Shown here: positions 1 through 64,000 of the stretch, in pieces
Position numbering within the stretch: position 1 is the first letter of the stretch
How the letters are laid out: each line of letters begins with the position of its first letter
From: Sparassis latifolia
Lineage: Eukaryota; Basidiomycota; Agaricomycetes; Polyporales; Sparassidaceae
Reading direction: 5' to 3'
DNA length: 64,000 nucleotides
Assembly: GCA_018466975.1 (NCBI GenBank)
Contig: CM031558.1
Span: forward strand, 1,674,001 to 1,738,000
Notes under the pieces: model-generated
The model's input: the letters and a program-made list of their open reading frames with translations, nothing else
Database searches by the model: none
Told to the model about the DNA's origin: nothing
Program-made: the position numbers and the translations under genes

Positions 1-49
1 TGCCAATTGGCTATTCAGTCCTGTGTCAATGCTCTGCATCTGTTCTGAT

Positions 50-807
50 TCATCTGTGGTTTCTATGGGCAGTGATAAGTAAAACGTCGCAACATGTCAT
101 GTAAGACCAACCAGATTGACCAAAAACTATAGGCTCAGAGGGTGGCCGACTATCATCCAACCCACTTTGACTTGCCGGCGGTGAGCCTTCATAACTTCTC
201 TCATCATCCAGTGTGGATGACCTTTGCGATGGGCAAGCGGGAGTTGGGATTTTGGTCACTGTGCTAAGAGACCCCTCCACCCGTGACATATTAACAAGTT
301 CCACATCTGACTCCATATCTACAAAGACAATGAGACAGAATAAGACTAAGGTCAAGGCAATATTAACCTTCTGTTAAGGGAGAGCTTGCTGTGATCACAA
401 GGTTCACATTCTTTTCTGCATGAGGCTCAGGATATTAGTACACCGTACATAAAGAGGCAGGTGGATAATCATCAAAAAATTATGATAACATACCTGATGA
501 ATTTTCATCTACTCCAGGTTCCAAGGCCTCCCCACTAGATTGTCCAGCAAGTCCAACATTGACGCGGGAGGCTCTTGTTTGCCTTTGCCTTATCACAGCT
601 AGCGAGCAGGAAAAAAAAAGGGATAAGTGCAGCACTTAATGAGGATTCCTATAATGAGGAGAAATCGACCTCACCTTCACCTTGTCGCACTGTAGCAGCG
701 CCAGCCTGGAGCACTTGCTCACGGTGAGCAGCTTGCTCACCTCTATCTAAACAATGCTGAGGGGCCTTAGCTTGTGTTCGACCTCGCGCACTGGCACTGC
801 GTGCCAT
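50..807 (-). CDS. Hypothetical protein, three exons
   Basis: A three-exon model reads cleanly on the minus strand: ATG at 807 to about 681, 598-494 and 318-50. Donors and acceptors are GT/AG and all junctions are phase 1 (an alternative exon-1 donor at 674 keeps the same frame). The predicted protein is about 165 aa, starts MARSASARGRTQAKAPQH, and is basic and Ala/Arg/Gln-rich at the N-terminus. The middle and C-terminus are Ser/Pro-rich (for example SPPASQSGLDDSRPPSEP). I recognise no domain, signal peptide or membrane segment. Low complexity makes a structured enzyme unlikely. It lies just downstream of the decayed integrase-core gene on the same strand, so it could be an accessory gene of that element; that is inference. 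The second intron (175 bp) is long for this window and might hide another small exon. Confidence 0.45.
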
Positions 808-1192
808 TACCCGTTGAACAAAGTGCCAGAAAAAGAGGGAAGAGTAGTATGGGCAGATAAAAGAGTGAAGATGTTACGGGACCAACTGAGTGGCGGTGCC
901 GAGGCCTGAGTAAAATATGCGGCATCAGTTCAATCGCTGATTCCAATAAAAGGATACTCTTCTATTCATGGTGAGTATAGCAGACAGGAATATAGAATAT
1001 AAACCATCGTCCAAACATATTTGGTGAATCGAGAACACTTGTATTCTCTGAAGGAAGCACCAATGAACTTACTATACTCAGACCGGATGATTGACAGACA
1101 ACCTCATGTCGATGTGTCAATCTGGGCCATCCCATGTTTTAGTCGGTGTGGTGCACGAATCACCAAGTGATAATGATATATAGCAGTAGTGT
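808..1192. other. Intergenic stretch, nothing recognised
   Basis: About 385 bases between the 3' end of the integrase-core pseudogene and the start of the small hypothetical gene. I see no ORF, repeat or RNA gene. It presumably holds the promoter of the minus-strand gene starting at 807. Confidence 0.4.
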
Positions 1193-3007
1193 CTAATCAA
1201 CACTATGGCCCACAGGATCCCCACGACCTATAGCCTCACACAAACCAACCGCTCTCTCCCAAATTGAGCGCTGAGCGATCATACTGCGTGAGCTAAGGTC
1301 AAACTCGTCGGCCAGGATTGCATCCAGGGCGTGAACCTCCTCAGCAGTGAATGGACAGTTTGGCTCATCGCATACCACTTGTGCAAGGTGGGAAGGTGCT
1401 GAGCTTGGAGTGAAGGTGGTGCTGTCGCGTGCATTGTGCTCATAAAAGTGAGACATGAGCCGATCATCTCTGTAACTGCTCCAGTCAATACCAAACTCAT
1501 CCAATGATTCACCGGCGAGATCCTCTGTGGGAGTCAGAAACTGCTCCAGACCGCGCGGGCCTTCTTCTATCATCCCGAACATGAATAAATCACGAGGACT
1601 GCGTGCACGGAGCCCTGCAATGAAATCCGGTGTGCGTTCCAAGCCTGTGCCCATTCAAGTGCGTCATCATTGATTGCACGAAGAAAGAGATGGTGTAGTA
1701 ACCACACATGATCGGGATTGTGAGCGTCCCAGCCACAGTGTAGCTCCAGCTGGTAGAAGAAGACCAGCCACTTCTCGCCATATCCTGATGTCACATCAAC
1801 CCATAGGCGTTCAATGCGGGTGTTATGGACACTTCTGGAGTTGAGGCGATAAATGCATCAGTGTTGGTACATTCTGAAAACACAGAAATGACGCACCGCC
1901 CCAGATATATGAGCCTCTGTCCAATCCCTTGCAGTCCTCCATCCACTGCGCTACTCCAAGATTCTCCGTACCATGGTCACCACGGACACGACTGGGCACC
2001 CCATAGCGATCCATCGCATCCAGAAATAAATTGAGTACAGTTGAAGCACGATTATTGTTGTGCACTCGTATGCCAATGACAAAGCGTGAGTAGCCATCAA
2101 TGAAGCAGTGTGTGATGAGCTTGAAGTGTATGAGACCTGGGCAGACTTTAGTTTGTATGGCAACAACCAGAAGACAGTGATACATACCATGTTGGCCATC
2201 ATGATGCACCAGTGACAGTGGCCCAGGTACAGAGTACTTACATCGAACCAGGGGACGACGTGATCCAAAAATTGCTGGTGCGCCATGTACATGGGCATAC
2301 GAATCCTCAACGCAGTTACGTGGTACATTATGGCCTTGAGACTTGAGATGGCCATCAATCATCCTCCTTCCAAACTCTGGAAACACCTGCAGGATGTCAC
2401 CGACAGCTCGATCTAACTGTACATCGGACATTGTCGATGTAGGGGCAGAGCTTGAGTGGTATTCATGTGATAGTGAACCGTCTGCAGCCTGAACCTCTGT
2501 ATACACAGGAAAGCCTGGAACAGTCAGCTCATTCTCGAGAGCACGACGGCGAACAGTCCGTGAACAGCAATGGAAGAAGTTGCCCAGTTCTGTGTTCTTT
2601 CTGAGATCCATCGCAAACTTGAGGAATGTGGGGTCAATGAGGATCTTTGGTCGGCCACACCTGCCCGTGTGAACTTTTTGGACAACAATGAGAGAAGGAC
2701 GGTCAGGAGGATCAGATGAGAGGTGTGAAGCAGTGTCTAAGTCAGCGATGATGGCAGTGATGTTGAATTGAAGCTGAGTATATTCAGCAGGAGGGAGTAC
2801 AGTGCAGTGCTAGACAGATCAAAATTTAACACTAAGACTGTAGAAGGCACGTAAACTGACCACTTCAGCTGCAGATGCCAGTACAAGAGCCTCAGAACGT
2901 ACATGGCTCAAGCGCTGTACATCGCCCACCTGCATTCTAAGAGCAACATTCACCCGGTCATGGAGGGTGTAATAAGCCCGGCGGATATTGTGCAGCCGAT
3001 CTGTCAT
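1193..3007 (-). pseudogene. Integrase-core (rve) domain protein, decayed
   Basis: This encodes a DDE/RNase H-fold integrase-core protein of the kind abundant in basidiomycetes. Exon 1 (3007-2861) joins exon 2 (2809-1897) through a 51-bp phase-0 GT-AG intron. Exon 2 holds the HTH-like and core region: [53 protein letters not shown] and [18 protein letters not shown], where D, D and a downstream E/D are the expected catalytic positions. Exon 3 (1834-1193) continues with [29 protein letters not shown] and SPRDLFMFGM. Two lesions break it. The intron at 1896-1835 no longer joins in frame because one base is missing just before the donor, and a second frameshift near 1600 separates the HRISLQG and SPRDLFMF blocks. 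A role in transposition is inferred. Length and motif order otherwise match the family. Confidence 0.75.
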
Positions 3008-3109
3008 ATGTTATTGAAGCCTTAGAGTATCCACACACCAGATGGGGAATAAAGACAGGAGTTCAGGGCTGAGGAATGACTGGAACGAAGCTACCACACT
3101 GCAACAGGC

Positions 3110-3440
3110 TCAGGACTGTGGGTGTACATTATGCAGAGGAGTGCAGGACAATGCATGCATCGTCAACTACAAGCAACGAGATTAAAGCTGTGCAGCAATG
3201 CACAGCAATGCATGCACAAACAGATGACAATGCACAACACATATATTGCAGAGACCAACAGTGCATGCACCATTGTGCATGCACGATGCATGAGGTGAAT
3301 GCGCATGCAAGGTCACGTGCTCAATGCACAGGAATGAACACCGATGCATAAGTACAAAACAAGGTCCTGACACCTGAAATTTCATTTTTGTCCAGTAACG
3401 GCCGCCATAGCATGTGCACATCACATGCACTGCAGATCAC
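3110..3440. repeat. TGCA-rich low-complexity tract
   Basis: About 330 bases saturated with TGCA, TGCATGCA and GTGCATGCAC motifs at irregular spacing. Apparent ORFs on both strands here are products of the motif and are not called as genes. Confidence 0.6.
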
Positions 3441-4740
3441 GTTTTGCACCGTATGAAACGTGACTTGGGTCGCACGTGACACTACCGGCTTCAAGCACTT
3501 GTTACCACACTTGTAGCCAAACTTGCCAGGCCTGTAGTTCAGTCAATTCTCCTCGGATCTGGATAAACCAAGTGGCCATTCTGACCGGATTTTCAAGCTT
3601 AATCTGATGGTGTTACTCTTAAAACATAATAATCACTTTCTGGAGTGCTACAATCCATTTCCTTAATTTTCTCTCACTTCTGCTTGTTTCTTCAACGTGC
3701 ACTTTTTTGCACTTCAGACTGAGCATTCTAATCCAAAACTAAGATATCTCAGCCACAAATTTACTTGGTTTAAAAAGGCATTATGCTCCATTTCCTTCAC
3801 AGAGTTCAATGGTACTGCTTTTCATGCATTGAAATTAGTATGTGCTTCTATAATTTCACTAATTATGATGCATTGATTCTCTGTGGCTGCTGTGGCACTT
3901 CTATTGCTCACTATTTGTGTAAGTCACATTGGTTTTCACTACAATCACTTTGAAAGACCGACTGTATGCAAGATGTAGTACAGTAACAACAGGCACTACA
4001 AAGTTTGTAGTTAAACCCTAGACCTAACCCAGGACTAGGTGTAGCTCATGCATACAAATTTGTATTGAAAAGTTGTTCTCATGCATAGGGGCCATTTGAT
4101 CTGTCCCTCAGAATTTTGGCAGAAGCCCTATCCCAAGAATGATTTCTTTATACCTCAGAAATCGTAATTGTAACTTTAATGACTCCTGACTTTCCCAATT
4201 TGGGCAAGTGTATTTTGAGGTTAGAAATCTCAGAAAAAGACAGAAAAAAGCGGAAAAATTAGAGGCATGGTCTAGATAATCATGGGTACCTTTAGTAAGT
4301 CAATTTCCAAATTAGAAAACTGACTAAGCAGGCCTTCTAGTGCTACTTAGGTCTCTTTTTTGGTTTTAATTCAATAATAATGGTTACAATGCATTAAACT
4401 CATACAACATGTATAAAACATAATTTTAATGTTCCCTGAGATAGAGCTATTATCTATTATCTAATCTAAAGTGCTGCAGTCATGCATCTGTTGATGGTTA
4501 TTTGTACAAGTCGCGCTGGTTTTCAATACAACAGTTTTGAATGTTCATCTATACTCAACTTGTAGTTGGGCAAGAGGAGCCATTAGAATGTTTGTAGCTA
4601 AGTTCTATCTCTAGGATTTTCCCACAGTTTGGGGAAAAGTTCATCACGGTTCAGATCAGCCTCCAAAGGCCCACTGCTTATAAGAATGATTCTCTTCGTA
4701 CATCAGAAATCGTAATTCAGAGCCACTGAATTTAATCTAA
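3430..4740 (+). repeat. Dispersed repeat, copy 1 (most complete)
   Basis: AT-rich non-coding sequence with recognisable parts elsewhere in the window: at 41,007-42,091 in the same orientation and at about 24,950-25,400 inverted. Shared landmarks in order include a segment around 3520 (GCCAAACTTGCCAGGC), one around 3745 (AAACTAAGATATCTCAGCC), the stretch at 4180-4300 ending TTAGAGGCATGGTC, the stretch at 4420-4480, and GTCGCGCTGGTTTTCAATAC near 4510. In the other two places it flanks the KDZ element, so it is probably the end of, or a non-autonomous derivative of, that element. No coding potential was seen. Confidence 0.6.
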
Positions 4741-4750
4741 ATACATATGA

Positions 4751-6350
4751 TCAAAGTTTTGACACTATGTTGAGCATATGAAGATGATGACCTTTTGTTG
4801 CCTCTGAACCTTCCAAGTCAAAGACAACATCCAGCCGATTTAGAAACTCGCTGCGGTCAATGTAATAGACTTGAAGGTACTCCTCCACAAGATTAGCGAT
4901 GGCATGCACAGGCAGCGAGCGCAGGTGCAGATGAACCAAAACCAAAGAGGAGGTATCCAATCTTACGGTCAGTGCTATCTCAGGCTTGCCGACAATCCAA
5001 AGACCCTTCATCAATGGTACCCAAGATTTTTCAGTGGATGGGACACTATACAGGCTCTGAGATCCCTCAAATATCAGCTTTTGTGTGAGTAAAGAATTCA
5101 TATTAAACCTACATGGTATACCTGCATTGCACCTCTGTCACGCTTGATGGTGCAGGCCAGACATTCAAACTGCATCTGCTCAGTCATATTCCACTGTCGA
5201 AGATCTGGAATGCAATGCAAGCAAACAGCTCTGCTGCAGTTTGGACAGTCACAGTCAACCAAGTCTCTGCCTTATTGGCAGAGAAAGCAATACTAGGTGC
5301 ATGGTGTTAGCAAGATGCATATGTTGAAGAGAGAAAACACACCACATCAGAATTGGAGATGACATTTGAGACAACAGGCACTGGACTTGACAGCTGAGAG
5401 CCCACATGCAGGTCACTGGAGGCTTGTAACATTTCAGGGGCTAATGTCATAAGAATGAAAATGCACTGCCAAAAATTCAACAATGCACCATTGTCGAGTG
5501 AGCCATGTTCACCTGTTGGCAACCCCACAAACTTCTATGCCATCTGGAAGACCTTGTGATGTTGATGCTTAGGAGCATGAGCAGAAGGAGGTATAGTTGG
5601 ATTGGAGGTGAGTAAGCTGTTCTCATCATGAACAGCAGCAGTGATAGACACCGCAGGATCACGTATGAGTCGACTGCTTTGGCATCGAGGGACATCCATT
5701 TTAGCAGCAGCTGCACATCCTTTTGGCCTGCGTATGACTCCAACAAATGGGTGGCTCTGAAAACATGTGAGGGCAAAGCAGGAACACTTGCCTCATCCTC
5801 ATTCTCATCCTTGGCCTCGGCCTTGCCCTCCTCCTCGACATCCTCCTTGATATCCTCCTTGACATCCTCCTTGACATCTGACACAGGTGCATAGCTCAGT
5901 GGCTGGTGGATTGTCTCCTTATGTTCCTCCTTGGTATTGTCCAATTTATCACTCTTCTTTGATTCATTATTGGACAGAGGTGGGCTACCGGTGTGATCAC
6001 GATTTACTAGAAATGTCTCACCTCTGTCTGAGTCATCATCCAGAAACTCCCCCTTCAACTGACCATCTTCATTGGCATCTTTATACAAACCTCTATACAC
6101 AATGCTCCCCCTGTCATCTCTGCTTCCTCTCAACTGGAACTGCTTCCAATTATCCATGTCCATTATCTCATCCACACTCAGAGTCAATTGCGACATAGTA
6201 TCAGCTTGGGGGGTCATGTGAGATGTTGGCGAATGCAGGGTAGAGTCTGTCATCACAATATCAAATGAAATGTTGCTTACTTGACAAACGTATTCACTAT
6301 TAGAAACATGTAAACATACCTGGTTTGTCCTTTTGCAAAGGTCAGCCATG
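4751..6350 (-). CDS. Acidic, Cys-rich hypothetical protein, multi-exon (possibly decayed)
   Basis: I do not recognise the family. Minus-strand coding blocks line up from about 6340 down to 4751. The first block (about 6260-5640) is acidic with a Lys/Glu/Asp repeat (VKEDVKEDIKEDVEEEGK) followed by LPSHVFRATHLLESYAGQKD. The next, near 5553-5330, reads GSLDNGALLNFWQCIFILMTLAPEML. A Cys cluster lies near 5265-5125 (CDCPNCSRAVCLHC then FECLACTIKRD), which would suit a zinc-binding domain. The last block (about 5060-4751) has KSWVPLMKGLWIVGKPE and LDVVFDLEGSEATKGHHLH and ends at 4751. Donors such as those after SNISNSD and RGAMQ look usable, but I could not fix every junction. Start codon and exact exon limits are uncertain. 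Function is unknown. Confidence 0.4.
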
Positions 6351-6589
6351 GTAGTAAGCTGGTGGCACAGATCTACAGTACGAGATGCCTCCTCCAATTG
6401 GCTGATCGGCCTGATCGAGATTGAAACCTTGATGCTGGTCCTGACTTGTACCCACAGATGCAGGATTCTCCGGGATTGAGTGCAGATTGAAGGTAGATTG
6501 CCTAACACCAGACTGCGGGGTATAGGCAGGGACACAGGTCTACCTTTGTAGTACAAAGGCCTGACCCTGACTATACATACAGGTACATA

Positions 6590-6970
6590 GACCTGCATAT
6601 AGTACAGGTGGGTCACAGGTTTATAAAAGATAAACCTGTACTATGACCTGTACTATTACTATGTATGTACCTATGTGTAGTTTACTACACATCCTGGACA
6701 TGTCTTCAAGTAAAGTAGTACTTAAGAGCAAAGTTTAACATACAAAGTTTAAGTTTAAGTAGCTCTCTTACAGAATATATGTGTTAGCATTTGTGCTTCA
6801 ATTTATTTAGTTTAATTTGAGTCTCACTCATATATTTATAAAAACTCCGCAGGTTTATGTAGTTAGACCTCATATACCTATACTATGTGTACAGGTTTCA
6901 CAGGTCCAACAAACTCATACCTGGACTATAACATTTACTATAACTATACTTGGACCTTTGCATAGTTTAT
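6590..6970. repeat. AT-rich tract with ACCTGTAC inverted motifs
   Basis: Repeated ACCTGTACTAT and its complement ATAGTACAGGT, plus CATAGTTTA/TAGTTTACTACAC variants, make a locally self-complementary region upstream of the 4.75-6.35 kb gene. No ORF was seen. Confidence 0.4.
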
Positions 6971-8970
6971 TACACTACTATGTCCCTGCCTAGTGAGGTA
7001 GAGGTCTGACTGGCAGGCTGAGCAGACTGTGTGTGCTTCTCAGACTGGCTGTGCATGGTAGAATATACAAAGGTAGCCAAATAGATGTGTGAGAATAAGC
7101 AGCAGAGGCACAGCAACAGAAATATAGCAGAGCAGAGACAGCAAGGATAGAGCAAGAGAGAGAGAGAGGGATAGATCAGATTACAGTGATTGCAATCAAA
7201 AGGACTTGTGCGCGCGAACCCATTGAGATCACGTGATATGCTTGGAGGGCTGGACTTTCTGAAATCTAGTGGACAGTGGCTGAAATTCGATCTGAGTCCG
7301 AAAAATTTCCAAATGTAGTAATATCTCAGCCACCAGTGTGCACCTTCTGCATATGGAAGGTGCTTAACGTGTCTGGTGTCTGGGGCACATGACCAAACAA
7401 AAATGGCCAAATAGTTGGTTTTATGAGCTGGCACAACTTGCTCTCTCTCTTCCTTCTCTACCACCACCATCCCCTTTTAGCAAGCTGGCCTCAAGTGGCT
7501 GAGCTTTATTGCTGCATGTTGCCATGGGCATGCAGTGTCAAAGCTCAGTTATTTGTAGGGCTACCTTGCGCTGAGGTGATTGAAAAGTAATTCCTTTCGC
7601 TTTAGCCGTCGGTCGATGCATCATTGAACGACTATTAACCACGCTGGTTAGACGCGTTTCTCGAGAAGACACAACAACTTACCTGACAGTGCAAAGAGAC
7701 TGAGGCTCATTGTGTCCAGTTCAGTCGTGAGGCCCTGAAATATTCGACTTGGTTCGCAATGCCTCGCCCGGATCTCTCAGCTTATGGATTGTCCGCCGCA
7801 GAAGTCCCAAGTTGGGGTGATCGAGTAGCTACAGAAAAGTACATACTACGGGCCTAAGATCTATTGGAACCAATCTAACAATTTGCCCTGCAGCCTGACA
7901 CATCCCGGAGGGATATCCAGTACGTATCAAGATGAGCTGCTGCAGGACAACTTGGGATGAGAAATGTAATCTGCGAAGGGAAAAACCACTCACCAAAGTG
8001 AATTTGGGCACAACAACGGCCTTACAAACTTTTGAACGCATAGTGTAAGTGAACGGGATGATATTGAAGGTTGAGACAATGAGGAAGAAGAAAAAACTCA
8101 CCTGCCAGAGTCAGTAATACCCTACGTTGTCGATATCCCTACATCCACTCAACTGCTGGTAATACCAGCAGGAGCGGATGCATACCGAGGTCTCACGATG
8201 GCCGTATGGCCATCGGAGCACCACGGTGCTTGAGGAGGGAGGGTGAAAAGTCGGGGAGATGAGGCTTGACGCTTGAGGCGCGAGCTTGGGGAGCGAAGGG
8301 CTTGAGGCTGGAGGAGACTTGAGATTTGGCTAAGTCTCGCGCTGATAATTGTATTCGTGCGGAGCTCAAACCCATCAACTAAAATGGTAGGCCGTATACA
8401 GCACTCGACAGACTCCCTTGTCTTATCCATCGTCCATTGTCGTCCTCGTAGCCCACTACTTCCTCTCTGTGAGTTCAGTCTCACAAGTTCTTGTTTTCTT
8501 CATTTCTCCTCAAGTCCAGGGCACAAATGAGAGGCATATGCCTTTTGAATGCCTCTGAGAATGACAGCTGCGCACAAAGAGACATTGTTCTCTTCGCCTG
8601 GCTGGTGGTCAGCAAGATCTCAAGACCTCAAGACCTCGGGCGGGCGACTGACTGAACGCTGTGTTTGTGATGCAGCTATCCCATTTTCCCGTAAGTTCCT
8701 GAACTATTGGTGTGCTCAATTGCAGCTGCATCCCCACGGCAGTAAGTGTCTCAGACTTTGAGCTACATCTTGTAGTTCAAAGTACTCGAGTGATTCTCTC
8801 GCTAATTCTTTTGCACGTTCATATATAGGCTATTACTTGTATACCGGTCTTGCTGTGTTGGTGTGTGAGCAACCTCGGGTCTCGCTTTTTTCGCTGAGGT
8901 TTCCTGAGGTACGCTAACCAGAGCTCAGAGTTTGTTCTACTCTGACTATGTGTTCTCACTGAAACAGAGG
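6971..8970. other. Gene-poor stretch
   Basis: Two kilobases with only short open frames on either strand. None shows a recognisable domain, convincing splice partners or a plausible composition. I see no RNA gene. Remnants of older genes cannot be excluded. Confidence 0.4.
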
Positions 8971-11539
8971 ATGTCTACAAGATGTGGATGCAGACGTGAG
9001 TGTGAGGTGAATGCAGGACCAGGACAACGGGCAAGGGGTCGATCAGGTGAAACTTTTCCTCAACCTTCTGCCTGTCGCGGGCACTGAGCGATCTCATACC
9101 TTACACCAGCATGCAGTGGAAATCGTTCCAGGCCATTGGCCTCCCAAACCAGCAATGACCCAACATCACGAGCGTTAGCACTGCCGACTGCGTCGTCATC
9201 TCAGCAGGCGATCGATGACGAAATCGTTTCAGGCCATCAGCCTCTCAGACCAGCAACGTCCTAACATCGTGAGCATTGGCACTGCTGACTGCATCATCAT
9301 CTCAGCAGGCGATTGTTGACAGGGAGGGCAAGCTAGCCGGTAGGCAGAACTTACAATGTGCTAGCAGCTGTTTCTGATCATCCGAAACAGTAACAGATGA
9401 ATTGAAGGCGTTCAACAGCATTTTGGCCGCGGACTTTTCACTGCATGAGGAGGGTGTGATTACCACTCCGAACGCGACTTACATACCCGAGTTCCCAGTC
9501 ATACATGATGGGCAAATTGTCGCGAGGCAGGATGGCCGATGGGGGCCTCAAGAATACTCGAGGTGGCCGCAGATGTATGACCAAGAGGTCATCCACCACA
9601 TGTGCATCCCGACTTTGCAGAGCGTGGTGGAGGCGGATGCGATGGTGCTGTGGGATAAGATACGGGTATGGGAATGGGAGGTAGACACCACATGCCGCGT
9701 GCCCGAGCTGGGCTTCCTGGTGGAGGACAAGCTCAAAGCACTCACTGAGACAGCCCTGCGTGTGACACACAGATTCAAACACAAGCTTGGCAATATGGTC
9801 TCAGAGAAGAACAAAGCCGGCATGCAGCTCCTGCTGATGCTTGTGCAATGCCTTGACCGTCTTCACCTCTTACTGACCTCTTGCAATCACGCGATCATGC
9901 TGGGTGCACATGTGCAATGCCTCACCCTCGAGTTGTGGGGGTACGTGAACTACTACTCAGTCATCATCGGTCACCTCGAGACCCCGACTCTGCATGAGAG
10001 TGTGGATTGGGATGTATTACCAGTCTGTGGTGCATTCACAAACGACGCGAGTGTCGCGCAGTTATTGTTCCGTGTCGGCGTGCCATTTTGGTTCATCCAG
10101 ACGAAGACCGACAAGACGAGGATCAAGAAGTGGGCATTCCCTGTGCCTATCAGCAACGAGCTAAGCCTCGAAATGTCATGGCCGTGCCTTCTCAGGAACG
10201 AGACCGATCTCGCAGGGATCTTGAACTGCCTGGGAGATTGGCCCTCAAGGATGCTGCACGAGGCTACCAATGCCGTCTGTGATGTGCGCCTGCCACCTTT
10301 GGAAGGCACATCCAAAAGCTCAAGTGCTGAGCAGCCCCCACAGAAGAAGCAAAAGGACGACAAGCAGCTGTCCATTCAGCAAGGTGATGGCAACGTCGAG
10401 TCGCAGGCCTCACACTCTGTGGCGGAGTCCTCCAAGAAGTCCAAGCGGTCGCATCGTGGCATGCGAGGAAAAAAGAAGCACCACGTTGAAGGTTCTAGCA
10501 CGGAGACGTTGCAGCCCGCCCATCCATCTTTGGCGCATGAGTGCAGCACATTAATTGGTGCTGCGTGGAATGTCGCACTCTCAGCTGTGCCGCCTTTGGC
10601 AGCTCCCGCGCGGGCGACAATGTACTTCTTCCCTCCACCTTTCATGCTTAGGTGCTCCGGCGACAAGCTTAGGCGGTATCTGCACAATTTCGTGTGGATT
10701 CACGGATTTTGTCGTAACGTATTCTAGATCCGACAATTGGCGGCCTCCCACTGAAGATAGCAGAATGGCATGATGCGTTGTGGGGGGATTACAGCCTGGA
10801 CCAGGCGGTGGATGGCAGCAGTGCAATCACAGCGAGCGGAAGTGTCAATGCCTCTGTAGAGGGTGAGATGGGGGCGACTGAGGGCCCAATCCGCACGAGT
10901 GATGCCGCGGGCCCCATGTCGCAAGTGAATTCCATGAGTAAGGCTGGCTCTGCGAAAAAGGTGAAGGATAGGCACGAGCAACAGCAGAATATTCACCGTC
11001 TCTTTGCTGCGACCGGCTGCATGAGCTCCTACATCGAGACTGTGCAACCGCATTTTGGCATGGACTTAATTTCAGTGGATGACGTAGACGAGCTGTGCAA
11101 GAAGCTGTTGTGGGAGGTTCACGAGACCAACTGGCGTTGTAAGCTGCGTGCGTTGGACACTCATCTATTGGACATGAGCAAGTGGAGCTCCATGCACCGC
11201 TGGGAACGCGAGGTGCAACTCGCGAAAGTGTGGGACAAGTGGGACTCTGGCTCAGGTCTAACAGTCGCACCATATTAGAACTCATGCGACATTGTCTTCT
11301 GCTGGGTGCATGCTCCTGCGCAGGGATGGCTGCCATGCAAAAAATTCTTGGCCGCTTTCATTGCCGTTATGCAGCGATGGCCAGAACTTCTGGAAGGCTT
11401 ACGACTGGATGCGCACAAGGTCCTCGCCTATGAGGCGGACGAATACAATCTCTTGCAAGAGAACGTTGTCCGATTCTACATGACGATGTTCGTGCATCAC
11501 TTCCACCATCTGCCCATCGCGCCCATCCAATATGCTTAG
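8971..11539 (+). pseudogene. Large hypothetical protein of basidiomycete-restricted type, frameshifted
   Basis: A multi-exon plus-strand gene. Exon 1 is 8971-9046 (starts MSTRCGCRRECE), exon 2 is 9110-9339, and exon 3 starts at 9391 and stays open to about 10,727. All carry GT-AG introns of 51-63 bp and phase-1 joins. Exon 3 has WPQMYDQEVIHHMCIPTLQS, a CGAFTNDASVAQLLFRVGVP block with PFWFIQTKTDK, then a Lys-rich probable nuclear-targeting region (KKSKRSHRGMRGKKKHH). Later blocks are GGLPLKIAEWHDALWGDY (about 10,735), FGMDLISVDDVDELCKKLLW (about 11,060) and a C-terminal block ending at 11,539. The layout resembles hypothetical proteins widespread in Agaricomycetes; I know no function. Lesions: exon 2 contains a 101-bp tandem duplication that shifts the frame, and frames also change near 10,720 and 11,275 without a normal-sized intron. 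Confidence 0.5.
9119..9320 (+). repeat. 101-bp tandem duplication inside an exon
   Basis: Two diverged copies start with GAAATCGTTCCAGGCCAT (9119) and GAAATCGTTTCAGGCCAT (9220) and end near CTCAGCAGGCGAT. The period of 101 is not a multiple of three, so the duplication breaks exon 2 of the gene at 8971-11539. Confidence 0.8.
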
Positions 11540-11684
11540 TCCGCCGTTCGTGTTTGCTCGCAGATTGTTGTTTTGTATATCATTGTATGAATGACATGTT
11601 CGCATTTTTGTGTGTTCAATACTTCTTGGGTGATTTTTCTTTCCCAATGATCTTACTGTGTTGAGTTGTGCTCGGAATTAGGGT

Positions 11685-11892
11685 AAGTAGTTATGTTGCG
11701 CACTATACCCTCTTGTGCTCATTGCTCTCTCCCATAGGCTTTCAGTTTGCACGCAATGCCCCTCCCCGATAGATCTGCAATAGCGAAACAGGCCAAGTAG
11801 TTATGTTGTGTGCTAAACCTTTGTTACTCATTGCTGTCTCCCATAGGCTTTCAGCTCGCATGCAATGCCCCTCCCGATAGATCTGCAGTAGT
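11685..11892 (+). repeat. Tandem duplication of about 110 bp
   Basis: Both units start AAGTAGTTATGTTG (11,685 and 11,795) and share CTCCCATAGGCTTTCAG and the CGATAGATCTGCA region. It lies in the 3' flank of the preceding gene. I see no gene in 11,540-11,985. Confidence 0.75.
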
Positions 11893-11989
11893 GGATGGCT
11901 CGACGCTTTTTGTGTACATATATTTGCTCGAAAACTTACAGTATAAAATGCCAGCCATGAATGCACTGACCTTCAGCTCCAGAATATGG

Positions 11990-12330
11990 CTCCCGTTCAC
12001 ACCAATCCTCGCGTCAAAACCATCGTTGACGGCTTCCTGCCTTAGTGTGATGTCCTGGTCTCATCCTTGATAATGTGTGCTGTCCAGCCCGACGAACGCC
12101 ATGCCATCGTGGCAAGCTATGGCATTAACAACACGGACAACCTCGGCATGCTCTTCGAGATTGTAAGCATGGTTCAAAATCTTGCTACTGAATAGTTTCT
12201 TACCTTTGCCCAGTGTCGTGCGACTCCAAAATGTGCCCGCCATCTCAAGTGGCTCTGAGCGCAAATGACGACGGCCAATATGGCGCAATGCCATGAGGAT
12301 GTCGCTGTGCTTTGCCCGCACCCCATACTC
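11990..12330 (-). pseudogene. Possible antisense coding remnant
   Basis: The minus strand reads FARIGVNGSHILELK-like and GMAFVGLDSTHYQG blocks in one frame, separated by a single TGA near 12,068, and ends with a good donor (AAG followed by GTCAGT, near 11,975). It overlaps the first exon of the plus-strand gene at 12,265 in antisense, so both cannot be fully real as drawn. I recognise no family. Confidence 0.3.
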
Positions 12331-13198
12331 GGTGGTGCGGCCTATTTGCGCTCTGACAGCCCCAAGTCTGAGGTGACGACACCGCCGATGAGCCCCATGG
12401 TTGACACTAGCTTGCCGCTGAGTTCTCCCATCACGTCGCCAGCCTTGTGTCACTGTGAGCATCCTCCATTGGACTCTGGCAATGTCTCGGTGCTTGTGGT
12501 ATGCAAGGTAAGTCTTGTCTAGTGTTTGATGCCAAGCATGCTAATGCTCTATTCAGGGATCAGACATTCCTCTCGTTATTCCAGCACGGGGAATACTTCG
12601 CCACGATTACCTCAAATTCACCTTCAAGCAGAGTTTTATCGAGACTGTGCTCGTCGATGACGTGCGAGGCTTGTTGCCCTACCAGCGCTACTGCCCTCAC
12701 CTGCGTAAGTTTACAGATTATCCGAAGCACGCCGACAAGCAGTACTTGCTACCTGGGGACATCCTCATCTACCACGAGAAGGGGAGCACATGGCATTCGA
12801 CTGAAGCTCAGATCTCTAACATACAGGCTGCAGTGAGCACGCATCTCCCTGCGCTCCTGGCTACTGTGGACACGTTCGTGAAGAGCGATCCCAACACTCC
12901 ATCATCCTCTTCATCTGGCTCTCGGTATATCCCTTCAACTCCTTCGACCAGCGGGAACTCCAAGGCCGGGAGTAGCCTGAGCTCCAGCACGCGTGTGGGC
13001 AAGTGCGCGTTATCACCGAACATGGAGATGGAGGGGAGGAGATCGAAACAGATGGACAACAGCAAGGCGCGTGAGGTAACAGACTATGATATAGAGCTGA
13101 CGGACAATGAGGTGGAGGCGAAGATTGTGCCTAATGACGACGTTCCGGGTGAGGTCATCGAGATTGTCGAAGGCAAAGAGATCCACTATATAATGTAG
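12265..13198 (+). CDS. Hypothetical protein, two exons, intact
   Basis: ATG at 12,265 opens exon 1 (12,265-12,507). A 49-bp intron (GTAAGT to TTCAG, 12,508-12,556, phase 0) leads to exon 2 (12,557-13,198). The product is about 294 aa without internal stops. The conserved-looking core is in exon 2: GSDIPLVIPARGILRHDYL, FIETVLVDDVRGLLPYQRY, KQYLLPGDILIYHEKG. A Ser-rich linker and an acidic tail (DYDIELTDNEVEAKIVPND) follow. There is no signal peptide or membrane helix. It sits between two larger hypothetical genes on the same strand, and the three may belong to one mobile or co-inherited unit; that is inference. A later start at 12,381 (MSPMVDTS) is possible. Confidence 0.5.
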
Positions 13199-13427
13199 AC
13201 TGACCTAATTCGGAATAGCTCACCTAACCGGAGTCTCAACAGGAAGATAGATATTACTTTTTGAATGGGGAAGTGTTCGTGTAGTTCAACCTGGTGAGAT
13301 CAAATCTGCGTGCGTTCAATCTGAAGATCCTCCACTTAGCATTGGCACATCCTTAGTGGTAATGCAGCTAATAACACTATATTTTGCATATCGCGAGGCT
13401 AAACTAACGAGTCCGATCAGGGTTACC

Positions 13428-16182
13428 ATGTCTCAGGTGCGGCGTTATCGAAAGAGCAGGTATATCCACTAGGAATGTTTAAAGATCACAACTGTGGAAT
13501 GCTGGTGAGTTAATCTCACCTCGTTGTATCAGAAGTGCGCTGACAATGCCAGCAACCTCGCTTGACAATAGTAAACGCATTAGTTGGAAGCCGGGCGAGC
13601 TCAGCATACTCGATGAAAAACATGCAGAGTATTAGGTGTTCAAACTCGGCAGCATGCAAAGAAAGGAACTCCTCGATGTTACGGCGGAGGCATTACAGAA
13701 GGCCTCTCCTCGCCTTCAGAACATGCAACTATTGACGGTTCATAAGGTGAGTGTTACTCTCGTCAGTATTTCATTCAAATATGCTAAGGAATTGACATAC
13801 AGAAGGTTCTCCACTTCTTCAAGAACGATAGAGTTCGGAAGATTCAAGGTGGCAGACGCGTTCCTCCCAACGCATGCATGCTATTTTCTACGCGCGTCCG
13901 TCACGATGGTGTCAGCGCATTGTGGGCAAATTCTGAGGAGAGGCAGAAGGTATGGAATGCTTCGCTGGAATGCGAGAAGGCGAGCGGCGCAGTGAACGAT
14001 GGCAACCACCTGGGACTTATCTCCTCACTCAAGGCCTCGCTTTTCAAGAAGCTGCCAGTGGAGGAGCAGAAGGAGTGGGCCGAGAAAGCGGATGCACTGC
14101 GCAGGGAGGAGGAAAATATGAGCCTCGATGAGGCCATCGCTGCATAAGTCCAGAGCACATTTTTGGTATTGTCGAAGCTCATCAGTGACGGCAGCAACCA
14201 GGAGACCCTCTTCGTCACAGTGGCCATGGGTCTGAAGGTCTTGATTGGAAGTGAACACGGGCAAGCCGGTGAGGATGTCAGCTTCCATGTGAAGATGGTC
14301 TACAAACCCCGAGATGGAGCTACTCGTTTCACTTGGTAAGTTCACACCCTTGTTTGTATTATCTCGTTCTCATGTCATTCTCAGCATGGACGTTATGCCA
14401 AATCAAGAATCGGGACACTTTTCAACATTCGAAGGGGGTAGGTAGCGAAGCTGAACACTTGCAGTGGATGCGCTTTGCGGAGCAAGTGTTTTGTAAGTTT
14501 TAGGCTGTGCGTTCACCTGGGTCCCTAAACCTTACAGTAGTACCCACAGCTGTCAACCGGAAGGCTGACAACGTGACTGGCAAGCCTGTTCTTCTACAAA
14601 TAGAGGATGACTGGACCCCCGTGCACATGAGGAAGACCCTCAAGGAATACTTGAAAGGTTTATGGGGTATGTACTTCTCATTTTGAAATATGTTTTATCG
14701 TACTAACTATGTGAAATAGACTTTTCTCATCATCCAGTCATGGATCCTCCCGATCTCCCATGGAATGAGCTCATCGATCTCGTGTGTGACATAGTGCCCG
14801 AGATGTGGCATGGATCTCTTGGGGATCCAGAGAAGATGAAGGCCGTGGAAGTCATGGCCCTTTACCTTTGGATGCACGACTGTCAGGATACTGCCGCAGC
14901 CTTCCACTTCGTGGTACACTCTGAAGACATCGAAGGTCACAAGAACGTCAATATTCTAGGTGAATTGTCCTATGGCGGCCACGTCATAATTCTTGAGTCG
15001 GAAGAGGATGACAACGATGATGATAGTGTAGTTGTCCTCTCCCCATCGCGCAGGAAACTTAACCTTACAAAGTTGAAGGGCACTCGTGTGTCGAAGGAGA
15101 ACAAATGCCGAAGTGACTGCAAGCATGGCGAGGGAGAGCACGAGGGCGAGCGTGAACATGGTGTTGATGGACAGCACCACGATGACGATGGAGGACAGCA
15201 TGACAGCATCGGTGGTGGACATGATAACGACGATGATGGAGGACAGCGCGATGATGTCAATGGAGGACAGATGAGGAGGGGACGGAAGTGCAACCAACCT
15301 CCATGGTGCGTGCTCCATTGTGTAACCACTATCTGTCACTAATAGAATACCGACAGTGAGCCCGAGTCTGCATCGACCACTAAGGGTGCACACAATGATG
15401 ACAATGATGGAGGACATCACAACGGTGACGACGGAGGACAGCGTAACAACAACAATGTCAGTGCCAGTCAGCTCAACAGCAATACAGATGCGGAAGGCGA
15501 GGATGATCCGGATGTGTGCCCCAAGGACAGGCGGGATGGCGAGAAGGTAGCGAAGGCAGTGAAGACGATGACGGGATGGAGGCGCAAACAACCTCCACGG
15601 TGCGTGCTCCGTTGTGTAATCACTTCATTTGTCACTAATAGAATACTGACAGTGAGCCTGAGTCTGCACCGAACGCGAAGGGTGGACGCTATGACGATGA
15701 CGATGGAGGACAGCACGATGGTGTTGACAGTGGACACCACGACGACGACGACGGAGGACAGCGCGATGATGATGATGTCAGTCAGCTCAACAGCGATACA
15801 GATGCAGAAGGCGAGGATGATCCGGATGTGCGCCCCAAGGACAGGCGGGATGGCGAGAAGGTAGTGAAGGCAGCGAAGACGAGGAGGGGATGGAAGCGCA
15901 AACAACCTCCACGGTGCGTGCTCTGTCATGTAATCGCTTTATTTGTCACTAATAGAATACCTACAGTGAGCCCGAGTCTGCATAGAACGCGAAGGGTGGC
16001 GGTCGGGCTCCAGCAAAGAGACCTCGGTACGTTATCATTACTTATTTTACACACTTTCTCATTGTATCTACAGTGTCACAGGCAGTGTTGCCGGTGAGAA
16101 GCAACTAACACGGGCTGCGACTCTGCTGCGCAAGTCTACCCGTATCGCTATCCCTACTGAATGCAAGAGATTCTCGAAGTAA
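13428..16182 (+). pseudogene. Multi-exon hypothetical protein with repeated acidic exon; three nonsense changes
   Basis: Exons follow each other with GT-AG introns: 13,428-13,459, 13,572-13,746, 13,803-14,335, about 14,385-14,495, about 14,540-14,660, about 14,720-15,305, then a tandem series of similar exons to 16,182. Exon 3 carries KVLHFFKNDRVRKIQGGRR and ARVRH-like DNA, LWANSEERQKVW and LPVEEQKEWAEKADALRREE. Later exons carry DDWTPVHMRKTLKEYLKGLW and PWNELIDLVCDIVPEMW. The C-terminal half is Asp/Gly/Gln-rich (DDDDGGQ repeats). In-frame stops lie at 13,633-13,635 (TAG), 14,145-14,147 (TAA) and 15,983-15,985 (TAG); the first two look like CAG/CAA changed by C-to-T. A one-base problem also affects the join at 14,335/14,385. 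The layout is typical of a lineage-specific basidiomycete family; I know no function. Confidence 0.5.
15306..15966 (+). repeat. Tandem exon-plus-intron duplication (units about 294 and 314 bp)
   Basis: Three near-identical introns (15,306-15,356, 15,600-15,652, 15,914-15,966; each GTGCGTGCTC to a CACTAAT-type branch site and ACAG) separate tandem copies of one exon. Each exon copy reads EPESA, then Asp/Gly-rich repeats, then a DTDAEGEDDPDV-type block, then GWRRKQPPR. All three introns are phase 2, so adding a unit keeps the frame. Confidence 0.85.
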
Positions 16183-16265
16183 GGCTGGTGTAAGGTTCAG
16201 TCGCATTTTCTCCGCGCATGCCTTTACTATTATTCTTCAGTGTCGTTCTGTTGTTTCATGATTGA

Positions 16266-16492
16266 GATAATCCTTAGATAATCCCTTACAAACCCCCACT
16301 CATCCTTTGTTGATCCCTATGCTATTTATACAGGATAATCCTTAGATAATCCCTTACAAACCCCACTCATCCTTTGTTGATCCCTATGCTATTTATACAG
16401 GATAATCCTTAGATAATCCCTTACAAACCCCCACTCATCCTTTGTTGATCCCTATGCTATTTATACAGGATAATCCTTAGATAATCCCTTAC
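16266..16492 (+). repeat. Tandem repeat, 67-68 bp unit, about 3.4 copies
   Basis: Units start GATAATCCTTAGATAATCCC at 16,266, 16,334, 16,401 and 16,469. Copies differ mainly by one C in a run of C. No coding potential was seen. Confidence 0.9.
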
Positions 16493-16529
16493 AACACCTG
16501 CTCATCTTCCTTCAATTCTTATGATGTTT

Positions 16530-16830
16530 AACAGTGGATAATCTGCTGGTATGAGTTGTGTTAGTTACATTAGTGGAGATTATACAAGAGGATGATCTCT
16601 TGGATTATCATTCTCTTTTACAAGTTGAGGGATCATATATAGCAGATAATCATAGGATTATCCATGTCTAATCCTACTATGTACAGCATGTTAGGAGGGT
16701 TAAAGCACCCTAAGTGATTTGAGATAATCCAAGGATAATCTCGGTAGATTATCCTTGTACATGACCTGCTTATTAAACCCGGATTTCATCCTTAATTGTA
16801 ACTAATAAGCACTAAAGATTATCCTTTATA
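16530..16830. repeat. Scattered GATAATCC/GGATTATC motifs
   Basis: The core motif of the adjacent tandem repeat recurs in both orientations at irregular spacing (for example GATAATCTGC, GGATTATCATTC, GCAGATAATCATAGGATTATCC). It looks like the decayed subterminal region of a DNA element. Confidence 0.45.
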
Positions 16831-16899
16831 ACTGACAATGATGAGGAACTCAACACTCCAAAAGATAGCTTCAAATGAAGGTATTCCTACAAGAGAAGA

Positions 16900-17080
16900 T
16901 ATATGGGTTCACAGTTCGGTCCAGGTTCGACCAGGTTCACATGTGGTTTGGACAATCCTCAATCCTCATGAACCTGAACCTGACCAGCTCTAAACCATCC
17001 TGAACCTGACCAATGGTGGACTGGACCATAGTTCGGTCCAGGGTTCAGAACCGGTTCTTGTGGTTCAGAACTGGACAATG
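16900..17080. repeat. GGTTCAG/CTGAACC repeat cluster
   Basis: Short direct and inverted copies of GGTTCAGAAC, GTTCGGTCCAGG and GAACCTGAACCTGACC. It is non-coding and resembles a small foldback or subterminal repeat. Confidence 0.4.
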
Positions 17081-19850
17081 GTATCTTCAGTCCTGCTAGG
17101 TGTGCACTGAATTTGCAACCAATACTAACTTACACGAATGGAATGCATAATTTGAAATTTGAAATGGTGATATGTCACGCCCAACAGAGCAATCTTGCCT
17201 TTCATGGCAAGGGTATGCCTGAGCCCGCACGTGCAAAGACCAGCCCTTCTCCTCTCATCTATCCTTTCCCTGACTGAACCTCCAAGTCTTCTCCACACTT
17301 TCAAACCACTACAATTTGCCACAATGTGCTCCTTTCGCCATTCTAGTAGGGGGTCTGCTACAAATAGGCTACTCCAGATAGAATATGTAGTTTGATGAGT
17401 AGTCCAAATCACAATGTGAAGATAGGCAGAGTAGTGCAGATAGCGAACATAGCTGTGAACCCCATTACTATGTCATAAATCTTGAAGTAGGAGATGTGAG
17501 CCACCAAATATAGCTTGTACATCGCATTCAGTGCATGATCCCACCAATCTCCAAGCATCTGCTACACATGCTATGCCACATTAGTACACACCCTCAACCT
17601 AAGCTTCCTGGGGTATTTTGCAGCAGTTATAATGGCTACTCCATGTAGCAATTTTGAGCTTGCTATGTAACTTGCTGCACTCAGGCCGCCATGGATGCAA
17701 CAGCATCATGCCAAATGTCAAGTCCACCTGGCATAACACAGTTTCTCTATGACCTCAGGATTTGCAGGTCCCTCGCCCTTCCTTTCACAAATTCCATGGG
17801 CCCATTGATCACTGTCTAAACAGAGTTCTGGTGAACACGCCATCGCCGTCACCTTGCAGTAGAGACTGGGTGACTTTTATGACTCAGCCAGTCCTTCCAT
17901 TGAATGTACAACATATATTGTTAAAGATTCGGTATGTTTTGCTCTCTACCCAGCTTATCAGATTCTAATTCCACCAGGGTGCCATTGAAGGCATCTTTGT
18001 TGTTCAAAGTTGGACTGCTCTTTCGACGATTCTACTGACAGGTATATGGTAATCAAACAGCATGAAAGAAGAATCCCATCAGACAATCAAGCTTCAAGAT
18101 GCATAGTTTATTTTGCAGTACATGTGACTAGGTTTCATGGATGTAGGAGGGGATGTGAGCACATCGGGATGGTGCTACTGCATGTATCTACTGTCAGGCT
18201 ACATGGAATAGATGTGCATAGCTGGTTACCACAGAGTGTCACTAATATAACTGAAGTGTGATATTTCTCAGAGCCTAGATAGCTTATGCCATAGCTTCCA
18301 GGCTGCTATATCTGCTGCACGCTGTACATCAGCAAAATGGTCAATTTGTCTTATCAGTCTTACCGGTCTTATTAAGATGATCAAGATGATCAGTGCCCAA
18401 GATGGCATGTCTTGAATCATAAGGTTCATTTCTTGAAAAAGTGGTGTCAAGTCATTCTCAAGCCAGTCAATAGGTATTCAAGTCGGACTCAAGGTTGAGT
18501 CAATGCACAAATGAAAGGCAAGGCAGTTTTTATTACAGGTAAGTACATACAAAGTGTAACTACTGTGCAGTAAGAATAGGAATAGTACCTGATTTAACAT
18601 TGTGAGTAACATAAGACAGTCTCCCTTCACTACATAAACAAAACAGTAAGACTCACCCCACACTGTGCAAACAATCTGACTCGATTCTTGGAGTTCCTGC
18701 AAGTGACGTGCACAGTCCGTGTATGAAGGTCTTGCCCAGTTGTTAATTGATAGAATGGGCACAGGGTGAGGATCTGCGTGGAGTGTAGTGCAGTGAGTAT
18801 TGTGATCCTGAAGGCTCCTCAGAGGACAGCACATACCTCAATATCTTTCCCTTGCCGAGGTGAACTCGCATTGTGGGTGTTCATGCCCCATGCATTGTGG
18901 TACTTTCGGAGACCCTGTCATCTCTCTGACACTATATTTCGAAGGCCCGCGAGTGGCGCACAGCACCACAAGTACTGTGCAAGCTGCTGTCTCTTCTAAG
19001 GTGTGTACCACATCCTTGTGTCGTCTCACTGCTGCTGATGTTCTTGCAATCACAGTGTTCCAGGCAGTCTTGTTCAGTGTGCATCGGACGATCTCACCCG
19101 GATTTTGGACGTCCGACAAATGCACTACGCATACAAATGCGGCCTTGGCGAGTTCGTGATGGACATGCCAGACGTGTTGTGAAGACCTGTGAGGGCCGAG
19201 GTTAGTATCACAAGTCTCAAGACAATGGCATATACTTTAAATAATACCCTCCCCCTGCCTCAGCCAACACTCTGACTGGATATTTTGTCATCCCGTAAGC
19301 GGCGTAGCATGCATCCGACTAAGTATTCACATGTTTCCCACACTCCAACACCACATTTCGACAGTGCAGAACACTGTGCTGCGGTCCATTCTCATATTTG
19401 CCTCCCATTCTCGTGTCCTGTCTCGCTGCTGCTGATACTCTCAGCCGTTGTCTCACCTCTGCCAACATTTTCGCTCAAGCGAGCAATACAGTCTTCATGC
19501 CCTGTTGTGCGGGGCTCTTTATCACGTTGACACACAAGCAAAGGCAGGTCTTTGCTCATTAGAGTAATGAAAGAAGGAAAGAAGCTTCGATGAGTGAGCG
19601 AATGAGATGTAATTCATGAACGGATGTGACTCAAAGTAAGTGCGGAGAGTGGCGAAACTCAACCATTTTTGGTGTTTGTTTTTAGATCATGTGCCCATCT
19701 GATGCTCCTGAGGCCTGAGGCCTTGAAGCCTGATGTGTGAGTCCTGGATCCTTGACTACCCGGGGTTTACAGCTGTTTCCACTGGTAGTGTTGGCTCTTG
19801 TAGAGAAGTTCATGTCGAGATCTGGCCGCCGGCATCTCATGACCACCCCC
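17081..19850. other. Gene-poor stretch
   Basis: Open frames here are short, mutually overlapping and unlike any family I know. I see no tRNA or repeat of note. Decayed gene sequence may be present around 18.8-19.2 kb (a 99-codon plus-strand frame), but nothing supports a call. Confidence 0.35.
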
Positions 19851-19857
19851 TCAGATC

Positions 19858-20280
19858 ATGCCTGCCATCACCCTCAGAACTGGAAAAGTACCCGAGTCAT
19901 CACGGGCACGAACAGCTACATCGTGATCTGAGTGGTGCATATGCTACTCAAGCAGGGCTACACTGTGCGCAGCACTGTATGTTTCCACAGCAAGGCGAGG
20001 CACCTGCACGAGATGTTTGAGTCATAAGGTGATAAGCTGGAGATCGTCATTGTCGAGGATATGTCCTGCCTCGGTGCCGCTGCCTTGGCCTTGATGCTGA
20101 ACCTGGGTTGCACGTTCGACGAGGCCGTTAAGAGCGTCATCGCGATTGAGCACACTATGCTGCCCTTCCACTTCCATGCCATCGAGACCAACGAGCTAAT
20201 TCATCCTGCAGTAAATGGCATGCTGAGCATCCAGTAGACTCGGAGTGCGCTCAAGTATGGCTCTGCAAGCGCGTCGACAT
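19858..20280 (+). pseudogene. NADPH-dependent reductase (extended SDR, GRE2/cinnamoyl-CoA-reductase-like), 5' half
   Basis: This reads as the N-terminal half of a fungal ketone/aldehyde reductase of the extended short-chain dehydrogenase superfamily. Around 19,890 the Rossmann motif appears as VITGTNSYIV, then LLKQGYTVRSTV, GDKLEIVIVEDM, FDEAVKSVIAIEHT and ELIHPAVNGMLSIQ, and ends ALKYG. This order is that of the family (nucleotide-binding glycine region, the substrate-cap Asp region, then HPAVNG before the catalytic segment). At least three in-frame stops are present (after SYIVI, after EMFES, after LSIQ), and about 15 extra residues precede FDEAV. It is cut at 20,280 by the LTR retrotransposon E3; the matching 3' half starts at 59,710. 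Confidence 0.8.
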
Positions 20281-20916
20281 TGTTACGTGGCAGCGAAACA
20301 CAAGTGTCAAGTCAAGTCGTCACGAGACGAGGTCTTAGTCTAAGACACAAGTCCATTCAAGAGACACTTCTGGCGATGTCCTCGCACTGAAGGTCAATTA
20401 GAGTTCATTCTTATGACTCGCAGTAGCTGTCTGCTACTAACGGTCGATCTCAGTCAAAGGCAAGTGAAAAGCTGGTTTAATGGTAACCAGGTCGAGATGG
20501 GGATCCAGCTCGACGAGGTCGTCTACTTATACAAAAGGTATCCGCAGTACTACGCAGTAATACAGGATCATTCATTGGCTAGATAAGGTGAAATGATGTC
20601 TGGGCAAGGTAACAGTGAGGAAGTAATATGTATGGGAAAGCTGAGTAAGATCGTGAGAGATAATCAGTACTAATGGGGATAACAAGTCGTGTATCAGAAC
20701 GAGGTAAAGATGAGGCATACATGCACGTCTTGTATGTGTGATAAGAAGAAGGTCCGGAGTTGGATCCGGTGTAACCCTATACTAGGGGTTCTGAACGTCT
20801 GGATAGGGAATCGGAGGTTACGCTCCGATGAGTCACCTGGTGGATCACGTGGTCTGGTAAAGTAAAGGGAACAAAGAAAAGAAAAAGATGTGCCATAACT
20901 GAGGAGCATTGTAACA
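20281..20916 (-). repeat. E3 3' LTR (636 bp)
   Basis: It starts TGTTACGTGG and ends GTAACA, so it has TGTTAC/GTAACA termini. It is near-identical to 59,068-59,704, with roughly a dozen substitutions by eye, mostly C/T and G/A. It is the reverse complement of the E2 LTRs. The preceding five bases GACAT compare with CACAT after the far LTR (target duplication with one mismatch). Confidence 0.9.
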
Positions 20917-20972
20917 TCAGCTCCTGTCTAACATTTCTTGTCCCATAAGAAATATTGTAGCCTTCATCGTTG

Positions 20973-21707
20973 TCAGGGGCAGTCCCGAACATAATGATCA
21001 CCTCCACATCTGTGACATGTTCACCAGTTGGTTCATGGTCCTCGTTCATGCATATGTCCATCACGATAGGGGTGACTGCGATGCGAAGAAGTTGATGCAT
21101 GCAAGAAGGAGGGTTGCGATAGTGGGGATCGACCAGTAGGTACATGTGAACGAGAAGGGTGAGGTCGAACAGGAATTGGTTCTGGTGATGAGCGAGGAGC
21201 GGATGCAGGTCTCCCATTATTGGTATATCCAAGGATGTGCCCGATGTCTTCATCCCCATGCTCCCTCCAAATCTCCTGTGCTGTACGAGTGACCGTACTG
21301 CGCATCAATGACCAGACTTGGTTGACTCTGGTTCGGGCTCTACTCGTCCTTTCCTCTGCTGCAATGAGCTCTTGTCTGGCCGTCTGCATCCACTCGACCA
21401 TTTCTAACGCTCATTGCAAAGAAACCACCACCTGTCGATCTTGCGGGCAATTTCGTAGGGCAATGAGAATATCTGTGAAGTCGACTGGGATATGGATGGC
21501 AGAGATCAGATGTGTGGCAAATTCTTGTCCATCCGATGCATGACTGAGTTCGATTGAAGGTGAAGGTGATGAAGCGGATATGAAGGGTGTCTGTGTTCAA
21601 GAGGGTATTCCATTGACACGTGTAGGCAATGCAGGGGTGCCCATAATTGTGGAAGCGACTTCAGCGAGTATGTTGTGAACAAGGTCATCAATAGCAGAAG
21701 TGGGCAT
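20973..21707 (-). pseudogene. E3 ORF3: zinc-knuckle protein, decayed copy
   Basis: Copy of the E2 protein at 49,485-50,228. It starts at 21,707 with MPTSAIDDLVHNILAEVAST, passes through a segment with WMQTARQELIAAEERTSRAR and EIWREHGDEDIGHILGY, and ends with a zinc knuckle (CHRCGGDHYVRDCP, CX2CX3HX4C) and a TGA at 20,973-20,975. At least one stop and one frameshift near 21,590 interrupt it. Confidence 0.7.
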
Positions 21708-21733
21708 TGATGATGCATTGTCTTCTCCTCCTT

Positions 21734-21883
21734 TTATACCTTTTGGTCATTAAGGGGATCGCGGTTATCTGTGATGTGAAATAGAATGTCGTGGATGTAG
21801 GTGACAATCAGATAGATGAAAATCCATTGGGCGATAAAGAGTATTCCCACAGAGATAAGAACTGCCTGGTCAGTTCCAGGCAT
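21734..21883 (-). CDS. E3 small ORF-b: 49-aa single-pass membrane protein
   Basis: It is intact, with the same length (49 aa) and position as the E2 ORF at 49,309-49,458. One hydrophobic helix (LISVGILFIAQWIFIYLIV) is followed by a polar tail (HDILFHITDNRDPLN). Its ATG overlaps the end of small ORF-a, as in E2. No family is recognised. Confidence 0.5.
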   Translation of the reverse strand: MPGTDQAVLISVGILFIAQWIFIYLIVTYIHDILFHITDNRDPLNDQKV

Positions 21884-22046
21884 CGTTCTGATCACCCCAG
21901 CCGTTAGCGTGTGGGTTGTCTTGTGTCAAGAGCGTGTGTTCGACGAGTCATCTGATAAGGATTCGGTGGTTGATCCAAAGGAAAGCAAGGGTCGTGCAGT
22001 GGAGGACAATTAGGAAGATAATGAGGAAGGCCATCATGGTAGTCAT
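21870..22046 (-). pseudogene. E3 small ORF-a: 58-aa membrane protein with one nonsense codon
   Basis: Same length and frame as the E2 ORF at 49,146-49,322. It has a hydrophobic N-terminal segment (FLIIFLIVLHCTTLAFLW) and a C-terminus ending GWGDQNDAWN. One CGA codon of E2 is TGA here (21,948-21,950). It lies about 20 bases downstream of pol. Confidence 0.5.
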
Positions 22047-22065
22047 TCCAGTTTCCTTGTCCTTT

Positions 22066-25400
<3,335 letters not shown>

Positions 25401-25439
25401 TTTCAGAGCTAAAAAGGTTACCTAGTATACATGTGTAGT

Positions 25440-26875
25440 GGCCATAAAAAGTATTATAATAATGCATACAATTCTCACTTTGAAAGATGATATAAGAAGA
25501 CATTACAAATGTGTCTACAAGAATTACTACAAAAAATGTTACCAATGTGCCTATAAGAATCACCACAAAATTGATCCTAAAAACTGTTACAAATGTGCCT
25601 ACAAGAACCGCTACAAAAGATGACTCTAAAAGCGATTACAAATATGCCTAGAAGAATCGCTACAAAAAATGACTCTAAAAACTATTACAAATCTGCCTAC
25701 CAGAATCACTATAAAAAATGACCCTAGAAACTGTTACCAACATGCTTACAAGAATCACTACAAAAAATGATCCTAGAAACTGTTACAAATGCGCCTACAA
25801 GAATCACTACAAAAATTGTGAGCAACATGCCTATAAGAATCATTACAAAAATTGACCCTAGGTATTGTTACCAATGTGCCTACAAGAATCACTACAAAAG
25901 CTGTTACTAATGTGCCTATAAGGATCACTACAAAGAATGACCCTAGAAACTGTTACAAATGTGTATACAAGAATCACTACAAAAATTGACTCTAAAAACT
26001 GTTACAAATGTGTCTATAAGAACTGCTACAAAAAATGACCCTAGAAAATATTATAAATGTGTCTACAACAATCATTACAAAAAATGTTACCAATGTGCCT
26101 ATAAGAACCATTATGAAAAATAACACTACAAAGTGTTACACATGTGCCTATAAGAATCATTACAAAAATGACACTAGAAACTTTACAAATGTGTCTACAA
26201 GAATCACTACAAAAAAGATCCTAGAAACTGTTACTAATGTGTTTACAACAATCATTACAAAAAATGTTACCAATGTGTCTATAAGAACCACTATCAAAAA
26301 TAACACTAGAAAGTGTTACATATGTGCCTATAAGAATGACTACAAAAAATGTTACCAACGCACCTATAAGAATAACTACAAAAAATGACACTAGAAACTG
26401 TTACAAATGTGCCTGTAAGAATGGCTACAAAAAATAACCCTAGAGACTGTTACAAATGTGCCTATAAGAACCACCACAAAAAATGACACTAGAAAGTGTT
26501 ACATAAGTGCCTATAAGAATCATCACAAAAAATGACACTAGAAACTGTTACAAATGTGCCTATAAAAGTGACTATAAAAAATGACCCTAGAAACTGTTAC
26601 TAATAAGCCTATAAGAATCACTACAAAAAATGACACTAGAAACTGTTACAGATGGGCCTGTAAGAATCATTACAAAAAATGTTACCAACGCACCTATAAG
26701 AATTACCACAAAAAATGACACTAGAAAGTGTTACATATGTGTCTATAAGAATCACTACAAAAATGACCGTAGCAACTGTTACAAATGTACTATAATCACT
26801 ACAAAAAATGGCACTAGAAACTGTTACAAACATGCCTAGAAGAATCATTACAAAAAATAGTATGCTATCTAATTG
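25440..26875 (+). repeat. Minisatellite, units about 36-50 bp
   Basis: Some thirty diverged units of the form GTTACAAATGTGCCTATAAG, AATCACTACAAAAAATGAC, ACTAGAAACT fill 1.4 kb; some units lack the middle part. Open frames here (for example 26,035-26,388) are only repeat translations. Confidence 0.9.
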
Positions 26876-26879
26876 TGTC

Positions 26880-27024
26880 TAGTAAGTGTCCTACAATATT
26901 CTGTGATACTCCGCAGTGTAAGTTTAGAAGGACCTTACAATAGTTTACAAAGCCGTCTACTGACTCTGAGTATATTGTGTAGTAATATTCAGTAAGTCAA
27001 CAATAATCTATTATGTCAGGTCCC
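26880..27024. repeat. Degenerate repeat, left of E4
   Basis: Variants of CTAGTA, GTTTGTAAGGACCTTACAATAG and TCTACTGACTC. It continues across E4 at 32,368, showing that E4 was inserted into this tract. Confidence 0.5.
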
Positions 27025-27029
27025 AATAT

Positions 27030-27258
27030 GTGGAACCCGACACGGGTCAGGAACACGGCAGAAGCAGACAGCGACGGAACGGGAACAAGACTTCGTTGCG
27101 TATAAGTAGAAGTAAGGAATACAGAATATTGGACATACCTTCGTTGCGTATAAGTAGAAGTAAGGAACGCAACGAAGGATGTTCGAACATGGTGTCGTCG
27201 CAAGCAAACAAGTACAAACAGTATGTGAGTATATGTGGTAAGTACGCGGCGTGCTTAC
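27030..27258 (-). repeat. E4 3' LTR (229 bp)
   Basis: Matches 32,134-32,362 with about three differences, all C/T. In element orientation it starts GTAAGC and ends GTTCCAC. It contains two copies of a 28-base unit starting CTTCGTTGCGTATAAGTAG. The flanking target duplication is AATAT (27,025-27,029 and 32,363-32,367). Confidence 0.9.
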
Positions 27259-27282
27259 ACTCTTCCCCACCATATTTCTTCA

Positions 27283-30200
27283 TTATTGACGAGCTTCCCA
27301 GACATCGAGAGCGGCGCAATCGAGGAGCTCGCGACGGGGAAGCCATTGATCGCCTTCCGCATCTCATCCTTTCCAGCGGACAAGATATTGGAGACCATGC
27401 CCGCGACGGCGCTGATCAATAATTCTATCGATCTCCCATTCCTCCGCACCTACTTCGGTGATAATTGGACCAGGGCGATCAGGTTGGTGCATCGGGAAGA
27501 GGAGGGGATCATTGGGGCGATAGCGTTCGAGTTGTGAAGAATGGAAGGTAGGGACGACGTTCATAGTCTCCGGCAGCTGTAGCGTATAGTGTGAGGTTTC
27601 AGGATATGCCGCGATGATCTCGTAAGGACTGTCGAAATGAGGCATGAATTTCGCTACACGAGTATCGCCACGTTGCATGTAATCGCGTCGGCGGTGCAGG
27701 GTGGACAGTAGAACCTTATCGCCAATCGTGAAGTGAGGGTCGGGGTCTCGATGTGCGTTAGCGCTATCCGCTTGAGCTACTTTAGGTGCAAGAAGGTTAT
27801 CTTGAGCCTCGAGAGTATCGACCTTGATGCAACGAATGAGATCTGCTGCGGTGCAAGCATCGAGTTCGGATGTGTGCGAAGCGATAGAGGTGACATCCAC
27901 GCGGAAGAGTGGAGGAATTATGCGTGGCAAGCGGCCCATCCTTAGCTGGAATGGGGTAAGGCCGACGGAAGCGTTGACTGTGTTCATAATGCAGAATCTG
28001 ACGTAAGGCAATGCTCGTGCCCAGCCAGTCTGGTTACGCTCGACATGGAAGCGGAGGCATTGGATTGTCGTCTTATTCGTGCGCTCGGAGAGGCCATCAG
28101 TTTGCGGGTGGAAGGAAGTGGACATTTTGTGCTTTACACCGGTGAGACGACACAGTGATTTCCAGAATGCAGAGATGAACTTCGCGTCGCGGTCTGAGAT
28201 GATGTCTTCGGGTAGGCCGTTCTCGCAGTACCATGCGTCGAAGAATAGCACAGCAAATTCTGACGCAGTGGTGTCAGTGCGAGTCGGAATGAGGCGGACA
28301 TCAGATCCGAGACAGTCAGTGACGGTCGCAATCGCATCGAATCCATTGTCTTCTGGGAGAGGACCGATGAAGTCGATGGTGATGGAACTACAGTGTGTGT
28401 CAGGGACAGGCAGGGGGTGGAGGGGCCTGGATGGTTTGTGGGTGTGCCCCTTGTTGCGCTGGCAGTCTGTACAAGTGGGGACGTATGCCTGTTTGAGATC
28501 ACGTCGCATATTGTGCCAGTAGTAAGCATCGCGGAGTGTCGCGTATGACTTCTCTGCTCCGAAGTGGCCGAGGGAGTCATGAGCAAGACGATATAAGCTT
28601 TCACGCAGATCACCATATGTGGGGATGACAAGACGTTCACCAAGGTAAAGCAGACCATCCTGCAGATGAACATCCGGAGTAGATTCTGTGTTCTGGAGAA
28701 GTTTCTGGCAGAAACTGTCAGTGGCATAGCCTAGGCGAATGTCAGCAAGGACGGAAGGATCTGTGTCAATGCGGAAGACTGCTGCGAGAATTCCCAGTTC
28801 TGCACGTGCAATGTCATCGTCGGTGTCGGGTGGGAGGCGCGATAACGCATCCGCGACAGTGTTCTCTTCTCCCGGAATGTAACAGATCTGAAAATCGTAG
28901 TCAGCGAGAAACTCTTGCCAACGTACTTGACGCCGGCTGAGGTCCCATTGTGACTGGAAGTTCTCGAGGGTCTTGTGATCTGTGTAAATGATAAATGGCG
29001 CACCGAGGAGATCGCTATGCCATTTCTTGAGTGCGCAGATGATCGCCAACATTTCTTTCTCGTGGGTCAGATATCGTGAAGCAGGACCCGAGATTTGTTG
29101 GGATTCAAAGACTACAGGTCGCGACATGACCCAGGTGGGACCTACGGATAGGACAGCACCAGTTCCCCATTCGCTGGCATCTGTTGTCACGTAGATCTTG
29201 TTATCACCGAGGTTGTCATGATCGACGGTGGTCAAGCATTCGCGGCTGAGTACGAGTTCCTTGATCCTCTCGAAGGCGTCTTGATGTCAGGATTCCCAAG
29301 TGGGAAACACCTTGTCGGCCGTCTTCAGTGTAAGAGGAGTGAGAACGGAGGTGTGTGCAGTGAGCTGAGGTAAGAATGAAGAGATGTACCATACAAGTCC
29401 GAGGAACGCACGGACATCTTTTGCGTTACGTGGAACTGGCCAGTCCATGATACGGGCAACCTTGTTGGGGTCTGCCTCGATTCCTCGGGCAGAGATGTGG
29501 TGTCCAAGGAAGTCGATTTCGGAACAAAAGAGGCTGGTCTTTTTGATGGAGCAGAATAGGTGAGCGTTGCGAAGTGCTTCAAGGACCGTGGCGACATTGC
29601 ATTCGTGTTCTTCAAGGGACTGAGACCAGATGATGATGTCATCTAGGTACACATGACAGATGCGGCCGATGTGTTGGTGCAATGCAGAGGTCATACGACG
29701 TTGATGTGTGGAGGGAGCGTTGCGACATCCTTGGGGCATTACCAGCCACTCATAGAGACCAAACGGAGTGTGAACCACTGTGTACTTCACATCGTCGGGG
29801 TGTACGCGAGTCTGGTAAAATGCATTGGTCATGTCCAACTTTCCCCAAATCTTTCCTTTTGCGCAGTCGGTAAGAATGTCGTCAATGCGGGGGAGGGGGA
29901 AGCGGTTGGGGACGGTGTTCTGGTTGAGTTGGCGGTAGTCATTGACCCAACGTGGAAGTGCGGTCGGGTCAGACTTAGGGATGATGAAAGCGGGTGCCAC
30001 ATATTCGCTTGAGGACGGGCGCATACAACCGGCATCAAGGTGTTGTTGCAAGAGAGTCTGCCAAGCATCTCGATACTTGCACGGGCAAGCGTAGGAGCAA
30101 GTGGCGATGACTTTACTGGGGTCCTTGAGCAAGAATCGATGGTAGACATCAGTGGGCAAGTCAGCAAGTGGCGGTGTGCCAGTGGGGAACCGGTCAATGA

Positions 30201-30850
30201 ATTGTTGCTTGTACTTGAGATCAAGGTCGAGTAGATGTTGTTGTGATGCGAGTTGTTCGATACGAGTGCAAACGAATGGTACTGGGTCAGCGGCCAGGAC
30301 AGTTTCGCATTGACGATCAACAATCTGTCACTGTGCACGGAGACGTTCTCTCAGTTCCTCGATCATACTGCATGTGGCTGCCACCACACGAGACGACGAG
30401 GAGAGAGGATGACTTGTGGGCACTCGTTTAGGTGTTGTCGGGGTTGCAAGAAGTGCATATCTCGATTCCTTCTGGGTCACAGTGCGGTGTTCGTCATCAA
30501 CAATAAGTCTGTTTGCAGCCATGAAGGGTAGACCTAATAGTACAGGCATCTCTAGGCCAGGCATGATGAGAGCAGGAACGACAAGAGAACGGAAAGAATG
30601 GTCCAGAGAGTCCAACTTTAACTTCACCCAATGCGATGATAATGAGACCGACTTCCCCCCATCCTTCGCGGTATGAAAGGCGCGTCCAGATGAGACAGGC
30701 TTCGGAAGAGGCCGACGGCAGAGACCGAGTTTGTGAACGAGAGATTCACTAATCAGTACTGCATGGGAGCCATCGTCAATTAAGGCACGAATGTGAAGGG
30801 GAGATTCGACTTTTGGTCCGAGAACAGGACGTCTGGTTTACAGGAAAGAC
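27283..30850 (-). pseudogene. E4 pol: protease, RT, RNase H, integrase, chromodomain
   Basis: One frame runs from about 30,845 to 27,283 with only three stops, all TGA (30,328-30,330, 29,287-29,289, 27,364-27,366). Order: retropepsin-like segment ALIDDGSHAVLIS (DDG where DSG/DTG is usual), RT with FGLYEWLVMPQGCRNAPST and active site VYLDDIIIWS, RNase H (VTTDASEWGTGAVLS, YTDHKTLENF), integrase zinc finger (HDSLGHFGAEKS to CTDCQRNKG), catalytic core (TIDFIGPLPED, IISDRDAKFISAFW, HPQTDGLSERTNK), and chromodomain (EWEIDRIIDQ, LQYLVRWKG, then DAEGDQWLPRREL after the last TGA). It copies genomic RNA into DNA and inserts it; the chromodomain would steer insertion to marked chromatin. Confidence 0.92.
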
Positions 30851-32074
30851 GGCTGCGACATAGGCAGGTTCCTCGCTGGCATCCTGGACCACAGCAGCGG
30901 CGACCTTGCGCTTTCCGTCCTTGACTGCTTTGATACGATCTGCGACGTTAGCCTCCGAAATTGGGGTGTAGGAAGCAGCATCAGGGAAGCCATTCGGGCA
31001 TGTCGCCGAGGTATGGTCCTGTTCAGGTAAGCAGCATTTGTAGCAACCGCGGTACTTCTGAAGGACGTTGCGCTCATCCTGAGTTATTTTCTGCAGTTTA
31101 GTGAAGGTGCTGCCAACGTTGTCGGCAGCAGAGCGTTTGGCACCAGCAGATGAGGAGGACTTATCAGTGTTTGTCTTATTGGCCAGGGGACGTGCCGTGA
31201 AGTGTTTAGCGCATTCCTTGGCAACAGCGTTGGCGACGGCGGTGTTGACGTGGTCGTCTTCCTCGCAGAGTTCCTCGTCGAGTTCCTGGACTGCGAGGAG
31301 CCATTGGGAAAAAAGGACAATATCGTTGAGTTCACGTGCATGATGTGGGGAGTTCATTTTCTTCTTCAGGCGGGCATTGACACCTGCGCGAAGCTGCTGA
31401 TGGAGCTCGGTGTTGTCCAGGGCCTGTGTTGTGCGAGAGATGACGGCTGCCTTGGACTGTATCTCATTCGCCCAGTCCCAGAAGGGATGATCACCTTGGC
31501 GCGCTCCCATAACCTCATCGCGGATGGTGCTATCCCAGTCATGGGGGAGGTAAGTGGCGCGTACTTCCATCATGAAATCCTCGAAGGAAAGAGCATCGAG
31601 GCGTCCTTGGTGGGCATCGTACCACATGGCAAGGTGGGGGTAATCCATGCGCGACGCTACCATCGATACCTGAAGTTCATCTGCGAGCTGTGCCTTGCGG
31701 AAGTGGCGTTCACATGCGGTCTGCCAAGTATTGATGACCGACGGTGTGAGATCGCCGGGAAGGAGCTTCGGTGCTTGGCTCTCCTTGGGGAACTCAACGG
31801 TCGCGACTTTCTTCGTCATCGTAGGTGGGTATATGCGCATTGGTTCGGTGGCGGCAGTTTCCACGGGTGCTAGTTCGTGGATTATGGGGGATGGAGGAGA
31901 TGAAGAAATGTCGGAGAGGGAGGAAACAGAGGAGAGGGAAGGTGATATGGTCGCGTCGTCGATGGCAGTCAACAGCGCGGTGTCTTGTTCTAGGTGAGCT
32001 CGGCTTCGTGTCCTCAGGGGGACAACGACGGTTGGGAGATAACGATTCGACGGAATGGTTGGAGGCGGTTGCAC
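30776..32074 (-). CDS. E4 gag
   Basis: A 432-codon frame. The N-terminus is Ser/Pro-rich; the capsid-like part has LLPGDLTPSVINTWQTACER, MWYDAHQGRLDALSFEDFM and FWDWANEIQSKAAV. A zinc knuckle with odd spacing follows (CYKCCLPEQDHTSATC, CX2CX6HX4C). No ATG was found at the very start (GTG at 32,074); initiation may use the internal MRIYPPT region or an unseen intron. It overlaps pol, which lies one base further on (+1 frame), near TTTCCTGTAAACC. Confidence 0.8.
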   Translation of the reverse strand: MQPPPTIPSNRYLPTVVVPLRTRSRAHLEQDTALLTAIDDATISPSLSSVSSLSDISSSPPSPIIHELAPVETAATEPMRIYPPTMTKKVATVEFPKESQAPKLLPGDLTPSVINTWQTACERHFRKAQLADELQVSMVASRMDYPHLAMWYDAHQGRLDALSFEDFMMEVRATYLPHDWDSTIRDEVMGARQGDHPFWDWANEIQSKAAVISRTTQALDNTELHQQLRAGVNARLKKKMNSPHHARELNDIVLFSQWLLAVQELDEELCEEDDHVNTAVANAVAKECAKHFTARPLANKTNTDKSSSSAGAKRSAADNVGSTFTKLQKITQDERNVLQKYRGCYKCCLPEQDHTSATCPNGFPDAASYTPISEANVADRIKAVKDGKRKVAAAVVQDASEEPAYVAAVFPVNQTSCSRTKSRISPSHSCLN

Positions 32075-32133
32075 ATGGTGGTGACCCGTGTTACGAAACG
32101 GTTCAGCAGTGTTTGTTCAACGTTCAAAAAAAA

Positions 32134-32362
32134 GTGGAACCCGACACGGGTCAGGAACATGGCAGAAGCAGACAGCGACGGAATGGGAACAAGACTTCGT
32201 TGCATATAAGTAGAAGTAAGGAATACAGAATATTGGACATACCTTCGTTGCGTATAAGTAGAAGTAAGGAACGCAACGAAGGATGTTCGAACATGGTGTC
32301 GTCGCAAGCAAACAAGTACAAACAGTATGTGAGTATATGTGGTAAGTACGCGGCGTGCTTAC
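32134..32362 (-). repeat. E4 5' LTR (229 bp)
   Basis: See the paired LTR at 27,030. A TATAAGTAG motif within it is a plausible promoter element. The internal side begins with a run of T (element orientation) and no clear tRNA primer-binding site. Confidence 0.9.
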
Positions 32363-32367
32363 AATAT

Positions 32368-32720
32368 GCTCTTTAGTATCAGTTTGTAATGAGTTTAGAA
32401 TAGTCTGAAAATGTCACCTGGTATCACTTTGTAAGATGCTTACAATAGTTGATAAGAGCCTTACAATACCCTACAAAGTGCTATATTGACTCCTAGTGTG
32501 TCTAGTAATGTTTAGTAAGTCTTCTGTAATGCCTCATTATGCCATTTATTGAATTCTAGTACATCCTCTAGTATTGGTTTGTAAGAACCTTAGAATGACC
32601 TACAAGACTGCCTAGTTACCATTACAATGGCCTGCTATACTGTCTACTGACACCTAGGATGGGATCTAGTATGAGTTTCTAAGGACCTTACATAATGTCA
32701 CAATTTTCCTGGTATTTGTG
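32368..32720. repeat. Degenerate repeat, right of E4
   Basis: Continuation of the tract at 26,880: CTAGTATGAGTTTCTAAGGACCTTAC-type units, roughly 100 bp apart. Confidence 0.5.
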
Positions 32721-32767
32721 CGATTTTTCTGAATTTTATTGTAAGTGTTTGCTCTAGCCACAAGTCA

Positions 32768-32870
32768 CGTGCCACATGGGCGTTGATGAGACGACAAAAA
32801 CTCGCGCTGCCACGTGATGCAGCGCGAGTTTTTGTCATCTCACTAACACCCAAATAGGCGCTGTGGCACG
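32768..32870. mobile_element. Foldback (MITE-like) element, about 103 bp
   Basis: A long imperfect palindrome: CGTGCCAC at the left pairs with GTGGCACG at the right, and ACAAAAACTCGCGCTG pairs with CAGCGCGAGTTTTTGT around a short loop CCACGTGATG. It is absent from the corresponding place near the right inverted repeat. I found no clear target duplication. Confidence 0.65.
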
Positions 32871-32880
32871 AAACTCGAGT

Positions 32881-33272
32881 GACATGTCACCTGGACCTCA
32901 CGTGTTCCTAAGCTAATAAGCTTGTCAAGCGCCCCCGGTACGGCAAGCTAATAGGCTTAATTGGCCTAAGTCCCGCACACTGCCAGTAACACTGGGAATA
33001 TTGTGGGCTCGATGCCCAAAGCATCGAGCTTACATGATAGCGCTGATAAGGCCCGTGTTGTCATCGGCACTGATGTATAGATAGCACGTGCCACCCCGCC
33101 GGTCATCATCAGGTACCGCCGGCTATCGGATCCCACTTCTGCACCCAATGCCGGCGCCCTCGTCGCCGCCATCCCCGACGATGACGACGACAATTCCCTT
33201 GTATCTTCCCCAATTCTCTCCATTTTTTTTCGCTTTTTTGATGTTCTATGACCATGTAGCTGTACTGTAGCT
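32881..33272 (+). repeat. Inverted repeat, left copy, flanking the KDZ genes
   Basis: About 390 bases match the reverse complement of 40,618-41,006 at roughly 90% by eye. Shared segments include CTAAGCTAATAAGCTTGTCA, TAATAGGCTTAATTGGCCTA, and TTTTTTCGCTTTTTTGATG at the inner end. Confidence 0.85.
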
Positions 33273-33599
33273 CCACCACAGTAGACTCTTCAGATACTCA
33301 CTGGTAATTGCACCTAATGTTTCTTGAGACAATGATGGGCAGGCAAAGGAACCTAATTCCATTGAGATTAAATCTATCCACACCTATGGAAGGGGAGGAG
33401 ATGTAATGTGAAAGAAGGAACAAGTGTAGTAGTATGGTGAGATGAAAGGGCCGTGGGGAATATATGAAGTAGAAAGAGGCGATGGGAAGGAGGGGGTAAC
33501 AACGAAAGGAAATAGTGCCAGTAGAGGAGAAGGCCACAGACAAAGGGTAAAGGCAAAGGCAAACATGATGGTCAGAGCGAAGGTGGCGGCGATGGAGGG

Positions 33600-33785
33600 A
33601 GGTAAGGATAGAGGCGACGAGCAGTAGTGATGATGATAAAGGCGATGGTAATGGAGGGCGACAGCGATCGAGGCGATGGCGATGGAGGGCGACAGTGATG
33701 GAGGGCGACGGCTATGGAGGGGTGAAGGTAACAAAGAGCGTGGTGGCGATAGAGAAGGCGATAGGGAGGGCGATCGAGGAGACAA
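33600..33785 (+). repeat. Purine-rich GGCGATGGAGGGCGACAG repeat
   Basis: Irregular tandem variants of GGCGAT-GGAGGGCGACAG lie just 3' of the HMG-like gene, inside the KDZ element. No gene is visible in 33,280-33,785. Confidence 0.6.
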
Positions 33786-33789
33786 GACA

Positions 33790-35309
33790 TGCCACCTACT
33801 TACATGGTGGATGGCACTGTATCTTCCATCATGGACGGTGACACATTCTCGACCACCCCTGCCGTCTTCTTCTTCACCCGAGGACCCCTCTTCACACCCT
33901 TGTCACTGCGCGACTTCCGAGTTTTCTTGGGAACCGCGAGGCCCGAACCATCTGGAGCGGAGACGACGTTCACAAAGTCTGTGAACGGTGCACCCATCTT
34001 TGCTCGTTTGCACTGAGAGGCCCCGTCCGTGACATCGGCCTGCTGGGGACGCTTGTTTGCGTAGGTCTCAGGACTGTGGTCGTTGGTGGGCAGAGTCACA
34101 GAGGACGCGGCTACCATGTTCTGACCAGTGGATGGGGGCAAAATGATGTTAGACGGGGAATCTACCGGTGTAGCATGCACCACGAGCTCAGAAGATGCCT
34201 GGACAGTGTCGGCCTCCTGCACAGTGTCGGCGTCCTGACAGTGTCTTCCTGATCATCTCCAGCCTCTGTTGTCACCTGCCGAGACCGTCGCTCCAATCAC
34301 TGCATCCACTCCTCATCAGGCATGGACCGGAAGCACGTGCGACCAGACTCCCAGGACCCGAACAAGATCTCAAGTTTGGTATGCGAGCCTACATCCCCGG
34401 GGCAGCAGAACTTAGGCAACGGCCAGTTCTCGATAACTACACCGAACTTTGCGGTAATTTGGGTGTCGAAGTTGAGGTACACCATCCGCGAGATAGAGCC
34501 TCTCACTGCAGCTCATTCTATCAAACCAGTCAGAATTAATACAAAACATTTGCGGCCGCACTTACTGAGCTTCTGCTGCCTTCGACTCTGGAAATACAAT
34601 ATCCTTCCATATGCATTGCAAGCTCTTGTACAGTGCACTTAGTGGTCGTCGCAATAAAGTGGGCTAAGCGCGGGTTGCTGTAGAATATAAAAGGCTGGTT
34701 GTACTGATTGACATCCGACCTCACAGCGAACATGAGGACTTCGGTGCCGGTACGATCGTGAAGGGCCACCAGCTGAAAAAGCGGAGTAGTCAGCATGGTC
34801 GGTGAGTACATGAGAAAACTACGTACCTCGTGCTCAATATTTGCCATAGTCATTCGCGCATCATTGAATGCGCTCAGAGGGACATTGTGCTCGGCATGGG
34901 CGCGCATGCTTCGGCGCTCATCCAAAGCCTTCACTTCGTCTTCAGTAGCTGCTTCTTGCTCCTCCTTCGACATGCTCTTCCATCACGTTGATATATCCTT
35001 GATTATGGCGGCAGACACACGCGAGCATTGCATGATGGCCTTGAAGTAGTAGTCAACACTGTGAGAACCGAAGCGCTCATGGAGGCGCTCTGCTTTGGTG
35101 AGAACCACCTCCCTCGCTTCTCGAAGCGCGATGTGATATGCGTCCTTGTGCTCCTTCCGCTTCACCTTCAGCAAAGCCTTTTCTGCAGGGGTGCGGGAAA
35201 AGATCTTGCGTTTCATGCGGTGTCGCCATGGGTAGCGCGTCTGGGTAGTCGATGGTTTACGCCCTCTGGTAGGGAGGCACTGCAAGCTATCAGGGCCCAT
35301 CCTGACCAT
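33790..35309 (-). pseudogene. KDZ-associated hypothetical protein (HMG-like N-terminus, basic C-terminus), one nonsense codon
   Basis: Blocks in order on the minus strand: about 35,276-34,823, about 34,765-34,555, about 34,506-34,300 and 34,222-33,800, separated by GT-AG introns. The first has KIFSRTPAEKALLKVKRK, ERFGSHSVDYYFKAIMQCS, then WKSMSKEEQEAATEDEVKAL, which recalls HMG-box-like segments; NVPLSAFNDARMTMANIEHE follows. The second has LVALHDRTGTEVLMFAVRSD and CTVQELAMHMEGYCI. The third has YLNFDTQITAKFGVVIENWP and LFGSWESGRTCFRSM. The last is basic (KKTRKSRSDKGVKRGPRVKK), a likely nuclear signal. One TGA lies at 34,983-34,985, in frame between KDIST and WKSM. Proteins of this type recur across Agaricomycetes without known function; DNA binding is inferred. 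Confidence 0.55.
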
Positions 35310-35497
35310 GCGTCAAAGGGCCGTGTTCTCATGTCACAGCGGTGGAAGAGGGGATCACAGAAGCAAGGGAAGCAGTGGGGTGGGAACGACATGTCATAGT
35401 TTTTATTCCTCACGTGACTATGTTGGAGATTCACAAAAAACATAGAGGAATACAGGACATTTAGGAAACTAAGATCTGAGGCCTGAATATTGAGTAT

Positions 35498-36811
35498 CTA
35501 TACCTGAGGAAGTACCAACAAATGCCACAGCCATTGAGCATTCACAGATAGTCCCATGGCATCAACAAACCCTGCAAATTCCTCCAAAGTACTGCTATGA
35601 ATGCGTGCTTGCACAATGCGCAGGAGAACGTTGTGAGACATCGGATGTGTTTGGAAATAGACGTCTGCCATCTCTCCGAGAAAGAACACAGGATGACCAT
35701 GTGGCACCTCCGCAGAAGTCTCCTGCACGTCCAATGCCGGAGATGAAGCGTAAAAGACAGGATGCCAGAAGAGCTGTCTGAGAACATGTAGGCCATTGGG
35801 AGAGCTGCCATTCGCGCTCGTTGAGGGGCGTCATCGTAAATCATCTCCAATGCTGAGATCTAACAAGATCAGTTAAGGTTTGTCACCGGGAGATGAGTGT
35901 ACTCACTGTTAATCATGTGTAACAGCTGAGTCTGCACATCGATGGCGGACTGTGTACTGGAGGACCGCTGGGTCTGCACATCCACGGCGGTCTGTGTACT
36001 AGATGAAGCCCTTGGAGTCCCCACCATCAACGGCATTGCAGTGGTATGTATGTCTGTTGCACGCGAGATTGCTGCACGACCATGGGATGATGCCGTGGAA
36101 TGCACCGGAGAAGGCACTGTGCACACGATCGGGGCCAGTGACGTAGGTGTTGGCCCGTGTGGACTGGCTGTGCTCATGGTTGTGTGTGAATGCAATGGAC
36201 TTCGTCGATATGGTGGTGGCAAAGATGTGGCAGGTGACGCAGTGTTGACAGCTGTGGTACCTGCAGCAGCTGGCGGGGCACTGCGCTTCAGCCAAAAAAG
36301 TAAGGCTGCAAGGAACGAATTCTCCTTGATGTGCATGGCTCTGGAGAATTGTGTCAGTGGCTGCACATCCCCCGACCTGTAGTGATCACGGTAAGATGTG
36401 TCCTGAAAATTGTGAGCTCAGTTAACTTACCACTCCCCATCACAGTAGATACCATTTTTTATGCCCCAAACGACAGTGTAGAACTTGCGGCCCAATGGCA
36501 GCAAGTTCCCGATTGCTGTCGAAGTTGTAATGTACTGTATGAGCGCAATCGAGTCTCTTGCAGCTCCTACATAATGCAGCATGTCCGCGAGAGCATCGTA
36601 AACTTCGTGGGCATCCTCACTGCTGGTGCATCGGACAATGAGAGGCAGCAGGCCGCTGCTATGCCTAACGGCAACATTGCGTGGGCTTCGCAGATGTGAG
36701 TACCATTTACCTTGTAAATGATTTGTGGATTGTCACCCACCGCGTTGGTGAATATACGCCAGGTTGGTTGTTACCGATAACAGCATAAAAGTGGATCGTA
36801 GCGGAAGACAT
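35498..36811 (-). pseudogene. KDZ-associated protein with viroplasmin/RNase H N-terminal-like motifs
   Basis: The first exon starts at 36,811 and reads IHFYAVIGNNQPGVYSP; a second copy of the motif occurs near 36,480 (LGRKFYTVVWGIKNGIYCDG). Both fit the FYxVxxG...GxY core of the caulimovirus-viroplasmin/RNase H1 N-terminal domain family, which binds nucleic acid. Next come YRSGDVQPLTQFSRAMHIKE, a Ser/Thr/Pro-rich region with a duplicated SSSTQ(T/S)A(V/I)DVQTQ unit, then near 35,750-35,498 HPVFFLGEMADVYFQTHP and LEEFAGFVDAMGLSVNAQWL before the stop at 35,498. Exon joins are not all resolved and frames change between blocks, so decay or unseen introns are possible. Confidence 0.45.
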
Positions 36812-37048
36812 GTGCATAGAAGTGCGATGTGCGAGTAGCAAGGTGCGCGCGCGGAGAGTGATTTGCTATAGATCGATGTGCACCATTGCGACTTACACTG
36901 CCAATCGTACTCTAAGATTGCGGCCTACTGCAGTGACCAGTGCATTCAGCTCAGGATACTGCCACACTGCAAATGCTCAGACAATAGGCCCTCCGTGATA
37001 ATCTCGCAATATATTTATATTGTCAGACATACAGAAGACATCATGTAA

Positions 37049-40000
37049 CTACACCACGAGATTTGAGACATAATCTAACAAACCACTGATGTCACCTTCT
37101 GCTTCGTCGTCATCATCAAGCTCCAGTCCCGCGCGCTCTTCTTCATTCAACTCATGCATCTCAGCCGAGAGAAGATCTTCGACATCCGAATGAGCAACCG
37201 GCAATGAATGAGGGACACCAAGACATTCACCAGGAAATGGATTGCCCGTGAAGCCTTGCAGTGCATAGATGCGCTGCAGGAACGCGAGGATGTGAGTGTT
37301 GACTACCCGACGGCAAGAGCAATATTCTAGCACAGCACCATGCAGTGGGTCTTGCCGGTGGCAGAGGTCATCGAGGACGGTGCTGAAGAGCATGTCCTCA
37401 TCACGAATGTGGGTATGAATGCGCCGCACTTCAACGTTACACTTCTGGATTTCCTCATGCGCACGCTGGATCCGGTGGTGGAGATGCATTGTCTCCCGCA
37501 TGGCTGGCTGCGTCCACTGCTTCTCACGAATGTCATGGCGGGTATCGTGCAGGAGGTTGAACTCTTCAAGAAAACTGTAGTGAGAAACCTTGTCCCAGTC
37601 AAGAGTCGGGCGTGGAGGATTCAGAGCCACGCTGCGACATTGTATGAGGTGACGGCATTTCGGATTGCCCTGCAGCGTGTCTGGAGGCTCTTGGCAATAT
37701 ACGTGCACACACAGTAAGCTAATTATTTCAAGCATTAGTTAACAACAACGGCATAGGATCCACTGAAAAATACCTACCTGTCTGCGCGAGATTCAACTTG
37801 TGTAGCTCAAAGAGCCGCTGTATGACAAGCCTCTGCAGCTTACCCAATGCCAGTTGATACTTGTGAGTGGCTATATATTTGACCGTTTCGACGTAAGGAG
37901 CATCGGATGGCTGCCAACGGTTGGTGATACCCATCTTCACTTCCATCGCAATGACTTCCTGCATCAAAATATTGAGATGCTCTTGTAAATAACACCGCCA
38001 AGTCTCGAGCTTGCGAGTAGTCGACATCTCCATTTCATACCGTGTAGGACCATTGGTAGGTGGTAGGAACTGGTAGTCAGTTGGCGTAGCATTGAGGAAC
38101 CGTGAGGATGCTTCGTCAACTTGAGTACTATATAAATGTGATCAGCATGGCACCGTATTGATGTCGTGGTTCACTCACGTTATTGCATGAAGCTCTTGTA
38201 GTGCCTCGACATATGCCATGGCATAGACATCCCATTCCGGCTCCTGCCCAAGTGTTGCAAAATACTGTTGCTCCTCCAACTCGAACAGCTTGAGGTCCTC
38301 ATCGCAGACACCGAGAGATGCCATGGCATCTGCGAGAGCAACAGACTGTGTCTGAATAATATCGAGCACTTGCTTATAGTTGTTGTACAACATCGTGCTG
38401 AGATTTGAATACTTCTCGTTGTCCCACTGCTCGAAGAAAAGAAGAATAAATACTTGGTGCCGGAAGGCGGAGGCGTAGCGTGTGACAGAAGCCAGCAGAT
38501 TTGAAGCACTGAAGATGCGCTCGAGCGTCTCCAGGTCTTCAAGGCCCATCCCTTTGATGATGTTCGGATGGTATTGAGTTTGACAGGGGTAGGAATGCAA
38601 GTAACCGTGGAATGCGTTGACACAGCAACGCGAGTGAAGGTGGGTGAACATTGGCCCAAGTGAACTGTGACGAACGGTCTGCTCGAAGGAGCAACCAATG
38701 TCGTAGCCTGCCAGTGTGTGAGGTCCGAATACTTCCATAGCCTTCGCGACGATAGCGAGAGGATGTTTAGCACTGTTGATGATTTGTCAGCCCATCCCTT
38801 GAAAATAAAAGAAATACTTACAGTTCACCGCTCCGAACCATGTCAATCAGCCAGAGAATAAGGCCGTGCCTGCATGCACTTGCAAATATACCTGTCTCCT
38901 TAAAGACTCCCCACATCTTCTTCTTCTCTTCTGCAGCTGCAGCCTTCCAATTCTCGGTGCAACCGGACACAGGCTCCATATTGTCGTCTGTTGGATCGCC
39001 TCCATCCGGTGTCTGATCTTCACCACGGTCGCTCTCGGCATCCTCATTGGTATCCCGGTGCAATGGTATGTCGACCTTGTTCAGTGTACATCTCGACTGC
39101 ACTTCATCGGCATACTTCTCGATGAAGTCTTCTGGAAGGTAGTAGTCGCTGTTGGCTAGCGTCCGAAGATCTCCTGCGCGGCGCCCACCCACAGGAGCCA
39201 ACCGCTTGAGGGAACTGTTACCGTCCATGCAGTACATACACGAGAATTCAAGCGAAGGCTCATCCTTGAGCTGTACAGAGAAAAGGTCAGTACGAGGCAG
39301 GCTACATGTAGTGAAACTCGCACCTCATATCCGCAAGCTGGGCAACCATTTAATGCTCGCCAGTTGGGCATATCACGGCCCAGTGCACTAAGGACCTTCT
39401 TGCGGACCATGTGCAGAATCGTAAGGTAGATGTCGAATGCATCGCCAAGCGCGGCACAATAGCGGCGACGGAAAGGAATCTGTAGGTGGCAAGGTTAGCT
39501 ATCAAGTACTTTCAGGGGATTTCAGTAAACTCACCATATAAAAATGACAGAGGAGTTTTGCAAAGGCTTCAACACTGAACGAGGGCTTGTAGAGCCTGAT
39601 ACAGTGAAGTAGTTCTAACGTCTTGAGAGAGATTGCGAGTCCTGGGTTGAGGGGTGTTGATCCGAGGTAACCATTGAGGACAAGAGCTTCGGCGACAGAT
39701 TCGATGTGTGCAGGTCGGCAGATTGACGCGGAGTTGACAGTCGAGTAGATGTCAAGGACAGGGATTTCGAAGTTGTAGTCGATGCCATCATCTGCGCTGG
39801 CAGTTGCTTCAGTAGGTTCATCAGCTGGTCGGTCAGGACCATAGCGCCAGGATAAGTACGCGTCTACAAGTTTCGGGAGAAGGGGCTGCCAATTTTCGTC
39901 CAGGTGGCGCATACGTTGCCGCCAAGTGCGCATATCTTTGTACCAGCGAGGTTTTCACCTGAATGTAATGTCACAAATTAGTGTACAAAGAATACTAAAG

Positions 40001-40442
40001 GGTACTCACTTCGACCCCACGATATCTCAGAATGCCATGGTGAACGTCGAGTCATTTTGCAGATCATCTGGTAGCATCTCCCATTCCATATCATTAGCTG
40101 CCCCCACCTCCTCAGTTCTTGGCAAGTCCTGCTGATTGTTGTCCATACTGTCATCTACAACAGAATCCCCCTGCATGTCCAAGAGCGCCCGGATCTTCTC
40201 AGCACTCAGTCCTGCGACTCACGAGATGAGTGTCGAACCTTGGACAAGGCAGTGTACTCACCAGCAATATTTTGCAGGAGCATTTCTTCCGCTCTCTTTT
40301 TCTCCTTTGCGATTGCCATCGCGCCATACACGGTTCCATGGACTTCCTTGATGCGCCGTCCGACCACAGATGAGCATGCCGAGGAAACCAAGGTGGTGAC
40401 TCGGACTGTTCGGGAGACTCCCTTTGATCTGTGGGCCCCCAT
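37049..40442 (-). pseudogene. KDZ transposase (Kyakuja-like), two nonsense codons
   Basis: Eight exons: 40,442-40,262, 40,211-40,010, 39,958-39,535, 39,479-39,324, 39,270-38,822, about 38,772-38,180, about 38,131-37,782 and about 37,712-37,049, with short GT-AG introns. Diagnostic motifs: RTWRQRMRHLDENWQPLLP, NGCPACGYE, CMYCMDGNSSLKRL (first catalytic Asp region), GYDIGCSFEQTV (second Asp), VNAFHGYLHSYPCQ, and KGMGLEDLETLERIFSASN (catalytic Glu region). The C-terminus has LQRIYALQGFTGNPFPG and an acidic tail. It would cut and paste the surrounding element. Two in-frame TGA codons (40,027-40,029 and 39,955-39,957), both explicable as CGA changed by C-to-T, inactivate it; the rest is open. Confidence 0.9.
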
Positions 40443-40617
40443 GCTGAAACAGGCTGTTAGAGCTGACCTACACTAGAGGACATTGTCGAGTCGCAGAGTA
40501 GTGCGCAGGGTACTAGGTAGCAAGCGCCCCCCGACCAACGGTCCATCACGTGATGTTGTTGAACTTCCTTCAACAACCATGAGCCTGTACTCATTAGACT
40601 CAGAATTGTAGTATTAC

Positions 40618-41006
40618 AAGCTACAGTATAGCTACACAGTCATAGAACATCAAAAAAGCGAAAAAAAAGGAGAGAATTGGGGAAGATACAAGGGAATTGT
40701 CATCATCGTCATCGGGGACGGCGGTGATGAGGGCGCCGGCATTGGCGCGGAAGCGAGATCTGATAGCTGGCGGTACCTGATGATGACCGCCGGGGCGGCA
40801 CGTGCTATCTATACATCAGCACCGATGACGACACGGGCCTTATCAGTGCTATCATGTAAGCTCGATGCTTTGGGCATCGAGCCCACAATATTCCCAGTGT
40901 TACCGCAGTGTGCAGGACATAGGCCAATTAAGCCTATTAGCTTGCTGTACCGGGGCGCTGACAAGCTTATTAGCTTAGGAACATGTGAGGTCCAGGTGAC
41001 ATGTGA
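40618..41006 (-). repeat. Inverted repeat, right copy, flanking the KDZ genes
   Basis: Partner of 32,881-33,272. Between it and the transposase start (40,443-40,617) there is no gene, but a short palindrome (GTTGTTGAA...TTCAACAAC) near 40,555-40,580. Confidence 0.85.
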
Positions 41007-42951
<1,945 letters not shown>

Positions 42952-43592
42952 TGTTACAACGCTCCTCACTTGTGGCGCGTCTTTTCTTTTTCTTTTCCTT
43001 GTTCCCTTTACGTTACTAGACCACGTGATCCAACACGTGACTCATCGGAGCGCAACCTCCGATTCTTTATCCAGATGTCCAGAACCCCTAGTCTAGGGTT
43101 ACACCGGATCCAACTCCGGACCTTCTTCTTATCGCACATGCAAGACGTGCATGTATGCCTCATCTTTACCTCGTTCTGATACACGACTCGTTATCCCCAT
43201 TAGTACTGATTATCTCTCACGACCTTACTCAGCTTTCCCATACATATTACTTCCTCGCTGTTACCCTGCTTAGACATCGTTTCACCTTATCTAGCCAATG
43301 AACGATCCTGCATTACTGCGTAGTACTGCGGATACCTTTTGTATAAGTAGACGACCTTGTCGAGCTGGATCCCCATCTCGACCTGGTTACCATTAAACCA
43401 GCTTTTCACTTGCCTTTGACTGAGATCGACCGTCAGTAGCAGACAGCTACTACGAGTCATAAGAACGAACTCTGATCGACCTTCAGTGCGAGGACATCGC
43501 CAGAAGTGTCACTTAAACGGACTTGTGTCTTAGACTAAGACCTTGTCTCGTGACGACTCGACTAGACGCTCGTGTTTCGCTGCCGCATAACA
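42952..43592 (+). repeat. E2 5' LTR (641 bp)
   Basis: It starts TGTTACAACG and ends CATAACA. It is preceded by CTTCT (42,947-42,951), repeated after the 3' LTR (50,913-50,917). A TATAAGTAG motif near 43,342 may be the promoter. It differs from the 3' LTR by a handful of substitutions and four one-base gaps. Confidence 0.95.
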
Positions 43593-43937
43593 TTAGGTCG
43601 AGATCTTGTTACTCTCTGTGACTTCCTAAAGTCTAACAACGAACTACCGACCGGACCGAACCTTGAAGACTAAACGATACACCCGATTCGATTGCTAAAG
43701 CACCGTTTGAGATTACTCTGTAATCGAGGTAGCTGAAGGGATAGACTGATCACTCATCTTCAGAGAGGGTTCTGTCTGAGAGACCAATAGGCCGAGGAGG
43801 CTGAGGTAATCACTCGAGCAATCAGCAAATAGGTGTATCAGTTTGAAGACAGAAGACACTCTACGGGCTTGTTAGCCGACGACGAACGAACCCACTTAGT
43901 TAAGGACGGTGTGCAGTCTACGTGTAGACATAGGCCA

Positions 43938-45292
43938 CACAGAAGAATTTATCCACGCTGGATTTTAACTACATCAACCCGACCGCTCTTCCAGAGCAGT
44001 ACCATGAGCACCTCCCATCCCAAGCAGAGTGGAGCACAGAACGAAACGCACATTTCATAGGAGGAAGGCCTGTATTCATCAGGCCAGACAATCACAACTT
44101 CGACTACTCCCCAGAGGAATTTGAAAGGACACTTCCCCATAATCTTGGTGGAATAGTGCTCCAGCACATCGCAGACAGCAGTATAACGACCTCCTATCCA
44201 GGAGAAAGACCAGACGCCCCTTGGAACCCCCCTGCCCAGAATCCTGTACCCCAACCGACTCTTGCACCAATCGTACCCGATTACATACCACCGATGGCTA
44301 CAGTTACCATGGATGAAGGACGTCACCATGTTAGCCAGAAGGAACTTGGTTTTAGAAAACCCGAGATCTTCAACGGTTCAGACCGTTCGAAGCTTAGGGA
44401 ATTTATAAACCAATGCAAGAACTACATGGCCGGAAATAGCCATGTCTACCAGGAGGACAATCAGAAGATCGCATTCGTGCTATCGCACATGCAAGGAGGA
44501 ACAGCAGGATCATGGGCACAGAGCTTCATAGAAACGGAACTCACCAATGACGACTTCCTTTCTTATGGGAGTTGGAGAGACTTCATTGCAAGTGTGAACA
44601 AAGCATTTGGCGATGAAAATATTGAAGAAACCACTCGCACCTTGCTGCGTAACATCAAGCAAGGAACTCGTACTGCGGACGACTACATTGCCGAATTCCG
44701 ATCGCTTGAATCCAAGGCGAAACTAGAAGATGCCGGAAATATCGAGTATTTCAAGTGGGGGCTTAACGACCCACTCCGACAAAGGATATATGGGATGGAA
44801 AGCATGCCCAAGACACTTGACAAGTGGTACGAATACGCCTCGCAGTTTGATAACCAATGGAGATCTGCTCAGATCTTCAAGCGAGGAGCCACTACGACGA
44901 CTCGAGGAAAGGGCCGATCTGTCCATCGTCCCTACTACTCAGCTTCTGCAAAGGATCCAAACACGATGGATGTTGATCGTGTCAATATCTCGCGCTTATC
45001 CCCGGACGAGCGACAAAAGAGAATGAAAGAAGGATTATGTTTCCTATGCGGAAAGAAGGGCCATATAGCCAACGACAGACAATTCCACCCCCAGTCTGGA
45101 AGTTTCACCCGTGCTAGAACAATACAGCCCGGGTTAGACACAGACACGATCACATGGATCAAGAAGATGCGAGAAGACCTCGCACAGAAGAAGGAGACGT
45201 CGAAGGAAGAAACCAGAGAGGAACAGATCACCTATGTGCGAAACATCTTCAACGATATGACTGATGAAGAACGAACCCAATTGGGTTTTTGA
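43938..45292 (+). CDS. E2 gag
   Basis: The structural protein that would form the particle. The frame is open from about 43,938 (after an AG acceptor-like site; E3 also lacks an ATG here, so an intron or non-ATG start is likely) to TGA at 45,290-45,292. The N-terminal part has [20 protein letters not shown]; the capsid part has [35 protein letters not shown] and [20 protein letters not shown]. Near residue 280 of the 44,156 frame is a defective zinc knuckle ([14 protein letters not shown]: the final Cys is Arg), also defective in E3. The stop is preceded by the slippery heptamer GGGTTTT. Confidence 0.88.
45283..45292 (+). promoter_or_regulatory. -1 ribosomal frameshift site between gag and pol
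   Basis: Gag ends TTG GGT TTT TGA. G GGT TTT fits the X XXY YYZ slippery pattern immediately before the stop, and a -1 slip enters the pol frame exactly (TTG AGA CGA). The same GGGTTTTTGA is retained in E3 (near 51,045). Confidence 0.7.
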
Positions 45293-48200
45293 GACGATGG
45301 CCACTAGTAATGCATGGACCGTCGCATCTTACCGTATCTCCCCTCATTATTTGTAACACTAGCGGAAATTCAATCACTGTGAATATTTCGTTGGGAGAGA
45401 AGGAAGATGTTACAACAGAAGCCTTGATCGATTCCGGTGCAGCCGAAACATTCATGAACATTCATTTTGCGGAAGAAAACAATTTCATCAGATGGGAATT
45501 ACCGAAACCAATTAAAGTCATGAATGCAGATGGCACACCAAATCAAATGGGCACCATTACTCATTGTACCTGGAAGATGATGAAAATCGGAGGAAGGAAG
45601 ACACTTACTCGCTTCCTCTTAACCGGCATTGGCAAAGAAAACATACTTCTCGGCATGCCGTGGCTTAAACGCCTCAATCCAATGATCAACTGGGAAACCG
45701 GTGACTTTTGGTTTGGTAAAGACGCCAAATGGCCACCGAAACCCACCGTCGAAGATGCACCAGATGAAGAAGTTTCGATTTTTAAAGAAGATGGACTCCC
45801 AGAGTTAATCACCACCGAAACTTCCCCTACCTCGTTTGGACATTCAGAATCTATCAGAGAAATCATGGCCGATAACACTGAGCATGGCGAGTTACCCGCA
45901 GTGCGGAATGATACCGAACCAGATGACCCACCATCAGAACCCCCTATGGATCAGCTCGATGATGACGATCTAGTTATATCCTATATCGCAGGAGAGCCAG
46001 TTATTGGGATATTTGAACCCATCAGGAAGGAGTCACCTTTGACGAATGAAGAGACTGAAACCGCAGTCTTCACCATACGAAGAGGCCCCGCCATTGGAAG
46101 AATGACACACAGTACTCGATCCCCATTATTCTGTAATGCACAGAATACGGTCTTTTACAAACCATCTGGTAAATCACAAGAATTGGCACAACAGGCACAC
46201 AAGGAAGCATCAGCTGTAGACAAACCCAAAACCGTCGAGGAGTTGGTCCCTAACTACCTCCACGATTTGAAGTCCGTCTTTGAAAAGAAAGCAGCTGAAC
46301 GCTTTCCAGAAACCAGGCCTTGGGACCACGCCATTGACTTGAAACCCGATTTTATTCCACATGACTGTAAAGTCTATCCATTATCGCTCAAAGAACAAGG
46401 AGCGATGGATGACTTCCTGGAAGAAAATCTGCGAAAAGGATACATCCGACCGTCGAAATCTCAAAAGAAAGACGGAGCACTACGTCCCTGTCAGGATTAC
46501 CGATACCTGAATGAAGGAACGGTGAAGAACGCCTATCCTCTTCCGCTCATCTCTGACCTTATGGATCAATTCAAAGGCGCATCGATCTTTACGAAAATGG
46601 ATTTACGCTCCGGATATAACAATGTCAGAATCAAAGATGGTGACCAATGGAAGGGCGCATTTAAGACAAATCGCGGACTTTTCGAACCTATGGTCATGTT
46701 CTTTGGACTCTGCAACTCCCCGGCGACTTTCCAAATGATGATGAACGCACTCTTCAAGGACATGATTGATGAGGGATGGATAGTCATTTACATGGATGAT
46801 ATCCTCATCTTCTCAAACAATTTGAAAGAACATCACATTCGAACCCGACACGTACTCCAACGACTCAAAGACAACGACTTATTCCTTAAACCGGAAAAGT
46901 GTTTCTTTGACGTTAAAGAAGTCGAATTCCTAGGCATGATCATTCGAGAAAACTACATTGGCATGGACCCTATCAAACTTAAAGGAATTGCAGAATGGCC
47001 TGAACCAAGCACGGTAAAAGGTGTTCGCTCTTTCCTAGGATTTGGAAACTTCTATCGGAAGTTTATTGCCAACTTCTCGGATATTGCCAAACCATTGACG
47101 AATCTTACGCGCACTGCCGCTGGATCTCCACCTTTTGAATGGACAACAGAATGTCAGACAGCTTTCGACACATTGAAGCAACGATTCAGTACCGCCCTAG
47201 TACTGTTACTGCCTGACAAGGCAAAACCCTTTATTGTTGAATCCGACACTTCCAAGTTTGCTACGGGTGCAGTTTTACGCCAAGCCGACATCAATGGAGA
47301 CCTCCATCCTTGTGCCTACATTTCACAGACGCTCAATCCAGCTGAACGGAACTACGAAATCTACGACCGCGAACTCCTCGGAATCATTCGAGCTCTCGCT
47401 GAATGGCGCCATTATCTTGAAGGCTCTCCCCATCCCGTCGAAGTTCGCAGTGATCACAAGAACCTCACGTACTTCCGTACAGCTCAGAAGTTAAACCGCC
47501 GACAAGCACGATGGAGTCTCAAATTATCACAATTTGATCTTCACCTCATCCATGTCCCTGGCACTCAGATGATCCAATCTGATGTGCTATCTCATCGTAA
47601 CGGACTCGATGACAGTGAAAGTGACAACGAAGATCGCGTTCTTTTACCCAATGCACTATTCGTGCGGTCCATTTCCCCGACACTATTCAATGAAATCAGG
47701 AATCACGCAGCAAAAGACCTCATTGTTCACGAAGCCCTCGAAGCGATTGCGCACAAAGGGCCATTCCCCATGAAATCATCGCCTTCCGACTGGGAAGTTC
47801 GCGATGGTGTCATCCTTTACAAGGGAAAAATCTACGTTCCACCATCCGAAACTCTTCGTCGTGACCTCGTTCGACTACATCACGACTCCCCTGCCATGGG
47901 TCACCCTGGAAAGTTCAATACCCTTGAACTGTTACGTCGTGAATTCTGGTGGCCCGGCATGTATACATTTGTCTACAATTATGTTGAAGGCTGTGCCGCC
48001 TGTCAACAAATGAAACCGAATACTCATCCAACTCGTATTCCTTTGGAACCAATTCCCGCCGACCCACACGCATTACCATTTTCCTGTTGCACCACCGATT
48101 TTATTACCGACCTCCCCGTTTCCAACGGTTTTGATTCAATTATGGTCATGGTAGACCATGACCTTACGAAGGGGGTGGTTCTTACGCCCTGCCTCAAAAC

Positions 48201-49128
48201 GATCACAGCCGAAGGAACGGCCAAGATTTTTCATGACAAAGTATACTCGCGATTTGGATTACCCGACCGAATCATCTCGGATAGAGGACCTCAATACGCA
48301 TCCAAGGTCTTCCAAGAGTTAAATCGACTACTCCAGATCAGATCATCAATGAGCACAGCTTATCACCCTCAGACGGACGGAGAAACAGAGCGAGTCAACC
48401 AGGAGCTGGAAATCTATCTTCGACTCTATTGCGGAAACAACCCTGAAACATGGGCTGACCGCCTGCCAGACCTCGAGTTTTGTCATAACACAAGGGAACA
48501 CTCGGCACGGAAGATGAGCCCATTCCGCATTATGATGGGATACGAACCACGTGGACTCCCTTCCGTATTCCCGACCACGAACATTCCATCGGTTGAATCC
48601 AGGCTTGACATGTTGCAGAAGATAAGGCTAGAAGCACTAGCCATGCACGAGTTAGCCCGACAACAGATGGTGGACCGAGTCAGACAAGGATCGCCGAAGT
48701 TTACGTTAGGACAGGAGGTCTGGCTAGACTCGAGGAACCTGAAGGTCAATTACGCCTCGCGCAAGATAGCACCAAAGCGTGAGGGGCCATTCGAAATTGT
48801 CGAAGTCATCGGACCAGCCAACTATCGTCTCAAACTCCCGAAGACCTGGCGAGTTCATTCCGTATTCCACGCCGCCCTTCTATCTCCTTATCGCGAAAAT
48901 GACATACATGGTCCGAATTACGTGAACCCACCACCTGATGTCGTTGATAACGAAGAAGAGTACGAAGTCAAAGCCATCCTGAATCACAAGACGTACCGAG
49001 GTCATCTGAGGTACTTAGTCAAGTGGAAGGGATATTCTTCAGCAGAAAACTCGTGGGAACCTACCCACAATTTACAGAATGCCAAGCGAATCCTCGATGC
49101 ATATAAAAGGACCAGAAGAATCCAGTAG
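45289..49128 (+). CDS. E2 pol: protease, RT, RNase H, integrase, chromodomain
   Basis: Uninterrupted 1,279-codon frame. The protease DSG lies at residues 48-50 ([11 protein letters not shown]). RT spans roughly 340-540 with active site YMDD at 501-504; RNase H is around 650-760 ([24 protein letters not shown]). The integrase zinc region is about 862-910 ([14 protein letters not shown] to CAACQQMK) and its core about 930-1040 ([36 protein letters not shown]). A complete C-terminal chromodomain lies at about 1222-1275 ([28 protein letters not shown]). Relative to E3, nine residues are missing before KKDG in RT (PSKS-Q-KKDG instead of PSKS-10 residues-KKDG), in a conserved fold element, so autonomous activity is doubtful. 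It is expressed by frameshifting from gag. Confidence 0.95.
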
Positions 49129-49145
49129 AGGAGAAGAAACCCGGA

Positions 49146-49322
49146 ATGACTACCACGACGGTTTTCCTCATCATCTTCCTAATCGTCCTCCACTGCACAA
49201 CCCTCACTTTTCTTTGGATCATCCACCGAATCCTTATCAGACGACTTGTCGAACACACACTCTTCACGCGAGACAGCCCGCACGCTAACGGCTGGGGTGA
49301 TCAGAACGATGCCTGGAACTGA
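49146..49322 (+). CDS. E2 small ORF-a: 58-aa membrane protein
   Basis: ATG 17 bases after the pol stop. A hydrophobic N-terminal stretch (VFLIIFLIVLHCTTLTFLWI) of about 20 residues is followed by a basic segment (HRILIRR) and a polar tail ending GWGDQNDAWN. By composition this would be a single-pass or signal-anchor protein. It overlaps ORF-b by 14 bases (ATGCCTGGAACTGA contains its stop and the ORF-b start). Length, frame and overlap are conserved in E3. I recognise no family; an envelope- or viroporin-like role is only a guess. Confidence 0.55.
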   Translation: MTTTTVFLIIFLIVLHCTTLTFLWIIHRILIRRLVEHTLFTRDSPHANGWGDQNDAWN

Positions 49323-49458
49323 TCAGGCAGCTCTTATCTCTGTGGGAATACTCTTTATCGTCCAATGGATTTTCATCTATTTGATTATTACCCGGATCCA
49401 TGACATTCTATTTCACATCACAGATAACCGCGATCCCCTTAACAACCGAAAGGTATAA
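49309..49458 (+). CDS. E2 small ORF-b: 49-aa single-pass membrane protein
   Basis: Starts MPGTDQAALISVG, with one hydrophobic helix (ISVGILFIVQWIFIYLIIT) and a polar tail (DILFHITDNRDPLNNRK). It is intact in both E2 and E3 at exactly 49 aa. Translation could be coupled to ORF-a through the overlapping stop/start. No family is recognised. Confidence 0.55.
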   Translation: MPGTDQAALISVGILFIVQWIFIYLIITRIHDILFHITDNRDPLNNRKV

Positions 49459-49484
49459 AAGGAGGAGAAGACGATATATCATCA

Positions 49485-50228
49485 ATGCCCACTTCTGCTA
49501 TAGACGACCTTGTTCACAATATACTCGCTGAAGTCGCCTCCACAATTATGAGCATACCCGCATCGCCTACGCTTGTCAATGGAGTACCCTCTCAAGCACA
49601 GACACCCTTTATCCGCGCCTCATCGCCCTCACCTTCTATCGAACTCAGTCACGCATCGGACGAACAAGAATTTGCCACACGTCTGGTCTCGGCTATCCGT
49701 GTTCCTGTCGACTTCACAGATATCCTCGTCGCCTTACGAAATCGCCCGCAAGATCGACAAGCGGTGGTTTCCATGCAACGAGCATTAGAAATGGTCGAGT
49801 GGATGCAGACGGCTAGACAAGAGCTCATCGCAGCAGAGGAAAGGACGAGTAGAGCCTGAACCAGAGTCGACCAAGTCTGGTCATTAATGCGCAGTACGGT
49901 CACTCGTACAGCACAGGAGATTTGGAGAGAGCATGGGGACGAAGACATCGGACACATCCTCGGATACACCACTAATGGAATACCCGCATCCACTCCTCGC
50001 TCGTCGCCAGAACCAATTCCCGTTCGACCTTGCCCTCCTCGTTCGCACATACCCAGTGGACGATCTCCGTTATCCCAACCATCTTTCTCGACCGCATCCA
50101 CTTCTTCGCATCGCAGTCATCCCTACAGGGATGGACGTATCCCCGAACAAGGATCACGAACCAGCCGGCGGGCATGCTACAGATGTGGAGGAGATCATTA
50201 TGTCCGCGACTGCCCCCGACGACGATGA
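49485..50228 (+). pseudogene. E2 ORF3: zinc-knuckle protein after pol, one nonsense codon
   Basis: A 247-codon frame with a single TGA at 49,857-49,859 where E3 keeps CGA. The N-terminal half is predicted helical (MPTSAIDDLVHNILAEVAST, VVSMQRALEMVEWMQTARQE, LIAAEERTSRA). A Ser/Pro/Arg-rich linker (PRSHIPSGRSPLSQPSFS) follows, and the C-terminus has an intact CCHC zinc knuckle (CYRCGGDHYVRDCP, CX2CX3HX4C). Gag of the same element has lost the last Cys of its own knuckle, so ORF3 may supply nucleic-acid binding in trans; that is inference. Position after pol is unusual for Ty3 elements. Confidence 0.65.
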
Positions 50229-50275
50229 AGATCACAATATTTCTTGTGAGACAAGAAACGTTAGACGGGAGCTGA

Positions 50276-50912
50276 TGTTACAACGCTCCTCACTTGTGGC
50301 GCGTCTTTTCTTTTTCTTTTCCTTGTTCCCTTTACGTTACCAGACCACGTGATCCAACACGTGACTCATCGGAGTGCAACCTCCGATTCTTTATCCAGAT
50401 GTCCAGAACCCTAGTCTAGGTTACACCGATCCAACTCCGACCTTCTTCTTATCGCACATGCAAGATGTGCATGTATGCCTCATCTTTACCTCGTTCTGAT
50501 ACACGACTCGTTATCCCCATTAGTACTGATTATCTCTCACGACCTTACTCAGCTTTCCCATACATATTACTTCCTCGCTGTTACCCTGCTTAGACATCGT
50601 TTCACCTTATCTAGCCAATGAACGATCCTGCATTACTGCGTAGTACTGCGGATACCTTTTGTATAAGTAGACGACCTTGTCGAGCTGGATCCCCATCTCG
50701 ACCTGGTTACCATTAAACCAGCTTTTCACTTGCCTTTGACTGAGATCGACCGTCAGTAGCAGACAGCTACTGCGAGTCATAAGAACGAACTCTGATCGAC
50801 CTTCAGTGCGAGGACATCGCCAGAAGTGTCACTTAAACGGACTTGTGTCTTAGACTAAGACCTTGTCTCGTGACGACTCGACTAGACGCTCGTGTTTCGC
50901 TGCCGCGTAACA
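50276..50912 (+). repeat. E2 3' LTR (637 bp)
   Basis: Paired with 42,952-43,592. It ends GCGTAACA followed by the CTTCT target duplication, after which E3 pol resumes in reverse. Confidence 0.95.
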
Positions 50913-52440
50913 CTTCTGTTGCAACGTCTTCCTTCTCTCCCAACAAAATATTCACAGTGATTGAATTTCTGCTAGTGTTACAAATAATGAGGGGAGATAC
51001 AGTAAGATACGACGGTTCATGCGTTACTAGTGGCCGTCATTTCAAAAACCCAACTGGGTTCGTTCTTCATCAGTCATGTCATTGAAGACGTTTCGCACAT
51101 AGGCAATCTGTTCCTCTCTGGTTTCTTCCTTCGGTATCTCCTTCTTCTGTGCAAGGTCTTCTCGCATCTTCTTGATCCATGTAATCGTATTGGTGTCCAA
51201 CCCGGGCTGTACTGTTCTAGCACGGGTGAAACTCCCAGACTGGAAGTGAAATTGTCTGTCATTGGCCATATGACCCTTCTTTCTGCATAGGAAACATAAT
51301 CCTTCTTTCATTCTCTTCTGTTGCTCATCCGAGGATAAGCGCGAGATATTGATACGATCAACATCCATCGCGTTCGGATCCTTCGTAGAGGTCGAGTAGT
51401 AGGGACAATGGGTAGATCAGCCTTTCCCTCGTGTCGTCGTAGTGGCTCCTCGCTTGAAGATCTGGGCAGATCTCCATTGGTTGTCAAACTGCAAGGTGTA
51501 TTCGTACCACTTGTCAAGTGTCTTGGGCATGCTTTCCATCCCATATATCCTTTGTCGGAGTGGGTCGTTAAGTCCCCACTTGAAATATTCGATATTTCCG
51601 GCATCTTCAAGTTTCGCCTTCGGTACAAGCGATCGGAATTCGGCAATGTAGTCATCCACGGTACGAGTTCCTTGCTTGATGTTATGCAGCAAGGTACGAG
51701 CGGTTTCTTCAATGTTTTCATTGCCAAATGCTTTGTTTACGTCTCTAATGAACTCCGTCCAACTTCCATAAGAAAGGAAGTTGTCATCGATGAGTTTCAT
51801 TTTTATGAAACTCTGCGCCCATGATCCTGCTGTCCCTCCTTGCATGTGCGACAGCGCAAATGCAATCTTTTGATTGTTCTCCTGGTAGACATGGCTATTT
51901 CCAGCCATGTAGTCCTTGCATTGGTTTATAAATTCCCTGAGCTTCGAACGGTCTGAACCGTTGAAGATCTCGGGTTTTCTGAAACCAAGTTCCTTCTGGC
52001 TAACATGGTGATGACTTTCATCCATGATAATTGTAGCCACTGGTGGGACATTAATGGGTACGATTGGTGCAGGAGTCGGTTGTGGTATGGGATTCTGGAC
52101 AGGGGGGTTCCAAGGGGCATCTGGTCTTTCTCCTTAATAAGAGATCGGTATACCGCTGTCTGCGATATGTAGTAGTACAAGCTCTCCAACGTTATGGGGT
52201 AGAGTTGCTTTGTAGTCGCCACCTGGGTGATCAATGCGTTGATCTGGTCTAATGAATAAAGGTCGTTTGTTTAAAATGTGTACGTTTCTCTGTGCGTCCC
52301 ACTCTGCCTGAGATGGGAGGAGATCGATGTACTGCTTGAAAAGAGCAGTCGGGTTGATAAAGTTCAAATCCAGTGTGGATAAATTCTTCTGTGTGACCTA
52401 CATCTACACGTAGACTGCACACCATCCTCAACTAAGTGGG
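50913..52440 (-). pseudogene. E3 gag and first codons of pol
   Basis: Pol codons for the [11 protein letters not shown] region (50,913-51,055) are preceded by gag: [20 protein letters not shown] to the stop at 51,042, and upstream [20 protein letters not shown] to ATTTTRGKG (52,040-51,417) with a stop between them. The N-terminal block [20 protein letters not shown] runs to about 52,440. The knuckle reads [14 protein letters not shown], lacking the last Cys as in E2. The GGGTTTTTGA frameshift site is kept. The leader is interrupted by the hAT element at 52,656. Confidence 0.88.
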
Positions 52441-53094
52441 TTCGTTCATCATCGGCTAACAAGCCCGTAGAGTGTTTTCTGTCTTCAAACTGATACACCT
52501 ATTTGCTAATTGCTCGAGTGATTACCTCAGCCTCCTCAGCCTATTGGTCTCTCGGACAGACCCCTCTCCGAAGATGAGTGATCAGTCTATCCCTTCAGCT
52601 GCCTTGATTACAAAGTAATCTCAAACAGCCCTTTAGCAATTGAATCTGGATGTATCTAGGGAAGGACATGGGTTAGGGTTAGACCACGGTGTTTGCTTAA
52701 CGGGTCTGGCGGTGACGGGTACAGGTTACATGATATCAACCCTCTGTCATACCACTGACCCGAGCCACGGTTGGGCGGGTTCATACAGTTGGGCGGGTTC
52801 ATACGGTTTGGCAGGTTTGTGGCGGGTTATCTTCTCAGGTATGCATGTCATGTTTGCATCATCTACAAACACACTTTGCTATGTCACACTTTTGGCAATT
52901 GTTATGTACAAGTGCCTTTCTTGTGTCCACTGCACGCTTTGCTACCTCGGTTTTGGTGACTTATGGTTACGATTGCCCTTGCATCATAGTTACTGCCTCT
53001 TTCACCTATTGCTTTGATGCTTACCAGTGCTTTCGTTCTCTGGTATGTGCTTTGATTTCTTCTTCCCCATGCCATTGAGCCTGCCACCCTGAGG

Positions 53095-53102
53095 TATATA
53101 AA
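53095..53102 (+). promoter_or_regulatory. TATA box of the hAT transposase gene
   Basis: TATATAAA stands about 109 bases upstream of the first ATG (53,204), in a pyrimidine-rich leader, consistent with a fungal core promoter. Confidence 0.5.
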
Positions 53103-53203
53103 GCCCCATGCTACCCCATTTATAATCCCAATTGTCCTGTTCCTCCAACTCTCACATACATAACCTACTCTATCTGAACACAAATTCCACTTCCATCTCA
53201 ACC

Positions 53204-56200
53204 ATGGGCTCTAAGAAAAAGCCTCGTGCATCAGCAAGCCGAGCATCGGTCGCCTCAGCGGCCTCTTTGGTATCGCAAAAGGTGTCCAAGGTCACAAAGT
53301 CAGTCAAGGCTGGTGCAAAAGCACTCATGCGCCTCTCAAGAAGGCTCGCTCTGCTCTTTCGAAGAGCGGAGTGAGCCTTCAATCTCACTCGTCATCTAGT
53401 GCAATGTCGATCAATGAGACCTCAAGCAAGCCTGTGTCCCTTATCGACATTGACCTAGATGATGCCACTGAAGCGGCATCATCCCAGGTGGCTAACGATG
53501 AAGACTCGCCTGAAGCAGAACTTGGTATGCTCTCGCATTCTTATTATCTTCCAAGTCATGCTCACCTATTCGAAGCTCGTCTGCAAGCTTCATGGCGCTC
53601 CCCGGTCTACTCCTTCTTCAAACTTGCAGAGGTCTCAATTGACTATGACGACGAAGGCAGGAAGTACCACTTCTTCCCCTGTGCTGCTCGGCAGTGCAAG
53701 AACAAGTACAAAGGTGTGCGTCACTACCAAGATTCCAAGGACAAGTCTTCAACATCAAACTTGAAGACTCATGCTACGAAGTGCTTTGGCACAGCAGCAG
53801 TGGCAGCTGCTATTCAAGGGAAGTCCGATACAGGCAAGGATGGGTCGATCTTTGCTGCCTTTGCACGTCGAGGTCAGTGTCCCGTTACAGTCTCACATCG
53901 CAACCACAGCAATGCCAAAGTCTGGTGCATCACACTAATATGCCCATTTATTTGTACTCATGATGCTGCAGGGCTCACCTTGTCAAGTGGCTCATGGAGA
54001 GCAATCGTCCAAGCACTATTGTGGAGGATCGCGAGTTTGTTGAACTCATAATGGCAGGTCATCCAAATCTTGATATTCCTTCTCACAGGACTGTGTCGCA
54101 TGACATACATGCATCGTTTGATCGGTGTCGGGCATGGATTAAAAAGCTGCTAAAGATGCATTTCATACGAATTATTTTGCTCTTTGTGCACTGACTTGTA
54201 CTTGCAGGAGCATCCGGGTAGACTTAATTTCGCAATCGATGCCTGGACTTCGCCGAATCATCGTGCGTTCGTGGCCTGGACAGTCTATCTGGAATATGAA
54301 GGCCGCCTGCTGTCGTTTGTGTTAGATATCATCGAAGTTCCTGAAGTACGTTCCTCGGCTGTATTCACATATTATCGTACTGACTCTGGGCACTGTAGTC
54401 TCACATGAGGGATGCTCTCGGAAAGGCTTTTCATAATATGCTGATTGACCTGGGCATCGAAGACAGAGTGAGTCTTTCTGTTATGAATGTGTCTCACCCA
54501 CTTCTCGGGAACTCATCACACTCCAGATACTTGCTTTTACCAGGGACAATGCGACATCAAATGACACTCAGTCCAGCAAGCTCGATGAGCTGCCAAATTC
54601 CTTTGAGGAAGCTAATCGGGTACAGTGCTTCAATCATACCCTCAATCTTATGGTCAAATCAATTTTAAAGCTGTTCAATCACAAGACGAAGGACCAAGGG
54701 GCTTCTAGTGAGCCAAGCGATGAAAACGATGACGATGAACTGCCAGATCTCTTGTCAGACTCGGACGACAGTGACGATGATGGTGATGATGAAGGGGAGT
54801 CATGGGACCTCAGCAACTTGGACGATCCTGAAGAAGTGGATGAACTGGAGGAGCTCGATGTTGCTGAGAAGAGTATACTTCTTGCAGACACTGCTGCAGT
54901 GCGATCAACATTGGTAAAGGTAAGTGCCTGTCTTCGATGTATAAGATTGTGTGTTTACCCTGTATTGGACGGCTCCGGGGTCTCGCTTATGCAATTGTAC
55001 ACTCTACGACCATCACACTACCCGCGTGGTATAGAGCGTGCAAGGCTCACGGAGTCCCGAGCTGCCTCATCCCTCGCGATGTTGTTACGCGATGGAACTT
55101 CACCCACACTATGATCGTGTTTGCACTCAAATACCGTCATCCTATCGATGATATCATGGGCAACAAGGCACTCAAACTACGCAAGTATGAGCTTGACAAC
55201 AATGACTGGAGGATCCTGGAAGACCTCATTCACGTCTTAGAGGTGTGCTGATGCTTCGTAATCTTGGCATTCACATGTACTAAGTAGTATTGTAGAAATT
55301 CAAAAAAGCGACATTGTTTTACTCACAAGATGCCGTCGTAACCATCGCCAATGTTATACCAAGTATGGATACCATCAACGAAATGCTTAAACCCGGGATA
55401 GGTTCACGAACATACCATCCTGCAATTCAGGCCGCTGTGAAGCTCGGAAAGGCGACCATGAACAGGTATTATTCGAAGACTGACCTTTCGAATGTTTACA
55501 GGATCGCCATGGGTATGCTTCTCATCCACGACTTGACCTGTGCCAGCTAACATATTCGTGATAGTGCTCCACCCAGGCCTTAAGTTAGAATACTTCCGTC
55601 AGCATGCATGAGAGGCCAATTGGATTGAGGAAGCAAAATGGCTGACACACGAAGAATACCACAAGCATTATGAGAAGAACACTGATGGCGCACAAGACGA
55701 CACTCACAATGAAGCTGTGGTAAGCCCGTCTTTCTTCTGCATTAATCTGCGAGCTCAACGTACTTCATCCAGGCTTCTGACGACAAATTTGGTGATTTCG
55801 CTAACATTTCAGTCGCCATGAAGCCTCTGCGAAATGAACTAGAAGAATACCTTGCAGCTCCTCGAGAAGGTCAGGATCCACTGCGATGGTGGTGGGATTC
55901 TCGGAAGGCTTACCCGCACCTTCATCGCATGGCTCTCGATTATCTCTCTGTACCTGGTGAGTCTTTCTCTGTCTCAATATCATGGAGATGATACTCATTC
56001 CAATGTATAGCTACCTCCACCGTGGTTGAACACGTGTTCTCGCAAGGATGACAATTGCTACATTTCACTCGGAACAGACTTTCTCCAAAATCCATTCACG
56101 CTGCGCTTTGCCTTGGCTCTTGGGGTAGATCAGAGTTACTGCATATCACTGATCTTATAGCTGCAGTGAACATGAAGAAGTGCAAGTGGGCTGTTGTAGA

Positions 56201-56226
56201 AGAGGAGGTGGACGAGCAGGCATAGT
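53204..56226 (+). pseudogene. hAT-family transposase (BED zinc finger), decayed
   Basis: ATG at 53,204 (MGSKKKPRASASRAS) with a frame change near 53,325, or ATG at 53,404 (MSINETSS). Exon 1 carries a BED-type finger (YHFFPCAARQCKNKYKG, then SSTSNLKTHATKCFG). Further exons, joined by short introns, give LVKWLMESNRPSTIVEDREF, LNFAIDAWTSPNHRAFVAWT, FTRDNATSNDTQ, NRVQCFNHTLNLMVKSI, an acidic loop, PRDVVTRWNFTHTM, and the C-terminal dimerisation region DPLRWWWDSRKAYPHLHRMA with STVVEHVFSQG and LHFTRNRLSP. These are the hAT blocks in order, with the catalytic D, D and E region. TGA codons at 55,609-55,611 and 56,049-56,051 disrupt it. It ends at 56,226. Confidence 0.88.
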
Positions 56227-56697
56227 AGCTCACAGATGCGGATTGTTAGATTTTATTGTAGATGAAGAATAGTATATTACTGCAGCCAATACATTTGGAA
56301 GTATTGTGGTTATTTCAACGGCACGCCAGTTTATATGTTACTTGGGCCCGCGAGTTGTGGCGCTAAGATCTCTTCTCCACTTGGCTCTCACTTTGGCATT
56401 GCAATGTTCAAGCAGGATTGTGCCTCAAACACTAAGCTATGAACACACTCGCCACGCCACTCATCCCATTGGCACGGCAAACTGCTTCCGCCGTCTTACA
56501 AGACTCAGCTGGCTTCCGAGGCATCGCTCAATGGAGCAAGGACACTGGGCACTTCTCCAAAAAACTCGTCATCTGTTGCTACCCAAAAGCCAACACCTGC
56601 GTCAACTACTCTCGCTCTTACCTAGGGTATCCTCTCCGCTCAGCGATCCTCCACACTCTACTCTCCGCATTCTTTACGCCACACTCTTCTAGCTGCT

Positions 56698-58398
56698 ATG
56701 GTCGCTGTTACCGAGCCCACTGCTCCAGCCTGCTCACCACCAGCTGTCGGCACCTGCATCCACAATGGCACCCTCGAACTCGTAGAAATACTCGGCTACG
56801 GAGGTTATGGTGTCGTCTATTGCACGGTCGATATTTTCTCGCCAGATACCTCACAGGGCACACCGAAGATGATCAAGATTGAGGAGGTGTTTGAGCTCGA
56901 GGAGTTCAACAAGATTTTCATGGGCAAGGGCAGGCTCATCCAGCCCACACCGGAGAACAAGCCGAAGAGCACCGTGACCATCATGGACTTCGAACGTACC
57001 CTGGTGCATCTCGCTTTCGCGTCGCTCTCTCACGCACGCGTATACTTGCTGGTACTCTTGCAGGTACAGGTGCTGTTCAGCAATGAGCTCAAGGCACTCA
57101 AGGGCAACCGCTCGGTCAAGTGGCCTCATTCCCGGAAGCGCAACGCTGAGCGTCAGTGCCAGCTGCACTTGCACGAGATAATGCTGCATCAGCTCACATC
57201 CGCCTATCCAAATGTCGTCACGCTCCACTGCATCATCGAAGACTTCAATTACACTTATCTTGTCATGGACTACTGCCCTGACGGCAACCTCTTCACCCAG
57301 ATTCTGCACAATCACCGATTTCAGGCTGGCCACGACAGAGAAGATGAGCACCGAGTTCTGCACGGGCCAGCCCATGTCGACACTCCCAGCTCTCCAATGA
57401 GCAGAATAGGCCCACGAAGCTCGTCCGGGAGAGGTGCGCTAGCCTCCTCACCATACATTTCGAATTGTGTGTGGACTCACTGTTGACTGCACGCACAATG
57501 CGCGTATTGTCCGCGGTACGCTTGTCTATCTACCACGTCGTTTTTTGTTTCCTGCCCTGGCCAGGTGTGCACAAACCTTCCGAACCTCCCCCTTCGCGCC
57601 GGCTTGCCCAACGCAGGAGATTCACATGCGCTCGTTCCGCCGCAAACCAAAATGGCTCGCGTGTCTGGCGCACCGCGAAGTGCTCGACATTCACGTGTGG
57701 AAATCGCTGTGTTCTTCCTTCCCCCGGACATGCGGATGCTCAGACAATGGAAGAGCAGGCAATGCACCCACAGCAGGATGCTCGCATCAAAATCTGCGGC
57801 TTGGTCAGTTCGCCGCACCCAGGACCCGATGTACTTCCTCCTCACCCTGCTCCCCATCTCTGAGGAGATGAACCTCCTGCTCTCTCGGATACTTGATGTC
57901 GACTGGTGATGCCGGATCACGCTGCGGGAGATGCATCTGTCGATCGTGGTTATTGATCACTTTTATTCGCCCGACGTCCTGCATGGTGCACTGTCCGTGG
58001 GAGGTGGGCATCCAGGTCGATACGGACAGCGAGTCATCGGAGGAGGAGGAGGAGCTGGAGCTGGAGCCAGAACCGAAGGAGCTGCCAGAGGCACAGGACG
58101 AGTCAACGTGGAGCAATGATTCGGAGTCAGACATGGCGTTCGCGACACAGTCAGTGACGGACAAGTCGTCTTGGGCGTATTTGGAGTCATACGCGAAGCG
58201 CGACTGCACGCTGCGGTCCATGTCACCTCGCCAGATTCCCGCTCTTCACGATGATGAAGTTGTTTGAGATGATGAACACCCCCAGCGCTGCATCTCCGTA
58301 TTTGATCCTGTCATCTTCGCCGTCAATACCGTCGCTCCCTGTTACCCCTGAAGGCGGCGAGAGTCTGCAGCTGGAAGAGTCGCAATGACTGAAGGCCC
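56698..58398 (+). pseudogene. Ser/Thr protein kinase gene remnant inside the hAT element
   Basis: ATG at 56,698. The glycine loop is clear (ELVEILGYGGYGVVYCTVDI). Later come LHEIMLHQLTSAYPNVVTLH, EDFNYTYLVMDYCPDGNLF, then TDFRLATTEKMSTEFCTG (near 57,310) where DFGLATTE would be expected. The C-terminal lobe continues near 57,830 (LLPISEEMNLLLSRILDVDW), followed by an acidic segment (QVDTDSESSEEEEELELEPE) and a tail ending SLPVTPEGGESLQLEESQ at about 58,398. The HRDLKPEN catalytic loop is missing between the hinge and DFG, DFG is DFR, and frames change, so it is dead. It resembles fungal Ran1/Pat1-type kinases; the exact subfamily is uncertain. It shares strand with the transposase and lies within the hAT ends. 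Confidence 0.72.
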
Positions 58399-59067
58399 TC
58401 ACGCTCTGCAAGCACTCTATTCATCTTTGTCTTCATGACTTACAACGATTCGTGCAGTGTGCACAGCATCCGCACTTGGCCAACACTCCATGCCATCCCA
58501 GATGTCGATCCTGCACTGGCACTTTTCTCAGAAGAGCTTATCCCTTGCACGCAGGATTCGTCAAGTCTGTATATTCCTGGTTACTGGATCGTGTGTTCTG
58601 CACCAGGGTGGAAGATGATGCCGGAAGATGATTTACTTCCTGTGCAGCGGCAGTGCAAGTCCAGCAGTCTCACAGCCGTGGCTTTCTCGACCAATGTTGT
58701 TGACCGGCCAATTCTATTGTCATCTATGATCACAAGTGACCCGCTGACATCTCCATCTTGCATTATGCCATAATATATATTTGAATTCCCTGTATATAAC
58801 AATTTTCTAGTATTGGACCCGTGGTGCAGCCCGCGGTAATGAAACCCGCGGTGACTTGGACAACTCGCCGGTGTATGCCCGCGGGTCTAAACCCTTACCC
58901 GCACGAGGGTCGGTGTTGCGGGTGGTGGGTGCGGTGTCACTGGTGTGACCCGCAGTGTGACCCGTGTCCATCTCTAGATGTATCGTTCAGTCTTCAAGGT
59001 TCGGTCCGGTCGGTAGTTCATCGTTAGACTTTGGGAAGTCACAGAGAGTAATAAGATCTCGACCTAA

Positions 59068-59704
59068 TGTTACACGGCAGCGAAACACGAGTGTCAAGTC
59101 AAGTCGTCACGAGATGAGGTCTTAGTCTAAGACACAAGTCCATTCAAGAGACACTTCTGGCGATGTCCTCGCACTGAAGGTCGATTAGAGTTCATTCTTA
59201 TGACTCGCCAGTAGCTGTCTGCTACTAACGGTCGATCTCAGTCAAAGGCAAGTGAAAAGCTGGTTTAATGGTAACCAGGTCGAGATGGGGATCCAGCTCG
59301 ACGAGGTCGTCTACTTATACAAAAGGTATCCGCAGTACTACGCAGTAATACAGGATCATTCATTTGCTAGATAAGGTGAAACGATGTCTGGGCAAGGTAA
59401 CAGTGAGGAAGTAATATGTATGGGAAAGCTGAGTAAGATCGTGAGAGATAATCAGTACTAATGGGGATAACAAGTCGCGTATCAGAACGAGGTAAAGATG
59501 AGGCATACATACACGTCTTGTATGTGTGATAGGAAGAAGGTCCGGAGTTGGATCCGGTGTAACCCTATACTAGGGGTTCTGAACATCTGGATAGGGAATC
59601 GGAGGTTACGCTCCGATGAGTCACCTGGTGGATCACGTGGTCTGGTAAAGTAAAGGGAACAAAGAAAAGAAAAAGATGTGCCATAACTGAGGAGCGTTGT
59701 AACA
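59068..59704 (-). repeat. E3 5' LTR (637 bp)
   Basis: Partner of 20,281-20,916. The E3 leader (TTAGGTCGAGATCTTATTAC in element orientation) lies at 59,067-58,985 and is identical in kind to the E2 leader at 43,593. Confidence 0.92.
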
Positions 59705-60112
59705 CACATCTTCAACTGGAATAACAAGTCCATCAAGGAGGTCAAGGAGCAAGGGCGCAACATGCTCGGGGCATCCAAGTACTGCACAAGCAAACCGCTC
59801 ACGGGGCAGGCCACATGGGATTTTGTCGCTCCTGCTGAACCCACTGTACATGTTCGGCCCGGTCTTGCACGCCATCGGAGAGCACGAGCAACTCAACTCA
59901 TTCATGCACGAGTAGTTCTTTACCATGTTTAAAGGTGCGAAAGATAATGCTGCACTCAGTACTGGATGCGTATGACGCGCGACACGCTGCTTCTGAAAGG
60001 CTGATGTGACTGTTACGCTATAGCTCAGGCTGGATTAATGTGCGTGACCTGGCAGATGCACACGCGCTTGCACTGGTGGAGGCAGAAGCTGGTGGTGACA
60101 TCTTTCACTGGT
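59705..60112 (+). pseudogene. NADPH-dependent reductase, 3' half
   Basis: Directly after the E3 LTR the frame reads FNWNNKSIKEVKEQGRN, MLGASKYCTSKPLTGQATWD (the YxxxK catalytic pair appears as Y-x3-K, Y and K retained), NPLYMFGPVLHAIGEHEQLN, MFKGAKDN and SGWINVRDLADAHALALVEA, and fades after EAGG. These are the blocks that follow ALKYG in the family, so it completes the gene begun at 19,858. It has internal stops and frame changes, and lacks about 20 residues around the catalytic Ser segment. Confidence 0.8.
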
Positions 60113-61882
60113 CACATTGTTTTGCTTGTATCTAGTCTGTCTGAGGTAGTATTTAGTCAATACTTACATGTTGTTAGTTCTGTCCATGTGTAATTCAACT
60201 GAGACCTGAATGTGGCGGTGTTGTCAGGCTTTGCTACTTTGAGCAATTGGACTGCACTTGGCAAGTATTGGGATACTTAGCTGGTCTGGTGTGTAAGACC
60301 TTCAAGGTGAAGCTAAGAGGCCAAGACAAGCCAAGGTGTTTCCAAGATGTTGAAGTCAGCCAAGACATGTGACATTTTGCTGATGTAGCCAATGTATCAC
60401 TTTATCACTACGAAAGATTGCATAGTGAAAGATATGCTCAAGGCTCGGTAACCCATCTTGGGGGTAGATATACAAGGCTACGCAGCCTAGCCTAGATCCC
60501 AGTTATACCGCATGTCCTTGGGGGTATCTTGCACCCAGATATACTGGCAAAAATGCAGTGATTAGTCTTGCATGCCAGTGTTGCGAGTACCGCCACATCG
60601 GCAGCCAGTAGAGTTTAAATTCTCCACATATGAGCTACTTAATATCGGCCAGGGTAGAGAGATAGAGAGAATGTTGCTCACTCCACCGGCATTGTCAAGG
60701 ATATTCTCTAGTAGGCCAAGGACGGTGTAAGCAATTTCCGAAATTCATGTTTGGCATGCATTGACATCATCTTGGACCCTGTCTTAGGCTACATGCTATC
60801 TCTATTAAGGATGAGAACACTGGAAAGACTACGGATAACTAGGTATACCGTTTTATCTTACTGTGCATTTAAACTCATTGGCGCATATCGGTCATGGTGT
60901 AGTAGATGAATATTGTCAAGACGCTTTGAGCTGATTGTTCTATAGTATTGTATGTTTTGCAAATTGGTTGCAATGAAGCTTTGACATCTTGAAATTGTCG
61001 CCTTGGTCAATTGTACAGCAATATGGCCATCGTGCACTTTGAGTAGTCTCCCAAAGGCAGTTGTAGCCACTCTGCTTCAACCTTCGTGCCTCAGATATCC
61101 GTGTCTGACATCTGCTATCTATGGGGGGGTGGGGGGGTCTTACTAAGAGGTCCATTGTGGGTAGTGATTGCACATCATGTGCTCCCACGACGTGTCCGTA
61201 ACTCGCATCGAGCACATCGCATTTCTGTTCCTTCAATGTCTCCCTTCACCTGGATGGCCCGTATGTAGCTCCGACGGTCGAAAATATGTTTACAATGTAA
61301 GGCCTGATGTCTGGGCATGCGATACCCAAATCACACATTGATAATGTGTGATATTGCAACATATACAATGTTCACAAATGGCTATGTTACCATATAACAT
61401 TCGGTCCGAAAATTTTAGGTCTCGCTCGCATGTCCGCGGAAGAAATTCTGATCGACATTATGCCTTTCAGGGCAGACAACAGATTAAATATCGAACTAGT
61501 ATAAGGGCGACACAAAGTTACAATGTATGATCATTTGACATTTGACATTAGAGTCTATATATGAGGTGAGATGTCAGGGCCTCACACCCTTGACCTAATA
61601 TTCAAACTGTAAGGAGGTCGGACACTCATAGCGCCGCTTAAGCGGCTTGACGAGTGGCACACTCGATGGCCGCTTAGTGGTCATTGATCACCAAGTGTAC
61701 CGCTTCAGCGGCTTTTCAACTGGTCGTGGAGATTGCACAAGCACAAGCACAAGTTCGATCAAAGGAAGTACATTAACTGTATATAATGAGAAAGCGCAAA
61801 CGACAGGACATTGACAAACAGCGCAGGATGCAACGATTTAGGGGCAAGGGACAGGAACAGCACGAAATTACGAGGAAACCAC
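60113..61882. other. Gene-poor stretch with small palindromes
   Basis: No supportable ORF. A cluster of GCCGCTTAAGCGGC-like palindromes (GCCGCTTAAGCGGC, GGCCGCTTAG, ACCGCTTCAGCGGC) lies at 61,630-61,720. A poly-G interruption is at 61,120-61,140. Confidence 0.45.
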
Positions 61883-63956
61883 TTATTTGCACACAAGCTG
61901 GGCCAAGTCATCCCTATCCACCCTAAGCGTCCTGCTGCCTTCTTCCAGTACTAGAACAAGCGGGTCTGCCACACCCCGCATCGTTTTGCCGTACGCTCCG
62001 AAGTTGGGGCCACGCTTACACACGATCGCATAATCACCAGGGCCTGGTCGCAATATGGCGAGGTCTTGGAGAGAGACATCGCATATTCCAGCTTTCGCGT
62101 CCGGTATTCGTGATCACACCTTGCCGCCCACTGGGGAGGCTCCCTTCATCATGGTCATCAGCTTGTCTCGGAGTTGACCAGCTGTGCACATGAACTTGAA
62201 GCGATAAGTATGGAATGCAGGTGCCACAGCCGCATCCAGCATCCATCCATTGGGTCCTGATGTGAATTCAGCGGACATTTTGTGTTGATGATGAGGCTAC
62301 GCACCATTAGGTTCGACTGAAGACATCGATCCATCGGTCCTAATGTGGATTCAGTGGACGCCGTAGTGGCGGCGCGTTACGCACCATCAAGTTCCACCGA
62401 ATACGCCCACGCCGAATCTGTGTCGTGTGACGCGGGTTCTAATTCATGGCCCAATGGGGTCCAAGGCCGCTCAGGGAGCAGACCACGCTCCGCCGTGTCG
62501 ATGTTGCCCTGCAATGAGGCAGTTAGATATGACCAGAACTACAAGTAATGAATCTTACCTTTCTTCTGACCGAATGCGATCTCGGCTTTCAGAACAAAAG
62601 GACGCCCGAGGTTAAAAGCTTGGCTTCAAGCTCAACCTCGTAATCGCCGTGGTACATGACATTTCGCAATGTGCCCACAAATCCCTTCAAAGGGCCTTTG
62701 ATGACATGCACCGCTCGCCCGATGTCGGGATTCCGTTGGTCAGGATGCTTGAGGGCAAGCTCCATCTCCACCTCTTCCTCTGTTTGCGCCTCAGAGCGTG
62801 AGGGGTGCTGCTCTCCGGCCTTGATACTGTCACTGATGGCTGTATCGAGGTCCATTCTGCCTCGGACTCTGTGATAAGAGATCTCAGGGTAACACATGAT
62901 GCTATATCGAGTTTTGAGCATCGATAACGTCGCAGGTGGTGGGACATACCTCAGAGGTTTCCAACACAGAAGAAGTATGAAAGACTCCTGTTATTGGGTT
63001 TCTAGTTCGCTGAGAAAAGTTCAGTACTTGGAAGCATCGTCGACGAGAACATACATGCTGAGGAAAGTTCTGCTATTAAGGATTGCAATTGCATGAGAAG
63101 TGCACAGCATACCTCGACTTTGTTCGCATGAACAATCGTGACATCGAAATCATCCACGGCAATCACTTGCCCTTCCAAGCCCACATGGAGGCCCGTCTTA
63201 ACTTTGACCGCATCGCCAACTGCCCAAAGGGTGTAACTGAGTTACAGGTAGCACGAGAGACGAAAGTTCGCCATCCAACTTCTCGTGGTAGAGATTGGTT
63301 AGCGAGCCTGTCCATTAATGACTGAATGCACAACACCGATGAGGCCGCATTGCTCGCCCCTGTATAATGATCACACGCGTGCCTGCAGCCGGTTCAAGTC
63401 AACACAGAATAGAATGAGCTTCGCTATCGCTGTCTTTGGCACGAATTTCGCCGCATTAAAGACGAATTTCGCCGCATTAAAGACGAATACGCTGCTTCGA
63501 GTCGTGGGACGCCGAAAGTCACCCGTCCAAAGTGAGTTCGAGCTGCAGGAGGCCGCTTTGAACTTCTTTCCTTGAGAATATGTATCAGCCGATCACCTTC
63601 GCTTTCTGTCACAGCCTCCGAACAACTCCTTCAGTAATGCTGGCGCATCGGTTGCTGAGAAGTTCTTCCGTGCTGCCGCTTTTTTGTAGTAGGCAAGCGC
63701 GGAACCACCCAGACGCGGAGGAGAGAGTCCTCTCGCGACTCCATGAAGGCCACATCGTGCTCATATGTACCACGCGAGATGCACACCCAAGGAGAGAGGA
63801 AACTATTTTCCATAGCTTGAAGGTGGATTCCATCGGGGCAAGAGAGACGACCGCGCCACCCGACTGCGAGGCCCGCTGTGCACGCCTAGCCACCATGTCT
63901 CTCTCCGTAATAGACTGGGCCATGGCTTCGCGCCAGCAGCATCGCCGCTGACACAT
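61883..63956 (-). pseudogene. Spt5-like NGN/KOW protein, decayed
   Basis: Minus-strand blocks resemble the transcription elongation factor Spt5. They are: near 63,800-63,640 RGTYEHDVAFMESRED and VWVVPRLPTTKKRQHGRTSQ; near 63,560 a KGKKFKAAS-like segment; near 63,210-63,110 a KOW unit (GDAVKVKTGLHVGLEGQVIA, VDDFDVTIVHANKVE) ending at a GTATGC donor; near 62,720-62,600 a second KOW unit (IGRAVHVIKGPLKGFVGTL); and a last block (62,276-61,883) FKFMCTAGQLRDKLMTMM then a TGA, LAILRPGPGDYAIVCKRGPN and a C-terminal AQLVCK. The 5' end may lie beyond the window. Stops and frame changes suggest a pseudogene; such Spt5-like duplicates are common in basidiomycetes, so it need not be the essential copy. 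Confidence 0.55.
63441..63482 (+). repeat. 21-bp tandem duplication
   Basis: ACGAATTTCGCCGCATTAAAG occurs twice in a row (63,441 and 63,462), followed by a partial third start. The copy number change is in frame (7 codons) in the Spt5-like pseudogene. Confidence 0.85.
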
Positions 63957-64000
63957 GCATTATCAAGATGCGCCCGAGCTTGTTGAGTGCGTTGGACGCC

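What the first reader, a model, noticed from the sequence alone, without database searches (positions are those of the whole stretch)
49146..50228. Chromovirus family with three extra ORFs between pol and the 3' LTR
After pol, E2 has a 58-aa ORF with a membrane helix, a 49-aa ORF with a membrane helix overlapping it by 14 bases, and a 247-codon zinc-knuckle ORF. E3 has all three in the same order; the two small ORFs keep identical lengths and the same stop/start overlap (21,734-22,046, 20,973-21,707). Differences between copies leave hydrophobic segments hydrophobic. Ty3 chromoviruses usually end at pol; an accessory module of paired small membrane proteins plus a nucleic-acid-binding protein would be new to me.
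Basis: partly seen in the sequence, partly recalled or inferred. Interest (0 to 1): 0.85.

Follow-up and report, generated by a model that had tools for sequence, protein, structure and literature searches.

The report
Mushroom retrotransposon with three accessory genes
A jumping element repeated some 80 times in a mushroom genome carries, behind its usual genes, two tiny membrane-protein genes and one zinc-knuckle protein gene that natural selection has kept working, which suggests that this element needs more than the standard copy-and-paste machinery.

Summary
The module is real and protein-coding. Host: a Sparassis mushroom. The element is a Ty3-type chromovirus. Behind pol lie ORF1 (58 aa, one membrane helix), ORF2 (49 aa, one membrane helix, 14-base overlap) and ORF3 (247 aa when intact, CCHC-like knuckle). 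Of the 75 best RNase H hits, 65 have ORF1 downstream; the other 10 are a sister family. Variants shared by several copies show purifying selection in the three frames, as in pol; the competing 69-aa frame shows none. ORF2's support is the weakest.
Corrections: in the window neither ORF3 is intact and E3's ORF1 has a stop; intact copies exist elsewhere.
New here: the sister family (58-63% identical at the end of pol) lacks the membrane ORFs, but 12 of 12 places carry the N-terminal half of a larger ORF behind pol; in the copy read it has 464 aa and three knuckles. In the E2 family Gag's own knuckle lacks its fourth ligand in 21 of 21 copies read; the sister's Gag keeps it in 3 of 3.
Best reading: ORF3 is a detached nucleocapsid-like protein, ORF1/ORF2 a membrane-anchoring pair. 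Function is inferred. Extra ORFs in LTR elements are known; this set is a new variant.

The parts
42952..43592 (+). 5' LTR of E2 (TGTTAC...TAACA), TATAA at 43342
   Evidence: blastn against the 3' LTR, 632 of 641 aligned columns identical, 4 of the other 9 being gap columns; TATAA position
42947..42951 (+). target-site duplication CTTCT, left copy (right copy 50913-50917)
   Evidence: flanks printed
43595..43604 (+). putative self-priming primer-binding site, complementary over 10 nt to LTR 43375-43384, which lies 33 nt after the start of the LTR TATAA
   Evidence: exact 10-mer reverse-complement match, no match of 11; reading as Tf1-type self-priming is inference from recalled knowledge
44156..45292 (+). 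gag (from the first listed start codon; the stop-to-stop frame has 452 codons)
   Evidence: Pfam Retrotrans_gag, DUF4939, Ty3_capsid over cut-off for 44201-45289; frame length
45038..45079 (+). Gag zinc-knuckle remnant CX2CX4HX4R: fourth ligand is Arg
   Evidence: E2 and 20 further copies
45283..45289 (+). heptamer GGGTTTT directly before the gag stop (probable -1 frameshift site into pol)
   Evidence: sequence; intact in 18 of the 20 copies printed, L108 and L112 showing a one-base gap in it; pol frame is -1 to gag
45289..49128 (+). pol: protease, RT, RNase H, integrase, chromodomain
   Evidence: Pfam
49146..49322 (+). ORF1, 58 aa, one predicted membrane helix (about residues 6-26) followed by basic residues
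49309..49458 (+). ORF2, 49 aa, one predicted membrane helix (about residues 8-27); overlaps ORF1 by 14 bases
49485..50228 (+). ORF3 frame, 247 codons; in E2 interrupted by TGA at 49857-49859; intact in other copies
50175..50213 (+). ORF3 zinc knuckle CX2CX3HX4C
   Evidence: alignment of 17 proteins: three Cys invariant, His in 16 of 17; Pfam zf-CCHC sub-threshold
50276..50912 (+). 3' LTR of E2
21870..22046 (-). E3 ORF1 (one in-frame TGA)
21734..21883 (-). E3 ORF2 (intact, 49 aa)
20970..21707 (-). E3 ORF3 frame (stops inside; two TGA in the N-half)
49079..49288 (+). rejected alternative 69-aa frame overlapping the end of pol and ORF1; open in both window copies but without purifying selection

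Best explanation
The stretch is a set of three real accessory genes of a multi-copy chromovirus of Sparassis. ORF3 works as a separate, nucleocapsid-like nucleic-acid-binding protein: its long helix lets it oligomerise, its Ser/Pro/Arg-rich tail and zinc knuckle bind element RNA or cDNA. In this family it backs up or replaces the knuckle of Gag, which has lost its fourth ligand. ORF1 and ORF2 are single-pass membrane proteins, made from one message (ORF2 by leaky scanning or termination-reinitiation at the 14-base overlap), that tether Gag/ORF3 assemblies to an internal membrane. Shown: coding and purifying selection (firmly for ORF1 and ORF3, on balance for ORF2), membrane-type segments, CCHC-like motif, Gag ligand change, a knuckle ORF at the same place in a sister family. 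Inferred: RNA binding, oligomerisation, tethering, and the mode of expression.
For: Selection: pooled NG86 dN/dS in the claimed frames 0.21/0.26 (ORF1), 0.40/0.22 (ORF2), 0.27/0.33 (ORF3) for 20 divergent / 52 young copies, pol 3' control 0.19 (only 4 of the 20 had pol) / 0.29. Codon-model likelihood against omega 1: ORF1 2dlnL 49.7 and ORF3 121 in 25 copies; in 53 young copies ORF1 10.1, ORF2 10.6, ORF3 61, pol 90, best grid omega 0.45 for each. Variants present in 4 or more of 73 copies give omega about 0.26 (ORF1), 0.43 (ORF2), 0.28 (ORF3) against 0.38 for pol, while single-copy variants give 0.66-0.73. Of the 75 best of 150 RNase H hits 65 have ORF1 downstream, 63 of them at 1.59-1.66 kb; the other 10 belong to the sister family. 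Gag knuckle ends in Arg in 21 of 21 copies read (19 of 20 fetched loci, L119 not aligning; a second window copy; E2) and in the S. crispa protein P0006, but is CX2CX4HX4C in 3 of 3 sister copies and in P0008. ORF3's spacing CX2CX3HX4C equals that of Gag knuckles in 5 of the 8 Gag relatives I looked at (P0009, P0011, P0012, P0014, P0017; 8 of 35 hits fetched). A sister copy carries a 464-aa three-knuckle ORF directly after pol; its N-terminal 227 residues match beside pol in 12 of 12 sister places.
Against: No biochemical or expression data. The knuckle is below Pfam's cut-off. The sister has both an intact Gag knuckle and the 3' knuckle ORF, so the 3' ORF did not arise to replace Gag's. Gag keeps the other three ligands and a His three residues after the Arg (21 of 21), so it may still bind zinc. 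ORF2: the divergent set does not reject omega 1 (2dlnL 2.5; best grid value 0.7), and its variants in 2-3 copies are mostly non-synonymous (14 to 5 in 73 copies, 6 to 1 in 54). ORF3 variants in 2-3 copies also show only mild constraint (0.62-0.63). ORF3 resembles the sister ORF only weakly (BLASTP E 0.007; SW 72 with 0 of 2000 shuffles reaching it, highest 71; a global alignment 2 of 1000; hhalign probability 3%). The ORF3 model is poor (mean pLDDT 48). Tethering is not tested at all.
Confidence: 0.5

Rival explanations
1. Env substitute: ORF1 and ORF2 are a minimal, highly reduced or independently gained membrane module that lets particles leave or enter cells or vesicles (for instance at hyphal fusion), with ORF3 as matrix-like adaptor.
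For: Position between pol and 3' LTR is the env position (recalled); two small ORFs with membrane segments kept by selection. For bdelloid LTR elements small ORF3s with transmembrane regions were suggested to be fusogenic (PMC5408684, passages read).
Against: 58 and 49 aa leave no room for a glycoprotein ectodomain; no family in Pfam and no convincing PDB relative; no membrane ORFs in the sister family.
Confidence: 0.18
2. Regulatory or anti-silencing module: ORF3 binds host or element RNA to block small-RNA silencing or quelling, and ORF1/ORF2 place it on a membrane.
For: A knuckle protein separate from Gag; plant Tekay additional-ORF proteins were compared with dsRNA-binding proteins by their authors (PMC11728184, passages read). 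The copies show TGA-type decay as might be expected of methylated elements (stops).
Against: No relative named as a silencing suppressor among the hits; nothing here shows activity on host RNA.
Confidence: 0.17
3. The ORFs are not read separately but fused, by splicing or by a frameshift in the 14-base overlap, giving a two-helix membrane protein or one ORF1-ORF2-ORF3 protein.
For: Tight packing; the 14-base overlap has the lowest mean pairwise diversity of the regions measured (0.020 against 0.115 at ORF1 third positions, 73 copies); ORF1 and ORF3 share a frame. Gene models of S. crispa in the protein database splice ORF3 onto downstream sequence (P0003, P0005), though that may be a prediction artefact.
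Against: Overlap conservation is expected from double coding; the ORF2 start ATG is present in 72 of 73 copies and the ORF3 start in 73 of 73, which a fusion would not need.
Confidence: 0.12
4. The frames are open by chance or by inheritance from a recent common copy and encode nothing.
For: Copies are young (most of the 80 first loci 95-98% identical to E2), and a second frame of 69 aa is open at the same place in both window copies. ORF2 fails one of its likelihood tests.
Against: Frame-specific selection: claimed frames 0.21-0.40, while the 69-aa frame gives 1.12/0.82 and, by frequency class, 1.16, 4.57 (23 to 2) and 0.95 in 73 copies and 1.19, 1.29 and 0.64 in 54; in the codon model its likelihood is best at omega above 1 in the divergent set and flat around 1-1.5 in the young set. 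Forward off-frames of the three ORFs range 0.48-2.14, mostly 0.7-1.6.
Confidence: 0.03

Closest known systems
Fungal chromoviruses (Ty3/gypsy with chromodomain), survey of Novikova and others 2010, PMC2864245 (section 5 and passages read)
   Same: gag, pol with protease, RT, integrase and chromodomain, LTRs; the Figure 3 legend names an additional ORF of unknown function, and the text notes extra dUTPase domains in Postia placenta elements
   Different: The text I read gives no paired small membrane ORFs and no separate knuckle protein; which element bears the additional ORF is not in that text
Sister chromovirus family in this genome (L121 and L122 read, 10 more places by search)
   Same: pol 58-63% identical at its end; knuckle ORF directly behind pol; TGTTACAAC, as at E2's LTR start, 40 bases after the ORF in the copy read
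   Different: no ORF1/ORF2; knuckle ORF 464 aa with three knuckles in the copy read; Gag knuckle canonical in 3 of 3 copies read
Plant LTR elements with additional ORFs (Tekay, Athila, Retand; PMC11728184 and PMC11963269, passages read)
   Same: extra ORFs outside gag-pol kept in most copies; some with a transmembrane helix (Athila)
   Different: other proteins, sizes and hosts; Tekay's lies 5' of gag; Retand's are mostly antisense
Bdelloid LTR elements with ORF3 (PMC5408684, passages read)
   Same: extra ORF3, some small with two hydrophobic regions and a coiled coil
   Different: 220-230 aa single proteins, or env, GDSL or DEDDy proteins; no separate knuckle protein in the passages read (the word zinc occurs 0 times)

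Membership tests
Ty3/gypsy chromovirus | pol order protease, RT, RNase H, integrase | tested here: met
   Pfam hits in that order (gag-asp_proteas 27.8 bits just under its cut-off 28.2, RVP_2 21.2 over its cut-off 20.3)
Ty3/gypsy chromovirus | chromodomain at the C-terminus of integrase | tested here: met
   PF00385 55.8 bits, cut-off 25.1, residues 1225-1274 of 1279
Ty3/gypsy chromovirus | LTRs with TG...CA ends and short target-site duplication | tested here: met
Ty3/gypsy chromovirus | position within a named clade in an RT tree | not tested
   no reference set of named clades at hand
LTR elements with additional ORFs | ORF outside gag-pol, kept in most copies and under selection | tested here: met
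env-bearing retroelements (errantivirus/retrovirus-like) | large membrane glycoprotein with ectodomain and fusion machinery | tested here: not met
   58 and 49 aa, no Pfam family, no PDB relative for ORF1 and only E 0.27 or worse for ORF2
CCHC zinc-knuckle (nucleocapsid) proteins | CX2CX4HX4C or accepted variant spacing | tested here: met
   CX2CX3HX4C, spacing seen in 5 of 8 Gag relatives viewed
CCHC zinc-knuckle (nucleocapsid) proteins | Pfam zf-CCHC over the curated cut-off | tested here: not met
   12.1 bits against 20.8
CCHC zinc-knuckle (nucleocapsid) proteins | zinc and nucleic-acid binding | not testable with these tools
   needs purified protein

The most novel reading that the evidence does not exclude
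A chromovirus lineage that has moved its nucleocapsid function out of Gag: Gag's knuckle is dead and a separate 3' gene supplies the RNA chaperone in trans, while two newly gained overlapping membrane micro-proteins anchor assembly. The lineage shows the steps: a sister with intact Gag knuckle plus a three-knuckle ORF, then loss of the Gag ligand and gain of the membrane pair.
Probability: 0.22. Interest if true: 0.8.

Novelty: new variant of a known kind. Interest (0 to 1): 0.6.

Why it matters
If ORF3 is a detached nucleocapsid, RNA packaging by a Ty3-type element can be split between two proteins, which single Gag-Pol elements such as Ty3 or Tf1 do not do (recalled). The membrane pair would give fungal elements a membrane step that fungal retrotransposons are usually thought to lack (recalled). 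Because many near-identical copies and a sister family without the membrane genes sit in one genome, of an edible and culturable mushroom (recalled), gain and role of the genes can be studied by comparison and by expression of single proteins.

Tried and rejected
Rejected: the alternative 69-aa frame at 49079-49288 (open in both window copies, no purifying selection; omega 1 is rejected for it in 25 copies too, 2dlnL 19.9, but with the optimum above 1). ORF1 and ORF2 as tandem duplicates: I saw a shared H-x4-R-D pattern by eye, but hhalign finds no similarity. ORF3 as a copy of Gag: no Pfam gag hit in it; origin open. Internal promoters: TATAAAA occurs 44 bases before the ORF1 start (no variant in 73 copies) and 31 before the ORF3 start (its last A is G in 8 of 73), but the first lies in pol codons and the sister has TACAAAA there; left as a weak lead. 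Splicing into ORF1: no convincing branch point seen by eye; not tested further. Leaky scanning: E2 has no ATG between the ORF1 and ORF2 starts, but other copies have up to ten such positions, the commonest in 11 of 73. PHROGs gave nothing usable. The viral-contig scan with ORF3 found no relative. Protein searches with ORF3 alone and as a profile found only Sparassis crispa proteins and one ENA protein; ORF1, ORF2 and the sister ORF were not searched in that database (cap spent). Paper searches that could have shown a similar module; I saw none in the listings, but the library lacks most subscription papers, supplements could not be read, and no fungal genome other than this one could be searched. 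A whole-family iqtree run timed out without output and was replaced by smaller sets; the script printed its table and then ended with an error while saving. The pol control in the divergent set rests on 4 of 20 copies, because only those had pol fetched. Of 102 extracts (100 loci plus two window copies) 77 distinct sequences were aligned; 4 (L076, L092, L098, L100; large gaps) were left out, leaving 73; one search left out L084 as well and used 72; searches used 25.

Full report
WHAT IT SITS IN. The window is C7:1674001-1738000 of a 41.4 Mb, 22-contig genome. Protein matches put it in Sparassis, at or near S. crispa: ORF3 finds only four S. crispa proteins and one unnamed ENA protein, and Gag finds an S. 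crispa protein at 95%. E2 is a complete element at 42952-50912: LTRs of 641 and 637 bases (632 of 641 aligned columns identical, 4 of the other 9 being single-base gaps), TSD CTTCT, gag, a GGGTTTT heptamer directly before the gag stop with pol in the -1 frame (heptamer intact in 18 of 20 further copies), and pol with RT, RNase H, integrase and chromodomain. A 10-base stretch just after the 5' LTR is complementary to LTR bases 33 nt after the start of the TATAA, which I read as self-priming (inference).

THE OBSERVATION. Two corrections: ORF3 of E2 has an in-frame TGA at codon 125, and E3 has stops in ORF1 and ORF3. Family-wide, of 76 rows examined (75 loci and E3; E2 not among them) ORF1 is full length in 43, ORF2 passes the full-length test in 67 (54 at 49 aa, 10 at 46 aa, 3 at other lengths), ORF3 in 26 (23 of 245-247 aa, 3 running on). 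Of the 75 best of 150 RNase H hits, 65 have ORF1 downstream, 63 of them at 1.59-1.66 kb and 2 at about 2 kb.

ARE THEY GENES? For ORF1 and ORF3 the tests agree; for ORF2 they are mixed but on balance positive. (a) Pooled dN/dS, 20 divergent / 52 young copies: ORF1 0.21/0.26, ORF2 0.40/0.22, ORF3 0.27/0.33, pol end 0.19 (4 of the 20 had pol) / 0.29; forward off-frames 0.48-2.14; the antisense frame that shares third positions is also low (0.23-0.53), as expected, and a second antisense frame goes down to 0.47 in ORF2. (b) Codon models: omega 1 is rejected in 25 copies for ORF1 (2dlnL 49.7) and ORF3 (121) but not ORF2 (2.5); in 53 young copies it is rejected for ORF1 (10.1), ORF2 (10.6), ORF3 (61) and pol (90). 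Best grid omegas: ORF1 0.3 divergent / 0.45 young, ORF2 0.7 / 0.45, ORF3 0.45 / 0.45, pol 0.45 young. (c) Frequency classes in 73 copies: single-copy variants are weakly constrained (0.73, 0.72, 0.66; pol 0.67; 69-aa frame 1.16), those in 4 or more copies strongly: ORF1 0.26, ORF2 0.43, ORF3 0.28, pol 0.38, the 69-aa frame 0.95. This is what genes needed during transposition, then released after insertion, should show. Against it, variants in 2-3 copies give 1.11 for ORF2 (14 non-synonymous to 5) and 0.63 for ORF3. (d) Start codons: ORF1 ATG in 72 of 73, ORF2 72 of 73, ORF3 73 of 73. The 14-base overlap is the least variable of the regions measured (0.020).

WHAT THE PROTEINS LOOK LIKE. ORF1 and ORF2 have one hydrophobic segment each in every gap-free row (69 of 69; 68 of 68); by the positive-inside rule (recalled) both would have the C-terminus in the cytosol (inference). 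Neither has a relative in Pfam; ORF1 has none in the PDB at E up to 10, ORF2 only hits of E 0.27 or worse, mostly light-harvesting membrane helices. hhalign finds no similarity between them. ORF3: AlphaFold gives a low-confidence model (mean pLDDT 48) with a long helix 88-150; a tail rich in Ser, Pro and Arg; a CX2CX3HX4C knuckle with the three Cys invariant and His in 16 of 17. Its best PDB hits are mostly knuckles: MPE1 E 0.016, RBBP6 0.8, RECQL4 2.2, HIV nucleocapsid 5.9-7.6; two UPF0297 chains at 1.4 match elsewhere. Pfam zf-CCHC E 0.22, under the cut-off.

THE SISTER FAMILY. The ten RNase H hits without ORF1 all belong to a second family whose pol end is 58-63% identical. In the copy read (L121 plus L124) the pol stop is followed after 9 bases by a 464-aa ORF with three Cys/His knuckles read by eye, and 40 bases after its stop comes TGTTACAAC, as at the start of E2's LTR. 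The N-terminal 227 residues of this ORF match beside pol in all 12 sister places, several with stops; three more degenerate places (C12 at 76-79%, C15 and C14 at 53%) also lie beside pol-end matches. No ORF1 or ORF2 match lies at the 12 places (E up to 0.001). Between two sister copies the frame gives pN/pS 0.26, the other forward frames 0.78 and 2.05. ORF3 and the sister ORF share position and layout; sequence similarity is weak: BLASTP E 0.007, Smith-Waterman 72 against a maximum of 71 in 2000 shuffles, a global alignment reached by 2 of 1000 shuffles, and hhalign probability only 3%. Pfam finds no knuckle in the sister ORF pieces.

GAG HAS LOST A LIGAND. In 21 of 21 readable copies of the E2 family (E2, one more window copy, 19 of 20 fetched loci; L119 did not align) Gag's knuckle reads C-x2-C-x4-H-x4-R. 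The S. crispa protein P0006 has the same; P0008 has Cys, the Lyophyllum protein P0007 His; the sister's Gag has Cys in 3 of 3. So the knuckle outside Gag is older than, or independent of, the loss, and the E2 family now has its only complete CCHC-type motif that I saw in ORF3. A His three residues after the Arg is present in all 21 and could stand in; I cannot exclude that.

HOW IT MOST LIKELY WORKS. ORF3 as nucleocapsid-like partner of Gag and ORF1/ORF2 as membrane anchors is my first choice (0.5 for the whole statement; that the ORFs are genes, above 0.95 for ORF1 and ORF3 and about 0.85 for ORF2). Expression could be by a subgenomic message with leaky scanning or reinitiation; at -3 ORF2's ATG has A (73 of 73), ORF1's mostly G (70 of 73), ORF3's mostly T (69 of 73), but nothing here shows a transcript.

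KNOWN OR NEW. Additional ORFs in LTR elements are known in plants and rotifers (passages read) and noted in fungal chromoviruses (section 5 read). I saw no description of a paired membrane micro-protein set plus separate knuckle protein in the listings of the searches named in Tried and rejected. Hence: new variant of a known kind.

Noticed in passing
42092-42955 and 50913-52656: E2 is inserted, with TSD CTTCT, into an older copy of the same family on the minus strand (nested insertion).
   Followed up: partly
C19:12822-17141 of G000 and window 47215-51533: Contig C19 shows the same arrangement (E2-like copy followed by a minus-strand gag at the same distance), so C19 may be an allelic or duplicated stretch; its ORF3 N-half has no stop.
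   Followed up: no
family-wide: Most in-frame stops listed in decayed copies are TGA, which would fit C-to-T change at CGA codons, as by cytosine methylation or a RIP-like process.
   Followed up: no
50396-50451: The 3' LTR of E2 differs from the 5' LTR by four single-base gaps in short runs of C or G, which looks like long-read assembly error; some frameshifted copies may be sequencing artefacts.
   Followed up: no
27025-32363: A second LTR element on the minus strand (direct repeats 27025-27259 and 32129-32363) whose pol frame reaches to 27364, leaving hardly any room for extra ORFs: a control without the module.
   Followed up: partly
25434-26860: Long tandem array with mostly 49- and 36-base spacing next to the broken 5' side of E3.
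   Followed up: no
49102-49108 and 49454-49460: TATAAAA occurs shortly before ORF1 (no variant in 73 copies) and before ORF3 (last A varies, G in 8 of 73); could be internal promoters or chance within codons.
   Followed up: partly
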